Below, piece after piece: positions 1 through 64,000 of a DNA stretch of 64,000 nt (within the stretch, counting starts at the first letter, position 1; each line of letters begins with the position of its first letter). A program made the position numbers and the translations under genes. Source of the stretch: Daucus carota subsp. sativus (taxonomy: Eukaryota; Streptophyta; Magnoliopsida; Apiales; Apiaceae); assembly GCF_001625215.2 (NCBI RefSeq), contig NC_030386.2, forward strand, positions 35,777,296 to 35,841,295, read 5' to 3'. The notes under the pieces were generated by a model. That model did not search any database and was not told where the DNA came from. It saw nothing but the letters and a program-made list of their open reading frames with translations.

Positions 1-1364
1 AGCGTAGTGTAGATATGGCCAAGAAACAAGCTTCTGACTTGGTAAAGGAGGTTGAATCTCTAAAGTTTATGCTCGAGACTGTGAAGGACGAGAAAACCCA
101 AGCACTGAACAATGAGAAACTTTCTGCTACCACTATTGAAACGCTGCAAGAAGAGAAAAACAAGCTTATAAATGAGCTGGATACTTCCAGGGAAGAAGAA
201 GAGAAAAGTAAAAAAGCGATGGAGAGCTTAGCTTCGGCATTACATGAAGTATCTACAGAAGCAAGACTAGTGAAAGAAAAGCTGATATCCAGTCAAGATG
301 AACATGAGAATTTAAAAACCCAAGTAGAGAACTTAGAGCTAGAACTGAGGGCATCTACTGAGAAATATGAGGGAATGCTTGTTGATGCAAAACATGAGAT
401 TGGTGTCCTTAATCAATTTTTGGAACAAGCTAAGCATGATCAGCAGACTACCAAAGCTAATTGGGAGCAGAAAGAGCTTCATTTGGTGGATTCTGTAAAT
501 AAATCTGAAGAAGAGAAAGTGTCACTGACAGAAGAAGTTAGCAGGCTGGTTAATTCACTTGAAGATGCTGAGAAGGAAGCTTGTGCAACAAAAAAGGAAG
601 AAGATCGGGTAAGGAATAGCCTAGCAGAAGCCGAGCTTGAGGTAGATTATCTAAAGAAAATTCTCGAGGAAACAAAAGCTGAGAGCCTGAGATTGAAGGA
701 AAGTTTACTGGATAAAGAGAATGAGTTGCAGAGTATTATTCAGGAGAATGAGGAGCTTCAAAGTAAAGAAGTTGCTTCTTTAAAGAAGGTTCACGAATTT
801 TCAAAGTTGCTAGAAGAAGCTATGACTAGAGAACGAGCTGAGGAGAATGCAGAGCTCTCAGACAGTGAAAAAGATTATGATATGCTCCCTAAAGTAGTAG
901 AGTTCTCTGAACAAAATGGAAATGGGAAGAAAGAGAACTTTAAATCAGAGCTGCCACATCAGAATTTCCAGGTTCTTGTGCAAGAAATTCCTCTAGAGGA
1001 CAGTAATGCCGTGTATGTAAAGGGGGTTGACGCTGTTGGTAAATCTAAGGACTTAAATGGAACGCCAGACTGGAATGAGAATAAGGAAAAGGAAGATGAT
1101 AAAGCAGGAGTTGAGTTTAAGATGTGGGAAAGTTGCAAGATTGAAGATAGAGATTTCTTGGAGCAAGAGAAAGAATTTGATGAAGAGCTGGACTCAAAGG
1201 CAGAAAATGAGAGCTTTGATCAGATCAATGGATCCTTCTTGTCAGAAAATTTAGAGAGTGGTGGCAGCTCACCAACAAAGGAGTTGAGTCAGAAGAAGAA
1301 AAATCCTTTGCTCCGCAAGTTTGGAAGTTTACTAAAAAAGAAGAGTGCTAGCAACCAGAAGTAA
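1..1364 (+). CDS. WEB family coiled-coil protein, 3' part (5' end outside window)
   Basis: The reading frame is open from the left edge and stops at 1362-1364, giving about 450 residues. It is the C-terminal half of a protein like Arabidopsis At3g02930, a WEB (weak chloroplast movement under blue light) family member. Visible are long heptad coiled coil, the family stretch EEKSKKAMESLASALHE, the segment SEKDYDMLPKVVEFSE, the acidic tail with FKMWESC, and the basic end KKKNPLLRKFGSLLKKK. The first in-frame Met (position 15) is internal: the neighbouring complete copy reads straight through the equivalent place (about 6955-6980). It is a diverged tandem paralogue of the gene at 4712-8335. The family is linked to chloroplast positioning and often annotated as chloroplastic; the molecular role here is inferred. 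The identification is firm; the start is missing. Confidence 0.9.
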   Translation, partial: RSVDMAKKQASDLVKEVESLKFMLETVKDEKTQALNNEKLSATTIETLQEEKNKLINELDTSREEEEKSKKAMESLASALHEVSTEARLVKEKLISSQDEHENLKTQVENLELELRASTEKYEGMLVDAKHEIGVLNQFLEQAKHDQQTTKANWEQKELHLVDSVNKSEEEKVSLTEEVSRLVNSLEDAEKEACATKKEEDRVRNSLAEAELEVDYLKKILEETKAESLRLKESLLDKENELQSIIQENEELQSKEVASLKKVHEFSKLLEEAMTRERAEENAELSDSEKDYDMLPKVVEFSEQNGNGKKENFKSELPHQNFQVLVQEIPLEDSNAVYVKGVDAVGKSKDLNGTPDWNENKEKEDDKAGVEFKMWESCKIEDRDFLEQEKEFDEELDSKAENESFDQINGSFLSENLESGGSSPTKELSQKKKNPLLRKFGSLLKKKSASNQK

Positions 1365-4311
1365 ATCAGATAAGATTGATTTGTTTATGGATAGGTATGT
1401 ATATTGGGTTCTGTTAACCTAATTTCTGTTTCGGTACTTCCACGCTTCCTGTTTCCTATTTTCTAAAATGGAAAGACCATTACTTAGATGCTTGATTCAT
1501 CTTTAGGTATTATCTTTTGTTATTAGTTATTTATGCTATCCTTGTCCAGGCATATATCTGCAGTGAAGAACTTTTTTTCCCTTCGCAGAACATGAAAATG
1601 TATCTGCTGGACATGAATAAAAATTGTCACCTTTCCAAGCCAAATGTCAATTTAGTTTCTTACATGTCATCGTGAGTATGGAATTTGATTGCATCAAGGA
1701 AATTTGAAAATTTATTGCCTGTAGAGATTTAACATGCTGATCATTCTGTTGGGTTTGAAAATAAAGTTCCCAAGTACTATGCTAATTCCCTTGTGCTTAT
1801 CTGTGTAGCTTCCAACTTCTGTGTGCCGATTCAGTTTGTTCTCTTTCTTTATCTTCTTCATGATAGATAGCTCTCGACAACATCTTGCATTTACTGTTAT
1901 TCTCATGTTTCTGAGTAATATCGACCTTGTCATTAGTTGGCAAGGACTTCTCTTGAAATCAGCCTTCGAGTAGAGGACTAAAATATTTGGCATCAAGCAT
2001 TACATTACTGCAGAAGTACATGTTCATTTTACAGTATTATTTAAATGTACAGCCCAATCATTCACCAAATCATTCTGAGGCTGGCCTGATCTGTCCCACC
2101 TTGAGCATATTCATGCAATATGATCCCACAGTCCACACCCCATGTGCATTTCATGTCCAGAGTTTAAAATGTTCAAGTGTGTGTACAGCTGCATGTTATA
2201 CTCCTCTATTTTCATCTCCTAAATTGACCCCTTTATGATGAATCTGAGCTGGCCACTGAGCTGGACCTATGTGTGACTGTGAAAATGTACTCATGCACAT
2301 GTGTTTGTGTGCTTCTGTGTGTAGATGCTAATACCATAAACTCATAAAGCTGTGTTTATATTAATTGTCCAGAATTGTATGCTTGCATGACAGACAAAAC
2401 ACAATTATCTTTATCTTAAGATACCATTAAAATTAAAGTTGGGCAGTCTCTCTCAAGTCCATCTGTTCTAACCATGGAATTCTTTTTCTCGTAAAGTTAA
2501 TTACAAGAAATTTAAATAATCACGAACACATGCTCCCACACCGGAAATCATGTTTATAGGCAGAAAATGTTATCTATTTTTTGAATTGCTTGTGGTGGGA
2601 AACATCAGGGGCAAAACTGCATAAGTAAAGAAGGATAAGTAAGCAGTGAATCTTTGGTTCTTTAGCGGACATGGATCAAGTATGTGATTTTGTGGACGAC
2701 AACAAAGAGAAAAGTCAGATAAAACTCATGAGTGATCCAGAATAATTTGCATGCGGGGTCATTTCACTGTTTTCATCTACTCGTACATTTCGCCCCTTTA
2801 GCTTTAAACTCTAAAAATTATAACAAAAAATTGATATTAATTTTCTGGATTAGAAAGTGATAATTTGATTAGGTAGTGTGAGGGTGAAGGGTAGAGGAAG
2901 ATATAATGTCTCCTTCTTTAGGCCTTCTTACCTAATAGGAGTCCTACTATCCTAATCATGAATAATTTTCATTTTTTATATTCGAAAGTAACGGAATCAT
3001 GATTTTAATATATGGGTGCCTCGTCATTTTCCCACCATTTTCCCCTTAAACTAATTTTGATTGCAGTTCTTTGATTAATCATTCAGCAATCTAGGAAATA
3101 TATTTAGATTTTTAGCCAAAAAGCAATAAATAGATAAATTTAACACAGAACATGCATAATTTAACCTCGTAATATAAGAACTTAAAAAACAAAAATAATG
3201 AAAAATCACGATGCATAATTTGCTGTACAAATTGTTAAACAGTCAAAGACTCACTCCGTCCCTTTTTGGTTGTCACTATTATTGTTGATCAAATTGACTA
3301 ATTTTTGTCCAAAGATGATAAGTCACTCTTTCATTATTTTAATAAACTGAAAATTACATCTTAAAGTAGATTAAAATTTATTTCCGATGACATATTTTTT
3401 TTTCATTTGATAAAATATTAATAAATTTCAGTCAGTCAATTTTGTGACAACTAAAAAGACAGGAGTAACTTGTATGATTTGGTTAACTGGATGGTATTGT
3501 AATGTCCACTAGAGTTAAAGCTGATTACAACGAAACAATAGTTAACAAAAACAACAGAAAGAAAGAAAGAAGATGAAAAAGGAAACCTGAGACGGTTAAG
3601 CAGTGACATGTTTTTGTTGAACTCATCTACATCATAGTAATAAAAATCAATCTTCTTAAATGAGATTTACAATTTTGGAAGTTATGGTTATATACGGTTT
3701 CTTGAAATCACACTCTACAATTAACGCAGAAGTAAAAAGATTATTGCATAATTAATTTTAATTAGATTGTTTATATGTATAATTTTGCTATTACTACAGT
3801 GAAACTAATCACTGTCGACTAAGAGCTGAGGAAAAAATTGGAAATAATTTTTAGAAGTGTCTTGTAATTTATAAAAATATACAATTTGTTGCATCTTTTT
3901 TGATTAATTTAATTGTATTTATTGATAGATTTGTATTTAATTTTATTTCAACTAAATCTGGTCCATGGCAAAAAGAATCTAGTCTTTATAATTAAGAAAA
4001 AAACACGTACATATTATTTTTTTGACACTTTTAAATACGTGAAAATCAGTTAAAATGGGATGGATGGGAGTACTATTCTTTATTTTTTCGAATCAAACCA
4101 AAGTATGAAAAAGAGATATGAATAAAGAGATGCCAAAGGCCCAAAGGTGTTGAGTGTTGACCTCATTTGCATCTCTTGATACATGAAAATCAGGCTTGCC
4201 TAATTGTCTTCTCCACTTCTGTCTTTGTTTTTTCAGCTTATTTCACTATGACACCACTCCTTTTCCTCAGTGTCTCAGACTGCTCAACAATAACTTTATT
4301 CTATTTTCTAC
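1365..4311. other. Intergenic spacer between WEB paralogues
   Basis: This holds the 3' UTR of the first WEB gene and AT-rich spacer. I see no coding exon. Short open frames here (1712-1996 on the minus strand, 1987-2238 on the plus) match no family I know. A decayed Stowaway-like element lies at about 3252-3468. Confidence 0.6.
3252..3468. mobile_element. Decayed Stowaway-like MITE
   Basis: The left end reads CTCACTCCGTCCCTTTTTGG followed by TTGTCAC. The right end reads GTGACAACTAAAAAGACAGG then AGTA. These are inverted relatives of the CTCCCTCCGT ends of plant Stowaway (Tc1/mariner) MITEs. The ends have drifted, so the boundaries are approximate. Confidence 0.55.
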
Positions 4312-4313
4312 CC

Positions 4314-4322
4314 CTATAAAAA
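4314..4322 (+). promoter_or_regulatory. TATA box candidate of the complete WEB gene
   Basis: The motif CTATAAAAA follows a pyrimidine-rich stretch and lies about 390 bp upstream of the ATG, which would leave a 5' UTR of roughly 350 nt. Placement rests on sequence alone. Confidence 0.45.
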
Positions 4323-4711
4323 CCCAAAAATCCCATTAATAAAAAAATCTGGACAAACAAATCTTGGAGGGTAGTATGGTACAATCATTGCTGCTCTTCT
4401 GCAACTAAAGTTGACAGGGACAGAGAAAGAGCAAACACACTTTAAAGTGTCTGTGGTGGTCTACAGTTTTACTGTCCAAAAACAAGAAAGAACACCAAAC
4501 TGCTTATCTCAATACTTACATCTTACTGCCTATACATACATTCTCAGATCAGTTTATTATTAAACTCAAAACAACATTAAAGTTTCTTGGGCTTGCATTG
4601 TCTTTCAATATTAATGTTAATGTCTGTCAGCATTACTTTATTTTAATTTTATAAATATAAATATCACTACTGTTACTTCTCTCATTACACTTCCTCCTCT
4701 TCACTGCAGTT

Positions 4712-7700
4712 ATGGCTACTAAATCCAAGTAATTCCCCTTACTTTCTCCTGATCTACATTTTAAAGTTCATGTCTTCATATTTGTTTTTCATTTAGGTTT
4801 GTTTTGTTTACTAATTTTGTGCAGCTTTTCTTTGATTTGTTTCAAATTGTTGATCTTTCTGCTATTGTGTATGATTTGTGTAATGGGTTTTGAATTGATC
4901 ATTCTTGGGCTTAATCTTGATGACCCTTGTGGTAAATTGTGCTCTAAATTGTGTTTTTCAGATTTTATAGTGTGGATCTAGGTGCATAGACTCTATTGCA
5001 ACTGTTTTGCATAGTATTTGTAAAAATTATGCATTCTGGTGTCAAAATTGTGATAAAGTTTCCACCTTTAGGATAGATTTTTTTTAATTATTAAATTTAT
5101 AAGCAGTTTATGCTTAATTAATAGTGATATGGATTGTGGGTATAGATCTTGCATTGTTTGTTTTGAATGGATTTTGTATGTTGATGTGATCATGACAGGT
5201 TGAACTTGAACAAATCTGCTTTAGTGGAAACTCCCAACAGTAAAGCATCTACAGAAGCTCCTAATAACAAAGCCTCTAATGTGACTCAAATTAATAAAGC
5301 ATCTAATGTTAACAACAACAAAGTATCTCCGGCAACTCCCAAGATTCCTAAATTGGGCAGGGGAATTGTGAAATCTGAGACTGATTCTCCATCCCCCTTG
5401 CAAAATTCGCGCCTCTCCATTGATCGCTCTCCAAGATCTGTTCCGTCGAAGCCCTCGGTGGATCGCAGATCTCCAAAGCTCAACACTACTCCTGATGTAA
5501 GTTCTAACTAAATTTCAGTTTTTTTAAGTAAATGTGGGTGATTATCTAATAGGAATAGACAAATTCATTGTGATTATCAGTGAGGTTGCTTCATAGATGT
5601 GGCATAAGTCTATTCAAGGAATTACAGCAATGTCGAATTATGCTTCTTGCAAGTGTAATATATAAAATGGATCTTGTGAAATTGGAAGTTGATTTGATTT
5701 TAATATTTGTACTGACTTTGATATATAGAAGCAACCGACAAGGCTGTCAAAGGGATCAGAACTACAGGTTCAACTAAATCTTGTCCAGGAAGACTTGAAA
5801 AAGGCAAAAGAGAAGTTAGCTGAGGTCGAGAAAGAGAAAGATCAGGCAGTTGATGAGCTAAAAGAAGCTCAGAGATTAGCAGAGGAAGCTAATGGGAAAC
5901 TCGCGGAGGCTTTGGTTGCTCAAAAGCGAGCAGAGGAGGAATCTGAAATCGAGAAGTTTCGTACTGTTGAAATGGAACAGGCGGGTATTGATGCAAATCA
6001 GAAAAAGGAAGAAGAGTGGCAGACGGAACTTGAAAATATGCAGAAGCAACATGCACTGGATATTGCTGCTCTTCTCTCTGCCACTCAGGAGCTCCAGAAG
6101 GTGAAACAAGAGCTAGTCAGGACTTCTGATGCAAAAAATCAGGCGCTTTCCCATGCTGATGAAGCAACTCAGATTGCTGAGATACATGTGGAGAAGGTAG
6201 AGATTCTGTCAGCTGAGTTGGCCCGTTTGAAAGCTTTACTCGAATGCAGGAACACGACTGAGGCTAATAATAATGACACTATAGTCTTGGAACTGAAAAT
6301 AGATGTAGAGACATTAAAACAAGAGCTAGACAGGGCAAAAGAGTTTGAATCAGAGGCTAATAATTACAGTCGAATGGTGATGGAGCTCACTTCAGAGGTA
6401 GAGACATTGAAACAAGATCTTCAGAAAGCAGATAATTACAAGGAGAAGCTGGCAGAAACAGAGGTTGCTGTAGCGCAACTAAATGTCGAGCTGGAGATGG
6501 CAAAGATTGCTGAAGCTTGTGCGCAGGAAAAAGTAAAGAATTATGAAGTGGAGGCTAGCAATTACAAAAATATTGTGATGGAACTTAAATCTGAGGTGGA
6601 GACTTTGAAACAACAACTAGAGAAAGCAAATGATCATGAGAAGAAGGTACTGGAGATTGAAGCTGAACTAGAGAAACTCAGTGTAGAGCTTGAGGCTGCA
6701 AGAACGGCTGAATCTTATGCGCATAATCTACTAGAAGAGTGGCAAAAAAGGGTTGAAGAATTGGAGCTTCATGCTGAGAAAGCAAACCTGCTGGAAAAAT
6801 CTGCATCAGAGTCTTTGGACTCGATCATGAAACAATTAGAGGAAAGTAATGGTTCATTGCATGATGCGGAATCTGAAATTGCCTCTCTTAAAGAAAAAGT
6901 GGGATCACTGGAAATATCAATAGGATCACAGAGAGGTGATCTTGAGATTTCAGAGCGTAGTCTTAATATGGCCAAGGAACAAGCTTCTGAGATGGAAAAG
7001 GAGGTTGAATCTCTTAAGTGTGAGCTTGATACTTTGAAGGGTGAAAAAATCCAGGCTTTAAACAATGAGAAGTTGGCTGCTGAAAGTGTTCAGACTCTGC
7101 TAGAAGAGAAAAGCACACTCATAAATGAGTTGGAAACTTTCAGGATAGATGAAGAGAAAAGTAAGAAAGCGATGGAGAGTCTTGCTTCAGCATTACATGA
7201 GGCTTCTTCAGAAGCAAGAGAAGCCAAACAAAAACTAATCTCTGCTGAAGAGGAGCATGAAAATCTTAAAACCCAAGTTGAAAATTTAAAGCTGGTTTTG
7301 AGAGCATCAAATGAGAAGTATGAGAGTATGCTTGATGATGCTAAACATGAGATTAATGTTCTTACTAATTCGATCCAGCAAACCGAGCATGATCAGCAGA
7401 CTGCCATGGCTGAGAGAGAACAAAGAGAGCTTCATCTAATGGATTGCATTAATAAATCCGAAGAAGAATGCTCTTCAATGACAAAAGAAGTCAGCAGGCT
7501 GGTTAATGCACTTAAAGAAGCCGAGGATGAAGCATCTGCAACAAAGGAGGAAGAAGCTCGGCTTAAGAATACCCTAGCGGAAGCTGAATCTGAGATGCAC
7601 TTTTTAAAGGAAGTTCTTGGGGAAGCAAAAGCTGAAAGCATGAAACTGAAGGAAAGTTTAATGGACAAAGAAAATGAACTGCAGAGTGTTGTTCAAGAGA

Positions 7701-8335
7701 ATAAAGAGCTTCAGAACAAAGAATCAGCTTCTCTGATAAAGGTCAAGGAATTGTCGAAGTTGCTTGAGGAAGGTACAACGAGGAAACAAGCTGAGAACAA
7801 TGGTGAACTTGCAGACAGTGAAAAAGATTATAATTTGCTACCCAAGGTGGTAGAGTTCTCCTTACATAATGGCGATCAGAAGGAAGAAAATACCGAAGCA
7901 GAGATCCCACATCATGAGGAACCTGTGAAGGAAATTCCTCTAACAGAGAGAAATGTAGTGGATGTCAAGACAGTTGAAAATGGTACTGAAACTACAGACA
8001 TAAACGAAAAGCCCAAAGTGTGTGAGAGCAAAGAAAAGGACGATGATAATTCAGTGGAAATTGAATCTAAGATATGGGAAAGCGGCAAGATTGAAGAGAA
8101 GGACTTCCTGGAGGCAGCGGAGAAGGAATCCGTTGAGGAAGTCGACTCAAAGACGGAGAATAATAGCCTGGACCAGATTAATGGATTGTCTTCAAAGGAA
8201 GATACTCCGACAGTACATCTGGAGAATGGTGGAAGCTCACCACCAACAAAAGAACAAAGTCACAAGAAGAAGAAGCCTTTGCTCCACAAATTCGGAAGCT
8301 TATTGAAAAAGAAGAGCTCAAGCAACCCCAAGTGA
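4712..8335 (+). CDS. WEB family protein (At3g02930-like), complete, three exons
   Basis: Exons are 4712-4728, 5199-5496 and 5729-8335; all junctions are GT-AG and the frames join without a break, giving 973 aa. The tiny first exon encodes MATKSK. Exon 2 is Ser/Pro/Asn-rich, typical of the N-terminus (possible plastid-targeting or disordered region; inference). Exon 3 is almost wholly coiled coil (residues about 120-790), followed by SEKDYNLLPKVVEFS, an acidic tail and the basic end KKKKPLLHKFGSLLKKK. Arabidopsis At3g02930 is about 806 aa. The extra length comes partly from repeats of a VETLKQ-type module starting near 6284, 6377 and 6575. The family acts in light-driven chloroplast movement; this member's role is inferred. 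It lies between two other tandem copies. Confidence 0.93.
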
Positions 8336-8652
8336 AAGTGCAGTTAAGTCTTGTTTTAGGAATGTACATTAGCTCTATTTTACACCTGATTATTGTGTTT
8401 TTTTTATTTTTATTTCTTAAAGTTTCATGCTATCCTTTTCTTATCTGCAGAAGTGGAAAGAAGTGTACTGAAAGGCTTGTATCATCTTTAGTTTTTTTTT
8501 ATATATTTTTTGTTATAACTATTCTTTTTGTTTTCATGCAATGCAATTCCAAATTAGTTTATATATTAATTAACGTGTCATCTGGTTTTGGTTAATCCTC
8601 CCAGCAAAGGAGTTGATTCATTTTCCATTCAACCACCATCAGCGCCCTTTTT
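7884..8652 (+). repeat. Donor segment of a segmental duplication (C-terminus and 3' UTR of WEB gene)
   Basis: This segment covers the last about 450 coding bases and about 315 bases of 3' UTR. It recurs in direct orientation at 9859-10607 with few differences, including shared UTR text such as TTTCATGCTATCC and CATTCAACCACYATCAGCGCC. Confidence 0.9.
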
Positions 8653-8684
8653 CTTTTTCTTTTTTTATCTCCCCTGAAAACAGT

Positions 8685-9130
8685 AGTTTCACAATTGTAA
8701 TTTCATGGATAGTGCAATGTTCAGAGGACTCAATTGTAAAAACTGAGTTTAAAGGCCTCGGGTTATGAACAAATATTTTTTGTGAGAAGTGAGCACATGC
8801 GATTTTCACTACCATTCCAAACGCACCCCAGCTATCTAGACACTTCGCACAAAGCGAGACCCTCAAACACGCAAATAATAACTCAAACGGACGATAACAA
8901 AAAAAATTGAATAGGTTTTCCGAATTTTGTGGAACAAAACTCAATTTTATTAAAGAAAAAACAAACAAAAAAGATTATTGATAGGAAATTGAAAGAAGAG
9001 AAGAAGTGTTGGATGAATGGAGAAGGGGCGGTTAGAGAATTGAGATAGGAAGAAAGAAGACATAGATAGAGATGGACTGAAAAGGTGGAAAAGGAGATGG
9101 AGACGACTAGGGTTAAAGGAAGATGAAGCG
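8685..9130 (-). repeat. Dispersed repeat of unknown class, copy 1
   Basis: Read on the minus strand, this carries TTGAGTTATTATTTGCGTG, GGGTCTCGCTTTGTG, CACTTCTCACAAAAAATA and GAGTCCTCTGAACATTGCA. The same blocks, in the same order and spacing, occur on the plus strand at about 50150-50510. Upstream on the minus strand is a CT-rich stretch resembling a gene's 5' UTR. No conserved protein is seen. Confidence 0.65.
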
Positions 9131-9564
9131 CCCGACTCTCTCGGATAAGCACTGAGTACATGTATAACACTATTTTATTTTCTACATATATATTACAATA
9201 GTTTTCGGGTTTGATATTGTTTTTATGACATAAATATGTCTTTTTTGACTTTAATGTTTTATATATTAATGAGAAAAAAATTAGATGCAGCTCTTTTTCT
9301 AATTTACAAGGATATTTGCTTTTACCGGCATTCACTACGATAATCACATCTATATTGTCGACACTTATATTTTCAAAAGTTTATAGCTTGATTTGATAAC
9401 TGTATCACTATTGATAATTTGTGATAATTGCAGCGGGAGTACATATTTTTGGAGGATAGATATGAGTATATGACAAACTCTTGAAAGTTGTTTTTTTTGG
9501 GTAAAAATGTTTACAAAGAGGTCATATATCAAAAGAGAACCACAAATCCTAATCCTACTTGAAT

Positions 9565-9858
9565 GTAGTTTAAAATATATTTAATTTCCTCCTATTTCTT
9601 TATTGAAAGCTCAATTTCAACAAATAAATCAAACTTTTTAATAAATTTCAACAAATAAATCAAACTTTTTAATCACTAAACTGTAAGGAATGAGTTGTTT
9701 TATACGGTATATATATATATATAGTATATGATTATATCACAAGGAACGGGGATGAAGGACTGAAGGTAGCTTTAAATCATGACAATATCGTTTACTTGAA
9801 CACAAAGAAATGATGAAAATAATATATATTAATTATTTGATGTATTCAGTTGTTCAAC
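9565..9858 (+). repeat. Direct repeat, left copy, bracketing the WEB fragment
   Basis: It shares TTTCCTCC, CAAACTTTTTAATCACTAAA, GGAATGAGTTGTTTTAT, a TA microsatellite, ATCACAAG and AACACAAAGAAATGATGA with 11245-11530, in the same order and orientation. Inside, about 30 bp (ATTTCAACAAATAAATCAAA plus CTTTTTAAT) occurs twice in tandem at 9612-9673. Confidence 0.8.
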
Positions 9859-10309
9859 AGAAAATGCCGAAGCAGAGATCCCACATCACGAGGAACCTGT
9901 AAAGGAAATTCCTCTAACAGAGAGCAATGTAATGGATGTCAAGACAGTTGAAAATGGTACTGAAACTACGGACATAAACGAAAAGCCCAAAGTGTATAAA
10001 AGCAAAGAAAAGGACGATGATAAATCAGTGGAAATTGAATCTAAGATATGGGAAAGCGGCAAGATTGAAGACAAGGATTTCCTGGAGGCAGCTGAGAAGG
10101 AATCCATTGAGGAAGTCGACTCAATGACGGAGAATGATAGCCTGGACCAGATTAACAGATTGTCTTTAAAGGAAGATACTCCGACAGTACATCTGGAGAA
10201 TGGTGGAAGCTCACCGCCAACAAAAGAACAAAGTCACAAGAAGAAGAAGCCTTTGCTCCACAAATTCGGAAGCTTATTAAAAAAGAAGAGCTCAAGCAAC
10301 CCCAAGTGA
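9859..10309 (+). pseudogene. Truncated WEB gene copy (C-terminal fragment)
   Basis: About 450 bp nearly identical to 7884-8335. It encodes the last about 150 residues of the complete neighbour, including ESKIWESGKIE and the basic end KKKKPLLHKFGSLLKKK, with the same stop. Homology begins abruptly inside what was exon 3, with no promoter, start exon or upstream coiled coil. The similarity continues through the 3' UTR to about 10607, so this is a DNA-level duplication, not a processed copy. The frame is still open, which with the high identity points to a recent event. An ATG at 9932 could give a 125-aa peptide, but nothing shows it is expressed. Confidence 0.88.
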
Positions 10310-10607
10310 AAGTGCAGTTAAGTCTTTGTTTTATGTCTTGGTAGGAATGTATATTAGCTCTATTTCACACAATCAGAGTGTTTTCCTTTTCTTTCTTTTT
10401 TTTTTTAAGTTTCATGCTATCCATTTCTGAAAGAAGTTTACTGAAAGGCTTGTATCATCTTTAGATTTCTTTATGACTATTCTTTTGTTTTCATGCAAAG
10501 CAATTCCAAATTAATTTGAATTAATTAATATATCATATCATCTGGTTTTGGTTAATCCTCAGAGGAGTTGATCCATTTCCCATTCAACCACTATCAGCGC
10601 CTTTTTT

Positions 10608-11244
10608 ATTAGCTATGCAATATTTTACATACTATATAGCCTGGCGAAGCACGGTTGAGTATATAATTCGTAATTAATTATTTATAAATTTAAATTTTAA
10701 CATCATTTTATTAGTATTTCAGTATTGATGAATTGAATTTTGAATTAAATTATATTAACCAACTGAAAATATCTTCTCATAAAAATTTAACTTTTACAAT
10801 TAATTATATATCTATGAATATTTTTCGATTATAATATGTGATAATATATTGTTCAATTAATTCTAAATCAGATTTTTCATATTTCGTATAAATTAGAGTT
10901 AAAAAGAATTATATTAATGATAATATATTGTCATGAGTGTTTTTAGTATTTGAAACTGTTTAATAATATAAGAGTAATATACTTTTGGAGACTTGTAGTT
11001 CTAGAAAGATAGTACCAAACCAAAATTTTTGATGAATGCATATTATACCTCTACTGGTTTATTATAGGATAGTATAAATAGATTGTATAGATTAATCAGA
11101 AAAAAAGCACATATTTAATTTTAAATTTGATTAACACCAATAATTATATATATCGTTAACCGTTGCATTCTCTAGATCCGTTTTGTGACGATTGACAACA
11201 AGTATATTATGTTTGCATACACCTCACAATGTTTAAGGGACAAT
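10608..11244. other. AT-rich spacer downstream of WEB fragment
   Basis: No gene is seen. Near 10632 the text CTGGCGAAGCACGGTTGAG resembles the CCCGTGCGAAGCACGGGT motif often found at ends of decayed plant transposons. A related block, ACCCGTGTGAAGCACGAATG, occurs near 30086. Confidence 0.5.
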
Positions 11245-11377
11245 TACAAATCTTACTCCTTTAATTTCCTCCCAATTCTCTATTTAAAACTCAATTTCCA
11301 CTAACAAATTAAACTTTTTAATCACTAAAATATATACAATTAAACTTTTAATTGTATGGGAATGAGTTGTTTTATCC

Positions 11378-11423
<46 letters not shown>

Positions 11424-11530
11424 TGTATCACAAGTGACCGGGGAATGCCAAAATCGTTTACTCGAACACAAAGAAATGATGACAAAAATTATATATTAAT
11501 TATTAAATATATTTCAATTGTTATTAATCA
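11245..11530 (+). repeat. Direct repeat, right copy, bracketing the WEB fragment
   Basis: It matches 9565-9858 in order and orientation and includes a (TA)n microsatellite at about 11386-11420. Together the two repeats frame the 1.4 kb that contains the truncated WEB copy. Confidence 0.8.
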
Positions 11531-11718
11531 AAAGTATTAAATGATTTTAATTTTAGTACACCACATCTGAAAGGCGTGGGGCAGATGAAATTTATGAGTT
11601 CGGAATTAATTAATTAATTTGCCACTTTCATTGTTTTTTATTTGATGCTTTAATTTTTGATACACATTTTTAAAAGTGCTTTGACCGGATAATTAATTAT
11701 ATTATTTTTATAATTTTT

Positions 11719-12595
11719 GGGGTATTTATGAAATATACTGCTTTTTAGCATTTTATTTGCAATATTACTGTATCCCTGCAAATGTTGCAAATATACCGTT
11801 ATCTTCAAACAACAGTCTCAAAACTTGCATATCTACGGTTTGTACAGGTTTCTTTCTTTTTCTTTCCTTCTCTCCCCGCTTTCTCTTTCTTTCGCTTCAT
11901 CTCTCTCCTCAATTTCTCTCGATTTCTCTCCATCTTTCAACACACTGCCCACCACCAGATCCGCCGCATACCATCAGATCTGTCGCACATCAACACGTTG
12001 CACACCATTAGCTCCGCCGCCGTCTCCGGTGACTCCGACGAAGTTTCCATCTCCACTCAATCCCTAACCCTAACCCCTCCTTCTCCTTCCCCTCCCATAT
12101 CCCCATCAAATCCGTCGCCGTCTCTGGCAGCTCCGACGACGCCAGATTCCCTTGACCACGGCAGCGCGATCGCCGGAGAGAAATAATGTCACGAAGACCA
12201 GAACAGGAGATAAATATTCGAGTTGCTTTTGACTTTTGAGTTGATTTTTTTAATATTTAAGTTGTTTTTGTTGATTTTTTGGTTGCAATAGTTGTTGATT
12301 TTGCTTTTGTGGTTGTTTTTATGTTATTGTTATCGGCCCCGCAGGGGCATTCGGTTTTAGCCATTTGCAACTAGTTGCAACTTATTATGCAGCTAAACGT
12401 AATTTTCAAAAGATTTTCTTAAAGTTGCATTTGTGGTTGCATATAAGGTTACTAATAGTTGCATGTATGGTTGCAGATGCAACCACCGTATTTTTGCAAT
12501 TTTTTTTTGAAAGATGTATTTTCGCAATTTGTTTAGAAAAATGACAGTATTTTTGCACAAAATCTTTTTGATATGGGTATAAATGAAAAAAGCCC
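11719..12595. mobile_element. Pack-MULE candidate carrying GC-rich gene-like DNA
   Basis: A perfect 9-bp direct repeat ATAATTTTT flanks the element (11710-11718 and 12596-12604), as expected for Mutator-like elements. The ends start GGGGTATTTATG and, on the other strand, GGGCTTTTTTCATTTATACC. The inverted similarity, rich in TTGCAAAAATAC-type text, runs about 100 bp inward. The interior (about 11830-12190) is CT-rich, then unusually GC-rich for this window. It has an open frame (11782-12186, 134 aa) rich in Ser and Pro, as if a 5' UTR and first exon of a host gene had been captured. I do not recognise the source gene. Confidence 0.6.
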
Positions 12596-12604
12596 ATAAT
12601 TTTT

Positions 12605-13597
12605 TTGATAAAAGTAGATAATCAAAATTTTGATTTACAAAAAACATTCAAAAATAATAATTTTTACTATGCGATCGATCCACATAAAGAAGTGTGCCAA
12701 AAATCAAAATATCAAATAAAAAAATAATGGGAGTAGAAAATATTCAAGAAGGATGATCAGAACCATAAGTGATTGTGTAAAATTTATTACATGTGTAACA
12801 CATTGTGATTCTATCATATCTTGACTATATTTCAAAATAGTATATTATTAATATATTATAATTAATATATTATATTGTTATAACTAAAATATATAAATTT
12901 AATATAGTAGTATACGATGTGAAATTTTATTACAGATTTATTAAAGACGTTGAGAGTTTCGATAAATATATAAACTATAAAAATAAAATTTTAATATTGG
13001 AGTTGAGTTTTCCAAAAATATTCTTTATAATTTTTTATTTATAATACATATTAATATTTTTGAACTAACGATCCTACGTGGTTGAGATGTTTTTAAGCAT
13101 TTCAAGTTGCTGACCTGAAACTTGAAATTTAATGATTTAAACTAAATATATTAATGTTATTTTTTAATTATCGCATGATATTGTTTTGAAAGTAATATCA
13201 TAGATCCATACAATCTATCTATGATATAGTATATTATATAAATATATTTTTATTATTATTATTATTTTAAAACTAAAATATTAATAATTTTATTGGTCGA
13301 TCTAATTTTATCAACCACTCAGTATTATTTTACAGTTCTCTTTAATACACAACAATGAACATGTTCTAATATCTTTATATTATCAGTTAAGTCAAACATT
13401 TAAAAATCCGATCTCGATTTATATTTAGTTAAATTTAAAATAAAAATAATAAAATTAAAAATATTATAAATTTCCGTACACAACGTGTTATAAGCTGCTC
13501 CGCGTAAACAATAGTCGGAGGTTAAATTTTATTAAAAAACGCTTTGTTCTCGTAGTAAAATAGGAAGATCAGTAGACAGCACGCAAATCAAGAAAGT
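12605..13597. other. AT-rich spacer upstream of NERD gene
   Basis: Very AT-rich with no exon seen. The last 100 bp before the ATG must contain the 5' UTR of the gene at 13598. Confidence 0.5.
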
Positions 13598-16500
13598 ATG
13601 TGGGTGGAGCTTCTATGTGGTCTAGTAATATACAAGATCATTACTCGTTTCTTCTCCGAAGACGATGATGATATTGCTGTCGGATCCTCCGACTCAACCG
13701 CCCTCTTCACTGTCGCCGACAGGTTTCTTATTATTTCAGATCAAAGATAGTATCGTTTTGCACTTATTCAGCTGATTGATTATTTTTTGTGCGAATTTTA
13801 TTTTGAATTTCTGAGTTTTCATGAATGGGCACCACGTGTTTGTTGAATTGTCTGTTTAAGTTTTTGTTCTGTATGTGTTAAATGAAAGTTTTTGGTTTGG
13901 TTATTGAATTTAGGCTTGAGAAGCTATATGGGGGGAAGGCTTATGTTGGCCTTAGAATTCCTGATGCCGATACGGGTACTCAGAAGAATGTCGATATAGT
14001 TCTTGTTACTAAGAGGTGATTGGATTTTGGATTGTAGTTTAATGTCTGAATTGGAAAATGTGGAATGTTTGTCGGGTTTTTACCTATGTGTGTAATTTGC
14101 AGGGAGGCGGTTGTGGTTTCGGTTAAGAGATTTGGAGGGTTTGTTTCTATTAATGCGGATGGGAGTTGGGTTTGTGTTGGTGGGAGTAAGCACAAAGAGG
14201 AACGTCATCCTGACCCTGTAAGTAATGGTTTGTTTATTGTCATCTTTATCTAGCAAATTAGATGTGTTGACCCTGCTATTAATGTTCCAGATAGCAGAGA
14301 CAAAACAACAGATTGCAATTCTTGAATCATATCTTGAACAAAGAGGAGTTTCTGTTCCAGAAGGTTACTTCTCTTGCAGGGTTGTGTGTCCCAACCCGAA
14401 ATTCAGGTAGATAACAGCTATATCTTGTTCCTTAAAGCAATTCTTGGCTCTAATTGCTGTTGTAAACTTGCATTAGTCCTTTATAGTTTAATTGTTATTA
14501 CGTTTATAAATTGAAGGTTGGAGTATTTTTTGACAAGCTTTAGAGTTAAGACATCTGAAAAATGTATCTTTTAGATTGTATTAGGTTAAAAATACTCACA
14601 TACATACATGAGCACTAGGAACTAATAATTAGAATTAAAACGGCACCTTTTCTCCGGCTTCCTCCTCTATTCTATGCAGTGTTCAAACGTTCCTGCAAGA
14701 TGGATAAATCCTTCCAACTAATCCATGATTAGGACTTCTGCTGATCTGATTTCTGCGTAGACTATTCATAATTAAAATAAAAGCTAAACCAAAACAATAT
14801 GCTGTTTAGTAAGATTTGTTTATGCTAAATAGTCATAAGAGCTTTTACTTTGAAATTATATATATGGATGTATTGAATTGATCAAATAGTTATTCCTAAA
14901 TACATGTCCATTTTAACTTTATATTGGTCAAATTGACTATAGTTTGACTGAATTTTTGCGTATTATATAATTGGAAAAAATATATAAAAAATTATATCAT
15001 CGAAAAGTACATCTGGCCTATTTTAAAATTAAACTTTCGGTTTCCTAAAATAATAAATGAATATATTTAATATCTAGTCAAAAATTGTTCAATTTGACTT
15101 TTAATTATTAAGTTCACTAATAGTTTTTTTTTAATTATTAAATTAATAGAATTTATCTAATTTGTGATCTGATTAATCCTTCTGGTTAGTCTGACCTAAC
15201 CGACTGAATTTCAAATTCTAGAACATTGATATTCGGGCAGTACATCTAAGAAGTAAGAAGCATTTGCTTTTAAACGGCTGTATCTAACCATGTTTGTTAC
15301 TTTGACGGGCCAGCTTAAGCTGTTCCAATAGAAGTTAAGGGTATCACAATTATCTTGAACAGGTCTGTAAAATCCTTGTTCAATCAATTTAATTATGTGT
15401 TTTAGTGGGTGTAATTGGCGAGCCTATTTATGTACTCTAAAGTCTATACTCTAGCTGTAAACTCAAATTTCAGAACCTATTTAATAATGATGGGTACAGA
15501 TCCGACTTTTCAGGCATTCTTCTGGTTATGTCATATTTTTCAAGTACAAAAAACACTAATTTTCTTGATCTGGGTAAGATTCTGTGGACTGAGTCGCTAA
15601 CTGTACTCTGTTGTCAATATTCGCAGGCTCTGTACTTTCTTTCTTCCCTGTAGAGGTAATAGAGGTAGGGCTGTCAAAATTATTCGAAAAATCCGATATC
15701 CGTTCGAAATATCTGTATTCGTATCCGGAAAAAAACGGATATTATCCGTATCCGACGTCAACCGGATATTATCCGTATTTGAATCCAAGTATTTAGGATA
15801 CGGATACGGATATAGGCACATTCGAATCCGTAAATATCCGAATCCGAAAAATAAATAAATAAATAAATATTATGTATAATATAATATTTTATTTGGTTTA
15901 AAATATATTTATAATAATATTTATATTATAAACTAAACTAAGCATATGCATATTTTATTATATTTAATATTCAAAAATATAACACTTCACTAAATAAAGC
16001 TGTAAAGATGAAAATGGAAAAGTAAAGACTACGGACCCCAAGAGTCCAAAAAGACCAAAACCCTTGTCCATCGATCTGTCTTCAACAATCGCAAAAGCCT
16101 CCACTTCGCCGCCGTGAACATAAAAACTTATTGCCGCCGTGAACCCACTTCGACAAGCTCGAAATCTCATCCTACCTCATCCTACCTCATGAGCCACGCC
16201 TTACTCCTCGATTCTTATTAACGAAAAAGGTTAGTTTGTCGATCTGAATTTCAATTTCTTTATGTAACTAGTTAATTAGGGTATGTGATATCACTAATTT
16301 AAACTGTGAATTGATATCTTCAAAGCCTTTTAAGATTCCATCACACACTTTGCTTACAAATTTCCTCATTGTTTACTAATGGTTCACAGAATCAGTATCT
16401 AACCACCGATGCCTATTGTCATATAACACACTAACATAATGTATTTCTCATCTCAGTCTTATCATCTGCACTACAAAGGCCTTTTTTTGGAGAGCCGGAG

Positions 16501-18762
16501 GCTGGACCATGGAGCCGTGAATTTCATAAAATTTTTGCAATTTTTGAAAAATGGGTTCGGATTCGGATATTATCTGTATCCGGATAATATCCGCCGGACT
16601 CGGATACAGATATTTTTTTCCCGGATAGTTCCGGATTCGGATACGAATTCGGATACGGTTTTAAGTTCCCGGATTCGGATTCGGATATAGCTGTATCCGT
16701 ATCCTAAATATCCGTTTGATAGCCCTAAATAGAGGCATGGTTTATGTCATAAATTTAAGAGTTAGATGTTTTTTCCCTTTTATAGAAGGGTATGCAGACT
16801 TACATTGCGTAAACTAGGACGCTTACTTTCACTTGTGGAATGAGTGATTGTCTGCCAGATCTGTTTTTTGGGCTGAGAGTGTCATTAATTTAGTAGAATC
16901 ATGTACCGTAAATACCATAAGCTCTGTTGAAGCTGGTTCTCCAAAGAGATGGTTGCTCTCCTCCCATTCATCCTTAACCTTAGGCTGGCATATAACACAG
17001 TTGCTCTCTTTTGCTCAACATATATGAGAATCATTTGTATGTATAATATGTATTTTTGCCCAAATATTCAGTAACACATCACTATTATACTTGCTTTAGC
17101 TGTTGTTAGTAGTTACTGTATAATTTAATTCGTTAATATAAGGCTAGTCACCTGTGTACGTACTTCCCTCTCATGCAGTACCCTTCTATCGAATTTCCCG
17201 CCAGAGGTCATCACATATGAGCAGTGGATACAAATGAAAAAGGAGTCAAAGAGCATGTTTTCTGGATGGATGAAGGGTGCCTTCAATGGTGGGAAAAAAG
17301 AAATACAGGAGCAACTGCAGCAGAAGCTCAATTTCATCCTCAGTACGGCTCCTATGTGGGACAGGTCTGTTCCTTCTTATATGTTGTTTGTATTACTAGA
17401 GGTGTGTTCAACCTTTTGATGTTTCTTACTAGATTTTTCAGCATTAAAATTTTAGAGGTACTATGCCAAGGAGAGGCTAACAATCATTTAAAGTTTTCGT
17501 ATGTTATTTTCATTCTTTAGGCTTAACATTAGGAGGGTAATACGAACGACCATGGTGGGGTTTCCTGTAACTTTCTTTGCCTGAATGGTTGTGGAGTTTT
17601 ATTTACAGTTGAATATATCTGGGAATTCCTTTGTTACATATGATGCTCTTTTTGGGTAATTTTGATACTATGAAAACTAGGGACTGCTCTAATAATATTA
17701 CTGAGAGTTATGCTGTGAAAAAGCTAGAAGTTTTGATGGTCAGGGTATCATGTACTTTTGTAGGTTGGAGCTCAAAGGGAAATATTTCCTGGGAGAATTT
17801 CTTGACTTTAAAGGAAAGCAGGAGGATATCCAGGCCCTGAGAAATATCAAGAGATCTAAAGTTAATCGTTTGATTGTCCAAAAGACCAGCATGTTTGGTC
17901 TTGGTAAGTACTTTAAATGTTCAGATTAACCAATGTTCATGTCTTTGACATTTGTAAGATGTTGAGATTGGCTCTAAAATTAAGCAAGAGGACTGGTTGT
18001 TGGAGTTAAGAGTAAGAAATATTCATTTTCCTTTGGTACTAAGTTTATTATGATAGTTTAGTTGAAACCAACAAAGAATAAGTGCCTTTCCAAGTATATT
18101 ATTGATCTACAGATTAATTAACGGTGTTCTGATATGTTTTTTGGGCGAACAAATTTACGCGCTCTTTACAACTGGCAGAACTTTTCAGGCTATCGGTGGA
18201 ACTCTGTACGAGGGCTGATGTTGCCGGTGTTAACAGACTTTTATGAATAAGAAAAGCCTAGTGTGACCAGTCCGACCCGGATTACCCCTCAGTGCTACCA
18301 ACTAGACACTATTACTAAATGACAGGGTGATTACTGTTATAAAGCGATCAGTGCCATTCCTTATAATTAAGTTTGTGTTGTTTCATTATTCGAGAAATCA
18401 CTAAATGAAGTAATTCTGTGGTGTTCCTGGTCCATTATATTTTTGCTTCACCCAAAAATGATTTGTTGATTGCTTAACCTCTGAAGTTTTTTCAAAATCT
18501 GGATTATGTGCATGTAGTTCCTCATTTAATTTACTTATAGTGAAATATAATCAAACTTATGTGTTGTCAACTAATTGCAGCTCATTCGACGCTTCAAGTC
18601 CTCTATTCTCCCCGAGACTATCGAACAGAGGGAGCATCGGGTTCTGATTGGAAAGAAGCAACAGTTAGGTCAAGTACTGAGGTATTATTTCAGCCTCAAA
18701 ATTCATCAAAAGTTCGAAAAATCAAACTATCTTCAATCATTTCCATGTCTTTGAGTGCCTGA
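13598..18762 (+). CDS. NERD (nuclease-related domain) protein, seven exons
   Basis: Exons are 13598-13722, 13914-14015, 14103-14217, 14291-14406, 17179-17364, 17764-17903 and 18581-18762; every junction is GT-AG and phases agree, giving 321 aa. The N-terminus MWVELLCGLVIYKIITRFF looks like a membrane anchor and is followed by an acidic DDDD patch. Residues about 45-125 fit the NERD fold: GGKAYVGLRIPD, an Asp before two hydrophobics in VDIVLVTKR, then VVVSVKRFGG (position of the E-x-K strand of restriction-like nucleases) and SYLEQRGV. Nuclease activity is not shown by sequence alone; the usual EVK-type triad looks altered to SVK. The C-terminal half (YEQWIQMKKES, FFLGEFLDFKGK-like) is plant-specific to my eye. 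Intron 4 is 2.8 kb and hosts a hAT element. Confidence 0.82.
15658..16735. mobile_element. Non-autonomous hAT element in intron 4 of the NERD gene
   Basis: The body is 15666-16727 (1,062 bp). It is flanked by a perfect 8-bp duplication AATAGAGG (15658-15665 and 16728-16735), the hAT signature. The ends are inverted: TAGGGCTGTCAAA on the left and TAGGGCTATCAAA on the right, read inward. About 180 bp at each end is packed with inverted copies of ATCCGTATCCG and CGGATTCGGATA, the kind of subterminal array hAT transposases bind. No transposase frame is seen. The middle (about 16000-16200) is less AT-rich and may be captured DNA. Confidence 0.85.
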
Positions 18763-20356
18763 AATTCAGCTGAGCTATGTCGTTTGATCTCGCAGAATGT
18801 AATTAGTAGTCTATTATTGCATTTTCTATTAAATTTTCAGGCATACGCTGCCTTATAAACTGTTTGTATATGTATATGGTTGGGTTGGTGTTTAAGATGA
18901 GCTTGTAATGATACAATCCCTTTAAGGTAAAAAAAATTTCATTTCATTTTTATGTTTCTAGCAGTGATTTTTATTTCTGAATAGTGTTATTCATTTCCCT
19001 TTTCCGCTGTAAATGCTTGAAAAATGTTGCCTGGCTTATGTATGTCTGGTTGTATAAGTAGATGAGATCTGGACAGCAGGTAGTTGTCATCATTGAACAA
19101 TGCTCGCTGACATTTCAGCTGTGAGTTCTGGATGAGAAATGACCAAGTCCCTATCCATGGCTATTGGCTAGTACCATAAGGTCCAGAATAGAACTTCTTC
19201 GTTTTTTTAAAGCCCGTCTTGATTTTTGATACACATTTTTTGATAGTTTGTTCTGATTATAGGAATTATTTTTTTCTTTTGTAAAATTTTCTGCTATGTT
19301 GAGATAAACAATTTTTGAGATCCTCCTTATATCTTACTACTTAACTTAGAGAAATTAGTGATATGAAAAGTCCAATAATATTTTACATCATAACTTATGT
19401 TTACATATATAATTTCTAAAATACTTACACCAATCACCTGTTACTGTTTAAAATTAAGTTTAGAGAAATCAATCACAACACCACATAAAAAGTTCAATAG
19501 AAATTGTTTTGCAGCATAATGGATGTCATGCCAACATAAATAGTATCTGAAATCCTTACTCCAACCATCCTTACATGTTCCTCCTTAAATTTGAGAAATC
19601 AACCAAGAAAAACACATATTACACCATTCGATTAAAACAACTTTTTGATTTCTCAAATTTTAAATAACTATTCATTCCATCACATAATTTATGTTCCATT
19701 TATTTTTATATCTTAAAATAATAATTTATTTGATCTTTAACTTTTTTTAAAAAAATATTAAAGATATAATATACAAGCATGTATTTCTTTTACGAGAAAT
19801 ACTAGAGATCTCCAAAAAAATAAAAACAAAAATTTTCAAAAAAAAAAAATGATATGTCAAGTTGTTACTAGTTACTCACATGATATAAAGTCCCTTTTAT
19901 GCACATCAATTTAAATTGTTATCCTCTGCACATTATAATATGTGATAAAGTCAAATGAGACGAAAATTATGATAGTAAAGTGATTTTATTATATGTGGAT
20001 AACCAATTCAAGCAACTCCTTCAAAAACGCTACAAGACCCAATTGTTCATAATATTTTGGTGTCCACCAATAAACTGTCGAGTTCTTAAAAAACTTGAAT
20101 TTAAATTTTTTTAAAGATTTTGAAAATGCTCCACGAGCCCAATTGTTTATAATATTTTTGTTTATAATATCTCAAAGACTCCACTGAGTCGGCTCCTGAA
20201 AATTTTGAATTGCATTTAGTAAAAGATTACAAGGTACAAAAACTAGGTCACAAGTGAAGCAGCTGCAGTAACGCAAATATGGCTGTACACTTGATTGCAA
20301 TAAAGTTAAAGTCGTAACCTGGCTCTCGAGAGAACCCCACTACAATCAATACTGCC
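18763..20356. other. Spacer between convergent NERD and PEPCK-like genes
   Basis: This contains the 3' UTRs of both genes. I see no further exon, RNA gene or clear transposon. Confidence 0.5.
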
Positions 20357-23300
20357 TTAAAACGAGAATTCCTTTGGCAGTTCTTGAAAGTTATTTGATA
20401 AGAAGCTCTTATACCTCCTTTTCAGATCTCCACCTATATGATGTTAACATGTGATGCAGTTGTTTATTTGTTTAAAATGGAAAGCATTCAGCTATAATAG
20501 GACACATAATAGGTGACTTACCTTTCAGTTTACTTGGCCAGATATTCTCTTGTAGCGCAGACTGAACCAAATCGACAAGATTCATGCCTACATAGAAATT
20601 TTCGCAAGCATGAAGTTGGCTTAATTGAGCATTATGACAAGTAAAACAGTGATGAAGTTATTTAATAAAACCAGAAATATTGTCTTAAAACACTAGAGAA
20701 AGCAATTTAAGTGTTTTAGGATACAAAAAGAACACGCATTTCATTGCACGAGTTGGCAAAAATTATTAGCATAGTGCATATATACATATATGGGTCTTGG
20801 TCCCTGGCAGTTAATTGCCAGAACCTCTTAACAAGCTTATAGATTTTGGGTCGTTAGATGAATATCTAGCGGCTAGGGTTATAACAAAATTTTAATACGT
20901 CTAACGCTTTTTAACCGCAGAACAGAGAAAATGACCCCGTCCAGCGGTGGATGTGTTAAAAAAAATGTTATAATCCTGGCCGTTGGATTATCATCCAACG
21001 GCCCAAAATCTATAAGCCAGTTAACAGGTCCCTGGCACCCTATACATATATAGCGAGGGCTTATCTTCTTCACTCAAGGGATGTCAATCAGCCACAGCTT
21101 TTGTCTGCAATGTCTGGCTTCATGTTGTAAATTATGTTTGCATAATGATTAAGAAGCATGATATAGGCAGATACCTTCTGTTGAGGTTGCAAATATTAAG
21201 CATGATCGAGCAACAAGCCAGACACTAAAGCACAATGTTATGTAATAAGAAGCTTCAGAAAAGAAACACCAGAGAAAAAGGGATACTAGCATGTTAAATG
21301 AGTCAAAAATATATATTGGCAGAACTAAGGAAGTAGGGGAAGGTACAATCTCAGTTCTGCTACGTATTTGGCTCCTTGCAAATTGTTTCAGCAGATACTG
21401 AAAAACGATAAAGAGAACTTGAAATTTTAATCCAACTTGATTAAGATGAGACAAACATTACTTCTTAGGTGAACTGAAAAACATAAGTCAGCTGGAATAG
21501 TGGTCCACGCCACAACCTTTTGAGGAGAAGGAGATGGCAGGGGGGAAAGGACAGTTGTATTAACTACAAGCCTTGCCCGTGGATTTGAACAGGTAAGCTT
21601 ATGAGGAGAGCAACTAATAAATCTTCCCAGAGGACCAAACACAACTTTTTTGAACTTTGCTTACCTGTTTTTAACGTTTGTCCTTCATTCAAATTAATCA
21701 AGAAAGATGAAATTTGGTTCTCTTGTAACTGCAAAATAAAAATACAGTCAAACACAACTACACAAGTGTGTAGCTTAGGAGAGTATAACATCAGTATACT
21801 GTTTATACCTTTGACAGAAGACCTTTTGCAAGCTGTAAAGGATCAACAGAAATGTTTTTACTATATGCAGGTGTGAACTTCCCATTCTGATGCCCTACAA
21901 GAAAGTGGTAAGCTGCTTGGCCAGGTGTAAGCTTTGCAATGGATGGAATCATTCCTGAACTAATTTAACATGAAAAAGAACAGAGGACTTTCTGGTTAAC
22001 AGCCATTCAAAATTTAATGCAGTGGCCAAGATGAATGATGAATAAACATAAAATATCATTAAAATGTAACTTGCGTAGCATGAAAAACAAATAAATAGAT
22101 GTAAAAAAAAATAAAGAGCATAAAATAGAGAGATAAAGGCCTTGTTTGGCAATTAGCATTTAGCGGATTGATTTAGCTGTTTAGACTAGCTGATTGAAAT
22201 AGCTATTTTATTTGAAACTGTTTGGTAAATACTGTTTAATTAGTTCTTTTGTATTTTTAGTAGACACGTAGCAAAACTCTAATCGACAAACCTCGTCCAA
22301 GTAGCTTTTCCGAAATTAGTTTTTGAGTCCAAACCACTATTTCAATCCGCTAACTACTAAACACCAATATTAGATGATTCACATGGTCAAACCTCTAACT
22401 TTCATTTTCAAAAAAAAAAAAAAAAAACCTCTAACTTTCAAACAAGGCTAAAAAGAACTAGAGGAAGAAGAGCTAAAAATTGAGTTATTCCTTTCTCTAA
22501 ACTTTAACTTCCAAACAAGGCCAAAAAGAATTGGAGGAAGAAGAGATAAACATTGAGTTATTGACAAAGGTCACGTGGGCTGATCCAAGGTTGAAGGTTA
22601 TCTATCGAACTAAAGGAAGAAGAGCTAAAAATTGAGTTATTCCTTTCTCTAAACTTTAACTTCCAAACAAGGCCAAAAAGAATTGGAGGAAGAAGAGATA
22701 AACATTGAGTTATTGACAAAGGTCACGTGGGCTGATCCAAGGTTGAAGGTTATCTATCTGATATATGGCAATATTATCTTTACCTAAACAAAATATGTTC
22801 ACATTAGTGATATAGATTGCCATAACAGTGTCATGTTGCTGCTTTAACTATAGCCAAGTAAAGACTGAATAAGGCCATGTAAAGGAGCAGTCACTAAAAA
22901 TTTGGATTTCTGAAAGTGATGCAAGTATATAATACATTACAAAAAACAGAGTAAAATATTTTTAGGTTTCACTAGTTCATACAGATTACAGTTTTAAGTC
23001 ACATATGATGCTTGATATCTTAGACTTCGGTTTCTATTTTCGTTTAATATGCCCTAACTAGTCGAAAGAAGGTAGTAGCATAACTGGACTATAAATGTAA
23101 GTACCTTCTTAACACACTACACAGGAAGTATCCAACACCTTTCTATAATTCCATATGCAGCACACAATCAAGTATTTTCCTTGAATAAATATAGGGGGTA
23201 TATTAATTCTCACTTTTTATCTTTTCAAGCACGTTTGCATTACTGCAAAATAAGCACGTCATCTTCAATAAGTTTTCTGATTTGGTCGTCAAATACATCA

Positions 23301-26300
23301 ATCAGTGACAGATGCATATTAAAATAGCAGAGTGCGAGAAAGAAACTTAACAATTACCCACCCAACAAAAAGTAGAGTTACTTCATCTCAATTTAGTACC
23401 TATCAGAAGTTGCAAGGATAACAACTGATGGTAATTTCCAAACACACTCTCCTCCTGAGTTTCCAATTTGAAAGAGTGGTGAAACACCTTCAGACGATAT
23501 AACAACACCAGCTTTAGGTGATACTAATACATCTGAGAATTTTCGAAGAGAGTCTTCTGGAGCAAACAAAAGCATCACCAAATTGCTAGAAACTAGAAGC
23601 CTGCCATTTACAACGATTATATGTCTAAATACACATTGAATAAATGCAAATAAATAAAAGTAAACAATTATTTTACCCAGCAGAAAGAGGAAGGCCTCCA
23701 CGTGAAATGATAATAGGTTCAGACAAGGCAGTTAGTGCTTCCCTTGCTCCATTCACATCAGCAAAAGCCTTACCACATAAGATTAAAGATGAACGTTCAG
23801 TATCAGCAGCAATAAATCCATTATCTCCTTTAATACCAAGAGACTCTCCAATACTTGAACTGAACAAGTAGAATGACAGAAGAAAAAACATTAAATATTC
23901 AGCCACAGCAGCAATGAGCTAAAACTATATATAGACCTGTACTGATAATCTGTATATTGTTTAAATTTATCTTCTGAAAAATAATATTCGTTGGTGTATG
24001 CATGTTATAACTGCTTTCAAAGTACTTTAACAGAAACTATATTATATGAAAAATCAGTATTCAGATTTTAAAAATAGGGCAAGTGATTTAGTATATATCT
24101 ACGTTGTATCTAAAACATATTGCAGAAGTCGGAACGTATAACGATCAGGGGCAGTACTCCCTTAAGTCCAAATTGTGCACACATAAAGCATTTCCCTCGA
24201 TCATAAAAGAAAGGCAAGACATATACAACTAAAAAATTCCAACCACAAAAGTTAGAGGAGCCTGTAGGAGAGGAAAGCATGCAACATGAAGAGCAAATGC
24301 AGTTCCCATTTCATTAGGGCGCTTAGATTTTTATAAAATATTTCTTCCTGTCAAGCATACAAAATATGGGCTTTTAAATTTCCGGACATGGTAATAGTTC
24401 TTTTACATATCAATCAAAGTCTGTGATCATTTTCAATATGTTTTAATTGGACATGCATATGTTTATGAGGAGGATAATGAGAGCAAGTATTTCCAAGTAT
24501 TTAAACCTCAATCATGGTTTAAGAAAATGATTGCAATATATATCGTAGATTGATGTTGTATACACTATTGCATAGGCCTCTAAGAACTCAATATATGCCA
24601 TATCTTATACTAAGACTACTAGGCATGACAAATATTTCCAAGTGCTCAGAGACAAGGCACTACACCATATACTTTGTGATTTTCTATGATACCTTATGGA
24701 TGAGGCCACATATACAGTCAAAGGACAGGTATCATGAGAAACTGCACGACTAGGGGTTCTCCAGAGCAACTTGGAAAGTGACAGCACAGAAGATGGGCTG
24801 TCACTTACGATGCGAACTTTTGCATCACATTTTAGCAATGAACTAATAGCTCCATCATGGACATATAATTCTGAGACTGATGAAATGTAAGATGTCACCT
24901 GGAAACAAAAAAAAATATTGATAATCAAGGTTGTGACCATCAGTCCTCCACGTATCTACAGTAACCATGAACTATATAGCTCATAAAGAGGGGGGAGAAA
25001 GGGAGAGAAAGATGCCTGCTTTAAAAGTTTCGTAAATTGTGCCCTAGAAAGTTTTGAATTTCTCGAGTATTCATTCCCTCGAATGAGGAAGGGAACACTT
25101 AGAGAATGCTCTGTAATCCATAAATGCATAGAATTCAGAATAAAAACAGGAAAAAAATTACGAAACTACAATGATTATGACAAAGGTCCTACCTACATTT
25201 GTTGCACCTTTCTGCCTCAGTTCAAAAGCTGTCAAGTTCTGAAATACTTTTTCCTTCACAATGACGCCTTTCCCGGCCAGGCCCCAGTTAAGACCAGTAG
25301 ACAATTCAGGACCTTCACTACAATTGGAAAATGGGACATCGAAGAATTGATATGTAGAATGAAGCTTACACATATATGTTATTCAGACTCTGGTACAACA
25401 CATATACTAGTGTCAGACTCACAAAATTTGAGAAATGGGGAAACTGGGACACTGTCCTATTTTGACACCAGATAATTGATTAATTAACGAATATATTAGG
25501 TAAGATAGCTCAACAGAAACTAACAAAATAGCCTACATTTAGCATGACTTCATAAGGGACTTTGTAAATTAGGTGTCTTCTCCTCTTCATTTTCTCATAT
25601 TAGATTCTTCTTTCTTCTCATATTTTTCTTTATGCATCTCAAGTACAACTGACACGTCATTTCCCAATTGATCAAAGAATTAACCAGTATAATATCAGAC
25701 ACAAAACAAGTGTTGTTCCCAGTTGTCCACGTGTCCTAGTTACATGCAGTGATTTTCTATCATCCTATACCTTTTATAGTATGGACACACTGTTGCACAA
25801 ACCTGAGATAAGCCAATCCCGTAGTTTTCATGCGAGCTTAATGATCACTTGCATAGAGAAACTACAAATATGTCATACTTTTTGTACAATCTAAGTAATA
25901 CAAGCCAACATAGCTTCTGTATAACTAGTATATTGAGCAAGCAGACATGTATTAAGCTTATAAAATATTGCTAGTGCATAGTAGTAGAGTGAATCTTACT
26001 ATATAAAACAAATCACCTTGAAGCAGTCCTAACTGCATCCTTTTCTGAGGAAACTATATTCTGCAAGGTCAAAGTATCCAAACAATGCAAATCAAATTTA
26101 GAGCACTGAACTAGACGTACGAATTCATGGCTGCTATATGAAGAAAAGTAAGCCACGAGGTATATAAAGAGGCAAATGTCCCTTCTCTAGCGTCAAAAAT
26201 TGACTTCTCATATAAACAAAGTCCCGAGGTACATCAATTTCACAAATTACAAGGAATTGGCTCCACCACCAATACTAACAACTAGCAAGGTAAATTCGGC

Positions 26301-26963
26301 AATTCCTACTACAGTACAGTACAGAATACAAATATTTACGGAATTTTGAGCAAATTCCTATAAATAAAACATTGTTTGTCGAGGTGTTCCACAATGTTGG
26401 GTGGCAACAAGCCTGATTATTGTTTCGCATAAGAGATGGAATGAATTTCAGACGCGGCTTTTCAGTTGATTGCCACAATTTTATACAAATGTGAAGTTAA
26501 CTACTAGGTTTTAAGTTGATTACCAATCCCTAGGGTGGATAATATCTCGCTTAAAACATACTCCCTCCGTCTCAATTTATAGGTCCAGTTTGGAAAAAGA
26601 ATTTGTCCCAAAATATTTGTCCCTCTCTTCTTTCAATACAAATTTATCTACATCTTAAATGTGATTTTTTTGAAACTCAACATTATTCTCATTTCTCAAT
26701 GCACTAAATCTCTATATTTATTGTGATTTTTTTGAAACTCAACAATATTCTCACTTATCAATGCACTAATTAATGATACATATGATAAGATTCCATCTAA
26801 CCAACTTTTTTCTTAATATATGTGTTTATTCCAAAATGGACTTATAAATTGAGACGGAGGGAGTATTGCAATATGAGTGAAATTAGAGCATAAGAGTTAG
26901 CATCCACCGAAAATCATCATAGCGGGAACAAACAGAGTTTATATGTAGAATAAAAGAGAGAGG

Positions 26964-27000
<37 letters not shown>

Positions 27001-27073
27001 CGCGTGCAAAGTAACGATGTGCAGGAATTGGGGATTTGAATTTGTTAAAAGAGACATGTGCGAATCTCTTCAT
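20357..27073 (-). CDS. PEPCK-like protein, ten exons, probable pseudoenzyme
   Basis: Exons on the minus strand: 27073-27002, 26060-26017, 25317-25197, 24898-24693, 23859-23677, 23600-23400, 21959-21809, 21728-21665, 20587-20522 and 20433-20357. All are GT-AG with matching phases, giving 394 aa. The N-terminus (MKRFAHVSFNKFKS) is basic, fitting a mitochondrial presequence (inference). Similarity to ATP-type phosphoenolpyruvate carboxykinase is seen by eye in NLTAFELRQKGA, in SELYVHDG with KVRIV, and best in GMIPSIAKLTPGQAAYHF (residues 278-295), which parallels GVLPPVSKLTPEQAMYHF. The P-loop GLSGTGKT appears as APEDSLRK (222-229) and the following metal-binding IGDDEH region as VVISSEG. Catalysis is therefore unlikely. 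True PEPCK is about 540-670 aa. The function is unknown. Confidence 0.8.
20781..21051. mobile_element. Foldback MITE in intron 8 of the PEPCK-like gene
   Basis: The body 20792-21040 (249 bp) starts GGGTCTTGGTCCCTGG and, on the other strand, GGGTGCCAGGGACCTG. The arms share GCTTATAGATTTTGGG followed by a CGTTRGATGAWWATC palindrome. An 11-bp direct repeat TATACATATAT flanks it (20781-20791 and 21041-21051). The long inverted repeat and 9-11 bp duplication suggest a Mutator-type MITE. Confidence 0.75.
22139..22530. mobile_element. Possible MITE with GGCCTTGTTTGG ends
   Basis: GGCCTTGTTTGGCAATTAGC near 22139 faces inverted CCAAACAAGGCC near 22512-22523. The target duplication is not clear, so the family is open. 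Confidence 0.4.
22462..22761 (+). repeat. 152-bp tandem duplication in intron 6 of the PEPCK-like gene
   Basis: Two units, 22462-22613 and 22614-22761, both running from AGGAAGAAGAGCTAAAAATT to GGTTATCTATC, with almost no difference between them. Each holds CACGTGGGCTGATCC. The near identity makes it a recent local duplication. Confidence 0.9.
26559..26865. mobile_element. Stowaway MITE in intron 1 of the PEPCK-like gene
   Basis: The body 26561-26863 (303 bp) has ends CTCCCTCCGTCTCAATTTAT and the inverted ATAAATTGAGACGGAGGGAG, flanked by TA on both sides. These are textbook Tc1/mariner-type Stowaway features. Inside, a block with TGTGATTTTTTTGAAACTCA is repeated twice. Confidence 0.93.
26953..26997. 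repeat. (GA)n microsatellite
   Basis: A pure GA run lies directly beside the 5' splice site of exon 1 of the PEPCK-like gene, within intron 1. Confidence 0.9.
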
Positions 27074-28050
27074 ACCAGGAACGTATTGAAGAGTGGCGTT
27101 GCGAAGCAGAACACACACTACTACTGTGATTAAGAAAGTGAGGAGGCCTCGCGAAAAGCTCAGGTCAGGCCCAGTCGGGAGAGAACTGGGCTTTCAGCCC
27201 AAAAAATTTCTAAATTCAAACTCGCTCCTGCTCCAGTATCCTAAATCTAAATCTGTTGAGGTTGGTTTAGTTGGAGGGGTGACATGGGGTTTGAGATTGA
27301 GTGCAAAAATCAATATATACAATTTTTGTAAAAATAAGCTATTAATTTATATTAATTGAAAATATTAATAAAAGTATTATTATTATATATTTTTGCATCA
27401 TTGATTAGATTTTGTATAAAATATTAATATTTCATTATTTTAACAGAGACACCAAAAGTAAAAAAATTGAATATATGTCATACCTCCATCTCATATTCAC
27501 CTCCTCACTTGGGTATCAAAAATCCCATACTTGATTTCAGATACCCTGAACCAAACGACATTTATTACTTCTTCTATTTTTTAAAGAGTCATTTTTAAAT
27601 TTTACAAAAAAAAATCTGACTGGTACCAAAATAATTCGTATCATCTACATCGCAATTATCATATACAAGTGAAGAATTATTTTTTTAGGATTACCCAACA
27701 TGATTTTATTCCTTTTCATCTTTTTAAAATATACACATGTTTCGTGGCAAAAAAATAAAAAAAATATACACATGTTAACTTTATATAATTATTTTTGAAT
27801 GTGAATGGCGCGGCAGTCAAAGAAAAAGAAGACAGGATGTACTAAAATAATCAAATATTTCACGTCCTCACGTTACTCCTCCATTAATAAAGCAATTCAC
27901 AACAACCCCGAATCTTCTGTGCAAGTCAATGATCCAATATCAAGTCATCTAGAAGCCCAGGCCCAAGCCAGCCGCCTTCAGACTGAAATAAAAGTCTAGA
28001 GCCTATGCTGCTATGCATTGAATTTATAAGCTTCGACGCTGATATATAGC
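27074..28050. other. Divergent intergenic region
   Basis: This lies between the minus-strand PEPCK-like gene and the plus-strand Bet v 1 array. From about 27915 it is the promoter of Bet v 1 gene 1; CAAGTCAATGATCCAATATC and CAGCCGCCTTCAGACTGAAA are repeated upstream of gene 2 near 30834. No other gene is seen. Confidence 0.6.
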
Positions 28051-28060
28051 CTATATATAA
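28051..28060 (+). promoter_or_regulatory. TATA box candidate, Bet v 1 gene 1
   Basis: CTATATATAA lies about 85 bp upstream of the ATG. It sits in a block (TATATAATCCACCYTCGAAC) conserved upstream of gene 2. Confidence 0.6.
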
Positions 28061-28141
28061 TCCACCTTCGAACAAGTCATAATCACAAATCGATATTTAC
28101 TCAACATAAGAAAGCATACTACAGAACTACATTGAAGAGAG

Positions 28142-29248
28142 ATGGCTGGGTCAGTTAGCTGTGAATTAGTGATCAATGCACCAGCAAGCTCGGTGTGGGA
28201 TCTGATCAAAGGTCTTAAGTTAGCGGCTGCTATTGAAGAATCATTCACTCATCTTATCGAGAAAATCGACGCCGTCGGTGATGGTTCCGTCGGTACAGAA
28301 CTCAATATCAAGTTCAAACCAGGTACCTTTCTTATTCATTCTTATATCTTCTTCATCGTTTCTCTCATTTATTTTATTTTTCACACAAATTTAAATATTA
28401 ATACATGTTGGTTCATTTTTTAATGTCTTATATTTGCGAGATGGATTTTTGAGTTTTCGCCATTGGTTAGTGTTCCGGACAGTTTTGAGAGACATTGGCC
28501 GATCTGTTAAATTCAAAGTTATATTTTTAGTGATTGTTTGGTTTTATAATTACAATACTGATATTTTATTCGATGTTATAAGTTTGGTGATTGTTTGATT
28601 TTATAGTCACAATGTTAATATTTTATGTTTTTGAAAATGTAAAACCGATTTTGAGAGATGTTAACTGATTTGTTGTGCTATAATTTCAGTGGTTGTTTGG
28701 TTTTATAACTACAATAGTAATATTCTATGTTTCTGAAAATGTAAAAATGGTTCTTAGACAACAAATGTCCAAAAACAGTTTTGAGCACGGTTGAATAGCT
28801 TGGTTAAAAGTTTATCTTCCTGATTTATTAGCACAGATACTCAATAGATACTCACTTGTAAGTTGTAAGGCTATAAGTCATATGCGTAAAAAAATGGTTT
28901 TCGGAAAATGTTGTTTCTGAACCCAGAAAGCTGATTCCACATTTGTTTGGGTCATCAGGCACAGTTCCCTTTTCTTACTACAAAGAGAGGTTTACCAAGG
29001 TTGACAACGAGAGCATGGTGAAAGAGAATGAGGTTTTTGAGGGCGGTTATTGTGATTTGGGATTCAGCAAATACTTTGTTCGATTCGAGATCGTAAAGAA
29101 GGATGAGAATAGCTGCATTGCAAAAGCTACAACTGAGTATGAACTTAAGGCAGATGCTGATCCTAATCTCGCTTCCTTAGTTTCAGTTGATCAAATGATG
29201 GGTGTTCTCAACCTTGCTGCTAACAAAGTCGTAAACGGATCCAAGTAA
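28142..29248 (+). CDS. Bet v 1/PR-10 family protein 1 (norcoclaurine synthase-like)
   Basis: Exons 28142-28322 and 28959-29248, GT-AG, phase-1 intron in the Gly-61 codon, 156 aa, the usual family length. The domain fills the protein: Gly-rich loop VGDGSVGTEL, then YYKERF, DNESMVKE, EGGY and the C-terminal helix ending NKVVNGSK. Aligned to Thalictrum norcoclaurine synthase, Tyr108, Glu110 and Lys122 are kept (Y68, E70, K82) while Asp141 is Val101. There is no signal peptide, so it is probably cytosolic. It pairs with gene 2 (31037), sharing MAGS-SCELVI, promoter blocks and even intron text. Bet v 1 folds bind hydrophobic metabolites; the ligand here is unknown. An AATAAA at 29371 may be the polyadenylation signal. 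Confidence 0.93.
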
Positions 29249-30819
29249 CTAATTAGCCTCTGATTTAGTTTCTGCACTTGGGTTTTGAAAGTCTTCAAGA
29301 CTGTATTGTAATTTGGGAGTTGCTCTATTTTTATGTTTGTTGATTTTCCGTATTCATGGATACCAGAGACAATAAAGTTGATCTACACATTTGATTTCCT
29401 GAATTATGAATCCATATCGAATAAATTTAGTACCGCAGATAGTTTGTGAATACATTTGACTGTTTTGGATTTTTGCTATGAAGTGCCTTGAATCCTACCA
29501 TAAGTTTGTTCTTGTTAATAAACAGAGCAGTTTCACCGCTATAATTCTTTAAAACATTAATGTTAGAACAGTAGCAGACAATAAATCTCTCTCAGGCTGA
29601 CTGCCTCTCTTACAAGACTTGAATTTGTATCTCTCAACGAACTATTCCCTGTGTTTTTTTCTTGAAGTCATTTCATTTTTTGACACTATGTAGCAAAAAT
29701 CATCATTTTTGAAACTGCGACTCTATTTTTTCACCCAGCGTTACAACCTCGTATGCAATTTCGACCGTATTTTTGAAAATAAATTTGAAGACATGAGTAT
29801 TTTTAAAAATTTTCAAAAAAAAAAATTACTTATCTTGTATTTCATTGTTTATATTAGTTTTTTGACTTTTCGACATGGGCTTCTTAATCTTTTCACCACA
29901 TTTTTAAAATTAGTTTTAAGATTTTACTTTTTCAAATAAAAAAATATATAATTGATATTTTAATTTATAAAAAGAACTTTTTTTAAATAATAATTTTAAC
30001 GATGCGGTCAAAGAACTCGGAATTGTGTATCAAAAAGTCACACGATTTTTATTTCAAATTTGAGGGAGTAGTATATTTGTCTTGAACCCGTGTGAAGCAC
30101 GAATGAAAATATAATTCAAAATTATCATATTTATAATTTAATTTTTAACATTATTATATTATTTTATATATGAAAAATTGTATGATAATTTATTAAATTT
30201 GATTAAATATTATTAATCAATCGTTTAGTTTTCTTTTTGAATTAAGTTTTTACAGTACTTTTTATATACTGTAAGGGCATCTCTAACCATCATTCTAAAC
30301 TTCATATTTCTTCATTTTTAACTTTATAAATAAAGTAATCAATCTCCAATCATCCATTACTCTATCTTTATATATAAAGTCATGCACTATCCTACTCTAT
30401 ATATGAAGTTGAATTTGAAGATAAATCAAAAATTGCTTTAATTATAAATGAAGTAATGGTTAGAGTTGGATAAAGATATAAAGTGAAAAAAGTGAAAAAT
30501 GAAGATGAAGTTGTTTTATTTATAAAATTATGATTGGAGATGGTCTAAGTCTGTAAATGAGTGTTTAAAAATAATATATATTTGTATCACTTGTCTATAA
30601 GTTATTTTTACTATGAATATATGTCACTGATATTAATGTTATTTTTCAATTTTTAATTAATTATAATCATATTTTTCATTTCTTCGTCTATAACAAAAAT
30701 AATATCGACTTTGTGTAGGTCTCTCTCTTCTTTTTTTTTTTTCACAGGACCTGTTTGTCTGAATACACTAAAATTAAGAAAATTCACGATTTCACGTCTC
30801 TCGTTATATTGTCATCTTC
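29249..30819. other. Spacer between Bet v 1 genes 1 and 2
   Basis: AT-rich with no exon. It contains a Tourist-like MITE (30275-30545) and a decayed motif ACCCGTGTGAAGCACGAATG near 30086. Confidence 0.55.
30272..30548. mobile_element. Tourist-like (PIF/Harbinger) MITE
   Basis: The body 30275-30545 (271 bp) has ends GGGCATCTCTAACCATCATT and, inverted, GACCATCTCCAATCATAATT. A TAA trinucleotide lies on both sides (30272-30274, 30546-30548), the usual PIF/Harbinger target. Confidence 0.75.
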
Positions 30820-30940
30820 TCTGCGACTCAGCAAGTCAATGATCCAATATCTAAGTCATCTGGAAGCCCAGGCCAGCCGCCTTCAGACTGAAATAAAAGT
30901 CTAGAGCCATTGAAATATAAGTTTCAACGCTACTATAGTG

Positions 30941-30947
30941 TATATAA
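30941..30947 (+). promoter_or_regulatory. TATA box candidate, Bet v 1 gene 2
   Basis: TATATAA lies about 95 bp before the ATG, in the upstream block shared with gene 1. Confidence 0.55.
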
Positions 30948-31036
30948 TCCACCCTCGAACAAGACATAATCACAAATTGATATTTACTCAACATAAAAAA
31001 GCATACTAGTATACTACAGAACTACATTGAAGAAAG

Positions 31037-31792
31037 ATGGCTGGGTCAATTAGCTGTGAATTAGTGATAAGTGCACCAGCAAGCTCGGTGTGGGATCTGG
31101 TCAAAGGCCTTAAGTTACCTGCTGCTCTTGGAGAATCCTTTTCTGATCTTATCGAGAAAATCGACGTCGTCGGTGATGGCTCCGTTGGTACAGAACTCTA
31201 TGTCAAGTTCAAACCAGGTACCTTTTCTTAATCGTTCTTACGTTCTTCATCTTTTCCCTCATTTATCTGACGTCGACAGAAATTTAAATACTTACGCGTT
31301 AACATGTCAGTTGAGAGATGTTAACCGATTTTTTAAATTTGATGTTGTAATTTTAGTGATTGTTTGGTTTTGTAATTACAATAATATTCTATATTTTTGA
31401 ATACGTAAAATCGATTTTTAGAAAATAAATGTCTAAAAACAGTTTTCGGAAAACTGATTCCGAGACCAGAAAACTGATTCTGACATTTGTTTCGGTTATC
31501 AGGCACAGCTCCATATTCTTACCTCAGAGAGAGGTTTACCAAGGTCGACAACGAGAGCATGGTGAAAGAGTACGAGATTTTTGAAGGCGGTCATCGTGAT
31601 TTGGGATTCAGCAAATACTTAATTCGATTCGAGATTGTAGAGAAGGATGAGAATAGCTGCATTGCAAAAGCTACAACTGAGTATGAACTTAATGCAGATG
31701 CTGATCCTAAACTTGCTTCCTTAGTTTCAGTTGATCAGATGATGGGTATTCTCAACGTTGCTGCTAACAAAGTCGTAAACGAATCCAAGTAA
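31037..31792 (+). CDS. Bet v 1/PR-10 family protein 2 (norcoclaurine synthase-like)
   Basis: Exons 31037-31217 and 31503-31792, phase-1 intron in the same codon as gene 1, 156 aa. It is the closest relative of gene 1, but has changed at key places. The family Tyr before the K-E-K motif (Tyr108 of norcoclaurine synthase) is Leu68 (SYLRERF), and the EGGY motif reads EGGH. Glu70 and Lys82 remain. It is otherwise intact, with Gly-rich loop VGDGSVGTEL and C-terminus NKVVNESK. So it is either a paralogue with a changed pocket or one losing an ancestral activity. AATAAA at 31921 may be the polyadenylation signal. Confidence 0.93.
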
Positions 31793-32709
31793 CTAATTAG
31801 CCTCTGATAGAGTTTCTGCCCTTGAGTTTTATAATTCTTTAAGACTGTATTGTAATTTGGGAGTTGCTCTGGTTTATGGTTTATTTTTGTTGATGTTCTG
31901 TATTCATGAATACCAGAGACAATAAAGGTGGACTTCACTTTCTGATTTCCCGAATGATGAATCCATACCGAATAAATTTACATACTGCAGATAGTTTGTG
32001 AAATTTTTGACTGTTTCAAATTTTCGGTATGAAGTGGCTTAATCCTACCATAACTTTGTTTTTGTTAATAAACGGAGCAGTTTTACAACTACAATACTTT
32101 TAAGAATTTATATATAAGTTCCTCTCAAAAAAAAAAAAAAAAATTTATATATAAGTATCTCTCAGGCTGCCTCTCTCTTGACCTGAATTTTTATGTTGAG
32201 ATTTTAAGTCATTTTCGATTTTAAATTGAAAAATATATACTCGTAACTTAGAAATTAGTACAATATAATATACATTTTTAATCAACTTATTTTATTTTTG
32301 TAATTTTGTTAGTAAAAATCAATTTCAACAATAAAATAAATAAACTCCCAAATTACTATTTATTATTTTCATAATAATTCATAGAACATCTATAATATAA
32401 AATTATCAAAATAGATAATTTAAAATTATAATTTAATGATAGGGGGTGAAAAAAATTATTTTCCATTATTAAAATAGTGACATCAAGGCCTTTCTCTGTC
32501 GCTTTGGCATGGCCATCTTTCCTTCAACTCTACACTTGGAACGAGTGTCTGGGTCGTAAGTGGCGAAAAATGTGTCCACACACAAACACACATGATCGTA
32601 CTCTAACCTTGTGAGCATTTTACTCTGTGAATATCAAACGGTCATTATAAAAAAAATAGTAAGAAAGATCGGCATTGCTAGTATTTAAAAAGATATTGAA
32701 ACTTTAGCT
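31793..32709. other. Spacer after Bet v 1 gene 2
   Basis: 3' UTR, then AT-rich DNA. No gene is seen. Confidence 0.5.
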
Positions 32710-33291
32710 TAGGGCTGACAATTTGACACGTAACACGTTAACACGAAATGAAACAACACCAAAAAAATGATATGGGTTTTGATTTTTGATACACGAAACA
32801 CAAAAATACACGAACATGAAATTATACGATAGATTTCGTGTCGGATATGGGTTTTCATTTTGGGTGCACGAAAGTACACAAAATATTTGTACATAGATTT
32901 CATTATATATATGTTATAATATATTATATATATAATTGTGTTAAATAAATATATATTTATATGAATATGTAGATGCATATTATAGATACATTAACAAATT
33001 TGTAGATAATTGTATGCGAGCATAAATATATCATTCATATTTAGTAAAACTATATCAAAAAATATATATTAAAGCTATATTTAGATTAAAAATATATTAA
33101 TATTTTTATATATAATGTACATGAAAAGTACATGAAACGTTTATGTACATGAAAAGTACATGAAACGTTTCGGATCGGATACGGGTTCCAAATTAGGTAC
33201 ACGAAATTGATAATGGGCGGATACAGGTTTCACCTTTGAGTACACGAAACACGAAGATATACGAAACGAAACGAAACGATTGTCACCTCTA
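32710..33291. mobile_element. hAT-like non-autonomous element, ACACGA family, copy 1
   Basis: The left end TAGGGCTGACAATTTG faces the inverted right end TAGAGGTGACAATCG. Subterminal zones hold many copies of TACACGAAA and GGATACGGGTT. The centre is AT-rich and codes for nothing. The flanks show only an imperfect 8-bp match (CTTTAGCT and CTTCAGCT, slightly offset), so the exact ends are unsure. Confidence 0.65.
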
Positions 33292-33417
33292 CACTTCAGC
33301 TACAGGTATACTGAATGCCAACTTATCCATACAAATTGATGTTTGTGGCTGGAAAATAAAACAAAAAATTTAGCATGTGCTTCATATTGGATTCTTCAAG
33401 CCATCTTTACCCATTTG

Positions 33418-33424
33418 TATATAT
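33418..33424 (+). promoter_or_regulatory. TATA-like motif, Bet v 1 gene 3
   Basis: TATATAT lies about 50 bp upstream of the ATG. Weak, by position only. Confidence 0.35.
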
Positions 33425-33470
33425 TTACTCCACAAATATTTAATAAACATTATCAGAAGATTAAGGAAGG

Positions 33471-34218
33471 ATGCTTGGAACAGTTAGCGACGAGATAGAG
33501 GTGAATGCACCAGCAAGCGCATTGTGGGAAGTGTATGGAACCCTTGAGATAGCTGCTGTTGTCGAAAAGGGACTCGCCGCTCTTGTTCAAAAAATTGAGG
33601 TTCTTGAAGGTGATGGTTCTGCCGGTACCCTTCTTAATATTGTTTTTCAGCCAGGTACGCATTCTACTTGTCGGTTACTCCTTACAATTCTAAATATGGA
33701 GTACCTTTTTTTATGCAAGTGTACCTAGATGCAGGGGCGGATCTAGGAAGAATTTCCTCGGGGGCATCAAACAAATTTTCAGAAAACACTTACATATTCT
33801 CAAATTTCCTGGGAGAACTTCTATAATTTTGTAAAATTTAGAATGGTGAAAAAGATAGTGTCCTGTTTAGATGCTATAACTATCATACACTATACTAAGC
33901 ATCTCTCCACAATCTATTGATTAATGATCAGGTGGATTTGCTTTTCCTTCTTACAAGGAGAAGTATACAAAGGTTGACAATGAGAAGAGGGTGAAAGAAG
34001 CCGAGGTTGTGGAAGGTGGTTATCTTGAAATCGGATTCAACAAGTATCTAGTTCGGTTTGAGGTTATAGAAAAAGATGAAGAGAACTCCATCACCAGAGC
34101 CACAATCGAGTATGATATCAAAGAAGAATTGGTTGATAATGCTTCCTTTGTTTCAATTGACCCACTCGTGGGGATCATGAACCTTGTTGCTAATCATGTT
34201 CTTGTAAAAAGTAATTAA
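33471..34218 (+). CDS. Bet v 1/PR-10 family protein 3 (norcoclaurine synthase-like)
   Basis: Exons 33471-33654 and 33932-34218, phase-1 intron in the Gly-62 codon, 156 aa. It begins the second subgroup (M-F/L-G-T start, EVNAPAS, LWEVY). The Gly-rich loop is EGDGSAGT; Y69, E71 and K83 match Tyr108, Glu110 and Lys122 of norcoclaurine synthase, and Val102 stands where that enzyme has Asp141. It carries an extra acidic residue (EKDEENS) relative to its neighbours, balanced later in the protein. It is the most diverged member of the subgroup. Expected cytosolic ligand binder or enzyme; substrate unknown. Confidence 0.92.
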
Positions 34219-34360
34219 TTAGTGTTTTCCTTCCTGTATTGAATGTTGAAGTTCATATGAAGCTGTAATTTTGCCGCACTAGACTGCAACTTGCTAGTTG
34301 TTGTACCAAACTTGTTTGTAGATAATACAAGACGGCCATTAATGCAGTGGAATCAGACTA

Positions 34361-34571
34361 TTTTATTATCGGTTTGGCTAGTGTGTGCCCATGGGCACAT
34401 GCTAAGCGCGTAAATTTTTGTATTTGGGAGATTTTGATTGGTGTGGTTGGTGTATTTGCAGGGGGATCCACCATTATCATGAGATAGGAGCCAATCAAAA
34501 TGATCCAAGCACAAAATTTTCCTTGTTTAGCATGTGCTCATGGGCACACCATAGAAAAACCGTTTTATTAT
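34361..34571. mobile_element. MULE-type MITE, GTGTGCCCATGG family, copy 1
   Basis: The body 34370-34562 (193 bp) is flanked by a perfect 9-bp duplication TTTTATTAT (34361-34369 and 34563-34571). The left arm contains GTGTGCCCATGGGCACATGC. The right arm, inverted, reads CGGTTTTTCTATGGTGTGCC. The centre has TTGCAGGGGGATCCA. Copies 2 and 3 lie at 37153 and 57206. Confidence 0.92.
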
Positions 34572-34766
34572 TGATATCACTCCATAAAGAGTTTGGATTC
34601 CGCGGCAATGAGAGCCAATAGTATAGTAATTTGATTCATCTGACTCTGAATAAATGTATAATTAAAATAATGATCCTACCAGCTAACTATCTGCTTCCTT
34701 TTACAAAGGAATCTCGTGGTGCTGCATAAATGTAGACGAACATTAAGGAAAATAATAGAAGGAAAG

Positions 34767-35530
34767 ATGTTTGGAACAATCAGCGGTGAAGTAGAGGTGA
34801 ATGCACCAGCAAGCGTAGTATGGGAAGTGTATAGTTCTCTTCAGCTAGCTGCTATTGTGGAAAAAGGACTTACTGATGTTGTCGAAAAGATTGAGGTTGT
34901 GGAAGGTGATGGTTCTGTTGGCACCGTTCTCAAACTCCTTTTTCGACCAGGTATATTCATTTATATACGCCGTTGATTCAATGAGTTTATGGCAAATTTG
35001 GAAATTTTCATTTGAAATTCTGGATTTGATCAAATGACAGGTTTGGATTGTTAAAAAAAGTTGGATTTAAATTTTAATTGAAATTCAGGACATACATATG
35101 TCCGTATAAAGCTGAGAATTTAAAATAAAATACATGTTCTCAAACGCAATCTTATAAAATTTTACTATAGAATGGTTTATTTTAGCGCAGAAAAATTTAA
35201 ACGTTAGTCAAGACTCACCAAGGCCTTCATATATTTGATGCAGGTGTAGCTGCATTTCCTTACTACAAGGAAAAGTTCATGATGATTGACCACGAGAAGA
35301 GAGTGAAAGACGTTATGGTTGTAGAAGGAGGTTATCTTGACGTGGGGTTTGAGCGTTATCTTATTCGGTTAGAGATTATAGACAAGGATGAAAAAAGCTG
35401 CATTACAAAGTCCACAATTGAGTATGACATTAAGGAAGATTATGCTGCTAATGCCTCATTAGTGTCAATTGATCCTCTCATGGTTGTTATGAACCTTGCG
35501 GCCATTCACATTCTGGCCAAAACAAACTGA
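34767..35530 (+). CDS. Bet v 1/PR-10 family protein 4 (norcoclaurine synthase-like)
   Basis: Exons 34767-34950 and 35244-35530, phase-1 intron, 156 aa. I chose the ATG at 34767 because it gives the MFGT start shared by genes 5-7; an in-frame upstream ATG at 34716 would add 17 unrelated residues. The Gly-rich loop is EGDGSVGT. Y69, E71 and K83 are kept; residue 102 is Ile in place of Asp141. The C-terminus is HILAKTN. The complete frame and splice sites suggest a working gene. Confidence 0.93.
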
Positions 35531-36209
35531 ATTGGGGGCTTACTTTATGCATTCAAAATCTTCAAGTTCTTCCCAGAGGCTTCCCTTTGTTGTAATTTGG
35601 TTGGCTGGTTCTAAAAGATTGTTGTTATCAAATTTTCTCATCTTTCAAAATAATCGAAAAATGACAAAAACACCACCATTTTCACTTCTTTTTTTTTTTT
35701 TTTTGAATTCACCACCATTTTCACTTATATATACAAAAGTATCAATTTTCAAATTAATGGCCGAAAGGCCCGAAACTACCTTCATATTACCTCTTTTGAC
35801 TTTGAAGAATGGGTAACCCAATATATTCAGAATTGATGTCCATAACTTGGGATAAATGATGTAAACAGTATGTAAACAGTGTTGTTGATCGATGTTGTTG
35901 ATCGATGATCAAGTGTAATGTTGTATACAATAAAAATTTTAGGATATGAAAAAACAAAATTTCAAAAAGAGTACCCATTCCAAGAATGGGTATCACGGAC
36001 TCACGGTTATCCGATTTTAAAATACCTATTAATATCACATACAATAATTATTTCAAGCCGGATACTCATTCCAAGAATATATATAAGAAAGGTGTTTTTG
36101 GCGGAATTCTTGTCAAGAAAAATAAAAAACGGTATTTTTGAGGTACGCCCTTGAGAATTTGTTGACTGCACAGCTCCATTGCTGGTGCGGTGTATACCAG
36201 CAACCATGA
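35531..36209. other. Spacer after Bet v 1 gene 4
   Basis: 3' UTR and AT-rich DNA. The open frames here look random. No exon is seen. Confidence 0.5.
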
Positions 36210-36360
36210 CACTAGAACTCCACCAGCTTAATTATCTTGCATAGAAAAATAAACCTTCAACACTTTGTGATTTTAGAAGAATTGGTCATTAGTCATTTAA
36301 TATGGTATTAGAGCTTAGACTCGCGGGAGACTCGAGTTCGACTCCAATCTTTTTAAATAT
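36210..36360. mobile_element. Fossil LTR-retrotransposon fragment (probable Ty1/copia type)
   Basis: The text GGTATTAGAGC resembles the initiator-Met tRNA primer site (TGGTATCAGAGC) that follows a plant LTR, and the preceding AGAATTGGTCA resembles 38360-38385. Old, broken and reduced to a short piece. It may belong with 38200-38400, split by later insertions (inference). Confidence 0.45.
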
Positions 36361-36526
36361 ATTTAAAATTTTATAATACTATCTTTTTAATTTTAACTAA
36401 ATATTTAGAGAATTGGAGATATTTCTAAGAAAATATATCATCTTTGTACACAGTAAACATATTTATTTATTTATTTTAACATAAAAACCCGCACTCGTGC
36501 AGGATACAAGTCCCTCTTCAACCAGC

Positions 36527-37030
36527 TTAACCAAAATATAAAGACCATATCTGTCGAGTCACTAATATCACATCAACAATAATCATATTAAAATAATATT
36601 TTACTCCTAGTAGGGCCGCGTCCTTCTGAGATGCTAACTTTGCGAGGGCGTCAGCATCCCCGTTGAATTCTTTAAGTACTTTGTTCACTTGCACCTCTTC
36701 AAACTGATCTAACAATCCTTGGACACATCTGAGATATATGTCTGTTTTGGGTCCATTTGCTTGGTATCCGCCTTTTATATTCTCGACCACCAGCATAGAG
36801 TCGACTTTGATGATAAGCTTCTTTACTTTCATCTCAAGGGCTAGTCTCAACCCCCCGATCAGGGCCTTGTACTCTGCATCATTGTTAGAGAGTTGAAAGA
36901 TAAAATGAATTGCATTCAAGAGTCTATGCCCTTCCGGGCTTACCAGCACTATTCCGACTCCTGCTCGTTTACGGCCCCCGTCTGTGTGTAATATCGACCA
37001 GAGCTCGGGTACGTTCTCCTTAGAGTACGT
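36527..37030 (-). mobile_element. Fossil Ty3/gypsy pol fragment (RNase H region)
   Basis: On the minus strand a translated stretch resembles the RNase H-like domain of plant Ty3/gypsy polyproteins (NNDAEYKALIGGLRLALE, DADALAKLAS). Only this part of pol is seen; no gag, integrase or paired LTRs lie nearby. It is an old, incomplete relic with at least a few breaks. Confidence 0.8.
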
Positions 37031-37143
37031 CTACCATCTTCGCTCAATTGATAAGACCGATGGTCATAAAGTACTGGAGTTTCTGATTCTGGAATATTGG
37101 ACCTATAGCCTGTAATCTCTGTCAAAATAGAAAGTTAACTATA

Positions 37144-37354
37144 TTAAAAATTCGGTCTTTCTAATGTGTGCTCAAGGGCACACAATAAACACCAACTTTC
37201 ATAAAAATGGCTTCATTTGATTGGTGGAATTAATGTGAATGCAGGGGGACCATTAACATTTATTATCCATCCACCAATCAAAAGTTAATATTTTTATGGG
37301 AGTTAGGAATTATTGTGTGCCCATGGACACACCATAGAAAATTCGTTAAAAATT
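37144..37354. mobile_element. MULE-type MITE, GTGTGCCCATGG family, copy 2
   Basis: The body 37153-37345 is 193 bp, the same length as copy 1. A perfect 9-bp duplication TTAAAAATT flanks it (37144-37152 and 37346-37354). The ends are CGGTCTTTCTAATGTGTGCTC and, inverted, CGAATTTTCTATGGTGTGTC. The centre has AATGCAGGGGGACCA. Confidence 0.92.
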
Positions 37355-37742
37355 TTATGTAAATGACCGGCCTACCAAAAAGAAGACAGACAACTTGTAC
37401 ATTTTCAGCAAAGATGTACTTACATATTTGTTACAACTTATAACATACAGAACGATGCAGCTGTATTGCAGTATATAACATTTTTTTTTTGAAAAGCGGA
37501 GAAATTTCATTAAAATAGCGAATGTCCAAGGGTTTCTTTACAAAAAGGGGCCTAACACGTAAGCCAGTAAGCAGTCAAGACTGTCAAAAGAAAAGAAACC
37601 TAAAGACATAAACCCTGAAAAGCTTACCGACAGAGTATAAACCAAATAAAACAAAGCCACAGACACTTTTTTTTGTGAACAGTAACCAGTACTATATCTT
37701 GCCAATTGCAAAATATGACTACACATTTTGGCATTCAAAGAA

Positions 37743-37984
37743 TACTACCTACATCCCAAATTAGATGAGTTAGTCGATTTTGGGCACGTAACTTTAAGTC
37801 TATTGACGGTATACTTCCAAAATGTATTTTTTTTGTTTTTTCTTTTGTAAATAAAAATTTCATATTTAAACTTTTATTTGCAAAAATAAAATTTTAAAAA
37901 TAAGTCATGTAGCTATGCGATCAATTGACCTTAAATTGTGTGTCCAAAGTCAACGAGGTTATCTAATTTGAGATGGAGGGAGTA
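37743..37984. mobile_element. Stowaway-like MITE
   Basis: The body 37745-37982 has left end CTACCTACATCCCAAATTAG and right end, inverted, CTCCCTCCATCTCAAATTAG, with TA on both sides. Confidence 0.8.
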
Positions 37985-38199
37985 ATTGTCCAAAATACAA
38001 TAATAATAGAGTTGTTCACTTTGCATTATCGTATTTAACCGTGAATTAAACCAACGGAGAATACATATCCAATATCTCTCACTTAAAAGGAGAGTTTGGT
38101 AGGGTGAGACATGGACAAACCTTGTGCAAATGATAAAGTCTACTGAGATTAAAGGTATCAATGGCCAAAAGAAAAACAAAGTCTATTTCAGAAAAGGAT

Positions 38200-38400
38200 G
38201 TTCGACTCCCTGTGACCCCCAATATTCTCAGAATTTATTAAGGACACGAAGGCAATGTTATGCCCCAAAAGATGGACGCCCGTGATCTACTCGACCCATA
38301 AATGGGCTTTCGAGTCAGGGGGAATGTTAGAATATGATCCTGGTAAACCCTCCTCCTAACATGAGGTTTTAGGAGAATTGGTCACTTAACAAACCACATT
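38200..38400 (+). mobile_element. Fossil LTR-retrotransposon 3' fragment
   Basis: A purine-rich tract AGGGGGAATG followed by TGTTAGAATATGATCC looks like a polypurine tract and the start of a 3' LTR. Old and incomplete, with no coding part seen. The text AGGAGAATTGGTCAC echoes 36265-36290. Confidence 0.5.
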
Positions 38401-38500
38401 TCTTATAGTAATACAAACGAATCTTGTCCAGACCTGTTGTTGATATTCCCAGCTTTTCGCTTCTTGTCCTTTGTTATTCACAATGTCTCATGTCTCCCCA

Positions 38501-38507
38501 TATATAA
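38501..38507 (+). promoter_or_regulatory. TATA box candidate, Bet v 1 gene 5
   Basis: TATATAA lies 55 bp before the ATG, in a block (CACAATGTCTCATGTCTCCC) also found ahead of gene 6. Confidence 0.6.
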
Positions 38508-38561
38508 CATAGTTCGTTCAGCGTGAGAAAACATATCTCAAGTAGTGTAACAGAAGCAAAG

Positions 38562-39251
38562 ATGTTTGGAACACTTAGCGGAGAATTAGAGGTGAATGCA
38601 CCAGCGAACGCGGTGTGGGAAGTGTATGGTTCTCTTCAGCTAGGTTCCGTCGTCGAAAAAGGCTTCACAGATGTCATTGAAAGAATTGAGGTTGTAGAGG
38701 GTGATGGTTCTGTTGGTACCGTTCTTAATCTCGTTTTCAAACCAGGTATTTCTGCTTTCACTCTAGCTATCTGTGAAATATATTTATTATTTGGAAAATT
38801 ACAAAAATACCCATGTTTTCAAAATTATTTGCAAAAATATAACCGAAGTTGCAAATGCGGTTGCAACGCCTTGTTTTTCTGGTAAAAGGGTTGCAGATGA
38901 AGTTGCACCGTGTTTTTGAAATAATTTCTGCAACTTGGCTATTTTTGAAAAAAGTTATCTTCAGGTGTGGTTCCATTTCCGTCCTACAAGGAGAAGTTCA
39001 TCACGGTTGACAACGCGAAAAGGGTGAAGGAAACTTTAGTTGTAGAAGGAGGCTATCTTGAAATGGGATTTGATCGCTACTTTGTTCGCCTGGAGATTAT
39101 TGAGAAAGACGAAAAAAGCTGCATAACAAGAGCCACGGTTGAGTATGAACTCAATGAAGAGTCTGCTGCCAATGCTTCTCTGGCTTCCATCGACGCTCTC
39201 ATGGCTATCATGAACATTGCCAACACTCACATTCTCGCCACAACCAACTGA
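38562..39251 (+). CDS. Bet v 1/PR-10 family protein 5 (norcoclaurine synthase-like)
   Basis: Exons 38562-38745 and 38965-39251, phase-1 intron, 156 aa. The start MFGTLSGELEVNAP is chosen to match genes 4, 6 and 7; the longer frame from 38523 is upstream sequence. Gly-rich loop EGDGSVGT, Y69, E71 and K83 are present; Val102 replaces the catalytic Asp. It is close to genes 6 and 7 (EGGYLEMGFDRYF). Its short intron is largely filled by a MULE-like MITE that also occurs at 51561. The 100 bp upstream resembles that of gene 6, so regulation may be shared. Confidence 0.94.
38793..38958. mobile_element. MULE-like MITE (GGTTGCA family) in the intron of Bet v 1 gene 5
   Basis: About 166 bp sharing CTTGTTTTTCTGGTA, GGTTGCARATGAAGTTGCA and the inverted AAAAATA-rich ends with the copy at 51561-51727. 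The target duplication is not clear here. The right end abuts the 3' splice site. Confidence 0.65.
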
Positions 39252-39659
39252 ATGCTTGTTGCATTGTATTGTAACTTTCTTCACTTCTCTGCAAGATGAT
39301 TAGTATCAAATTGTTTCATGTTTCAAGCTTTCTGTCGACCTTGCTTCTGTCGAGGCGTTTGGCTCATAATTAATAAGTCCGAATATCACTGCCGTTTTGT
39401 GATACCAGACAGTAAACATAAACAAATTACTCCAAAACATAATTAACTACTCTAACACGAGCCTGATTCTCGTGGCAGTGAAAACAAATAAGTAGATTGC
39501 AATGATTTATTGTCGTGTATGAAAAAAGAATCCTACAACCAGCTTGCCGTCTGCACCTTCCTTAACAGTAACATAAACGAATCTCGTGTAGGCCATTTCC
39601 TGATATTCCAAGCAATCGCTCCTTGTCCTCCGTTATTTACAATGTCTCGTGTTTCCCCA
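39252..39659. other. Spacer between Bet v 1 genes 5 and 6
   Basis: 3' UTR of gene 5 and promoter of gene 6. The stretch from about 39570 to the TATA box parallels 38410-38507. No other gene is seen. Confidence 0.55.
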
Positions 39660-39666
39660 TATAAAT
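39660..39666 (+). promoter_or_regulatory. TATA box candidate, Bet v 1 gene 6
   Basis: TATAAAT lies about 90 bp before the ATG, after CAATGTCTCGTGTTTCCCC, which is shared with the gene 5 promoter. Confidence 0.55.
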
Positions 39667-39756
39667 TAGTGTGCGTAGGCTTAAACATATCGACACTCTG
39701 CATCTACAGAGTAGTAAACACATATCAAGTACTGTAGGTCTGTAACAGAAGCAAGG

Positions 39757-40538
39757 ATGTTCGGAACACTAAGCGGTGAATTGGAGGTGAATGCACCAGC
39801 AAGCGCGCTATGGGAAGTGTACGGTTCTCTTCAGCTAGCTGCTATTGTTGAGAAAGGCTTCACTGATGTTCTTGAAAAGATCGAGGTCGTGGAGGGCGAT
39901 GGCTCCGTTGGCACCGTTCTTGACATCGTCTATCGACCAGGTACATATATTCTTCTACTCCATATCCACCTATTTCAAAAGAATCAAGGCCTTAATATTA
40001 AAGGGGCATTTGGATCGTGAGTGTGAATCGTGAATAGGAACGAAGGATATGGAATGGGTATCTCATGGAGAGTGTAATGAATGATTTACCTTCCAAGTAA
40101 GATTGGGATTCCCATTCCGTGTCATAAAATTGTCAATCCAAACACCAATACGTGGGATTGTGATTCTGATTCTCATTAACCGGACTTATTAACCATGAAA
40201 TAGACGCCTCCTAAGTTGTTCTTTGTAAATAAATCTAAATTTTGATTGCAGGTGTGGCTCCATTTCCGTCCTACAAGGAAAAATTCATCACCATTGACAA
40301 CGAGAAACGGATAAAAGAGACACTAGCAGTAGAAGGAGGGTATCTGGAAATGGGATTCGACCGGTTCTTTGTTCGGCTGGAGATCATCGAGAAAGACGAG
40401 AAAAGCAGCATCACAAGAGCCACAATTGAGTATGAACTCAAGGAAGAGTCTGCTGCAAATGTTTCAATGGTTTCAATCGATGCTCTGATGGGTATCATGA
40501 GCATTGCTAACGCTCACATTCTTGCCAAAACCAACTAA
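39757..40538 (+). CDS. Bet v 1/PR-10 family protein 6 (norcoclaurine synthase-like)
   Basis: Exons 39757-39940 and 40252-40538, phase-1 intron, 156 aa. Features in order: MFGTLSGELEVNAPAS, Gly-rich loop EGDGSVGT, SYKEKF with Y69 and E71, DNEKRIKE with K83, EGGYLEMGFDRFF with Val102 in place of Asp, C-terminus AHILAKTN. Two substitutions set it off from gene 5 (FF for YF; SSIT for SCIT, so a conserved Cys is lost). Its intron holds a possible small MITE. Intact and probably expressed. Confidence 0.94.
40002..40147. mobile_element. Possible MITE in the intron of Bet v 1 gene 6
   Basis: The ends GGGCATTTGGATCG and, inverted, GGTGTTTGGATTG look like terminal repeats. The target duplication is not clear. 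Confidence 0.4.
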
Positions 40539-40925
40539 ATGGGGATCCTTGCATTTTGTTGTAACTTTCTTAGCTGGTCTGAAAGATGATCAGTATCAAA
40601 ATTTCTCATGTTTCAAGCTTCTGTCAAGCTAGCTCTTATCTTTCAGAAAAGAAAATAAAAATGCTACTGTCAAAGAGTTTTAATTTCATACTCCAGATTA
40701 AATTATTCCTTCTTCCAGATCTTCTGGTTCATCAAGTGGTCATATTAAACACATTATTGAAAACAATTTTAAACACAAACAATATATAATTATACTGCAA
40801 TCAATAAATAATAAAAAGTCCTAAAACTAATAATGCACCAGCTACTAGTCGTCTGCCCTTGTAATGCATACCAATCTTGAGTAGACTTTTCTTCAACATG
40901 TTACAAAGTCAACTGTTCCCTCATG
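40539..40925. other. Spacer between Bet v 1 genes 6 and 7
   Basis: 3' UTR and promoter DNA; no other gene seen. Confidence 0.5.
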
Positions 40926-40932
40926 TATAAAA
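40926..40932 (+). promoter_or_regulatory. TATA box candidate, Bet v 1 gene 7
   Basis: TATAAAA lies about 50 bp upstream of the ATG. AAAGTCAACTG just before it contains GTCAAC, close to a W-box core (TTGAC on the other strand), a common element of PR-10 promoters. Confidence 0.55.
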
Positions 40933-40981
40933 TATGGTGTAGTATCTACACAAGTAGTGCAACGCTTTAGCAGAAGCAGAG

Positions 40982-41537
40982 ATGTTTGGAACGGTGAGTG
41001 GAGAAGTAGAGGTGAATGCACCGGCAAGCGTAGTATGGGAAGTGTATGGTTCTCTTAAGCTAGCTGCTGTCATTGAGAAAGGCTTCACCGATGTTCTTCA
41101 AAAAATCGAGGTCGTCGAAGGCGATGGCTCTGTCGGCACCATTCTTAATCTTGTTTTCCAACCAGGTATACAGGGTTGTTCATGCTTTGATTGTTTTCGT
41201 ACATGAAACTTGAAATGAGAACTGCAGAAATCTGAGACTTGTTGTTTTAGGTGTGGCTCCATTTGCATCCTACAAGGAGAAGTTTACGATGATCGACAAC
41301 GAGAAAAGGATAAAAGACAGCATCGTCATAGAAGGAGGTTATCTGGAAATGGGATTCGACCGGTATTTCCTCCGGGCGGAGATTATAGAGAAAGATGAGA
41401 AGAGCTGCATCACAAAAGCCACAATTGAGTACGAACTGAGGGAAGAGTATGCTGCAAATGCTTCATTAGTTTCAATAGATGGTCCAATGGCTATGATGAA
41501 CATTGTCAAAACTCACATTCTTTCCACAACCAACTAA
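40982..41537 (+). CDS. Bet v 1/PR-10 family protein 7 (norcoclaurine synthase-like)
   Basis: Exons 40982-41165 and 41251-41537, 156 aa. The intron is only 85 bp, the shortest in the array and free of transposons, and may be near the ancestral form. Gly-rich loop EGDGSVGT, Y69, E71 and K83 are kept. Residue 102 is Leu, and the next positions read LRAEI where the others have VRLEI, so the pocket differs slightly. It is the last gene of the array and is convergent with the MCC1-like gene, with about 360 bp between the two stop codons. Confidence 0.94.
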
Positions 41538-41894
41538 ATGGCTATTGCATTCTGTTGTAACTCTTGCAACTGCTCGATCAGTATCAAAATATCTAATATT
41601 TCCACTACGCTTCTTATGGTTTATATGTAAATATGACAAGTTAAGAAACAGAAGAATTAAACTATAATGATAAAGATAATAAGACTATGCACAAAATCTT
41701 GGACTTTAGGAGGAGAAGAAGAAGAAGAAGAAGAAAGCAAAGAATTGTACATAGATTTAATGAGCACAGAGAGAAGGCGCCATTAAAAGGCATACAGGAG
41801 ATATAAACTTCGATAAAAAAAGAAAAGGAACCAGCAGACCAAGTAAAAGATACAAATCGAACCTTTATACAACAAGATCATGATAATTAAAAAA
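41538..41894. other. Convergent 3' spacer
   Basis: 3' UTRs of Bet v 1 gene 7 (+) and the MCC1-like gene (-). It holds a GAA microsatellite at about 41714-41737. Nothing else is seen. Confidence 0.6.
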
Positions 41895-44800
41895 TTAGGC
41901 AAACTGACACCCAGTAGCGTTTGTTGTCAGTATTCTTTTGTTCTGTGTCATTGGAATAAGGCGGCTGCTGCTTTCTTTACATTTCATCCACCTGGAGACC
42001 TCATCCTCTTTTTTCCACCATATTCGGGATGCTGCTGATCTGAAACCACTCCTTATATAAGCCACCAAAAGGGTGGCAAACTCTCTGCAGAACACAAAAG
42101 TGACCAGATGTCTTAAGTTCATCTAAGTTTCAAACCATTCGATGTTGAACAAAAACATATGCATCAGATGAGAAGACAAAAGTGACCAGATGTCTTTAGT
42201 TTATCTAAGTTTCAAACCGTTGATGTTGAGTTTAAATTGCATATTCAAACTCATCATACCTATCAAGATGCCTTTGCCTACATTTTGGCATAAAAGCATG
42301 TTAACTAAATACTGTTTGATTGAGGTTAAGTTAAGGTATGTGGTTCTCAATTCTCATTGTTTTTCTTTGTGCATACCTTGAAAAGAATATAATTTAACCT
42401 AAAATATATTTCCAAAAAATAAAATAAAATAATTATTATAATACTGAACTGCGTACTTTAAAAGATAAAATGACTTAATTATACACTACTTGCTGATGGG
42501 AACAAGGGTTTGGACACCGGGGCTGTGGGACTAACCCCAATAACAATAATCACACAGAGAAGAAGTAATAGAACTCAACATAATTTAACAACGAATCCCT
42601 ATGTATAATAACCTTCATCACTCATATATATAGTTTCAAAGATTTAAGTTTCCTTTTTCTAATCTAAAACATAGTAATTATCTACTATAAAAAATCGACT
42701 ATTCTAGAATCGTCTATGTCTTGGGCTTTCAAACCTTTAATATTGTTGAACCCTAGACTCTACAGAACCTCCTGTATCTGACATGGGGAAAGTTCAGGGT
42801 GGGCAGAGGCATACCGTGGACACTGAGTAGCTACACCCCTATGTAGAATGGTACTTGGCATATAATATCAACGATAACTTGACACAAGCTATAAATTGGA
42901 GGTGAAATTAGCTACCCAAGTTTTAACCTAGAATAAGGAAGTGGCATGAGGTCCACAAGGCACTAGTCCTAAGATAGCATCCAATGTTCTGTAACTTTAG
43001 CACACATCGGAAAATCTCTAGAAGTTCTATGGAGTACACAAAAACATTGGAGTATTGGAGTATGAGTCTTAATTTTTTAGTTTAATCATAAATAATATTT
43101 TTGATTATCCAAATTTATATATAATCTATCATTTACAAGTTGTCTTGCACATAATTGTCTATTAATCGTTAATATATTTCAACTTTAACAAGTATTAAGA
43201 TTATTGTTCTGCTTATTAGTTATATTGCATAACATAGAGTCCTGTAATTTATAAAAGTTATTATTCTACCTTTAGATTATAATGTTTATGTTGTAGAACA
43301 TAATGTGCAGGTTATCAAATGTTTACAAATATTATTGAGCAAAAAAAATTAAAATTTAGATGAATAGATTACATTTTACCCAACTTTGTACTCCAATATT
43401 TTGTGTACTCCATAGAACTTAACTCTCTCTCTCTATATATATATCAAAGAAATGGCAATTGTCACTCTGCTCCAGCTCCATACAATGGACCTTACTAAAC
43501 AAAGAAAAGCACTAAAGTTCTAATGTGAACAAATAAAAATATCACCACATTCAATTATTTGTCTTTCAACATATTGCATTCATATATGCCAGTGATCTAA
43601 GAATTGTGGCATTTTTTCAGGTAAGACTGTACAAATAGATATTAATAAGGAGGAACACTTACAAAAGTGAGCAAGGAGATCGACCACCATTTACATAGTA
43701 GATGAACAAGTATGAGTCGTAATGCTGCCCATTGATGAAATAAAAGGCATGTAACCTCCGCACACACTGAAAGGACATTTTATTGTACAAGTGGATTGCA
43801 GAGTTATTGTAGGAAATGACGTGCAGGTAAACTGCCTGGCAAGTCGGGATATTTGAAGCATATCTGATGACCTCTCGAATCAGCGAAGTAGCTGAAAGTC
43901 ATGGCACACCACTTAATGTAATTCTTCTAAGAACAGAAACCATGCAACAATAAAAAATGGACTAAAGAAAAGACGGAAACCTATGCCATGATTTCTGTAG
44001 GAATCCACCACCCCAAGTGTCAATATATAAACTAGTGTTTCGTCTGCTCGTGGTGATTCAAATCTAAGCAAATCTTCTACCTGCAAGAAAAATATTACGG
44101 AAAGCTAAGATGAACAAAGCTAGCAATTAAAATGTATTACAGCCATAGAATATAAACCATGTATTACAAAAAACCACTATATCCTTCAATGATGTGGATC
44201 TGCTGCAACTTAAAAATCAAAAAACCCTTTTCTACCTGTCAATTAGTTGTAGAGAGTAAACTTTAATATGTTTAACTTGAAACTGGATTTACACACGCAT
44301 GCAAACAATATAAGAGAAGATTAAGAGCTAAATTATATCTGTGAATCGCGCAATCCTGAATAATTAGAATACATAAAGATAATTCAGAAAACAATAAAAT
44401 GCACATAAAGGATTCATTATGAAAGTATCAAAACCTGACCTAAAAGTTTAAAACTTCATAACTAGGAAAGTAGTAACAAAAAGAATGCAGGACAGATTGC
44501 AAAAAATATGGATGCATTAAGCAAAAACAATAAAAGACCAAGCTCGGGTGGAAGAACCGCAGAACACCCACTATCTGATGAGGAACAGGAAAGAAAATAA
44601 AAGTTCTATTTTCCCATTCCTAATCAATTTTGTTAAGAAGCATGGTTTAGAATTCATAATTTCTGTCAATGCAAAATAAATACTATATCAAGTTCATTGG
44701 ATATTATACCAGAGAAGGCAACAAACTCACCTCACTTTCTCGTGCCATAACAATTCTTGCGGTGACAAATCCAATAAGTTCATCACTCTTACCATTACGC

Positions 44801-45074
44801 CGATTTCGGTCAACGGCTCCCCACGACACTATATCACGACCATGAACGACATTGAGAAAGAACTCAGACTCATACCTACAACAAATACAATTGTTTCTGT
44901 TAAAGAGCTACACACATTATTTTAGTGCTGCTTTATGTCATAAAATAGCATGTTTATTTCACCTGACCTTATAGGAAATAACTCGGCATGTATTTTCTCA
45001 ATAGCCTCTAAATCAGTTGGCCTTATTGGTCTGTAAAATATGCTTGGACGATGTGATCGTCGGTGGTCAAACAT
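41895..45074 (-). CDS. MCC1: MCC1/NAA60-type N-alpha-acetyltransferase, five coding exons
   Basis: Coding exons on the minus strand: 45074-44968, 44875-44731, 44080-43981, 43891-43663 and 42084-41895; GT-AG with matching phases, 256 aa. It closely follows Arabidopsis MCC1 (At3g02980): FYRPIRPTDLEAIEKIH, YESEFFLNVVHGRDIVSWGA, then the GNAT core YILTLGVVDSYRNHGIA (acetyl-CoA-binding R-N-x-G-I-A turn) and VYLHVISYNNSAIHLY, then CVRRLHAFYFINGQHYDS. MCC1 influences meiotic crossovers in Arabidopsis and belongs to the NAA60 class, which acetylates N-termini of membrane proteins. The C-terminal tail (LVAYIRSGFRSAASRIWW) is hydrophobic/amphipathic, as in the membrane-bound class. It starts at the MFDHRRSH Met, as in relatives. 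Confidence 0.93.
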
Positions 45075-45324
45075 TGACGACTCTGGTATCAGTCCGCGAA
45101 AAAATATCTGTTGTTTTTGAAAATTCAAATAACTTATCCCCCATATATCACCAAATAGCGACAACGGCCATTATATAATAACTGGAACCTCGTAACAATA
45201 TCTTGGCTTCCATGAACCCTGCTGATTGCCAACTACACATAGTAAAACAAGAACCAGTTAGGTGAGCTGATGTAGAACTTCAACTACGCAAAACAATTAG
45301 AGGCAAGATTGTATAAACGCAATG

Positions 45325-45629
45325 TACTCCCTCCTTTCCATTTTTATAGTCTTGTTTGTCAAAATAAAATTTCCCATAATATTTGTCCTCTTCTTTGTTC
45401 AGGGCAACTTTATACTATTTTCAGCATTGACTATAATTAACTCACACAACTTTCAAAACTTTTTAAGCAGATAATTATGAAATCCTAATAGAATGGATGA
45501 AAACTTGGTTATATTAATGTGTAATTAATGCAATTTAGTGATGACAACAATGATAAGACAGCATATTTAATATTTCTTAATATGTATAAAATTTGGAAAG
45601 AAGACTATTAAAATGGGAAGGAGGGAGTA
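45325..45629. mobile_element. Stowaway MITE
   Basis: The body 45327-45627 (301 bp) has ends CTCCCTCCTTTCCATTTTTA and, inverted, CTCCCTCCTTCCCATTTTAA, with TA on both sides. Confidence 0.92.
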
Positions 45630-46279
45630 TATTCTAAGGATAAGAGCTGTGTTAACCACTGATCCTAGAATTTCCGAACCATGAGAAAATGATAGATGGC
45701 GTCCCATAAAATTGGAAAACAAAATTCAAAACTCAACAATTCAATACAAAAAGCTTCTTTCTCAATAACGAAAGATTACATCCCCTAGTACAGGAGAGAA
45801 CACTTAAACTAACCTAATAGCACAAATAAGGTAGCTACTCATAATCAATATCTACTATTAGGGGCAATAATATAACATACTTAATTAAAAATAACAGTTG
45901 AAAATATTCTCCATTTTAAGTTTATAAAATGTTTCAAAATAAATGGTTACAACCATTTTAATAGTAACGAAAATGATCATACACCTAGTCTAGACACCAA
46001 ATTTCAATTTTAGCAATTTATTAGTGTTAATTGAACTCTTCTTTGCAAAAATAGAGGTGGTACCATTACCATTTGGTTATTCCAAATCCAGAATTATTAT
46101 TATAGTCAATGATTCAGTATTATTAACATGTTTAACAATTGTTTTGAATACTTTATGGTTTATATGATGGCTAACTAACTAGAATCTCAAAAAAGCAATC
46201 CAGTTTTTTTTTTGTGTGTGTGTGTGTAAATCTTATTACCCATAAGGTAGGTGATCTAGTAATTTTTAACATAAACTAA

Positions 46280-47110
46280 TGATGTATCCGGTCTTATTAA
46301 AAGAGCGCACAATTGTGCGATTAATGGTGCTCTGCGCCTAGGCACAAGATGTGCGATTCATCAGCAATTTAATGCGATTCTGAAATCAGCAAAAAAGCGC
46401 TCAGGAAGTGTGCTTAAGTGCTGAAAAGCGCTGAAGGTGTGTGTCCACAAGGGCAAAGGCCTTAATTGGAATGATGTGTGTATTGCTTTTGGTGATGAGG
46501 AACCTCTTTATCTTATGAGGCGCTTGACAAGATGAACATCTACCTCAAAATGCAAGAACAGGACTTCTTCAACTTTACCAAATAAAGAGGAAGAGAATAT
46601 ATTCAACAACAAGACTTCTTCAACTATACCAAATGAAGAGGAAGAGGAAGAGGAAGAACGAAAATATAAAAGACCGGAAATTGAACATGACGACTCCAAA
46701 GCTTTGGTTGCTGAACATCGTTGACTAATGCTTGTTATATAAGACATTCTCAGCTATGTTTGAAAGTTAAGAATCTAATAAGTAATATATTTTTGTTAAA
46801 CTTTATGATCTTATATTCTTTATAAAAAAAAAATGCGTGACTAATGGCACTACGAGAGTCCCGCTTCAAAATTAGTCCCCGCGCTTTTTAAGATATTGCG
46901 CCTTAAACAACACTAGATGTATTTGTCATGTTTTAAGCGCAAATTAAACTTTGAAATTGTAAGGGACATGAAGTCCTATATATGTGACTACCCTGTCTCA
47001 ATTCCTGAGCAAAAAATTGAGAATTTATGTCTATCCCAATGTTATGTGCCTTCAATGATGCGCTTGCTTTTATGTGCCTCGAGCACTTATGCACAGTTTA
47101 AAAAGGGGGA
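46280..47110. other. Unassigned, GCGC-dotted, possibly decayed repeat
   Basis: Blocks such as GCGCACAATTGTGCGATT, CTCTGCGCCTAGGCAC and AAGCGCGATTCT stand out from the AT-rich background. Short frames (46508-46747 minus, 46917-47129 plus) match nothing I know. Probably an old transposon remnant. Confidence 0.35.
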
Positions 47111-47985
47111 GTTAAGCGCGATTCTATAAATATGAGTCATTTTTATAGGAAATGGGTCAGTAAAAACCCTACGGACCTTACACCAACCAACGCTAATAGA
47201 TACAAACGAGATATACATACAAGAACGAGAGATATTAAACCGGAGATAACGATTAAACTCATCTTCTTATATGATTTTTGCATATAAACACACACATAAA
47301 AGATACACATATCTTGTACATACTGATTTATTAATACATAAGATTATTGTATATATACATATGACTTAAGGGTGATGAAGAATGACTTTGCTGAGAATCT
47401 AAATCATATTAGTGAAGATGATGAATTTGATGACAAGGAAGAATGGACTAACTTTGCAATTCTTTGTTACTTTGACTTTTAATTGTTCTACTTTAAATCA
47501 ATTTGATGATAAATTTGGCTGCTTTATCAATTAAATGTTTTCTTATTTATAAATTAACAATATTATATATTATATATCATTAATATATGTATATTTATTT
47601 GTCTTTGATGAAACCGCAAATTTCGCAACTCTTATGTGTAAACAAATCTTGTCATTAAGTTTAGCGATAAAAATACTGGAGATGATTCAAGTGTCTTCTA
47701 TGTTAGATTTTTCAAGAAAATCATCATTCATGTCAACAAGTAAGAATTATACAACTCTCCACCCTTACATCTATGCCCAGGACTAAACTTCTCCAAACTT
47801 ATAGCACAGCCCTTTTCAAGCTTAGTGATGGATTGCGTGTTCAAGAAGACTACTCTCCCAATAATTGCATAAAAAAGTAAAAAACATAAATACGGATTTC
47901 ATTCATAATCATATCAGCGACAAAAATTCGTATTTATAGATCATAAGAATGTCTCCAGATAAATGCAAATACCTATTCTAATAAC

Positions 47986-48216
47986 TACTTCCTCTATTTG
48001 GATATGTTAGTCTCTTTTGCACGTATATTTAAGAGTTTTGATTACACACTTAAAAAAATTATTTTTAAATTCTTTTTTGTGAATAAAAGCATTAGTGTCA
48101 TATTTTTGTTTACAAAAAGAAAATTTTAAAAAACAATATTTTCAAGTGTGTGGTCAAAACTCTTAAAAATACGTGAAAAAAAGTCAAGGGACTAACATAT
48201 CCAAACGGAGGGACTA
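47986..48216. mobile_element. Stowaway-like MITE
   Basis: Left end CTTCCTCTATTTGGATATGT and right end, inverted, GTCCCTCCGTTTGGATATGT, followed inward by TAGTC and TTGCACGTAT/TTTCACGTAT. TA flanks both sides. Confidence 0.82.
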
Positions 48217-48949
48217 GTATCTACTCCTAATAACTATTGTCTATTATCTATTTATGTGTTATTTGCTAGCCTATCTAATCTTATTTTATTTTCCTAACTA
48301 CATCTTACTTATCCTTGGCTGACAAACTAATTTAGACGATAACTATTATTAGCGCAACACAATGCAACCAATTTAAATAATAAACAAAGACCATTGCTTG
48401 CCACTAGAAGAACATGATCTGTTGATTGCATTTAATTAAAAGGCTCAAGCTTAATTTGAATTAAAATTTTGGATAAAAATTCCGGTTAGGGCTTAAAATT
48501 ATATAATTATTTATATTTGTGCAAATGGTCAATTACAGAAATTTGAATATTGACCCACGCCTCATTGAAGCTTTATGCCTCCACCTAGTAAGATTGGCCA
48601 AGTTTAGATGCCTTTGTAATCGAAAATTTTACAGTAAGTATAAGCGTACAGCTGAATTCAAGATTACGGCCGGAATTACAAAAATGATAATTGTTTCCCG
48701 CAACACTTAGTTGATATTTTAATTTACAAGATGATTCTTTTATAGAATCTTTAAAAGAATCGCTGAAAAATCACACAAAGCCAATCAAATATATAATTCA
48801 TTAGACACAGAACCGGAAAATCAAGGATACTTACACAAGTCAGAAAAACCCTAGCCACGCGAAACTGAAGAGCTTGTGGATGAAGTGCAGATGTGTTGTC
48901 TGGCTGAGGCTTTCTGTTGCAGATCAAGTTGTGCAATACTAATAATTGA

Positions 48950-49013
48950 GAGAGAGGGGGAGGGGGGAGAGGGAGAGAGGGAGGGAGAGGGAGAGGGAGA
49001 GAGAGAGAGAGAT
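48950..49013. repeat. GA/GGGA-rich microsatellite
   Basis: Runs of GAGAGA and GGGAGAG lie at the probable 5' end of the MCC1-like transcription unit. Confidence 0.85.
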
Positions 49014-49250
49014 TTTATAGACGAGAGTGGTGATCAGGGAGGAGATGCATAAGCAGAGATGGTAATGAGGGGGGAGAGATTTAACTGCGGAAGGAGATCA
49101 GAGAATTGTTAGACGACTACGTATTCTTTTCTTCATTATTTCCCCTAACTTTATTACTTACTACAGAGTTACAGGCTACAGTATTATTTACCGAGGAGTT
49201 ATTTCTTATTTATAAATTATATACGCAGGATGTTCACAAGCGAAACAGCT

Positions 49251-50085
49251 CCTCTGACTTAAGGTGAACACGGGTCAGGTTCATCTGGTTGATGATGAAA
49301 ATTCAACATGATCCAATATAATCGGTTTTTAAATATTCGAACCTGTTAACTCTCAAAAATATTTTCAACCCAACCCTATTATTAATATAACGGGTAGGGT
49401 CGGGTAGATTCGGGTTTATCGGATTTTCTCCGGTCAAAATTAAAACTCAAAAACTACAAAATATAAACTTTTAATGAGGCAAAACATGTATTCTTAAATA
49501 TTACATTAATAAATTGTTAAATCCTTAAATGCAGAAGCATCATTCATCCATGCTGAAATATATCAACCAGTGTCCAGTGTGCTAACATATCAGCCACTCT
49601 ACTTGTATATTAGATGTGGCCTGCATTCTGTGCTCACCTTCAGAACAGAAAAGAACATAAAATAATATTTAAATCATCTCATGACCTTACAAAAGAATAA
49701 ACTATCAACTATCAACTATATTAATAATTGCTGTTAAATTCCACCGAAAGCAGTAGCATCTAAATCAAAATGGTAAGCCATTGACATAATTTGAAAAATC
49801 TGTTTTATTCTGGTATAATATTACCTCTAAGGTTCTAACATTCATTTGAATCATAATTAACATGATAAAATAATATATAAATTTATTATTTGTAAACGGG
49901 TTGGGTTGAGTTGGGTGGGAGTTAATTATTTAAAAACTCTGAACCAACCCAATTTATTCTGGTTATAAAAAATCAAACCCAATTATTTTTCAGTTTGGAA
50001 CGGTTCGGTTTGATCGGCCGAAATAAGGGGCGGATTGGGTCGGTTTTGCGGGTTTAACAGGTTTTTGTTCACCCCTACCTCTGAC
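49251..50085. mobile_element. Non-autonomous hAT element
   Basis: The body 49259-50077 (819 bp) is flanked by a perfect 8-bp duplication CCTCTGAC (49251-49258 and 50078-50085). The ends read TTAAGGTGAACA and, inverted, TAGGGGTGAACA. The subterminal zones carry GGGTCGGGTAGATTCGGG and GGTCGGTTTTGCGGG-type repeats in opposite orientation. No transposase is seen. Confidence 0.85.
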
Positions 50086-50585
50086 CTCTTGTTTAATTTT
50101 CTACCGATAAACAAATTTTTTTTGTTTCTTCTCCAATAATATTGAATTTTGTTGCACAAAAATCTATTTGAATTTTTTTGTTTCTTTATATTTGAGTTAT
50201 TATTTGTGTGCTTGAGTGTCTCGTTTTGTGTTATGTGTATCGTTTTATTAGATGTGTTGGTTTTGTTGAAAATGAGTTTTGCAATGTTCGGGAGATATTC
50301 AAATCTCGCCTCAACAACATTTTTGACTGGTCTATAACTGGTGTCCGGTAGGTAGATGGTAGGTAGACAGCTCGAGTGCATTTGGAACGTCACTTCTCAC
50401 AAAAAAATACATGTTTATAACATGTGGCCTCGAAACTCAGTTTTTGTAAATGAGTCCTCTGAATATTGTATTGTTTATGAAATTATTTTGAAGTCAATCG
50501 AGAAGCTGCTGTTTTCACGAGAGATGCCAGTTGGATTGCTCGGGAAATTATTATCTTCATTTTTAATTTTTAAAAATATTTGTGT
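50086..50585 (+). repeat. Dispersed repeat of unknown class, copy 2
   Basis: Related to the minus strand of 8685-9130: TTGAGTTATTATTTGTGTG, CACTTCTCACAAAAAAATA, GGCCTCGAAACTCAGTTTTT and GAGTCCTCTGAATATTGTA occur in the same order. It starts directly beside the target duplication of the hAT element at 49259-50077. Confidence 0.65.
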
Positions 50586-50979
50586 TCGATTAGTTTAACA
50601 ATCCGGAAAAAAAACGATTAATTATTTAACTCGTTTACTTATTTTTTTCAAAGATTGCATGCAATTAGTTAGAGATTTGTCTCAATTAAGTTTTTTTCAA
50701 AATACTAATGAAATGCGTGTAATTAAAAAAATAAAATATTAGGCGCATAATAACAATATATGAGAGAAAATTGGACTATTGTTACGGGGAAATGGGTAGA
50801 ATCCGAACAAGTGGTAGTAAGAAAACGGTGCTTAATTAAGCTGAAAATATGTTACATGCATGCAAGATTGCAAGCATATAATAGTAATTGTGTCCTGTTA
50901 GAATAAACAACTCAAGTAAATTCATTCACTCATCACTCCGCTCATTTTCGTTCTAAAACACATGTATCACTAATTGATT

Positions 50980-51158
50980 AGACCCGACAAATTTTCACAC
51001 GACACGAAAATTTAGTGCTTGTATTTGCATTTTGAGTACACGACACGAAGTACACGACTGAGATGTCGTGTCGGTTTTGTGTTTACACTTTGGGTACACA
51101 ACACGACACGAGGTACACGAAATAAATATAATTTAATAGTTAAATATTAATATTTAAT

Positions 51159-51208
<50 letters not shown>

Positions 51209-51455
51209 CTTTTAAAATAATACATAGTTTATAATATTGTATGTGTAAATGATTTAAATATATATTTCATACTATTTTGTAAATTTTTTGCCTAGAAATC
51301 AAATATTTACATTAATTTATATATTTATTTATACTTATATTTAAATTCGATTTTACACGAAACACGACACAAAACCGGAGGTACACGACACGAAAATACA
51401 CGAACGCTAAACGAGTCGGTTTTGTGTTTGGCTTTTGAATACATGACACGAAAAG
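50980..51455. mobile_element. hAT-like element, ACACGA family, copy 2 (ends unclear)
   Basis: Both sides of a central AT-rich core carry repeated TACACGACACGA and GGTTTTGTGTTT blocks in opposite orientations, like the element at 32710-33291. The core contains a long (AT)n tract (about 51165-51205). Terminal repeats and a target duplication could not be fixed. Confidence 0.5.
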
Positions 51456-51551
51456 GTCATGCTAATAGAGCTAATACCAGCTGACGATGATGAAACACGA
51501 AATTTGGAATGTTGGAATATTATAAATTTGGTTCAAATTCGATAAAATATA

Positions 51552-51736
51552 AATTATATAGAAAAATTTATAAAAATATTATATTTAAAAAATTATTTGT
51601 AAAAATGTGATTAAAGTTGTAAATGAGATTGCGGTGTCTTGTTTTTCTGGTAGAAACGGTTGCAAATGAAGTTGCATCATATTATTAAAAATAATTTCAG
51701 TAACTTATATATTTTTAGAAAAAGCTCAATTATATA
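51552..51736. mobile_element. MULE-like MITE (GGTTGCA family), copy with 9-bp duplication
   Basis: The body 51561-51727 (167 bp) lies between perfect 9-bp repeats AATTATATA (51552-51560 and 51728-51736). The interior matches the intron element of Bet v 1 gene 5. Confidence 0.75.
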
Positions 51737-53238
51737 TTCATGTTAAAATTATATGTATTAATATAATATTAAAATTGTTAGATATATTTAATTAGACTTG
51801 GCAAATACTTCAAAAAATTCTCAAATATGAATATCTTCGTAATATTTCTCTGGTTTGACTCATTTACACCGTCTTGTCTTGTAGCATTCCGCTAATTTGA
51901 CTCATTTCCGCCCGATATGACTGAGGACGTTGAAGTTGGCTACAATCTACCTGCCGTATTGGTAAAATGTTATGGAGATGGGGCAGCTTTGTGGCTAGCA
52001 CAGTTGAAAACACAACATAATGGCTGAAAGCTGGAAAGTTGTGATTTTCTAAAGCAATGCATGTTGAATTAATTGTTGTTTGATGAGGCAGATCGTTCTT
52101 TTACCTTGTTTATTCATCCCTCTTCTTTGAAACATTTCTTGATATGACCCGTGTACCTATTTTTAATTTCGACTTTTCTTTTATTTTTCTCAAATAATCC
52201 TGTTCACAATAAAATTATGTGATCAATTTGTTTCAAATATCAGCTAAATGTACTATTGTTTCAGAGTACTTTTCTAATTTAATGTGAATTGTTGGGGATC
52301 TCTTGAAAATAGAATGCCAGCATAAGTCCTTTCGACCCTAGCAGCCTAGCTGGATCTATTTATAAAAAACCCATTAAATTATCATCAAAGATTGTACTTT
52401 AATACGGCAAGTCATCAATTCTACTTGAGAGAGAATGAATGTATGTTTTTCTAGAGAATTCCTATTGATCACAGAAAATATATACAAAAAGAAAATGAAA
52501 ATTTTCTGGGTCTTAATCTTGTGAGTGTGAAAGATTGGATGGAATGAAAGCTCAAAGTTGTACAAATTTGAATTGACATCAAGTCAAGTCAGTAAACAGA
52601 AATTAGGAATTCTGAGGAGAAAATGAAGCAGAAGCCAGTTACCATGCACCAAATTGATAGAATAATGCAAAGTAAGGCAACAAACAAAAGATAAAAGATG
52701 TAAACAAGATTAAAATGGGTAAAGTTAATAACCCAAAAACTTTAAAGTGGTTAAAGCTTTTGACACATAAAATTCCAGCTTTCTTTCTTACCCATAAAGA
52801 AAATCAAGAAAGCAAGGGGGGAGTGAAAAGGAATTTACAAGATCTACAAAATAAATGAGCCAACTTTTTTACTTTGTCAAGAATTTCTCCATCTTCAACC
52901 TAGCCTAGCTCTCAAGGTCCCCTAACCCCATATTGTATAATAAAGAGAAAGTATTCCTTTCTCTTCCTCTTGGCTTGTGAGTGTCATTTTCTTGCATATA
53001 CTCCACACAAAAACAAGCATTAATCAACATCCCCTCTACTCACCTTTCTTTATATCCTTCATTCCTTCCCCTACCTTTTCCCTCACTCATGTCATTTGTT
53101 GCATTCTAACAACAACTACATCTCCACATTCTCTCTATTCTTCCAAATTCCACTTATAAGTTACAACCACAACAAAATACCATAAATCTTTATAATCTCA
53201 GTCCACCCCATTTCCACTGATTTTTCTGAAATTTGATC
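51737..53238. other. Spacer and upstream region of the KANADI gene
   Basis: No exon is seen. The last about 300 bp are CT-rich with CACTTATAAGTTACAACC near 53150 and probably hold the promoter and leader of the gene at 53239. Confidence 0.5.
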
Positions 53239-55960
53239 ATGGAACTTTTTCCAGCACAACCTGACTTATCACTTCAGATCAGCCCTCCAAACACCAAAAA
53301 CAACACACCAAGCTTCTGGAGAACCCCTCTTGATCATCACACCTCCAAGATCTCTGCACTGTCATGCAAGCCCGAATCGACCGACATAGCTTTCGAGCTC
53401 TCCCTTCTCCCCCATCACCAATATCACAACACAGAAAAGCCCTCATTGTCACAACCTCATCACCACAACAACAACAATCACAATCCCACCAATTTTCACC
53501 ATGCTCCCCCTCATCTCTTCCAATACAAACAAAATGGCAACTTTGGACCTCATCACCAAATTCAAGAACTTCCACAAGGGTTTCATCAACAATACCAAAT
53601 TCAAGAAACCCAACAAGGGTTTCGCCAAGAAATCGATTACTTAAGGCCTATCAGAGGAATTCCAGTCTATCAAACTCAAAAACCAACACCCTCTTCTTTT
53701 CTCTCAGCACCTCAACAACAACAACATTACTCTTCTCTAGACTCTTCCAATATCTCAAGATCTAAATTTTTATCAAGATTTCCGACAAAGCGAAGCACAA
53801 GAGCTCCCCGGATGCGGTGGACTACAAGCTTACACGCTCGTTTTGTCCACGCAGTTGAATTACTTGGTGGCCATGAAAGTAAGTACTCATAATTGCACCA
53901 TTTCTGAGCCTTTATAAATTTCAAGAATGTGCTTAATCCATGATGTTTTGTTAGGAGCTACACCAAAATCAGTACTTGAGCTAATGGATGTGAAAGATCT
54001 CACCTTATCTCATGTCAAGTCTCATTTACAGGTAACAATTTTAATTATTAATAATCATGAGATGAGTTGGTTCAAGTTCCCATCATATGTGTAACTACCT
54101 AATTATACTGTAATCATTACACAAACTGATTAAATTTCAGATCTTTATTTATTTTACTAATTGATAGTAATAAACTAATATATATCTGCTTTTATGTCCT
54201 TAAAGTAGGAGTACTGGCTAGCTACATATTGGTTAATTTTGTTTCATATTTTAGTGAATAAGGCCAATGAGCAATTAATGTGACTAGTGTTGCAGTCTTG
54301 CAGAACCCAATGTTTTATGTTTTGGTGAAAGATCTCTGCAACCTTAGCTATCTATAGCTAGGTCTTTGCTCTTTTACTTCACCATAGGCATATATCTATA
54401 CACACAAATGTGTATATATACATGGATCTGATGGTTGACAGAAAAAGAAGCAGCTTTTTAGATGGAAGAAGAAAACATCTAAACATGGAAAAAGGGTAAA
54501 TTTCAAGTAAAAATAGTCAAGGTGGTAACTTTGGGAGATAAGACATTTCTTGGTTGCAGAGATCACAATTTGAGGTCAAGGAACTTATAACAAGTCAGGA
54601 CCACCTGGACTGTATCATTCAAAAATCAAAACCCTTTTTTCAATTTTTTTTCTTTTAAATTATCAGTTTTTGGTTACAGTAGAACTTCGGTGAACAATTT
54701 TTTCCTGGTTCCAACATAAAAGAGACAATGTATTTTCAAACTCGAACTAAGTGTGATTTGTGAGTAAATTTAGTTGAGTGCTGGTAAGAGATGACATGTG
54801 TGGATTATTAAATGAGCAACAAGGAAGTGGACAAAAGAAGTACTGTGGTGCTATCATTTCTCAATGATGTCTTCATTATTGGTCTTCCTAGCCCTATAAA
54901 CAGTTGTTGATATTCAGACACTGTGAGTAATATTAATGTTAAAGAGATGCATGCATAATGCACACACACACTTAATTACAAGGATTGGAAGTAAAGTAGA
55001 GCAGGCAAAACAGACAACAGTGAATGCAGAAATAATGGTGTCTGAGTCTCCCAGTAACTTACATGCATCATGCATGCAATTATCTACATCTTTCTGTTAC
55101 AGATGTATCGCACCATAAGGACCACAGACAGACCTGCAAATTCTTCAGGTAACCATTTATTATCTCCCACTGCTTCTTCTTGTTTTTGTGTATTTGGTTT
55201 CTGTCATTGTTCTTAATTCTTGTTTACGCGAATATTAGGGACCATTTTGAGGCTTTATGATTGAATTATTACATTGGTGTGGTTTTTACTTCCCTCCTGA
55301 TCACTGATCATCATTTTGTCAGATGGATTCGAAAGCGATTTGGTGGTCGATAACTCTGAGGATCAGGCTGGCGATGTGCAGATTCTAGGCGAAGCGTCTG
55401 GGGCATCATCTGTTAAACGAACAAGGCCGGTGGCTATTGAACAAGATCATGATTCTTATGGCCTCTGGAGCAATTCATCATCAAGGTGAAATAAATAACT
55501 CGAGTTTCTGATGGTCATTATATTAACATAAAATTAATAAATTAAACCAGTTACAGTTAATTTGCAATATCAAAGAATCATTGCTAATTTACTGATTTAA
55601 GAAAAATTAATGTGTTGGATTATATTGAAACCTTGGCATGGAAGCTTCCTGGTAGTTTCTTACTTTACTGGCTAGTAGTTTAGAATATATAATGTGTGTC
55701 ATGTGAGTATAAAGCGAGCAGAAATGGGGAACATAGAAGCAGAAAAGAGATGTGATTTCCTAGTTACCTGAGCTTATTACTTTCATAGGAGCTTTCTTTA
55801 TCTAAATATTAGTAATCATGTTATTCCCTCTTCATCTTCTGTTTCATTTGTTTTGCAGGGATGCTGGGATTCGTGGAAAGCCAATCAGGTCCACTACAGG
55901 ACACCCTAGCCCTCCTTTTGAGGTATACTTGAACTATGCCTTCCTCTTCTATTTCTCGCT

Positions 55961-56008
<48 letters not shown>

Positions 56009-56442
56009 GAGGGAGGGGGAGAGAGAGGGAGAGATGACCACACACATATATACACAGACACACAGAAGAATCTAAGGAAATGAACTGGTAATTGGTTCTA
56101 TCTTTTTATGCAAATTAAAGACAGCATAAAAAGAAGAGGAAAGAGAATGGACTTTCAACTCTCCATCCATGCAACATTTCACACTTTAACCCATTTTTTG
56201 GCCCATTAATTACTTTATAATTCTTTTTTAATTTGTTGCAACTACTCTCTTACTTTTCTCATTTTCAAATCCCTTGTAACAAACCCTAGTAATTATTGTG
56301 AACTGTGCAGGAACTACTGAGCTATGAAAATACATTCGAGAAGCCATTGAATTCGGCTCCAGCTGTAGAAATGAGATCAAAGAAGCCTAACTTGGATTTC
56401 AGCTTGGGAAGATCATACAATGATCATCACATCTCCTGTTGA
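53239..56442 (+). CDS. KAN2: KANADI2-like GARP transcription factor, six exons
   Basis: Exons 53239-53878, 53955-54031, 55103-55148, 55323-55485, 55859-55922 and 56311-56442; GT-AG, phases agree, 373 aa. The start MELFPAQPDLSLQISPPN equals the known KAN2 N-terminus and includes the LSLQI EAR-like repression motif. A His/Gln/Asn-rich region with LRPIRGIPVY follows. The GARP DNA-binding domain (about residues 185-245) spans exons 1-3: RSTRAPRMRWTTSLHARFVH, LLGGHERATPKSVLELM, VKDLTLSHVKSHLQMYRT. The C-terminus has DFSLGRSY, as in relatives. KANADI proteins are nuclear repressors that set abaxial (lower-side) identity in leaves, ovules and vasculature. One upstream in-frame codon string is not used, because MELF is the family start. 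Confidence 0.96.
55963..56013. repeat. (GA)n microsatellite in intron 5 of the KANADI gene
   Basis: GA run of about 40 bp followed by GGGAGGGGGAGAG, about 40 bp after the 5' splice site of exon 5. Confidence 0.92.
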
Positions 56443-57196
56443 AATAACATAGAATGTATGGTCACTGATATATAGTTTATAAGTTTATCAGAGTAGCAGC
56501 CACCTTGCTTTTTTGCTTACATTTTGGAGTGTCGGAAAATATGCAACTCCCGCATCCAATTAAGTCCTTCTCCTAATATTATTAACTTAAACAACACATT
56601 TATTTCGCAAAGCTAAAAGCTTTCTTTTATTCACCGTTTTTGAAATTGAAGGAATGAAAATTAAAGACAGTTCCCGAAGTGATCATTCTAATCTTAGCTG
56701 GGAAATGCACAAAATTAGCACTAGTGGTAAAGAGTAATGGAAATGGGAATCAGGTGCCTTTTGTTTTATAAAAATGAGATGAAGGAAAAAGAAAGAAGGG
56801 AAAAGCAAAAGAGAAGAACAAAGTAAGACAAAAGGAAACATCAGAAGAAAGTGAGAAGCATATACGATATCTTTGAATCTTCACTTTATTTTATTCACAC
56901 GTACTTCTAGTTATGTATAAAGATTTTTAATAAACAAAAATGTAATAATACACCCGAATCTGTGTGCGTGTGTCCATTTGACTCCACTGTAGTATCACTA
57001 CCTCATCCTCTTTTTAGGGTTATGTATATAGCTGGAACTACATATTCTAGGGGATGAAATTCAAACCCATGTATTATCAGCATAATTCCCGTGTGATTGG
57101 GGAAAAAAGTGACTAAATAATATATTAGCAGATTATTTCTTCCGGACGCTCTTGAAATTTACGGGTAAAATTCAAAATTTAATTCATATATATATT
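56443..57196. other. 3' UTR and spacer after the KANADI gene
   Basis: Nothing beyond the likely 3' UTR is seen. Confidence 0.5.
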
Positions 57197-57406
57197 TTTC
57201 ATAATCGGTTTTTCTATGGTGTGCCCATGGGCACACACTAAGCACCAAAATTGATGAATTTGGATGGTTTTTATTGGCTTAGACTCTTTAATAATGATGG
57301 ACCCCCTGCAAATACAACAACTACACCAATCAAAACCCTCCAATTCTATAGATTTTAGTGCTTAGCATGTGCACATGAGCACACACTAGACAGACTCTTT
57401 CATAAT
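57197..57406. mobile_element. MULE-type MITE, GTGTGCCCATGG family, copy 3
   Basis: The body 57206-57397 (192 bp) has a perfect 9-bp duplication TTTCATAAT (57197-57205 and 57398-57406). The left end CGGTTTTTCTATGGTGTGCC matches the inverted right end of copy 1. The centre, GACCCCCTGCAAAT, is the reverse of the other two copies. Confidence 0.92.
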
Positions 57407-60400
57407 TTTCAAATTTACGTATAAATGATTCAGAAATTTCAGATTCTAGTTTTATACACTGTACATTGCCCAAGAACTCATATAAACTGATTTAAAATCC
57501 TATGAACAATGGATGTGATATATAAATAAAAAACAAAAATGTACATATAAATTAAAGTGGGTAATAGGAGACAAATGGTGAAGTGAGACATAATGAATGC
57601 AAGTGAAGTGGGCGGGAGATTGAGATGGAGATATCTAGATATTCGTGTGGACGGACGTGTAAATATAATATAATAAAAATAAAAAGAATAAATTGAAAAT
57701 ACACACAAGAGTGAGAGACAAGTGGACAGTAAGGAGTGTAGAAGGATGATGAAAAAAGTAAAGGGGTTCGGGGTTGGTGCAAATAATCATATTGCACTCG
57801 AGTACACTATCATTGCGTTGTTTCTTTGATTTGTCTTTTCATCCATCCCATTGTGAGTGTGTGTATGCATAGGAGTACATTGTGGGCATTTATACCATAT
57901 CAACATAACAGGGCGCGTGTGGTGGGGGTGGTAGGGTAACGGAGGACTCGTTTTCTGGAACAGGACGGCATGCCCACTGCACTACTCCATCAGGGGTGTC
58001 CGACTCCTTTTTTGTTCGGAAGCCCGGAAACACGACACGAATAAATACGAATTCATTTTGAAATTAATTGAAATTATGTGTATATAACATAAAATGTTCT
58101 ATATTTATTAAAATACACATATTTTATATTTTGCTTGTCACACTGGACGCAACGAGGTGCGGCAACCTGGCGACATATTCTATCGACCGATCTTTGAAAA
58201 GTTTAGAAAAAATGTATGAAGCGTAAATTAAAATCGGATGTTTTTATTTTGGTATAGTGAGAATTAAGAAAGGCGCGTGAATATATGTATAACCGCTAAC
58301 GGCCAAGGTAGATAGCTGGATTTCTATTTTGTCGTGTGAAGGCCGTGATATGCACATTACTGTCTTGTCCCTTGGATGTTACTATGAAGTTGTTTCTCAT
58401 ATCTTACAAAATCATGACCTTTTTTGGAGAATTTTTGTAATCATGCAATATTTTAAAATTCAATATTTAAAAAGCTTTTAACGTTCTTTAGCTTCAAATA
58501 TATCAGGAAAAGGTTATTATTATACATATTCTCTTCAAAAATAAAAAAGCTATTTCTAACAAATGAGTAAGATAGGTAAGATGAAACCATTGAATTTATA
58601 AAAATCAAACCACACAAACTAATCCACAAAATATATTAGGTCGATGAGATCCTAAAATTGTCGGCCCTAGATTTGAGGCTGTATGTAAATGCACTTGGTT
58701 GGTTATTTGTCCTGGTTTTATCAAGGGCTAAACTCGACATTGTCTCCCGTAACATTACAAGTAAAAAAGACGGTGTTTTGTTACAAGTACGAAATAGTAA
58801 ACAATTTGGGTGTTTTCCTAAAGAGTCAAGAGGATGCATGTTCTCGGGATGAACTGAATATGAACACACCCACTGTGTACACGATTATGAATGTGTGTGT
58901 ATACTACATTACATGTATATACGTGAGGGTACGAGTTGCAGTAACAGTAGGTCGCCCATTCCCAGTTGACAGAGAGAGGACTGACAATATACACAGGAGA
59001 GAGAGAGCGGGGGGGGGGGGGGGGGGGGGGGGGGGTTTGCTTTATGTACAAGTCCTTTGCTTTCTAGTCCGTTTCTTTTTCCTGTGCGGTCACTTTCACT
59101 ATGAATACCTACTGAAAACTAGTAATTGTATTACTACCATCCATCCATCTCTCTGCGGATTCTTTCAACTCACTGCCCCTCATTCTTCATGTCAATTGCT
59201 CGCCCAACCGTGAATCAAATTGTATAGAAGTATACTTCTAAATTTTAACTTCCTTTCTGGAAATAATGTGCTGTCTGTTTGGCGCAGAAAAAGCCGGATT
59301 TGTTTTCTTAAAAAATACTTCTATTTTTTAACTCGTTTCAGAAAAAATGTTTTAAAAATAATAGATAAAAGGTTGAGAAACTATTTCTTTTTCTACAACC
59401 TCTATTTTTTTTTTTTATCTTTGTCTTTGATAACACAGTCTTTATTAAATTATTATCAGATATTCTATATCATCTAAATACTTCACTGTTATATATCCTA
59501 ATATACTTGCATATTCCTACACATACTCAATACCTGGTACTTCAGTGTGTAAAAATAATTTACCTCTACTTATATTTTTATTTATTTATTTTGAATAAAT
59601 TTTAATTATTACAGTATAATTTTGTAAGGGGAAAAAACAAAAAAAATATATAAGAAAATTACATATAATTGAAATATAGCTCACTTCATTTTACGTTTCA
59701 GTTTTATCCCACTAATTATAGACCATCTACAGTTCTACACTAATACATTAGAACATTTCATAATGATACAATGCTATCATCAGGAGTCCGTCCTGATGGG
59801 CGATGGGCGATGGCTGTCTGATGTGCAGGAATGTTTTAATAAACACTGACTAAAATAAGTAGCTAGATCAAGAATTTCAATTCCAATCACAAGCTGCTTG
59901 AACAAATTTTTTTATACCAATCAATAGACTGTAAGATTCCCAAAGCTAATGTTTTAAGAAAACATTATCATTACTATACTCTCTTTCCAATTTAACAATC
60001 ACTTTTAACTAATTTAAACATATTTCTAAAATTTATTATTTAGAAATGTGTTTTTTCATATCCCAAATTATGTGTAAAAACGTAAAGTGACAATTATTCT
60101 AAGACCGAGTATTATACAATAACTAGAGAAAAAAAATTAAGAAATACAATTATTTGAGACGAAATACATTATTAGGAAAATTAATTACTCCGATCAGGGA
60201 GACTCTTCTCATGTAAACATTCTTTGGAAACAAACAAACAAAATTGTTAATTTTTTTCTTTTTGAAGCTTAGTAAAGAATGGCAGAAAATGGGAACTCCA
60301 GAAAGAAACAGAAACTTATAAAATATTTAATTTACTTTTAAAATATTATTCCTGCTCGAGTATTTACAAAATCTGCTTACTTTATAGAGAACTTGCTCTA

Positions 60401-60877
60401 CTACCCTTATTAATATGTTCCCCCACCTCTTATGAAATAATAAGATACCCTTCTTTGGGGCTGGGGGTGTTTTCATGTGTGCTCATATGTTTTCCCCTGT
60501 TGTATTCTTTTTCGATATATAAATACTAGTACATAATAAAATTGTGCAACATATAAATAAACAATTCAAACTTCCGGGTTTATAAAACAGTTACTAGTTT
60601 AGGATTCATACTAAAAGCTAGCTCCAGATTTGTTATAAGTCTCGCTCAGCAGTACACTTGAGACCAAAGAAGCTACACAGTTTTTTCGCCATTATCACCA
60701 ACAATCAGAAAGAGGAGTGAGGGGATTCTCAAGGAAAAGAAATTTGGAACAATCACCATAATTGAGATACCTTAAAGTAGTTCCACTATTTGGAGGCCCT
60801 GGGAAAGTAAAATAGATGCTGCTGCTGCTAAAGCTTCCACTCTGGGATAAATAACATCCTTAACAGTGAAGCTATCA
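57407..60877. other. Long spacer between KANADI and PTH2 genes
   Basis: AT-rich with no convincing gene. CAGGGGTGTCCGACTC near 57993 with nearby ACACGACACGAATAAATACG looks like one end of a decayed hAT element. A 27-G run lies at 59009-59035. The open frame 58689-59213 reads through that run and is not credible as a gene. Confidence 0.55.
59009..59035 (+). repeat. Poly-G tract (27 G) after a GA run
   Basis: An uninterrupted run of 27 G follows AGAGAGAGC. Such runs are rare in plant DNA and prone to miscounting. Confidence 0.9.
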
Positions 60878-63800
60878 CTACAAAAGCTTCAACCCACCAG
60901 TTACATCATCAACTAACTCAGCAGGGCCTGCACACAGCATAATTTCAACAATTAAAGTTGGAAAAACATGGGGTGTGAGGAAGAACAAGTACACTATTCA
61001 GCTTAGTACAGAAACAGTAGTCCCATTTTCTTTGTACTAGTTCACTTGAATCTTCATGGCAGTAAAGGTTCATACTGTGTACCCAATATTGCCATCACAC
61101 CATTCTACAAACTGATATTTTTTACTCAATAAAATATATCATACAATTAGACAATGAAACTAAACACCATTGTATGTAATTAAGGTTTATGGGAGTATAT
61201 TGGGAAATTTTGAAATTTGTATAGAGTATAAGAGTCACACTAGTAGATTAGATGCATATTTCAAAAATTTCACAACATACAAAGAGAGAATTTCTTACCA
61301 AGAACAGCCATCACCGTCCTTGAATCTGAAAAAAAAAGAACGAAGTAACATTGTCAGGCAGATTAAGTAGTTGGAAATGTAAAAATGTGAAGTGCACTAT
61401 AAATTAAGTGAAGTTAAGGTACAGAGACGGTGCTGTTGTCATTGAAACAGAAAAGCTGAGTACTTTGTTTGTCCTCTTTTTCTTACAGAATTGTCAAGTG
61501 CCAAAAGCAATAAATTGCCAGTTTGCCACTTGAAGACTAGAAGGTAGTGAAGGGATCAATACTTTCATAAAACAGCAATCATTAAAAGGGAACAAAACTA
61601 AGAATTTGCATTGTGATACTATGTTACCATTGTTGTCATAGCATACAGTATATTTAATTTAACCAGCCACTTATGATATTATTAAGATAATTGTTACAGG
61701 CACATATAAATCAATGTGGCTATTTCAATAAAATTTATTTCAGGAGAATTTCCAAGTTCAGAATCCCGAAAAAAGTTAATACAACCAATTTAAGTTTTCA
61801 TATAGTTTACCTTTTCACATGTAATAGAGTAATAAAGAGCCAGGAAAATTTTATGCTCGGTTGTGTACTTGTTGTGACGTAAGTATTGGATTACTTATTT
61901 GGCCCCTCCATTAACACGCATGCGGCTATCTATTCCCAAGATAGTTCAGTTCCATGAACTTTTTATGATTAATTTTTTCTTCCATGTTATGAGGATTACC
62001 ATTCCGTTCTCTAAATCCATATTTATCACATACTTCACCATCTTCTTGCAAGAATTCATAATCTTCCGACTCTTATATTCTGTTCTACTAGGTTTCCTTA
62101 CACCTAAACAAAATTTCTTCATAACCTCTGTGCCTATTTCAGTCGATTACTTCCAAGCAAAGCACAATTAAAGTGCACACAGTGTTTAAGATTAACAGCT
62201 TGCCAGACATCAACTCAAGCTCAGTCAAAAAAATCAAAACCTACAGTCTGACTTCTGGGGTAATAATTCAAGTTATAATTAATAAAAGAAACAGAGTATT
62301 CATTCACTCACTTGGGGCAATCTGTGTCCGTCCAGCATCAATGACAATATGGGTGGGTATGTTGAGAGATTTAGCTCGTTCCTGCCAGAATAATATAAGT
62401 TCAAATACTAGCAAAAGGATAGTTCATATATCATATAAATGAGAATAAGTCTGCAGTGGACATACAACGAGGTTAAAAATTTAAGATTGGGCTATAAACT
62501 AGGCAAGATAAGTTGTATACTAGGCTGAACATGCTCTGATCATGCAAAATAACACAATTCTCTTCTTAAAATAATGCTTTCCTAATCAAACTCAACTCTT
62601 TTAACTAAAGGAGCTAAGCTGAGCCGCTGAGGAGAGCCTAAGCAAACATAAAGAATGTCAACTAGATCAGGTCTTTTATTAAGCACAAAATGCTTCTTCA
62701 TGTGGCTTGATTTGAAGTAGGCAACGCAAGGGTGTTACAAACAGATCCTTTCATTAACAGCCCTGATCAAATTGTGTTCTACTTGTGGATCTTTTCTTAA
62801 ACTTCAGAATTGAAGAGGAAAATAAAGCATGAAAAAATGAAAGCACAATTAAAAACTGAAAATAATAGATCCTACCAACCACTAAACTCTGGTAGTTTTC
62901 ACCATTCATCTATAATTGGTATCACTACTATTGCCAAATTAATTAGCACAAAGTTTCCCTATAACAAATTAATATAAAGTCCCCTCCAAATTAAAATGAA
63001 ATCAGTGTCTAAGCAACACAAATTGTAATAACATGACTGGTCAACGACCGTGACCACTGACCACTGTCTTGCTAATAATCAAGCATGAAAAAAAGTGAAA
63101 AGAGTAGCACTGTTAATTTTTGTTTAAGTGTAGAACATGGTTTACTTGCTTAGGGTCGAGCACTTTTTACTGCCTTGAAATATTCTTGTCACATGGGTTT
63201 GACTCTAAAGTTCAGGGTTTTAGGGTGTTTCCTGTTTAACTAGTCTTCTCATGATCAGGTAATCAGCTAAATCTATAGTTCACTAAACAGCAAAAACTGA
63301 GACCACCCTCATCACGAACAGCAAAAACTGATACCAGCCATGCCACAAATATACACTACAAATACGGATGACTATAAGTAAATGAAGCAATAGCTGACTG
63401 AACTTTTTTAAACAAAGTATAACAGAAAAGAAGGTTGAGAAAAACATTGAGCATCATAAATAGAAAAACCATATCCAGCCCAAAAAAAAACACCAAACCA
63501 GATCTGGTCTGAGCCAGCATGTCTCCAAAACTTTGCTTTCTACTAAGACCTGCAGGCACTCTTTTACGGGGAAGTAACAGGAATATGCTGATGGAGAGGG
63601 CTGCAACTGACTCTATGGTTTGGTGGTATCACCAAGTTGATTACATATGTACATGTGCAACAAACTCAACTTTAATCCAGAGAATATACACCGTCACTCC
63701 CATCATCTCTAGTGATTAATTTTCCGAAAAGAAACCAAGTTCCAAGTTATATATACAAAGGACTGCTGTTAGAAATATTTGTGGCATCATAAAGTAGCAC

Positions 63801-64000
63801 TGTGCTGACATAAACCATCAAACTAGCAACTTTAGTTACTTCATAATTCGGGTATATAACCAACGAACTATAGTTAGATCAGATTAGGCAAGTCATAAGT
63901 TGAAGTTTTTTGCAAGCATTACTTGTAGAACCAGCATATCATCTTCGCTATCAATTTTCACGACGACCTTAACTTGGCCACACATCTCCCACCTATTGAC
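60878..64000 (-). CDS. PTH2: Peptidyl-tRNA hydrolase 2 family, 3' part (5' end outside window)
   Basis: Exons on the minus strand: from the right edge (64000) to 63923, then 62381-62312, 61325-61299 and 60927-60878; all GT-AG, phases agree, giving the last 74 residues. The text follows the PTH2 fold: WEMCGQVKVVVKID, SEDDMLVLQERAKSLNIPTH, then the hallmark IVIDAGRTQIAPNSRTVMAV and LGP-type GPAELVDDVTGGLKLL at the C-terminus. The enzyme frees tRNA from peptidyl-tRNA released by stalled ribosomes, in the cytosol and possibly organelles. Introns are 1.5, 1.0 and 0.4 kb. The N-terminal half, with the other catalytic residues, lies beyond the window. Confidence 0.9.

Follow-up and report, generated by a model that had tools for sequence, protein, structure and literature searches.

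The gene at 20357-27073 of the window (the whole 64,000-nucleotide stretch of Daucus carota DNA analysed here) raises the question of whether a plant can keep a relative of ATP-type phosphoenolpyruvate carboxykinase (PEPCK) that has lost its nucleotide-binding motifs and, if so, what such a protein would do. We address this in terms of the exon model, the homology of the spliced protein, the fate of its active site, its origin and the state of its reading frame, and then weigh the possible functions.

Exon structure and surroundings of the gene

The initial annotation had joined ten exons at 20357-27073 into a 394-aa protein with good splice sites, and both the coordinates and the translation bear this model out: on the minus strand, the exons give 1185 nt from an ATG at 27073 to a stop codon ending at 20357. 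No stop interrupts the 394 codons of the spliced reading frame, and GT...AG borders are present at all nine introns. The frame 5' of the ATG is open, but without an earlier Met. Exon 1 (27002..27073) provides the start codon and 24 presequence-like residues, MKRFAHVSFNKFKSPIPAHRYFAR, followed by a GT donor, and exons 2 (26017..26060) and 3 (25197..25317) are defined by translation and splice sites. Exon 4 (24693..24898) encodes the core of the N-terminal PEPCK domain (SELYVHDG...AKVRIVSD...; profile domain 1, residues 78-181) and exon 5 (23677..23859) the remainder of that domain, with R, E and S at the Lys212/213 and His232 positions. In exon 6 (23400..23600) the P-loop and IGDDEH are absent, and about 60 residues are missing before VVILATSD is reached, while exon 7 (21809..21959) carries the best-conserved stretch, GMIPSIAKLTPGQAAYHFLVGH (profile domain 2, residues 250-300), and is shortened 3' of it. 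Exons 8 (21665..21728) and 9 (20522..20587) are again defined by translation and splice sites, and exon 10 with the stop codon (20357..20433) places Asn-Phe opposite the invariant Asn520-Phe521 (E. coli numbering).

Intron lengths include 941 nt (intron 1), 699 nt (intron 2), 298 nt (intron 3) and 76 nt (intron 5). Inverted repeats that we judged by eye to be MITE-like lie in introns of the gene at 26558-26866 (arms of 41 nt, 93% complementary), 20823-21029 (71 nt, 80%) and 22146-22367 (42 nt, 76%), and intron 6 contains an apparently recent tandem duplication of 152 nt (22455-22606 and 22607-22758, 99% identical).

Elsewhere in the window, a Bet v 1 family gene (28142-29248, plus strand; PF00407 matched on the piece 28877-29245, start placed by eye) is oriented divergently from the PEPCK relative; another Bet v 1 look-alike, recognized by eye and without a Pfam match, lies at 38508-38885 on the plus strand. 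A long WEMBL (PF05701) reading frame occupies 5729-8335; 1.5 kb on, a second frame (9833-10309) repeats its C-terminal end by eye and, on that impression, may be a partial tandem copy. A minus-strand fragment at 36527-37030 with RVT_3 (RNase H-like) similarity is probably a retrotransposon remnant. The last part of a plus-strand open frame at 53230-53892 contains MRWTTSLHARFVHAVELLGGHE, in which the eye may see a GARP/MYB-like DNA-binding domain beginning; a Pfam search with this piece gave no match.

Homology to ATP-type PEPCK

Searched against Pfam, the spliced 394-aa protein matched PF01293 (PEPCK_ATP) with E=1.8e-13 and 50.5 bits (curated cut-off 26.5 bits), and no other Pfam family appeared at E<=10, so that nothing in the profile search placed it in another fold. 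A custom profile built with 12 canonical PEPCKs, ten of them bacterial and two from plants, gave 48.0 bits, and its match falls into two colinear stretches, each in a domain of its own: residues 78-181 on model positions 90-190 (i-Evalue 5.4e-7) and residues 250-300 on model positions 320-370 (1.6e-11). Among 2000 shuffles of the protein, the 780 with a reported score reached at most 4.1 bits. Given this maximum and the Pfam E-value, the homology to PEPCK is well above chance. The initial annotation was thus right that the C-terminal half tracks ATP-type PEPCK, but the likeness is not limited to that half, since the N-terminal domain matches too.

The model span between the two matched stretches, about 130 positions, is covered by only 69 residues, and two matched stretches with a compressed middle therefore describe a shortened PEPCK homologue. 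Comparison with PEPCK by hhalign returned probabilities of 95.5% (local) and 96% (global). All six NCBIfam families that were matched are PEPCK families, all far below their cut-offs: the protein scored 36.1 bits with TIGR00224 (cut-off 590 bits) and 53 bits with NF006820 (cut-off 636 bits), against 752.9 and 746.4 bits for the canonical protein encoded on contig C7 of the same genome. Among solved structures, the matches at E<=10 comprised 20 distinct sequences, namely 19 PEPCKs and one formyltransferase, the best at E=0.012. Over aligned columns, the protein is 15-23% identical to the 12 canonical PEPCKs. Of 90 invariant positions without a catalytic role, 58 are aligned; 19 of these are kept in one alignment and 18 in another.

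A six-frame PF01293 search of the own genome found both canonical genes and left the short exons of the 394-aa gene unmatched; because these exons were missed, the case for PEPCK homology rests on the spliced protein. Scans with the 394-aa protein, which reach close relatives only, produced 55 pattern matches in bacterial genome contigs and five in viral contigs, none of which was confirmed.

Loss of the active site

We mapped 17 active-site positions (65, 207, 212, 213, 232, 248, 250-255, 268-271 and 333 in E. coli numbering) with catalytic, nucleotide-binding or metal-binding roles, among them Arg65, Lys212, Lys213, His232, Asp268, Asp269 and Arg333. Each of the 17 is invariant across the 12 canonical PEPCKs, and the 394-aa protein keeps none: seven are substituted and ten fall in gaps, identically in two alignments. 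Two of the seven substitutions are conservative (Tyr207 to F and Lys212 to R). The columns of Arg65, Lys212, Lys213, His232 and Arg333 hold P, R, E, S and E, the Arg65 column being poorly aligned and falling in the presequence, and neither TGRS nor GRSP occurs in the protein. The P-loop (GLSGTGKT) columns contain an A and gaps, and the metal-binding Asp268 and Asp269 of IGDDEH, invariant in the canonical enzymes, face gaps. When only aligned positions are counted, none of seven catalytic positions is kept versus 19 of 58 other invariant ones, which is a weak contrast.

Outside the two matched stretches the register is uncertain. We therefore do not retain the residue pairing of the initial annotation, in which APEDSLRK stood for the P-loop and VVISSEG for IGDDEH: L-INS-i places VVISSEG opposite ENTR (Arg333) and IGDDEH opposite a gap, and hhalign, in the part of its alignment that was listed, distributes residues 207-250 differently from L-INS-i. 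The loss of the P-loop and of the Asp pair is nevertheless settled, because a motif search needs no alignment: the protein contains no G....GK[ST], GTGK, GDD, DDE, TGRS, GRSP, ENTR or GE[MI]KK, and the same set (P-loop, Asp pair, TGRS, GRSP, ENTR, GE[MI]KK) is absent from all six frames of 19500-28500. The TGRSP-type motif, reported as not seen, is accordingly missing from both the protein and these frames, and its region has no convincing counterpart in the alignments. Nor did we find added exons that restore the P-loop or the Asp pair. Intron 5 alone lies between residues 181 and 250, and at 76 nt it is too short to hide them; with the motifs absent in all frames of the region, hidden exons of this kind were rejected. 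From these sequence features, the 394-aa protein is very probably a catalytically dead relative of PEPCK.

Canonical PEPCK genes and the origin of the relative

The own genome, searched over 441 Mb in 11 contigs, has one canonical PEPCK gene on contig C7 and another on contig C4; the two products share 85% identity, and both possess the active-site motifs. For the C4 gene, 11 of 12 exon blocks were found, and their boundaries seem to fall at the same residues as in the C7 gene. Among the best candidates scored in this genome, no second copy of the 394-aa gene was found: the best-scored matches at E<=1 (n=11) were nine of its own exons and two weak matches to the canonical PEPCKs (E 0.004 and 0.007). 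Identity to either plant PEPCK is about 21-23%, and none of the nine intron positions is common to the gene and its C7 counterpart, which has eleven; the nearest C7 position is four columns off, in a poorly aligned region. On these grounds we rejected an origin by recent duplication from a canonical plant PEPCK, and the lack of coinciding intron positions points to an old, separate lineage.

In a tree of 13 proteins the branch of the 394-aa protein is saturated (about 10 changes per column) and its composition deviates, so that its placement is uninformative. In the same tree both canonical plant PEPCKs (L015, L016) cluster with Lujinxingia and Isosphaera at 99/99, a hint, within this thinly sampled set of 13 rows, that plant PEPCK has bacterial affinities.

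Maintenance of the reading frame

To train a codon-usage model, 2111 codons were taken from both canonical PEPCK genes of the genome and from one long open reading frame of the window. Under this model the annotated frame outscores the other two sense frames in all ten exons, even though exons 1, 4, 8 and 10 are slightly negative for coding and exon 10 wins by a narrow margin. Over the whole coding sequence the score is +0.10 bits per codon versus -0.43 and -0.68 in the other sense frames and -0.04 in the nearest antisense frame, and in 1000 intron windows of equal length the best frame never rose above -0.47 bits per codon. GC content by codon position is 0.48/0.43/0.29, compared with 0.34 in the introns. 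That the gene appears maintained, as had been proposed, is thus backed in one genome by the intact frame and the codon usage. Because an open frame, intact splice sites and coding-like codon usage coincide with great divergence, this one genome argues for a protein kept by selection.

The gene could instead be a decaying pseudogene whose exons are open by chance, as might be suspected from its high divergence, its deleted segments and the loss of every mapped catalytic position. However, neutral decay at such divergence should have left stops and frameshifts. With the triplet frequencies of the introns, 394 codons would all escape being stops with a probability of about 1.5e-11, a figure that serves as a guide only, as the exons were chosen open. 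The intact splice sites and the preference for the annotated frame in every exon argue against an old pseudogene, and we consider this reading improbable. Less probable still is an artefact of the gene model, in which another set of exons would give a different or a canonical protein. The model was derived from the genomic sequence; CAGTTCAAG at exon 5 allows two possible in-frame acceptors, introns 1-3 could in principle contain an extra N-terminal exon, and a 34-nt stretch (21397-21364) has splice-like ends. Yet this stretch was rejected as an added exon, since with it the frame is lost and stops appear; intron 5 is the sole intron between the two matched stretches, and the P-loop, Asp-pair and TGRSP motifs have no place in the six frames searched.

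The N-terminus and possible functions

The 24 residues of exon 1 include no acidic residue, the first one occurring at position 30, and the first 25 residues contain six Lys/Arg and two His. An 11-residue N-terminal segment has a hydrophobic moment of 0.52, and HRYF-A resembles the R-3 motif at which mitochondrial presequences of plants are cleaved. Judged by this presequence-like N-terminus, the balance tips slightly toward a mitochondrial protein. Plant ATP-PEPCK is cytosolic, and plants are not known to have a PEPCK in mitochondria.

Taking the evidence together, the reading that we favor with some confidence is that of a PEPCK pseudoenzyme that has been maintained and serves for binding or as a scaffold in mitochondria. 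An ancestral member of the ATP-type family would have diverged anciently, become shortened and lost all mapped catalytic, nucleotide-binding and metal-binding positions. The basic presequence of exon 1 would bring the protein into mitochondria, where what is left of the N-terminal domain, together with the C-domain core, could act non-catalytically as a binding or scaffold surface. Its tasks might be dicarboxylate sensing or the stabilization of an enzyme or complex of the matrix, and not so much direct modulation of cytosolic PEPCK. The scaffold or binding role, taken by itself, is a tentative proposal that falls somewhat short of an even chance.

Two other functions deserve consideration. 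Many pseudoenzymes regulate their active paralogue, and the protein shares both its family and its genome with two canonical PEPCKs, so that it might act as a partner that binds dicarboxylates or regulates the true cytosolic enzyme, for example in mixed oligomers. Such a partnership is weakened if the protein is mitochondrial, as its N-terminus suggests, because the true enzyme is cytosolic; moreover, the low identity to either plant PEPCK leaves little common surface, and the substrate-binding Arg65 and Arg333 positions are lost. We regard it as unlikely, if marginally less so than an active enzyme of altered chemistry that uses another site. The latter could draw on the two persisting stretches of the fold, and even with the P-loop gone, a member of the family might in principle accept some other ligand. 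Against it, the positions of Arg65, Lys212, Lys213, His232, the P-loop, Asp268, Asp269 and Arg333 are all gone, which makes neofunctionalization about as improbable as the pseudogene.

If conserved, the favored pseudoenzyme would represent a branch of plant PEPCKs that is non-catalytic and has a testable role, probably in mitochondria. In its broadest form this becomes a family of mitochondrial PEPCK pseudoenzymes found throughout plants and separate since ancient times, which did not arise by recent duplication of the known plant PEPCK genes and was co-opted as a scaffold, or as a metabolite sensor that couples organic-acid metabolism to some process in mitochondria, a conjecture that we offer as rather unlikely to hold in full.

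Comparison with known systems

Among the matches listed in the open-access literature, none describes a pseudoenzyme of the PEPCK family from plants; subscription papers or annotation databases may carry the family under an automatic name. A poplar gene list names a 'phosphoenolpyruvate carboxykinase family protein' (PMC11172939) and a jujube paper a 'carboxykinase-like protein' (PMC5744194), neither of which can be tied to the present family, and 'PEPCK' denotes PEP carboxylase kinase in a further paper (PMC10848310). Automatic annotation may give such genes the name PEPCK and list them among the gluconeogenic enzymes, even though this one keeps none of the 17 mapped catalytic positions. As a separate observation, PEPCK is annotated in pieces on a Leptospira noguchii plasmid (L025).

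Compared with ATP-type PEPCK, as represented by the two canonical plant genes and E. coli PckA, the protein shares a colinear N-terminal domain and the C-domain core, and the invariants in common include Asp363, Gly366, Pro369, Leu374, Phe383 and Gly386 (E. coli numbering). It differs in length, with 394 aa versus 540 in E. coli PckA and 656-658 in the canonical plant PEPCKs, and, unlike canonical PEPCK, it retains no mapped active-site position, has no intron position in common with the C7 gene and begins with a presequence-like segment. With its homology kept, its catalytic residues lost and its frame intact, it resembles pseudoenzymes in general, the dead paralogues of metabolic enzymes.
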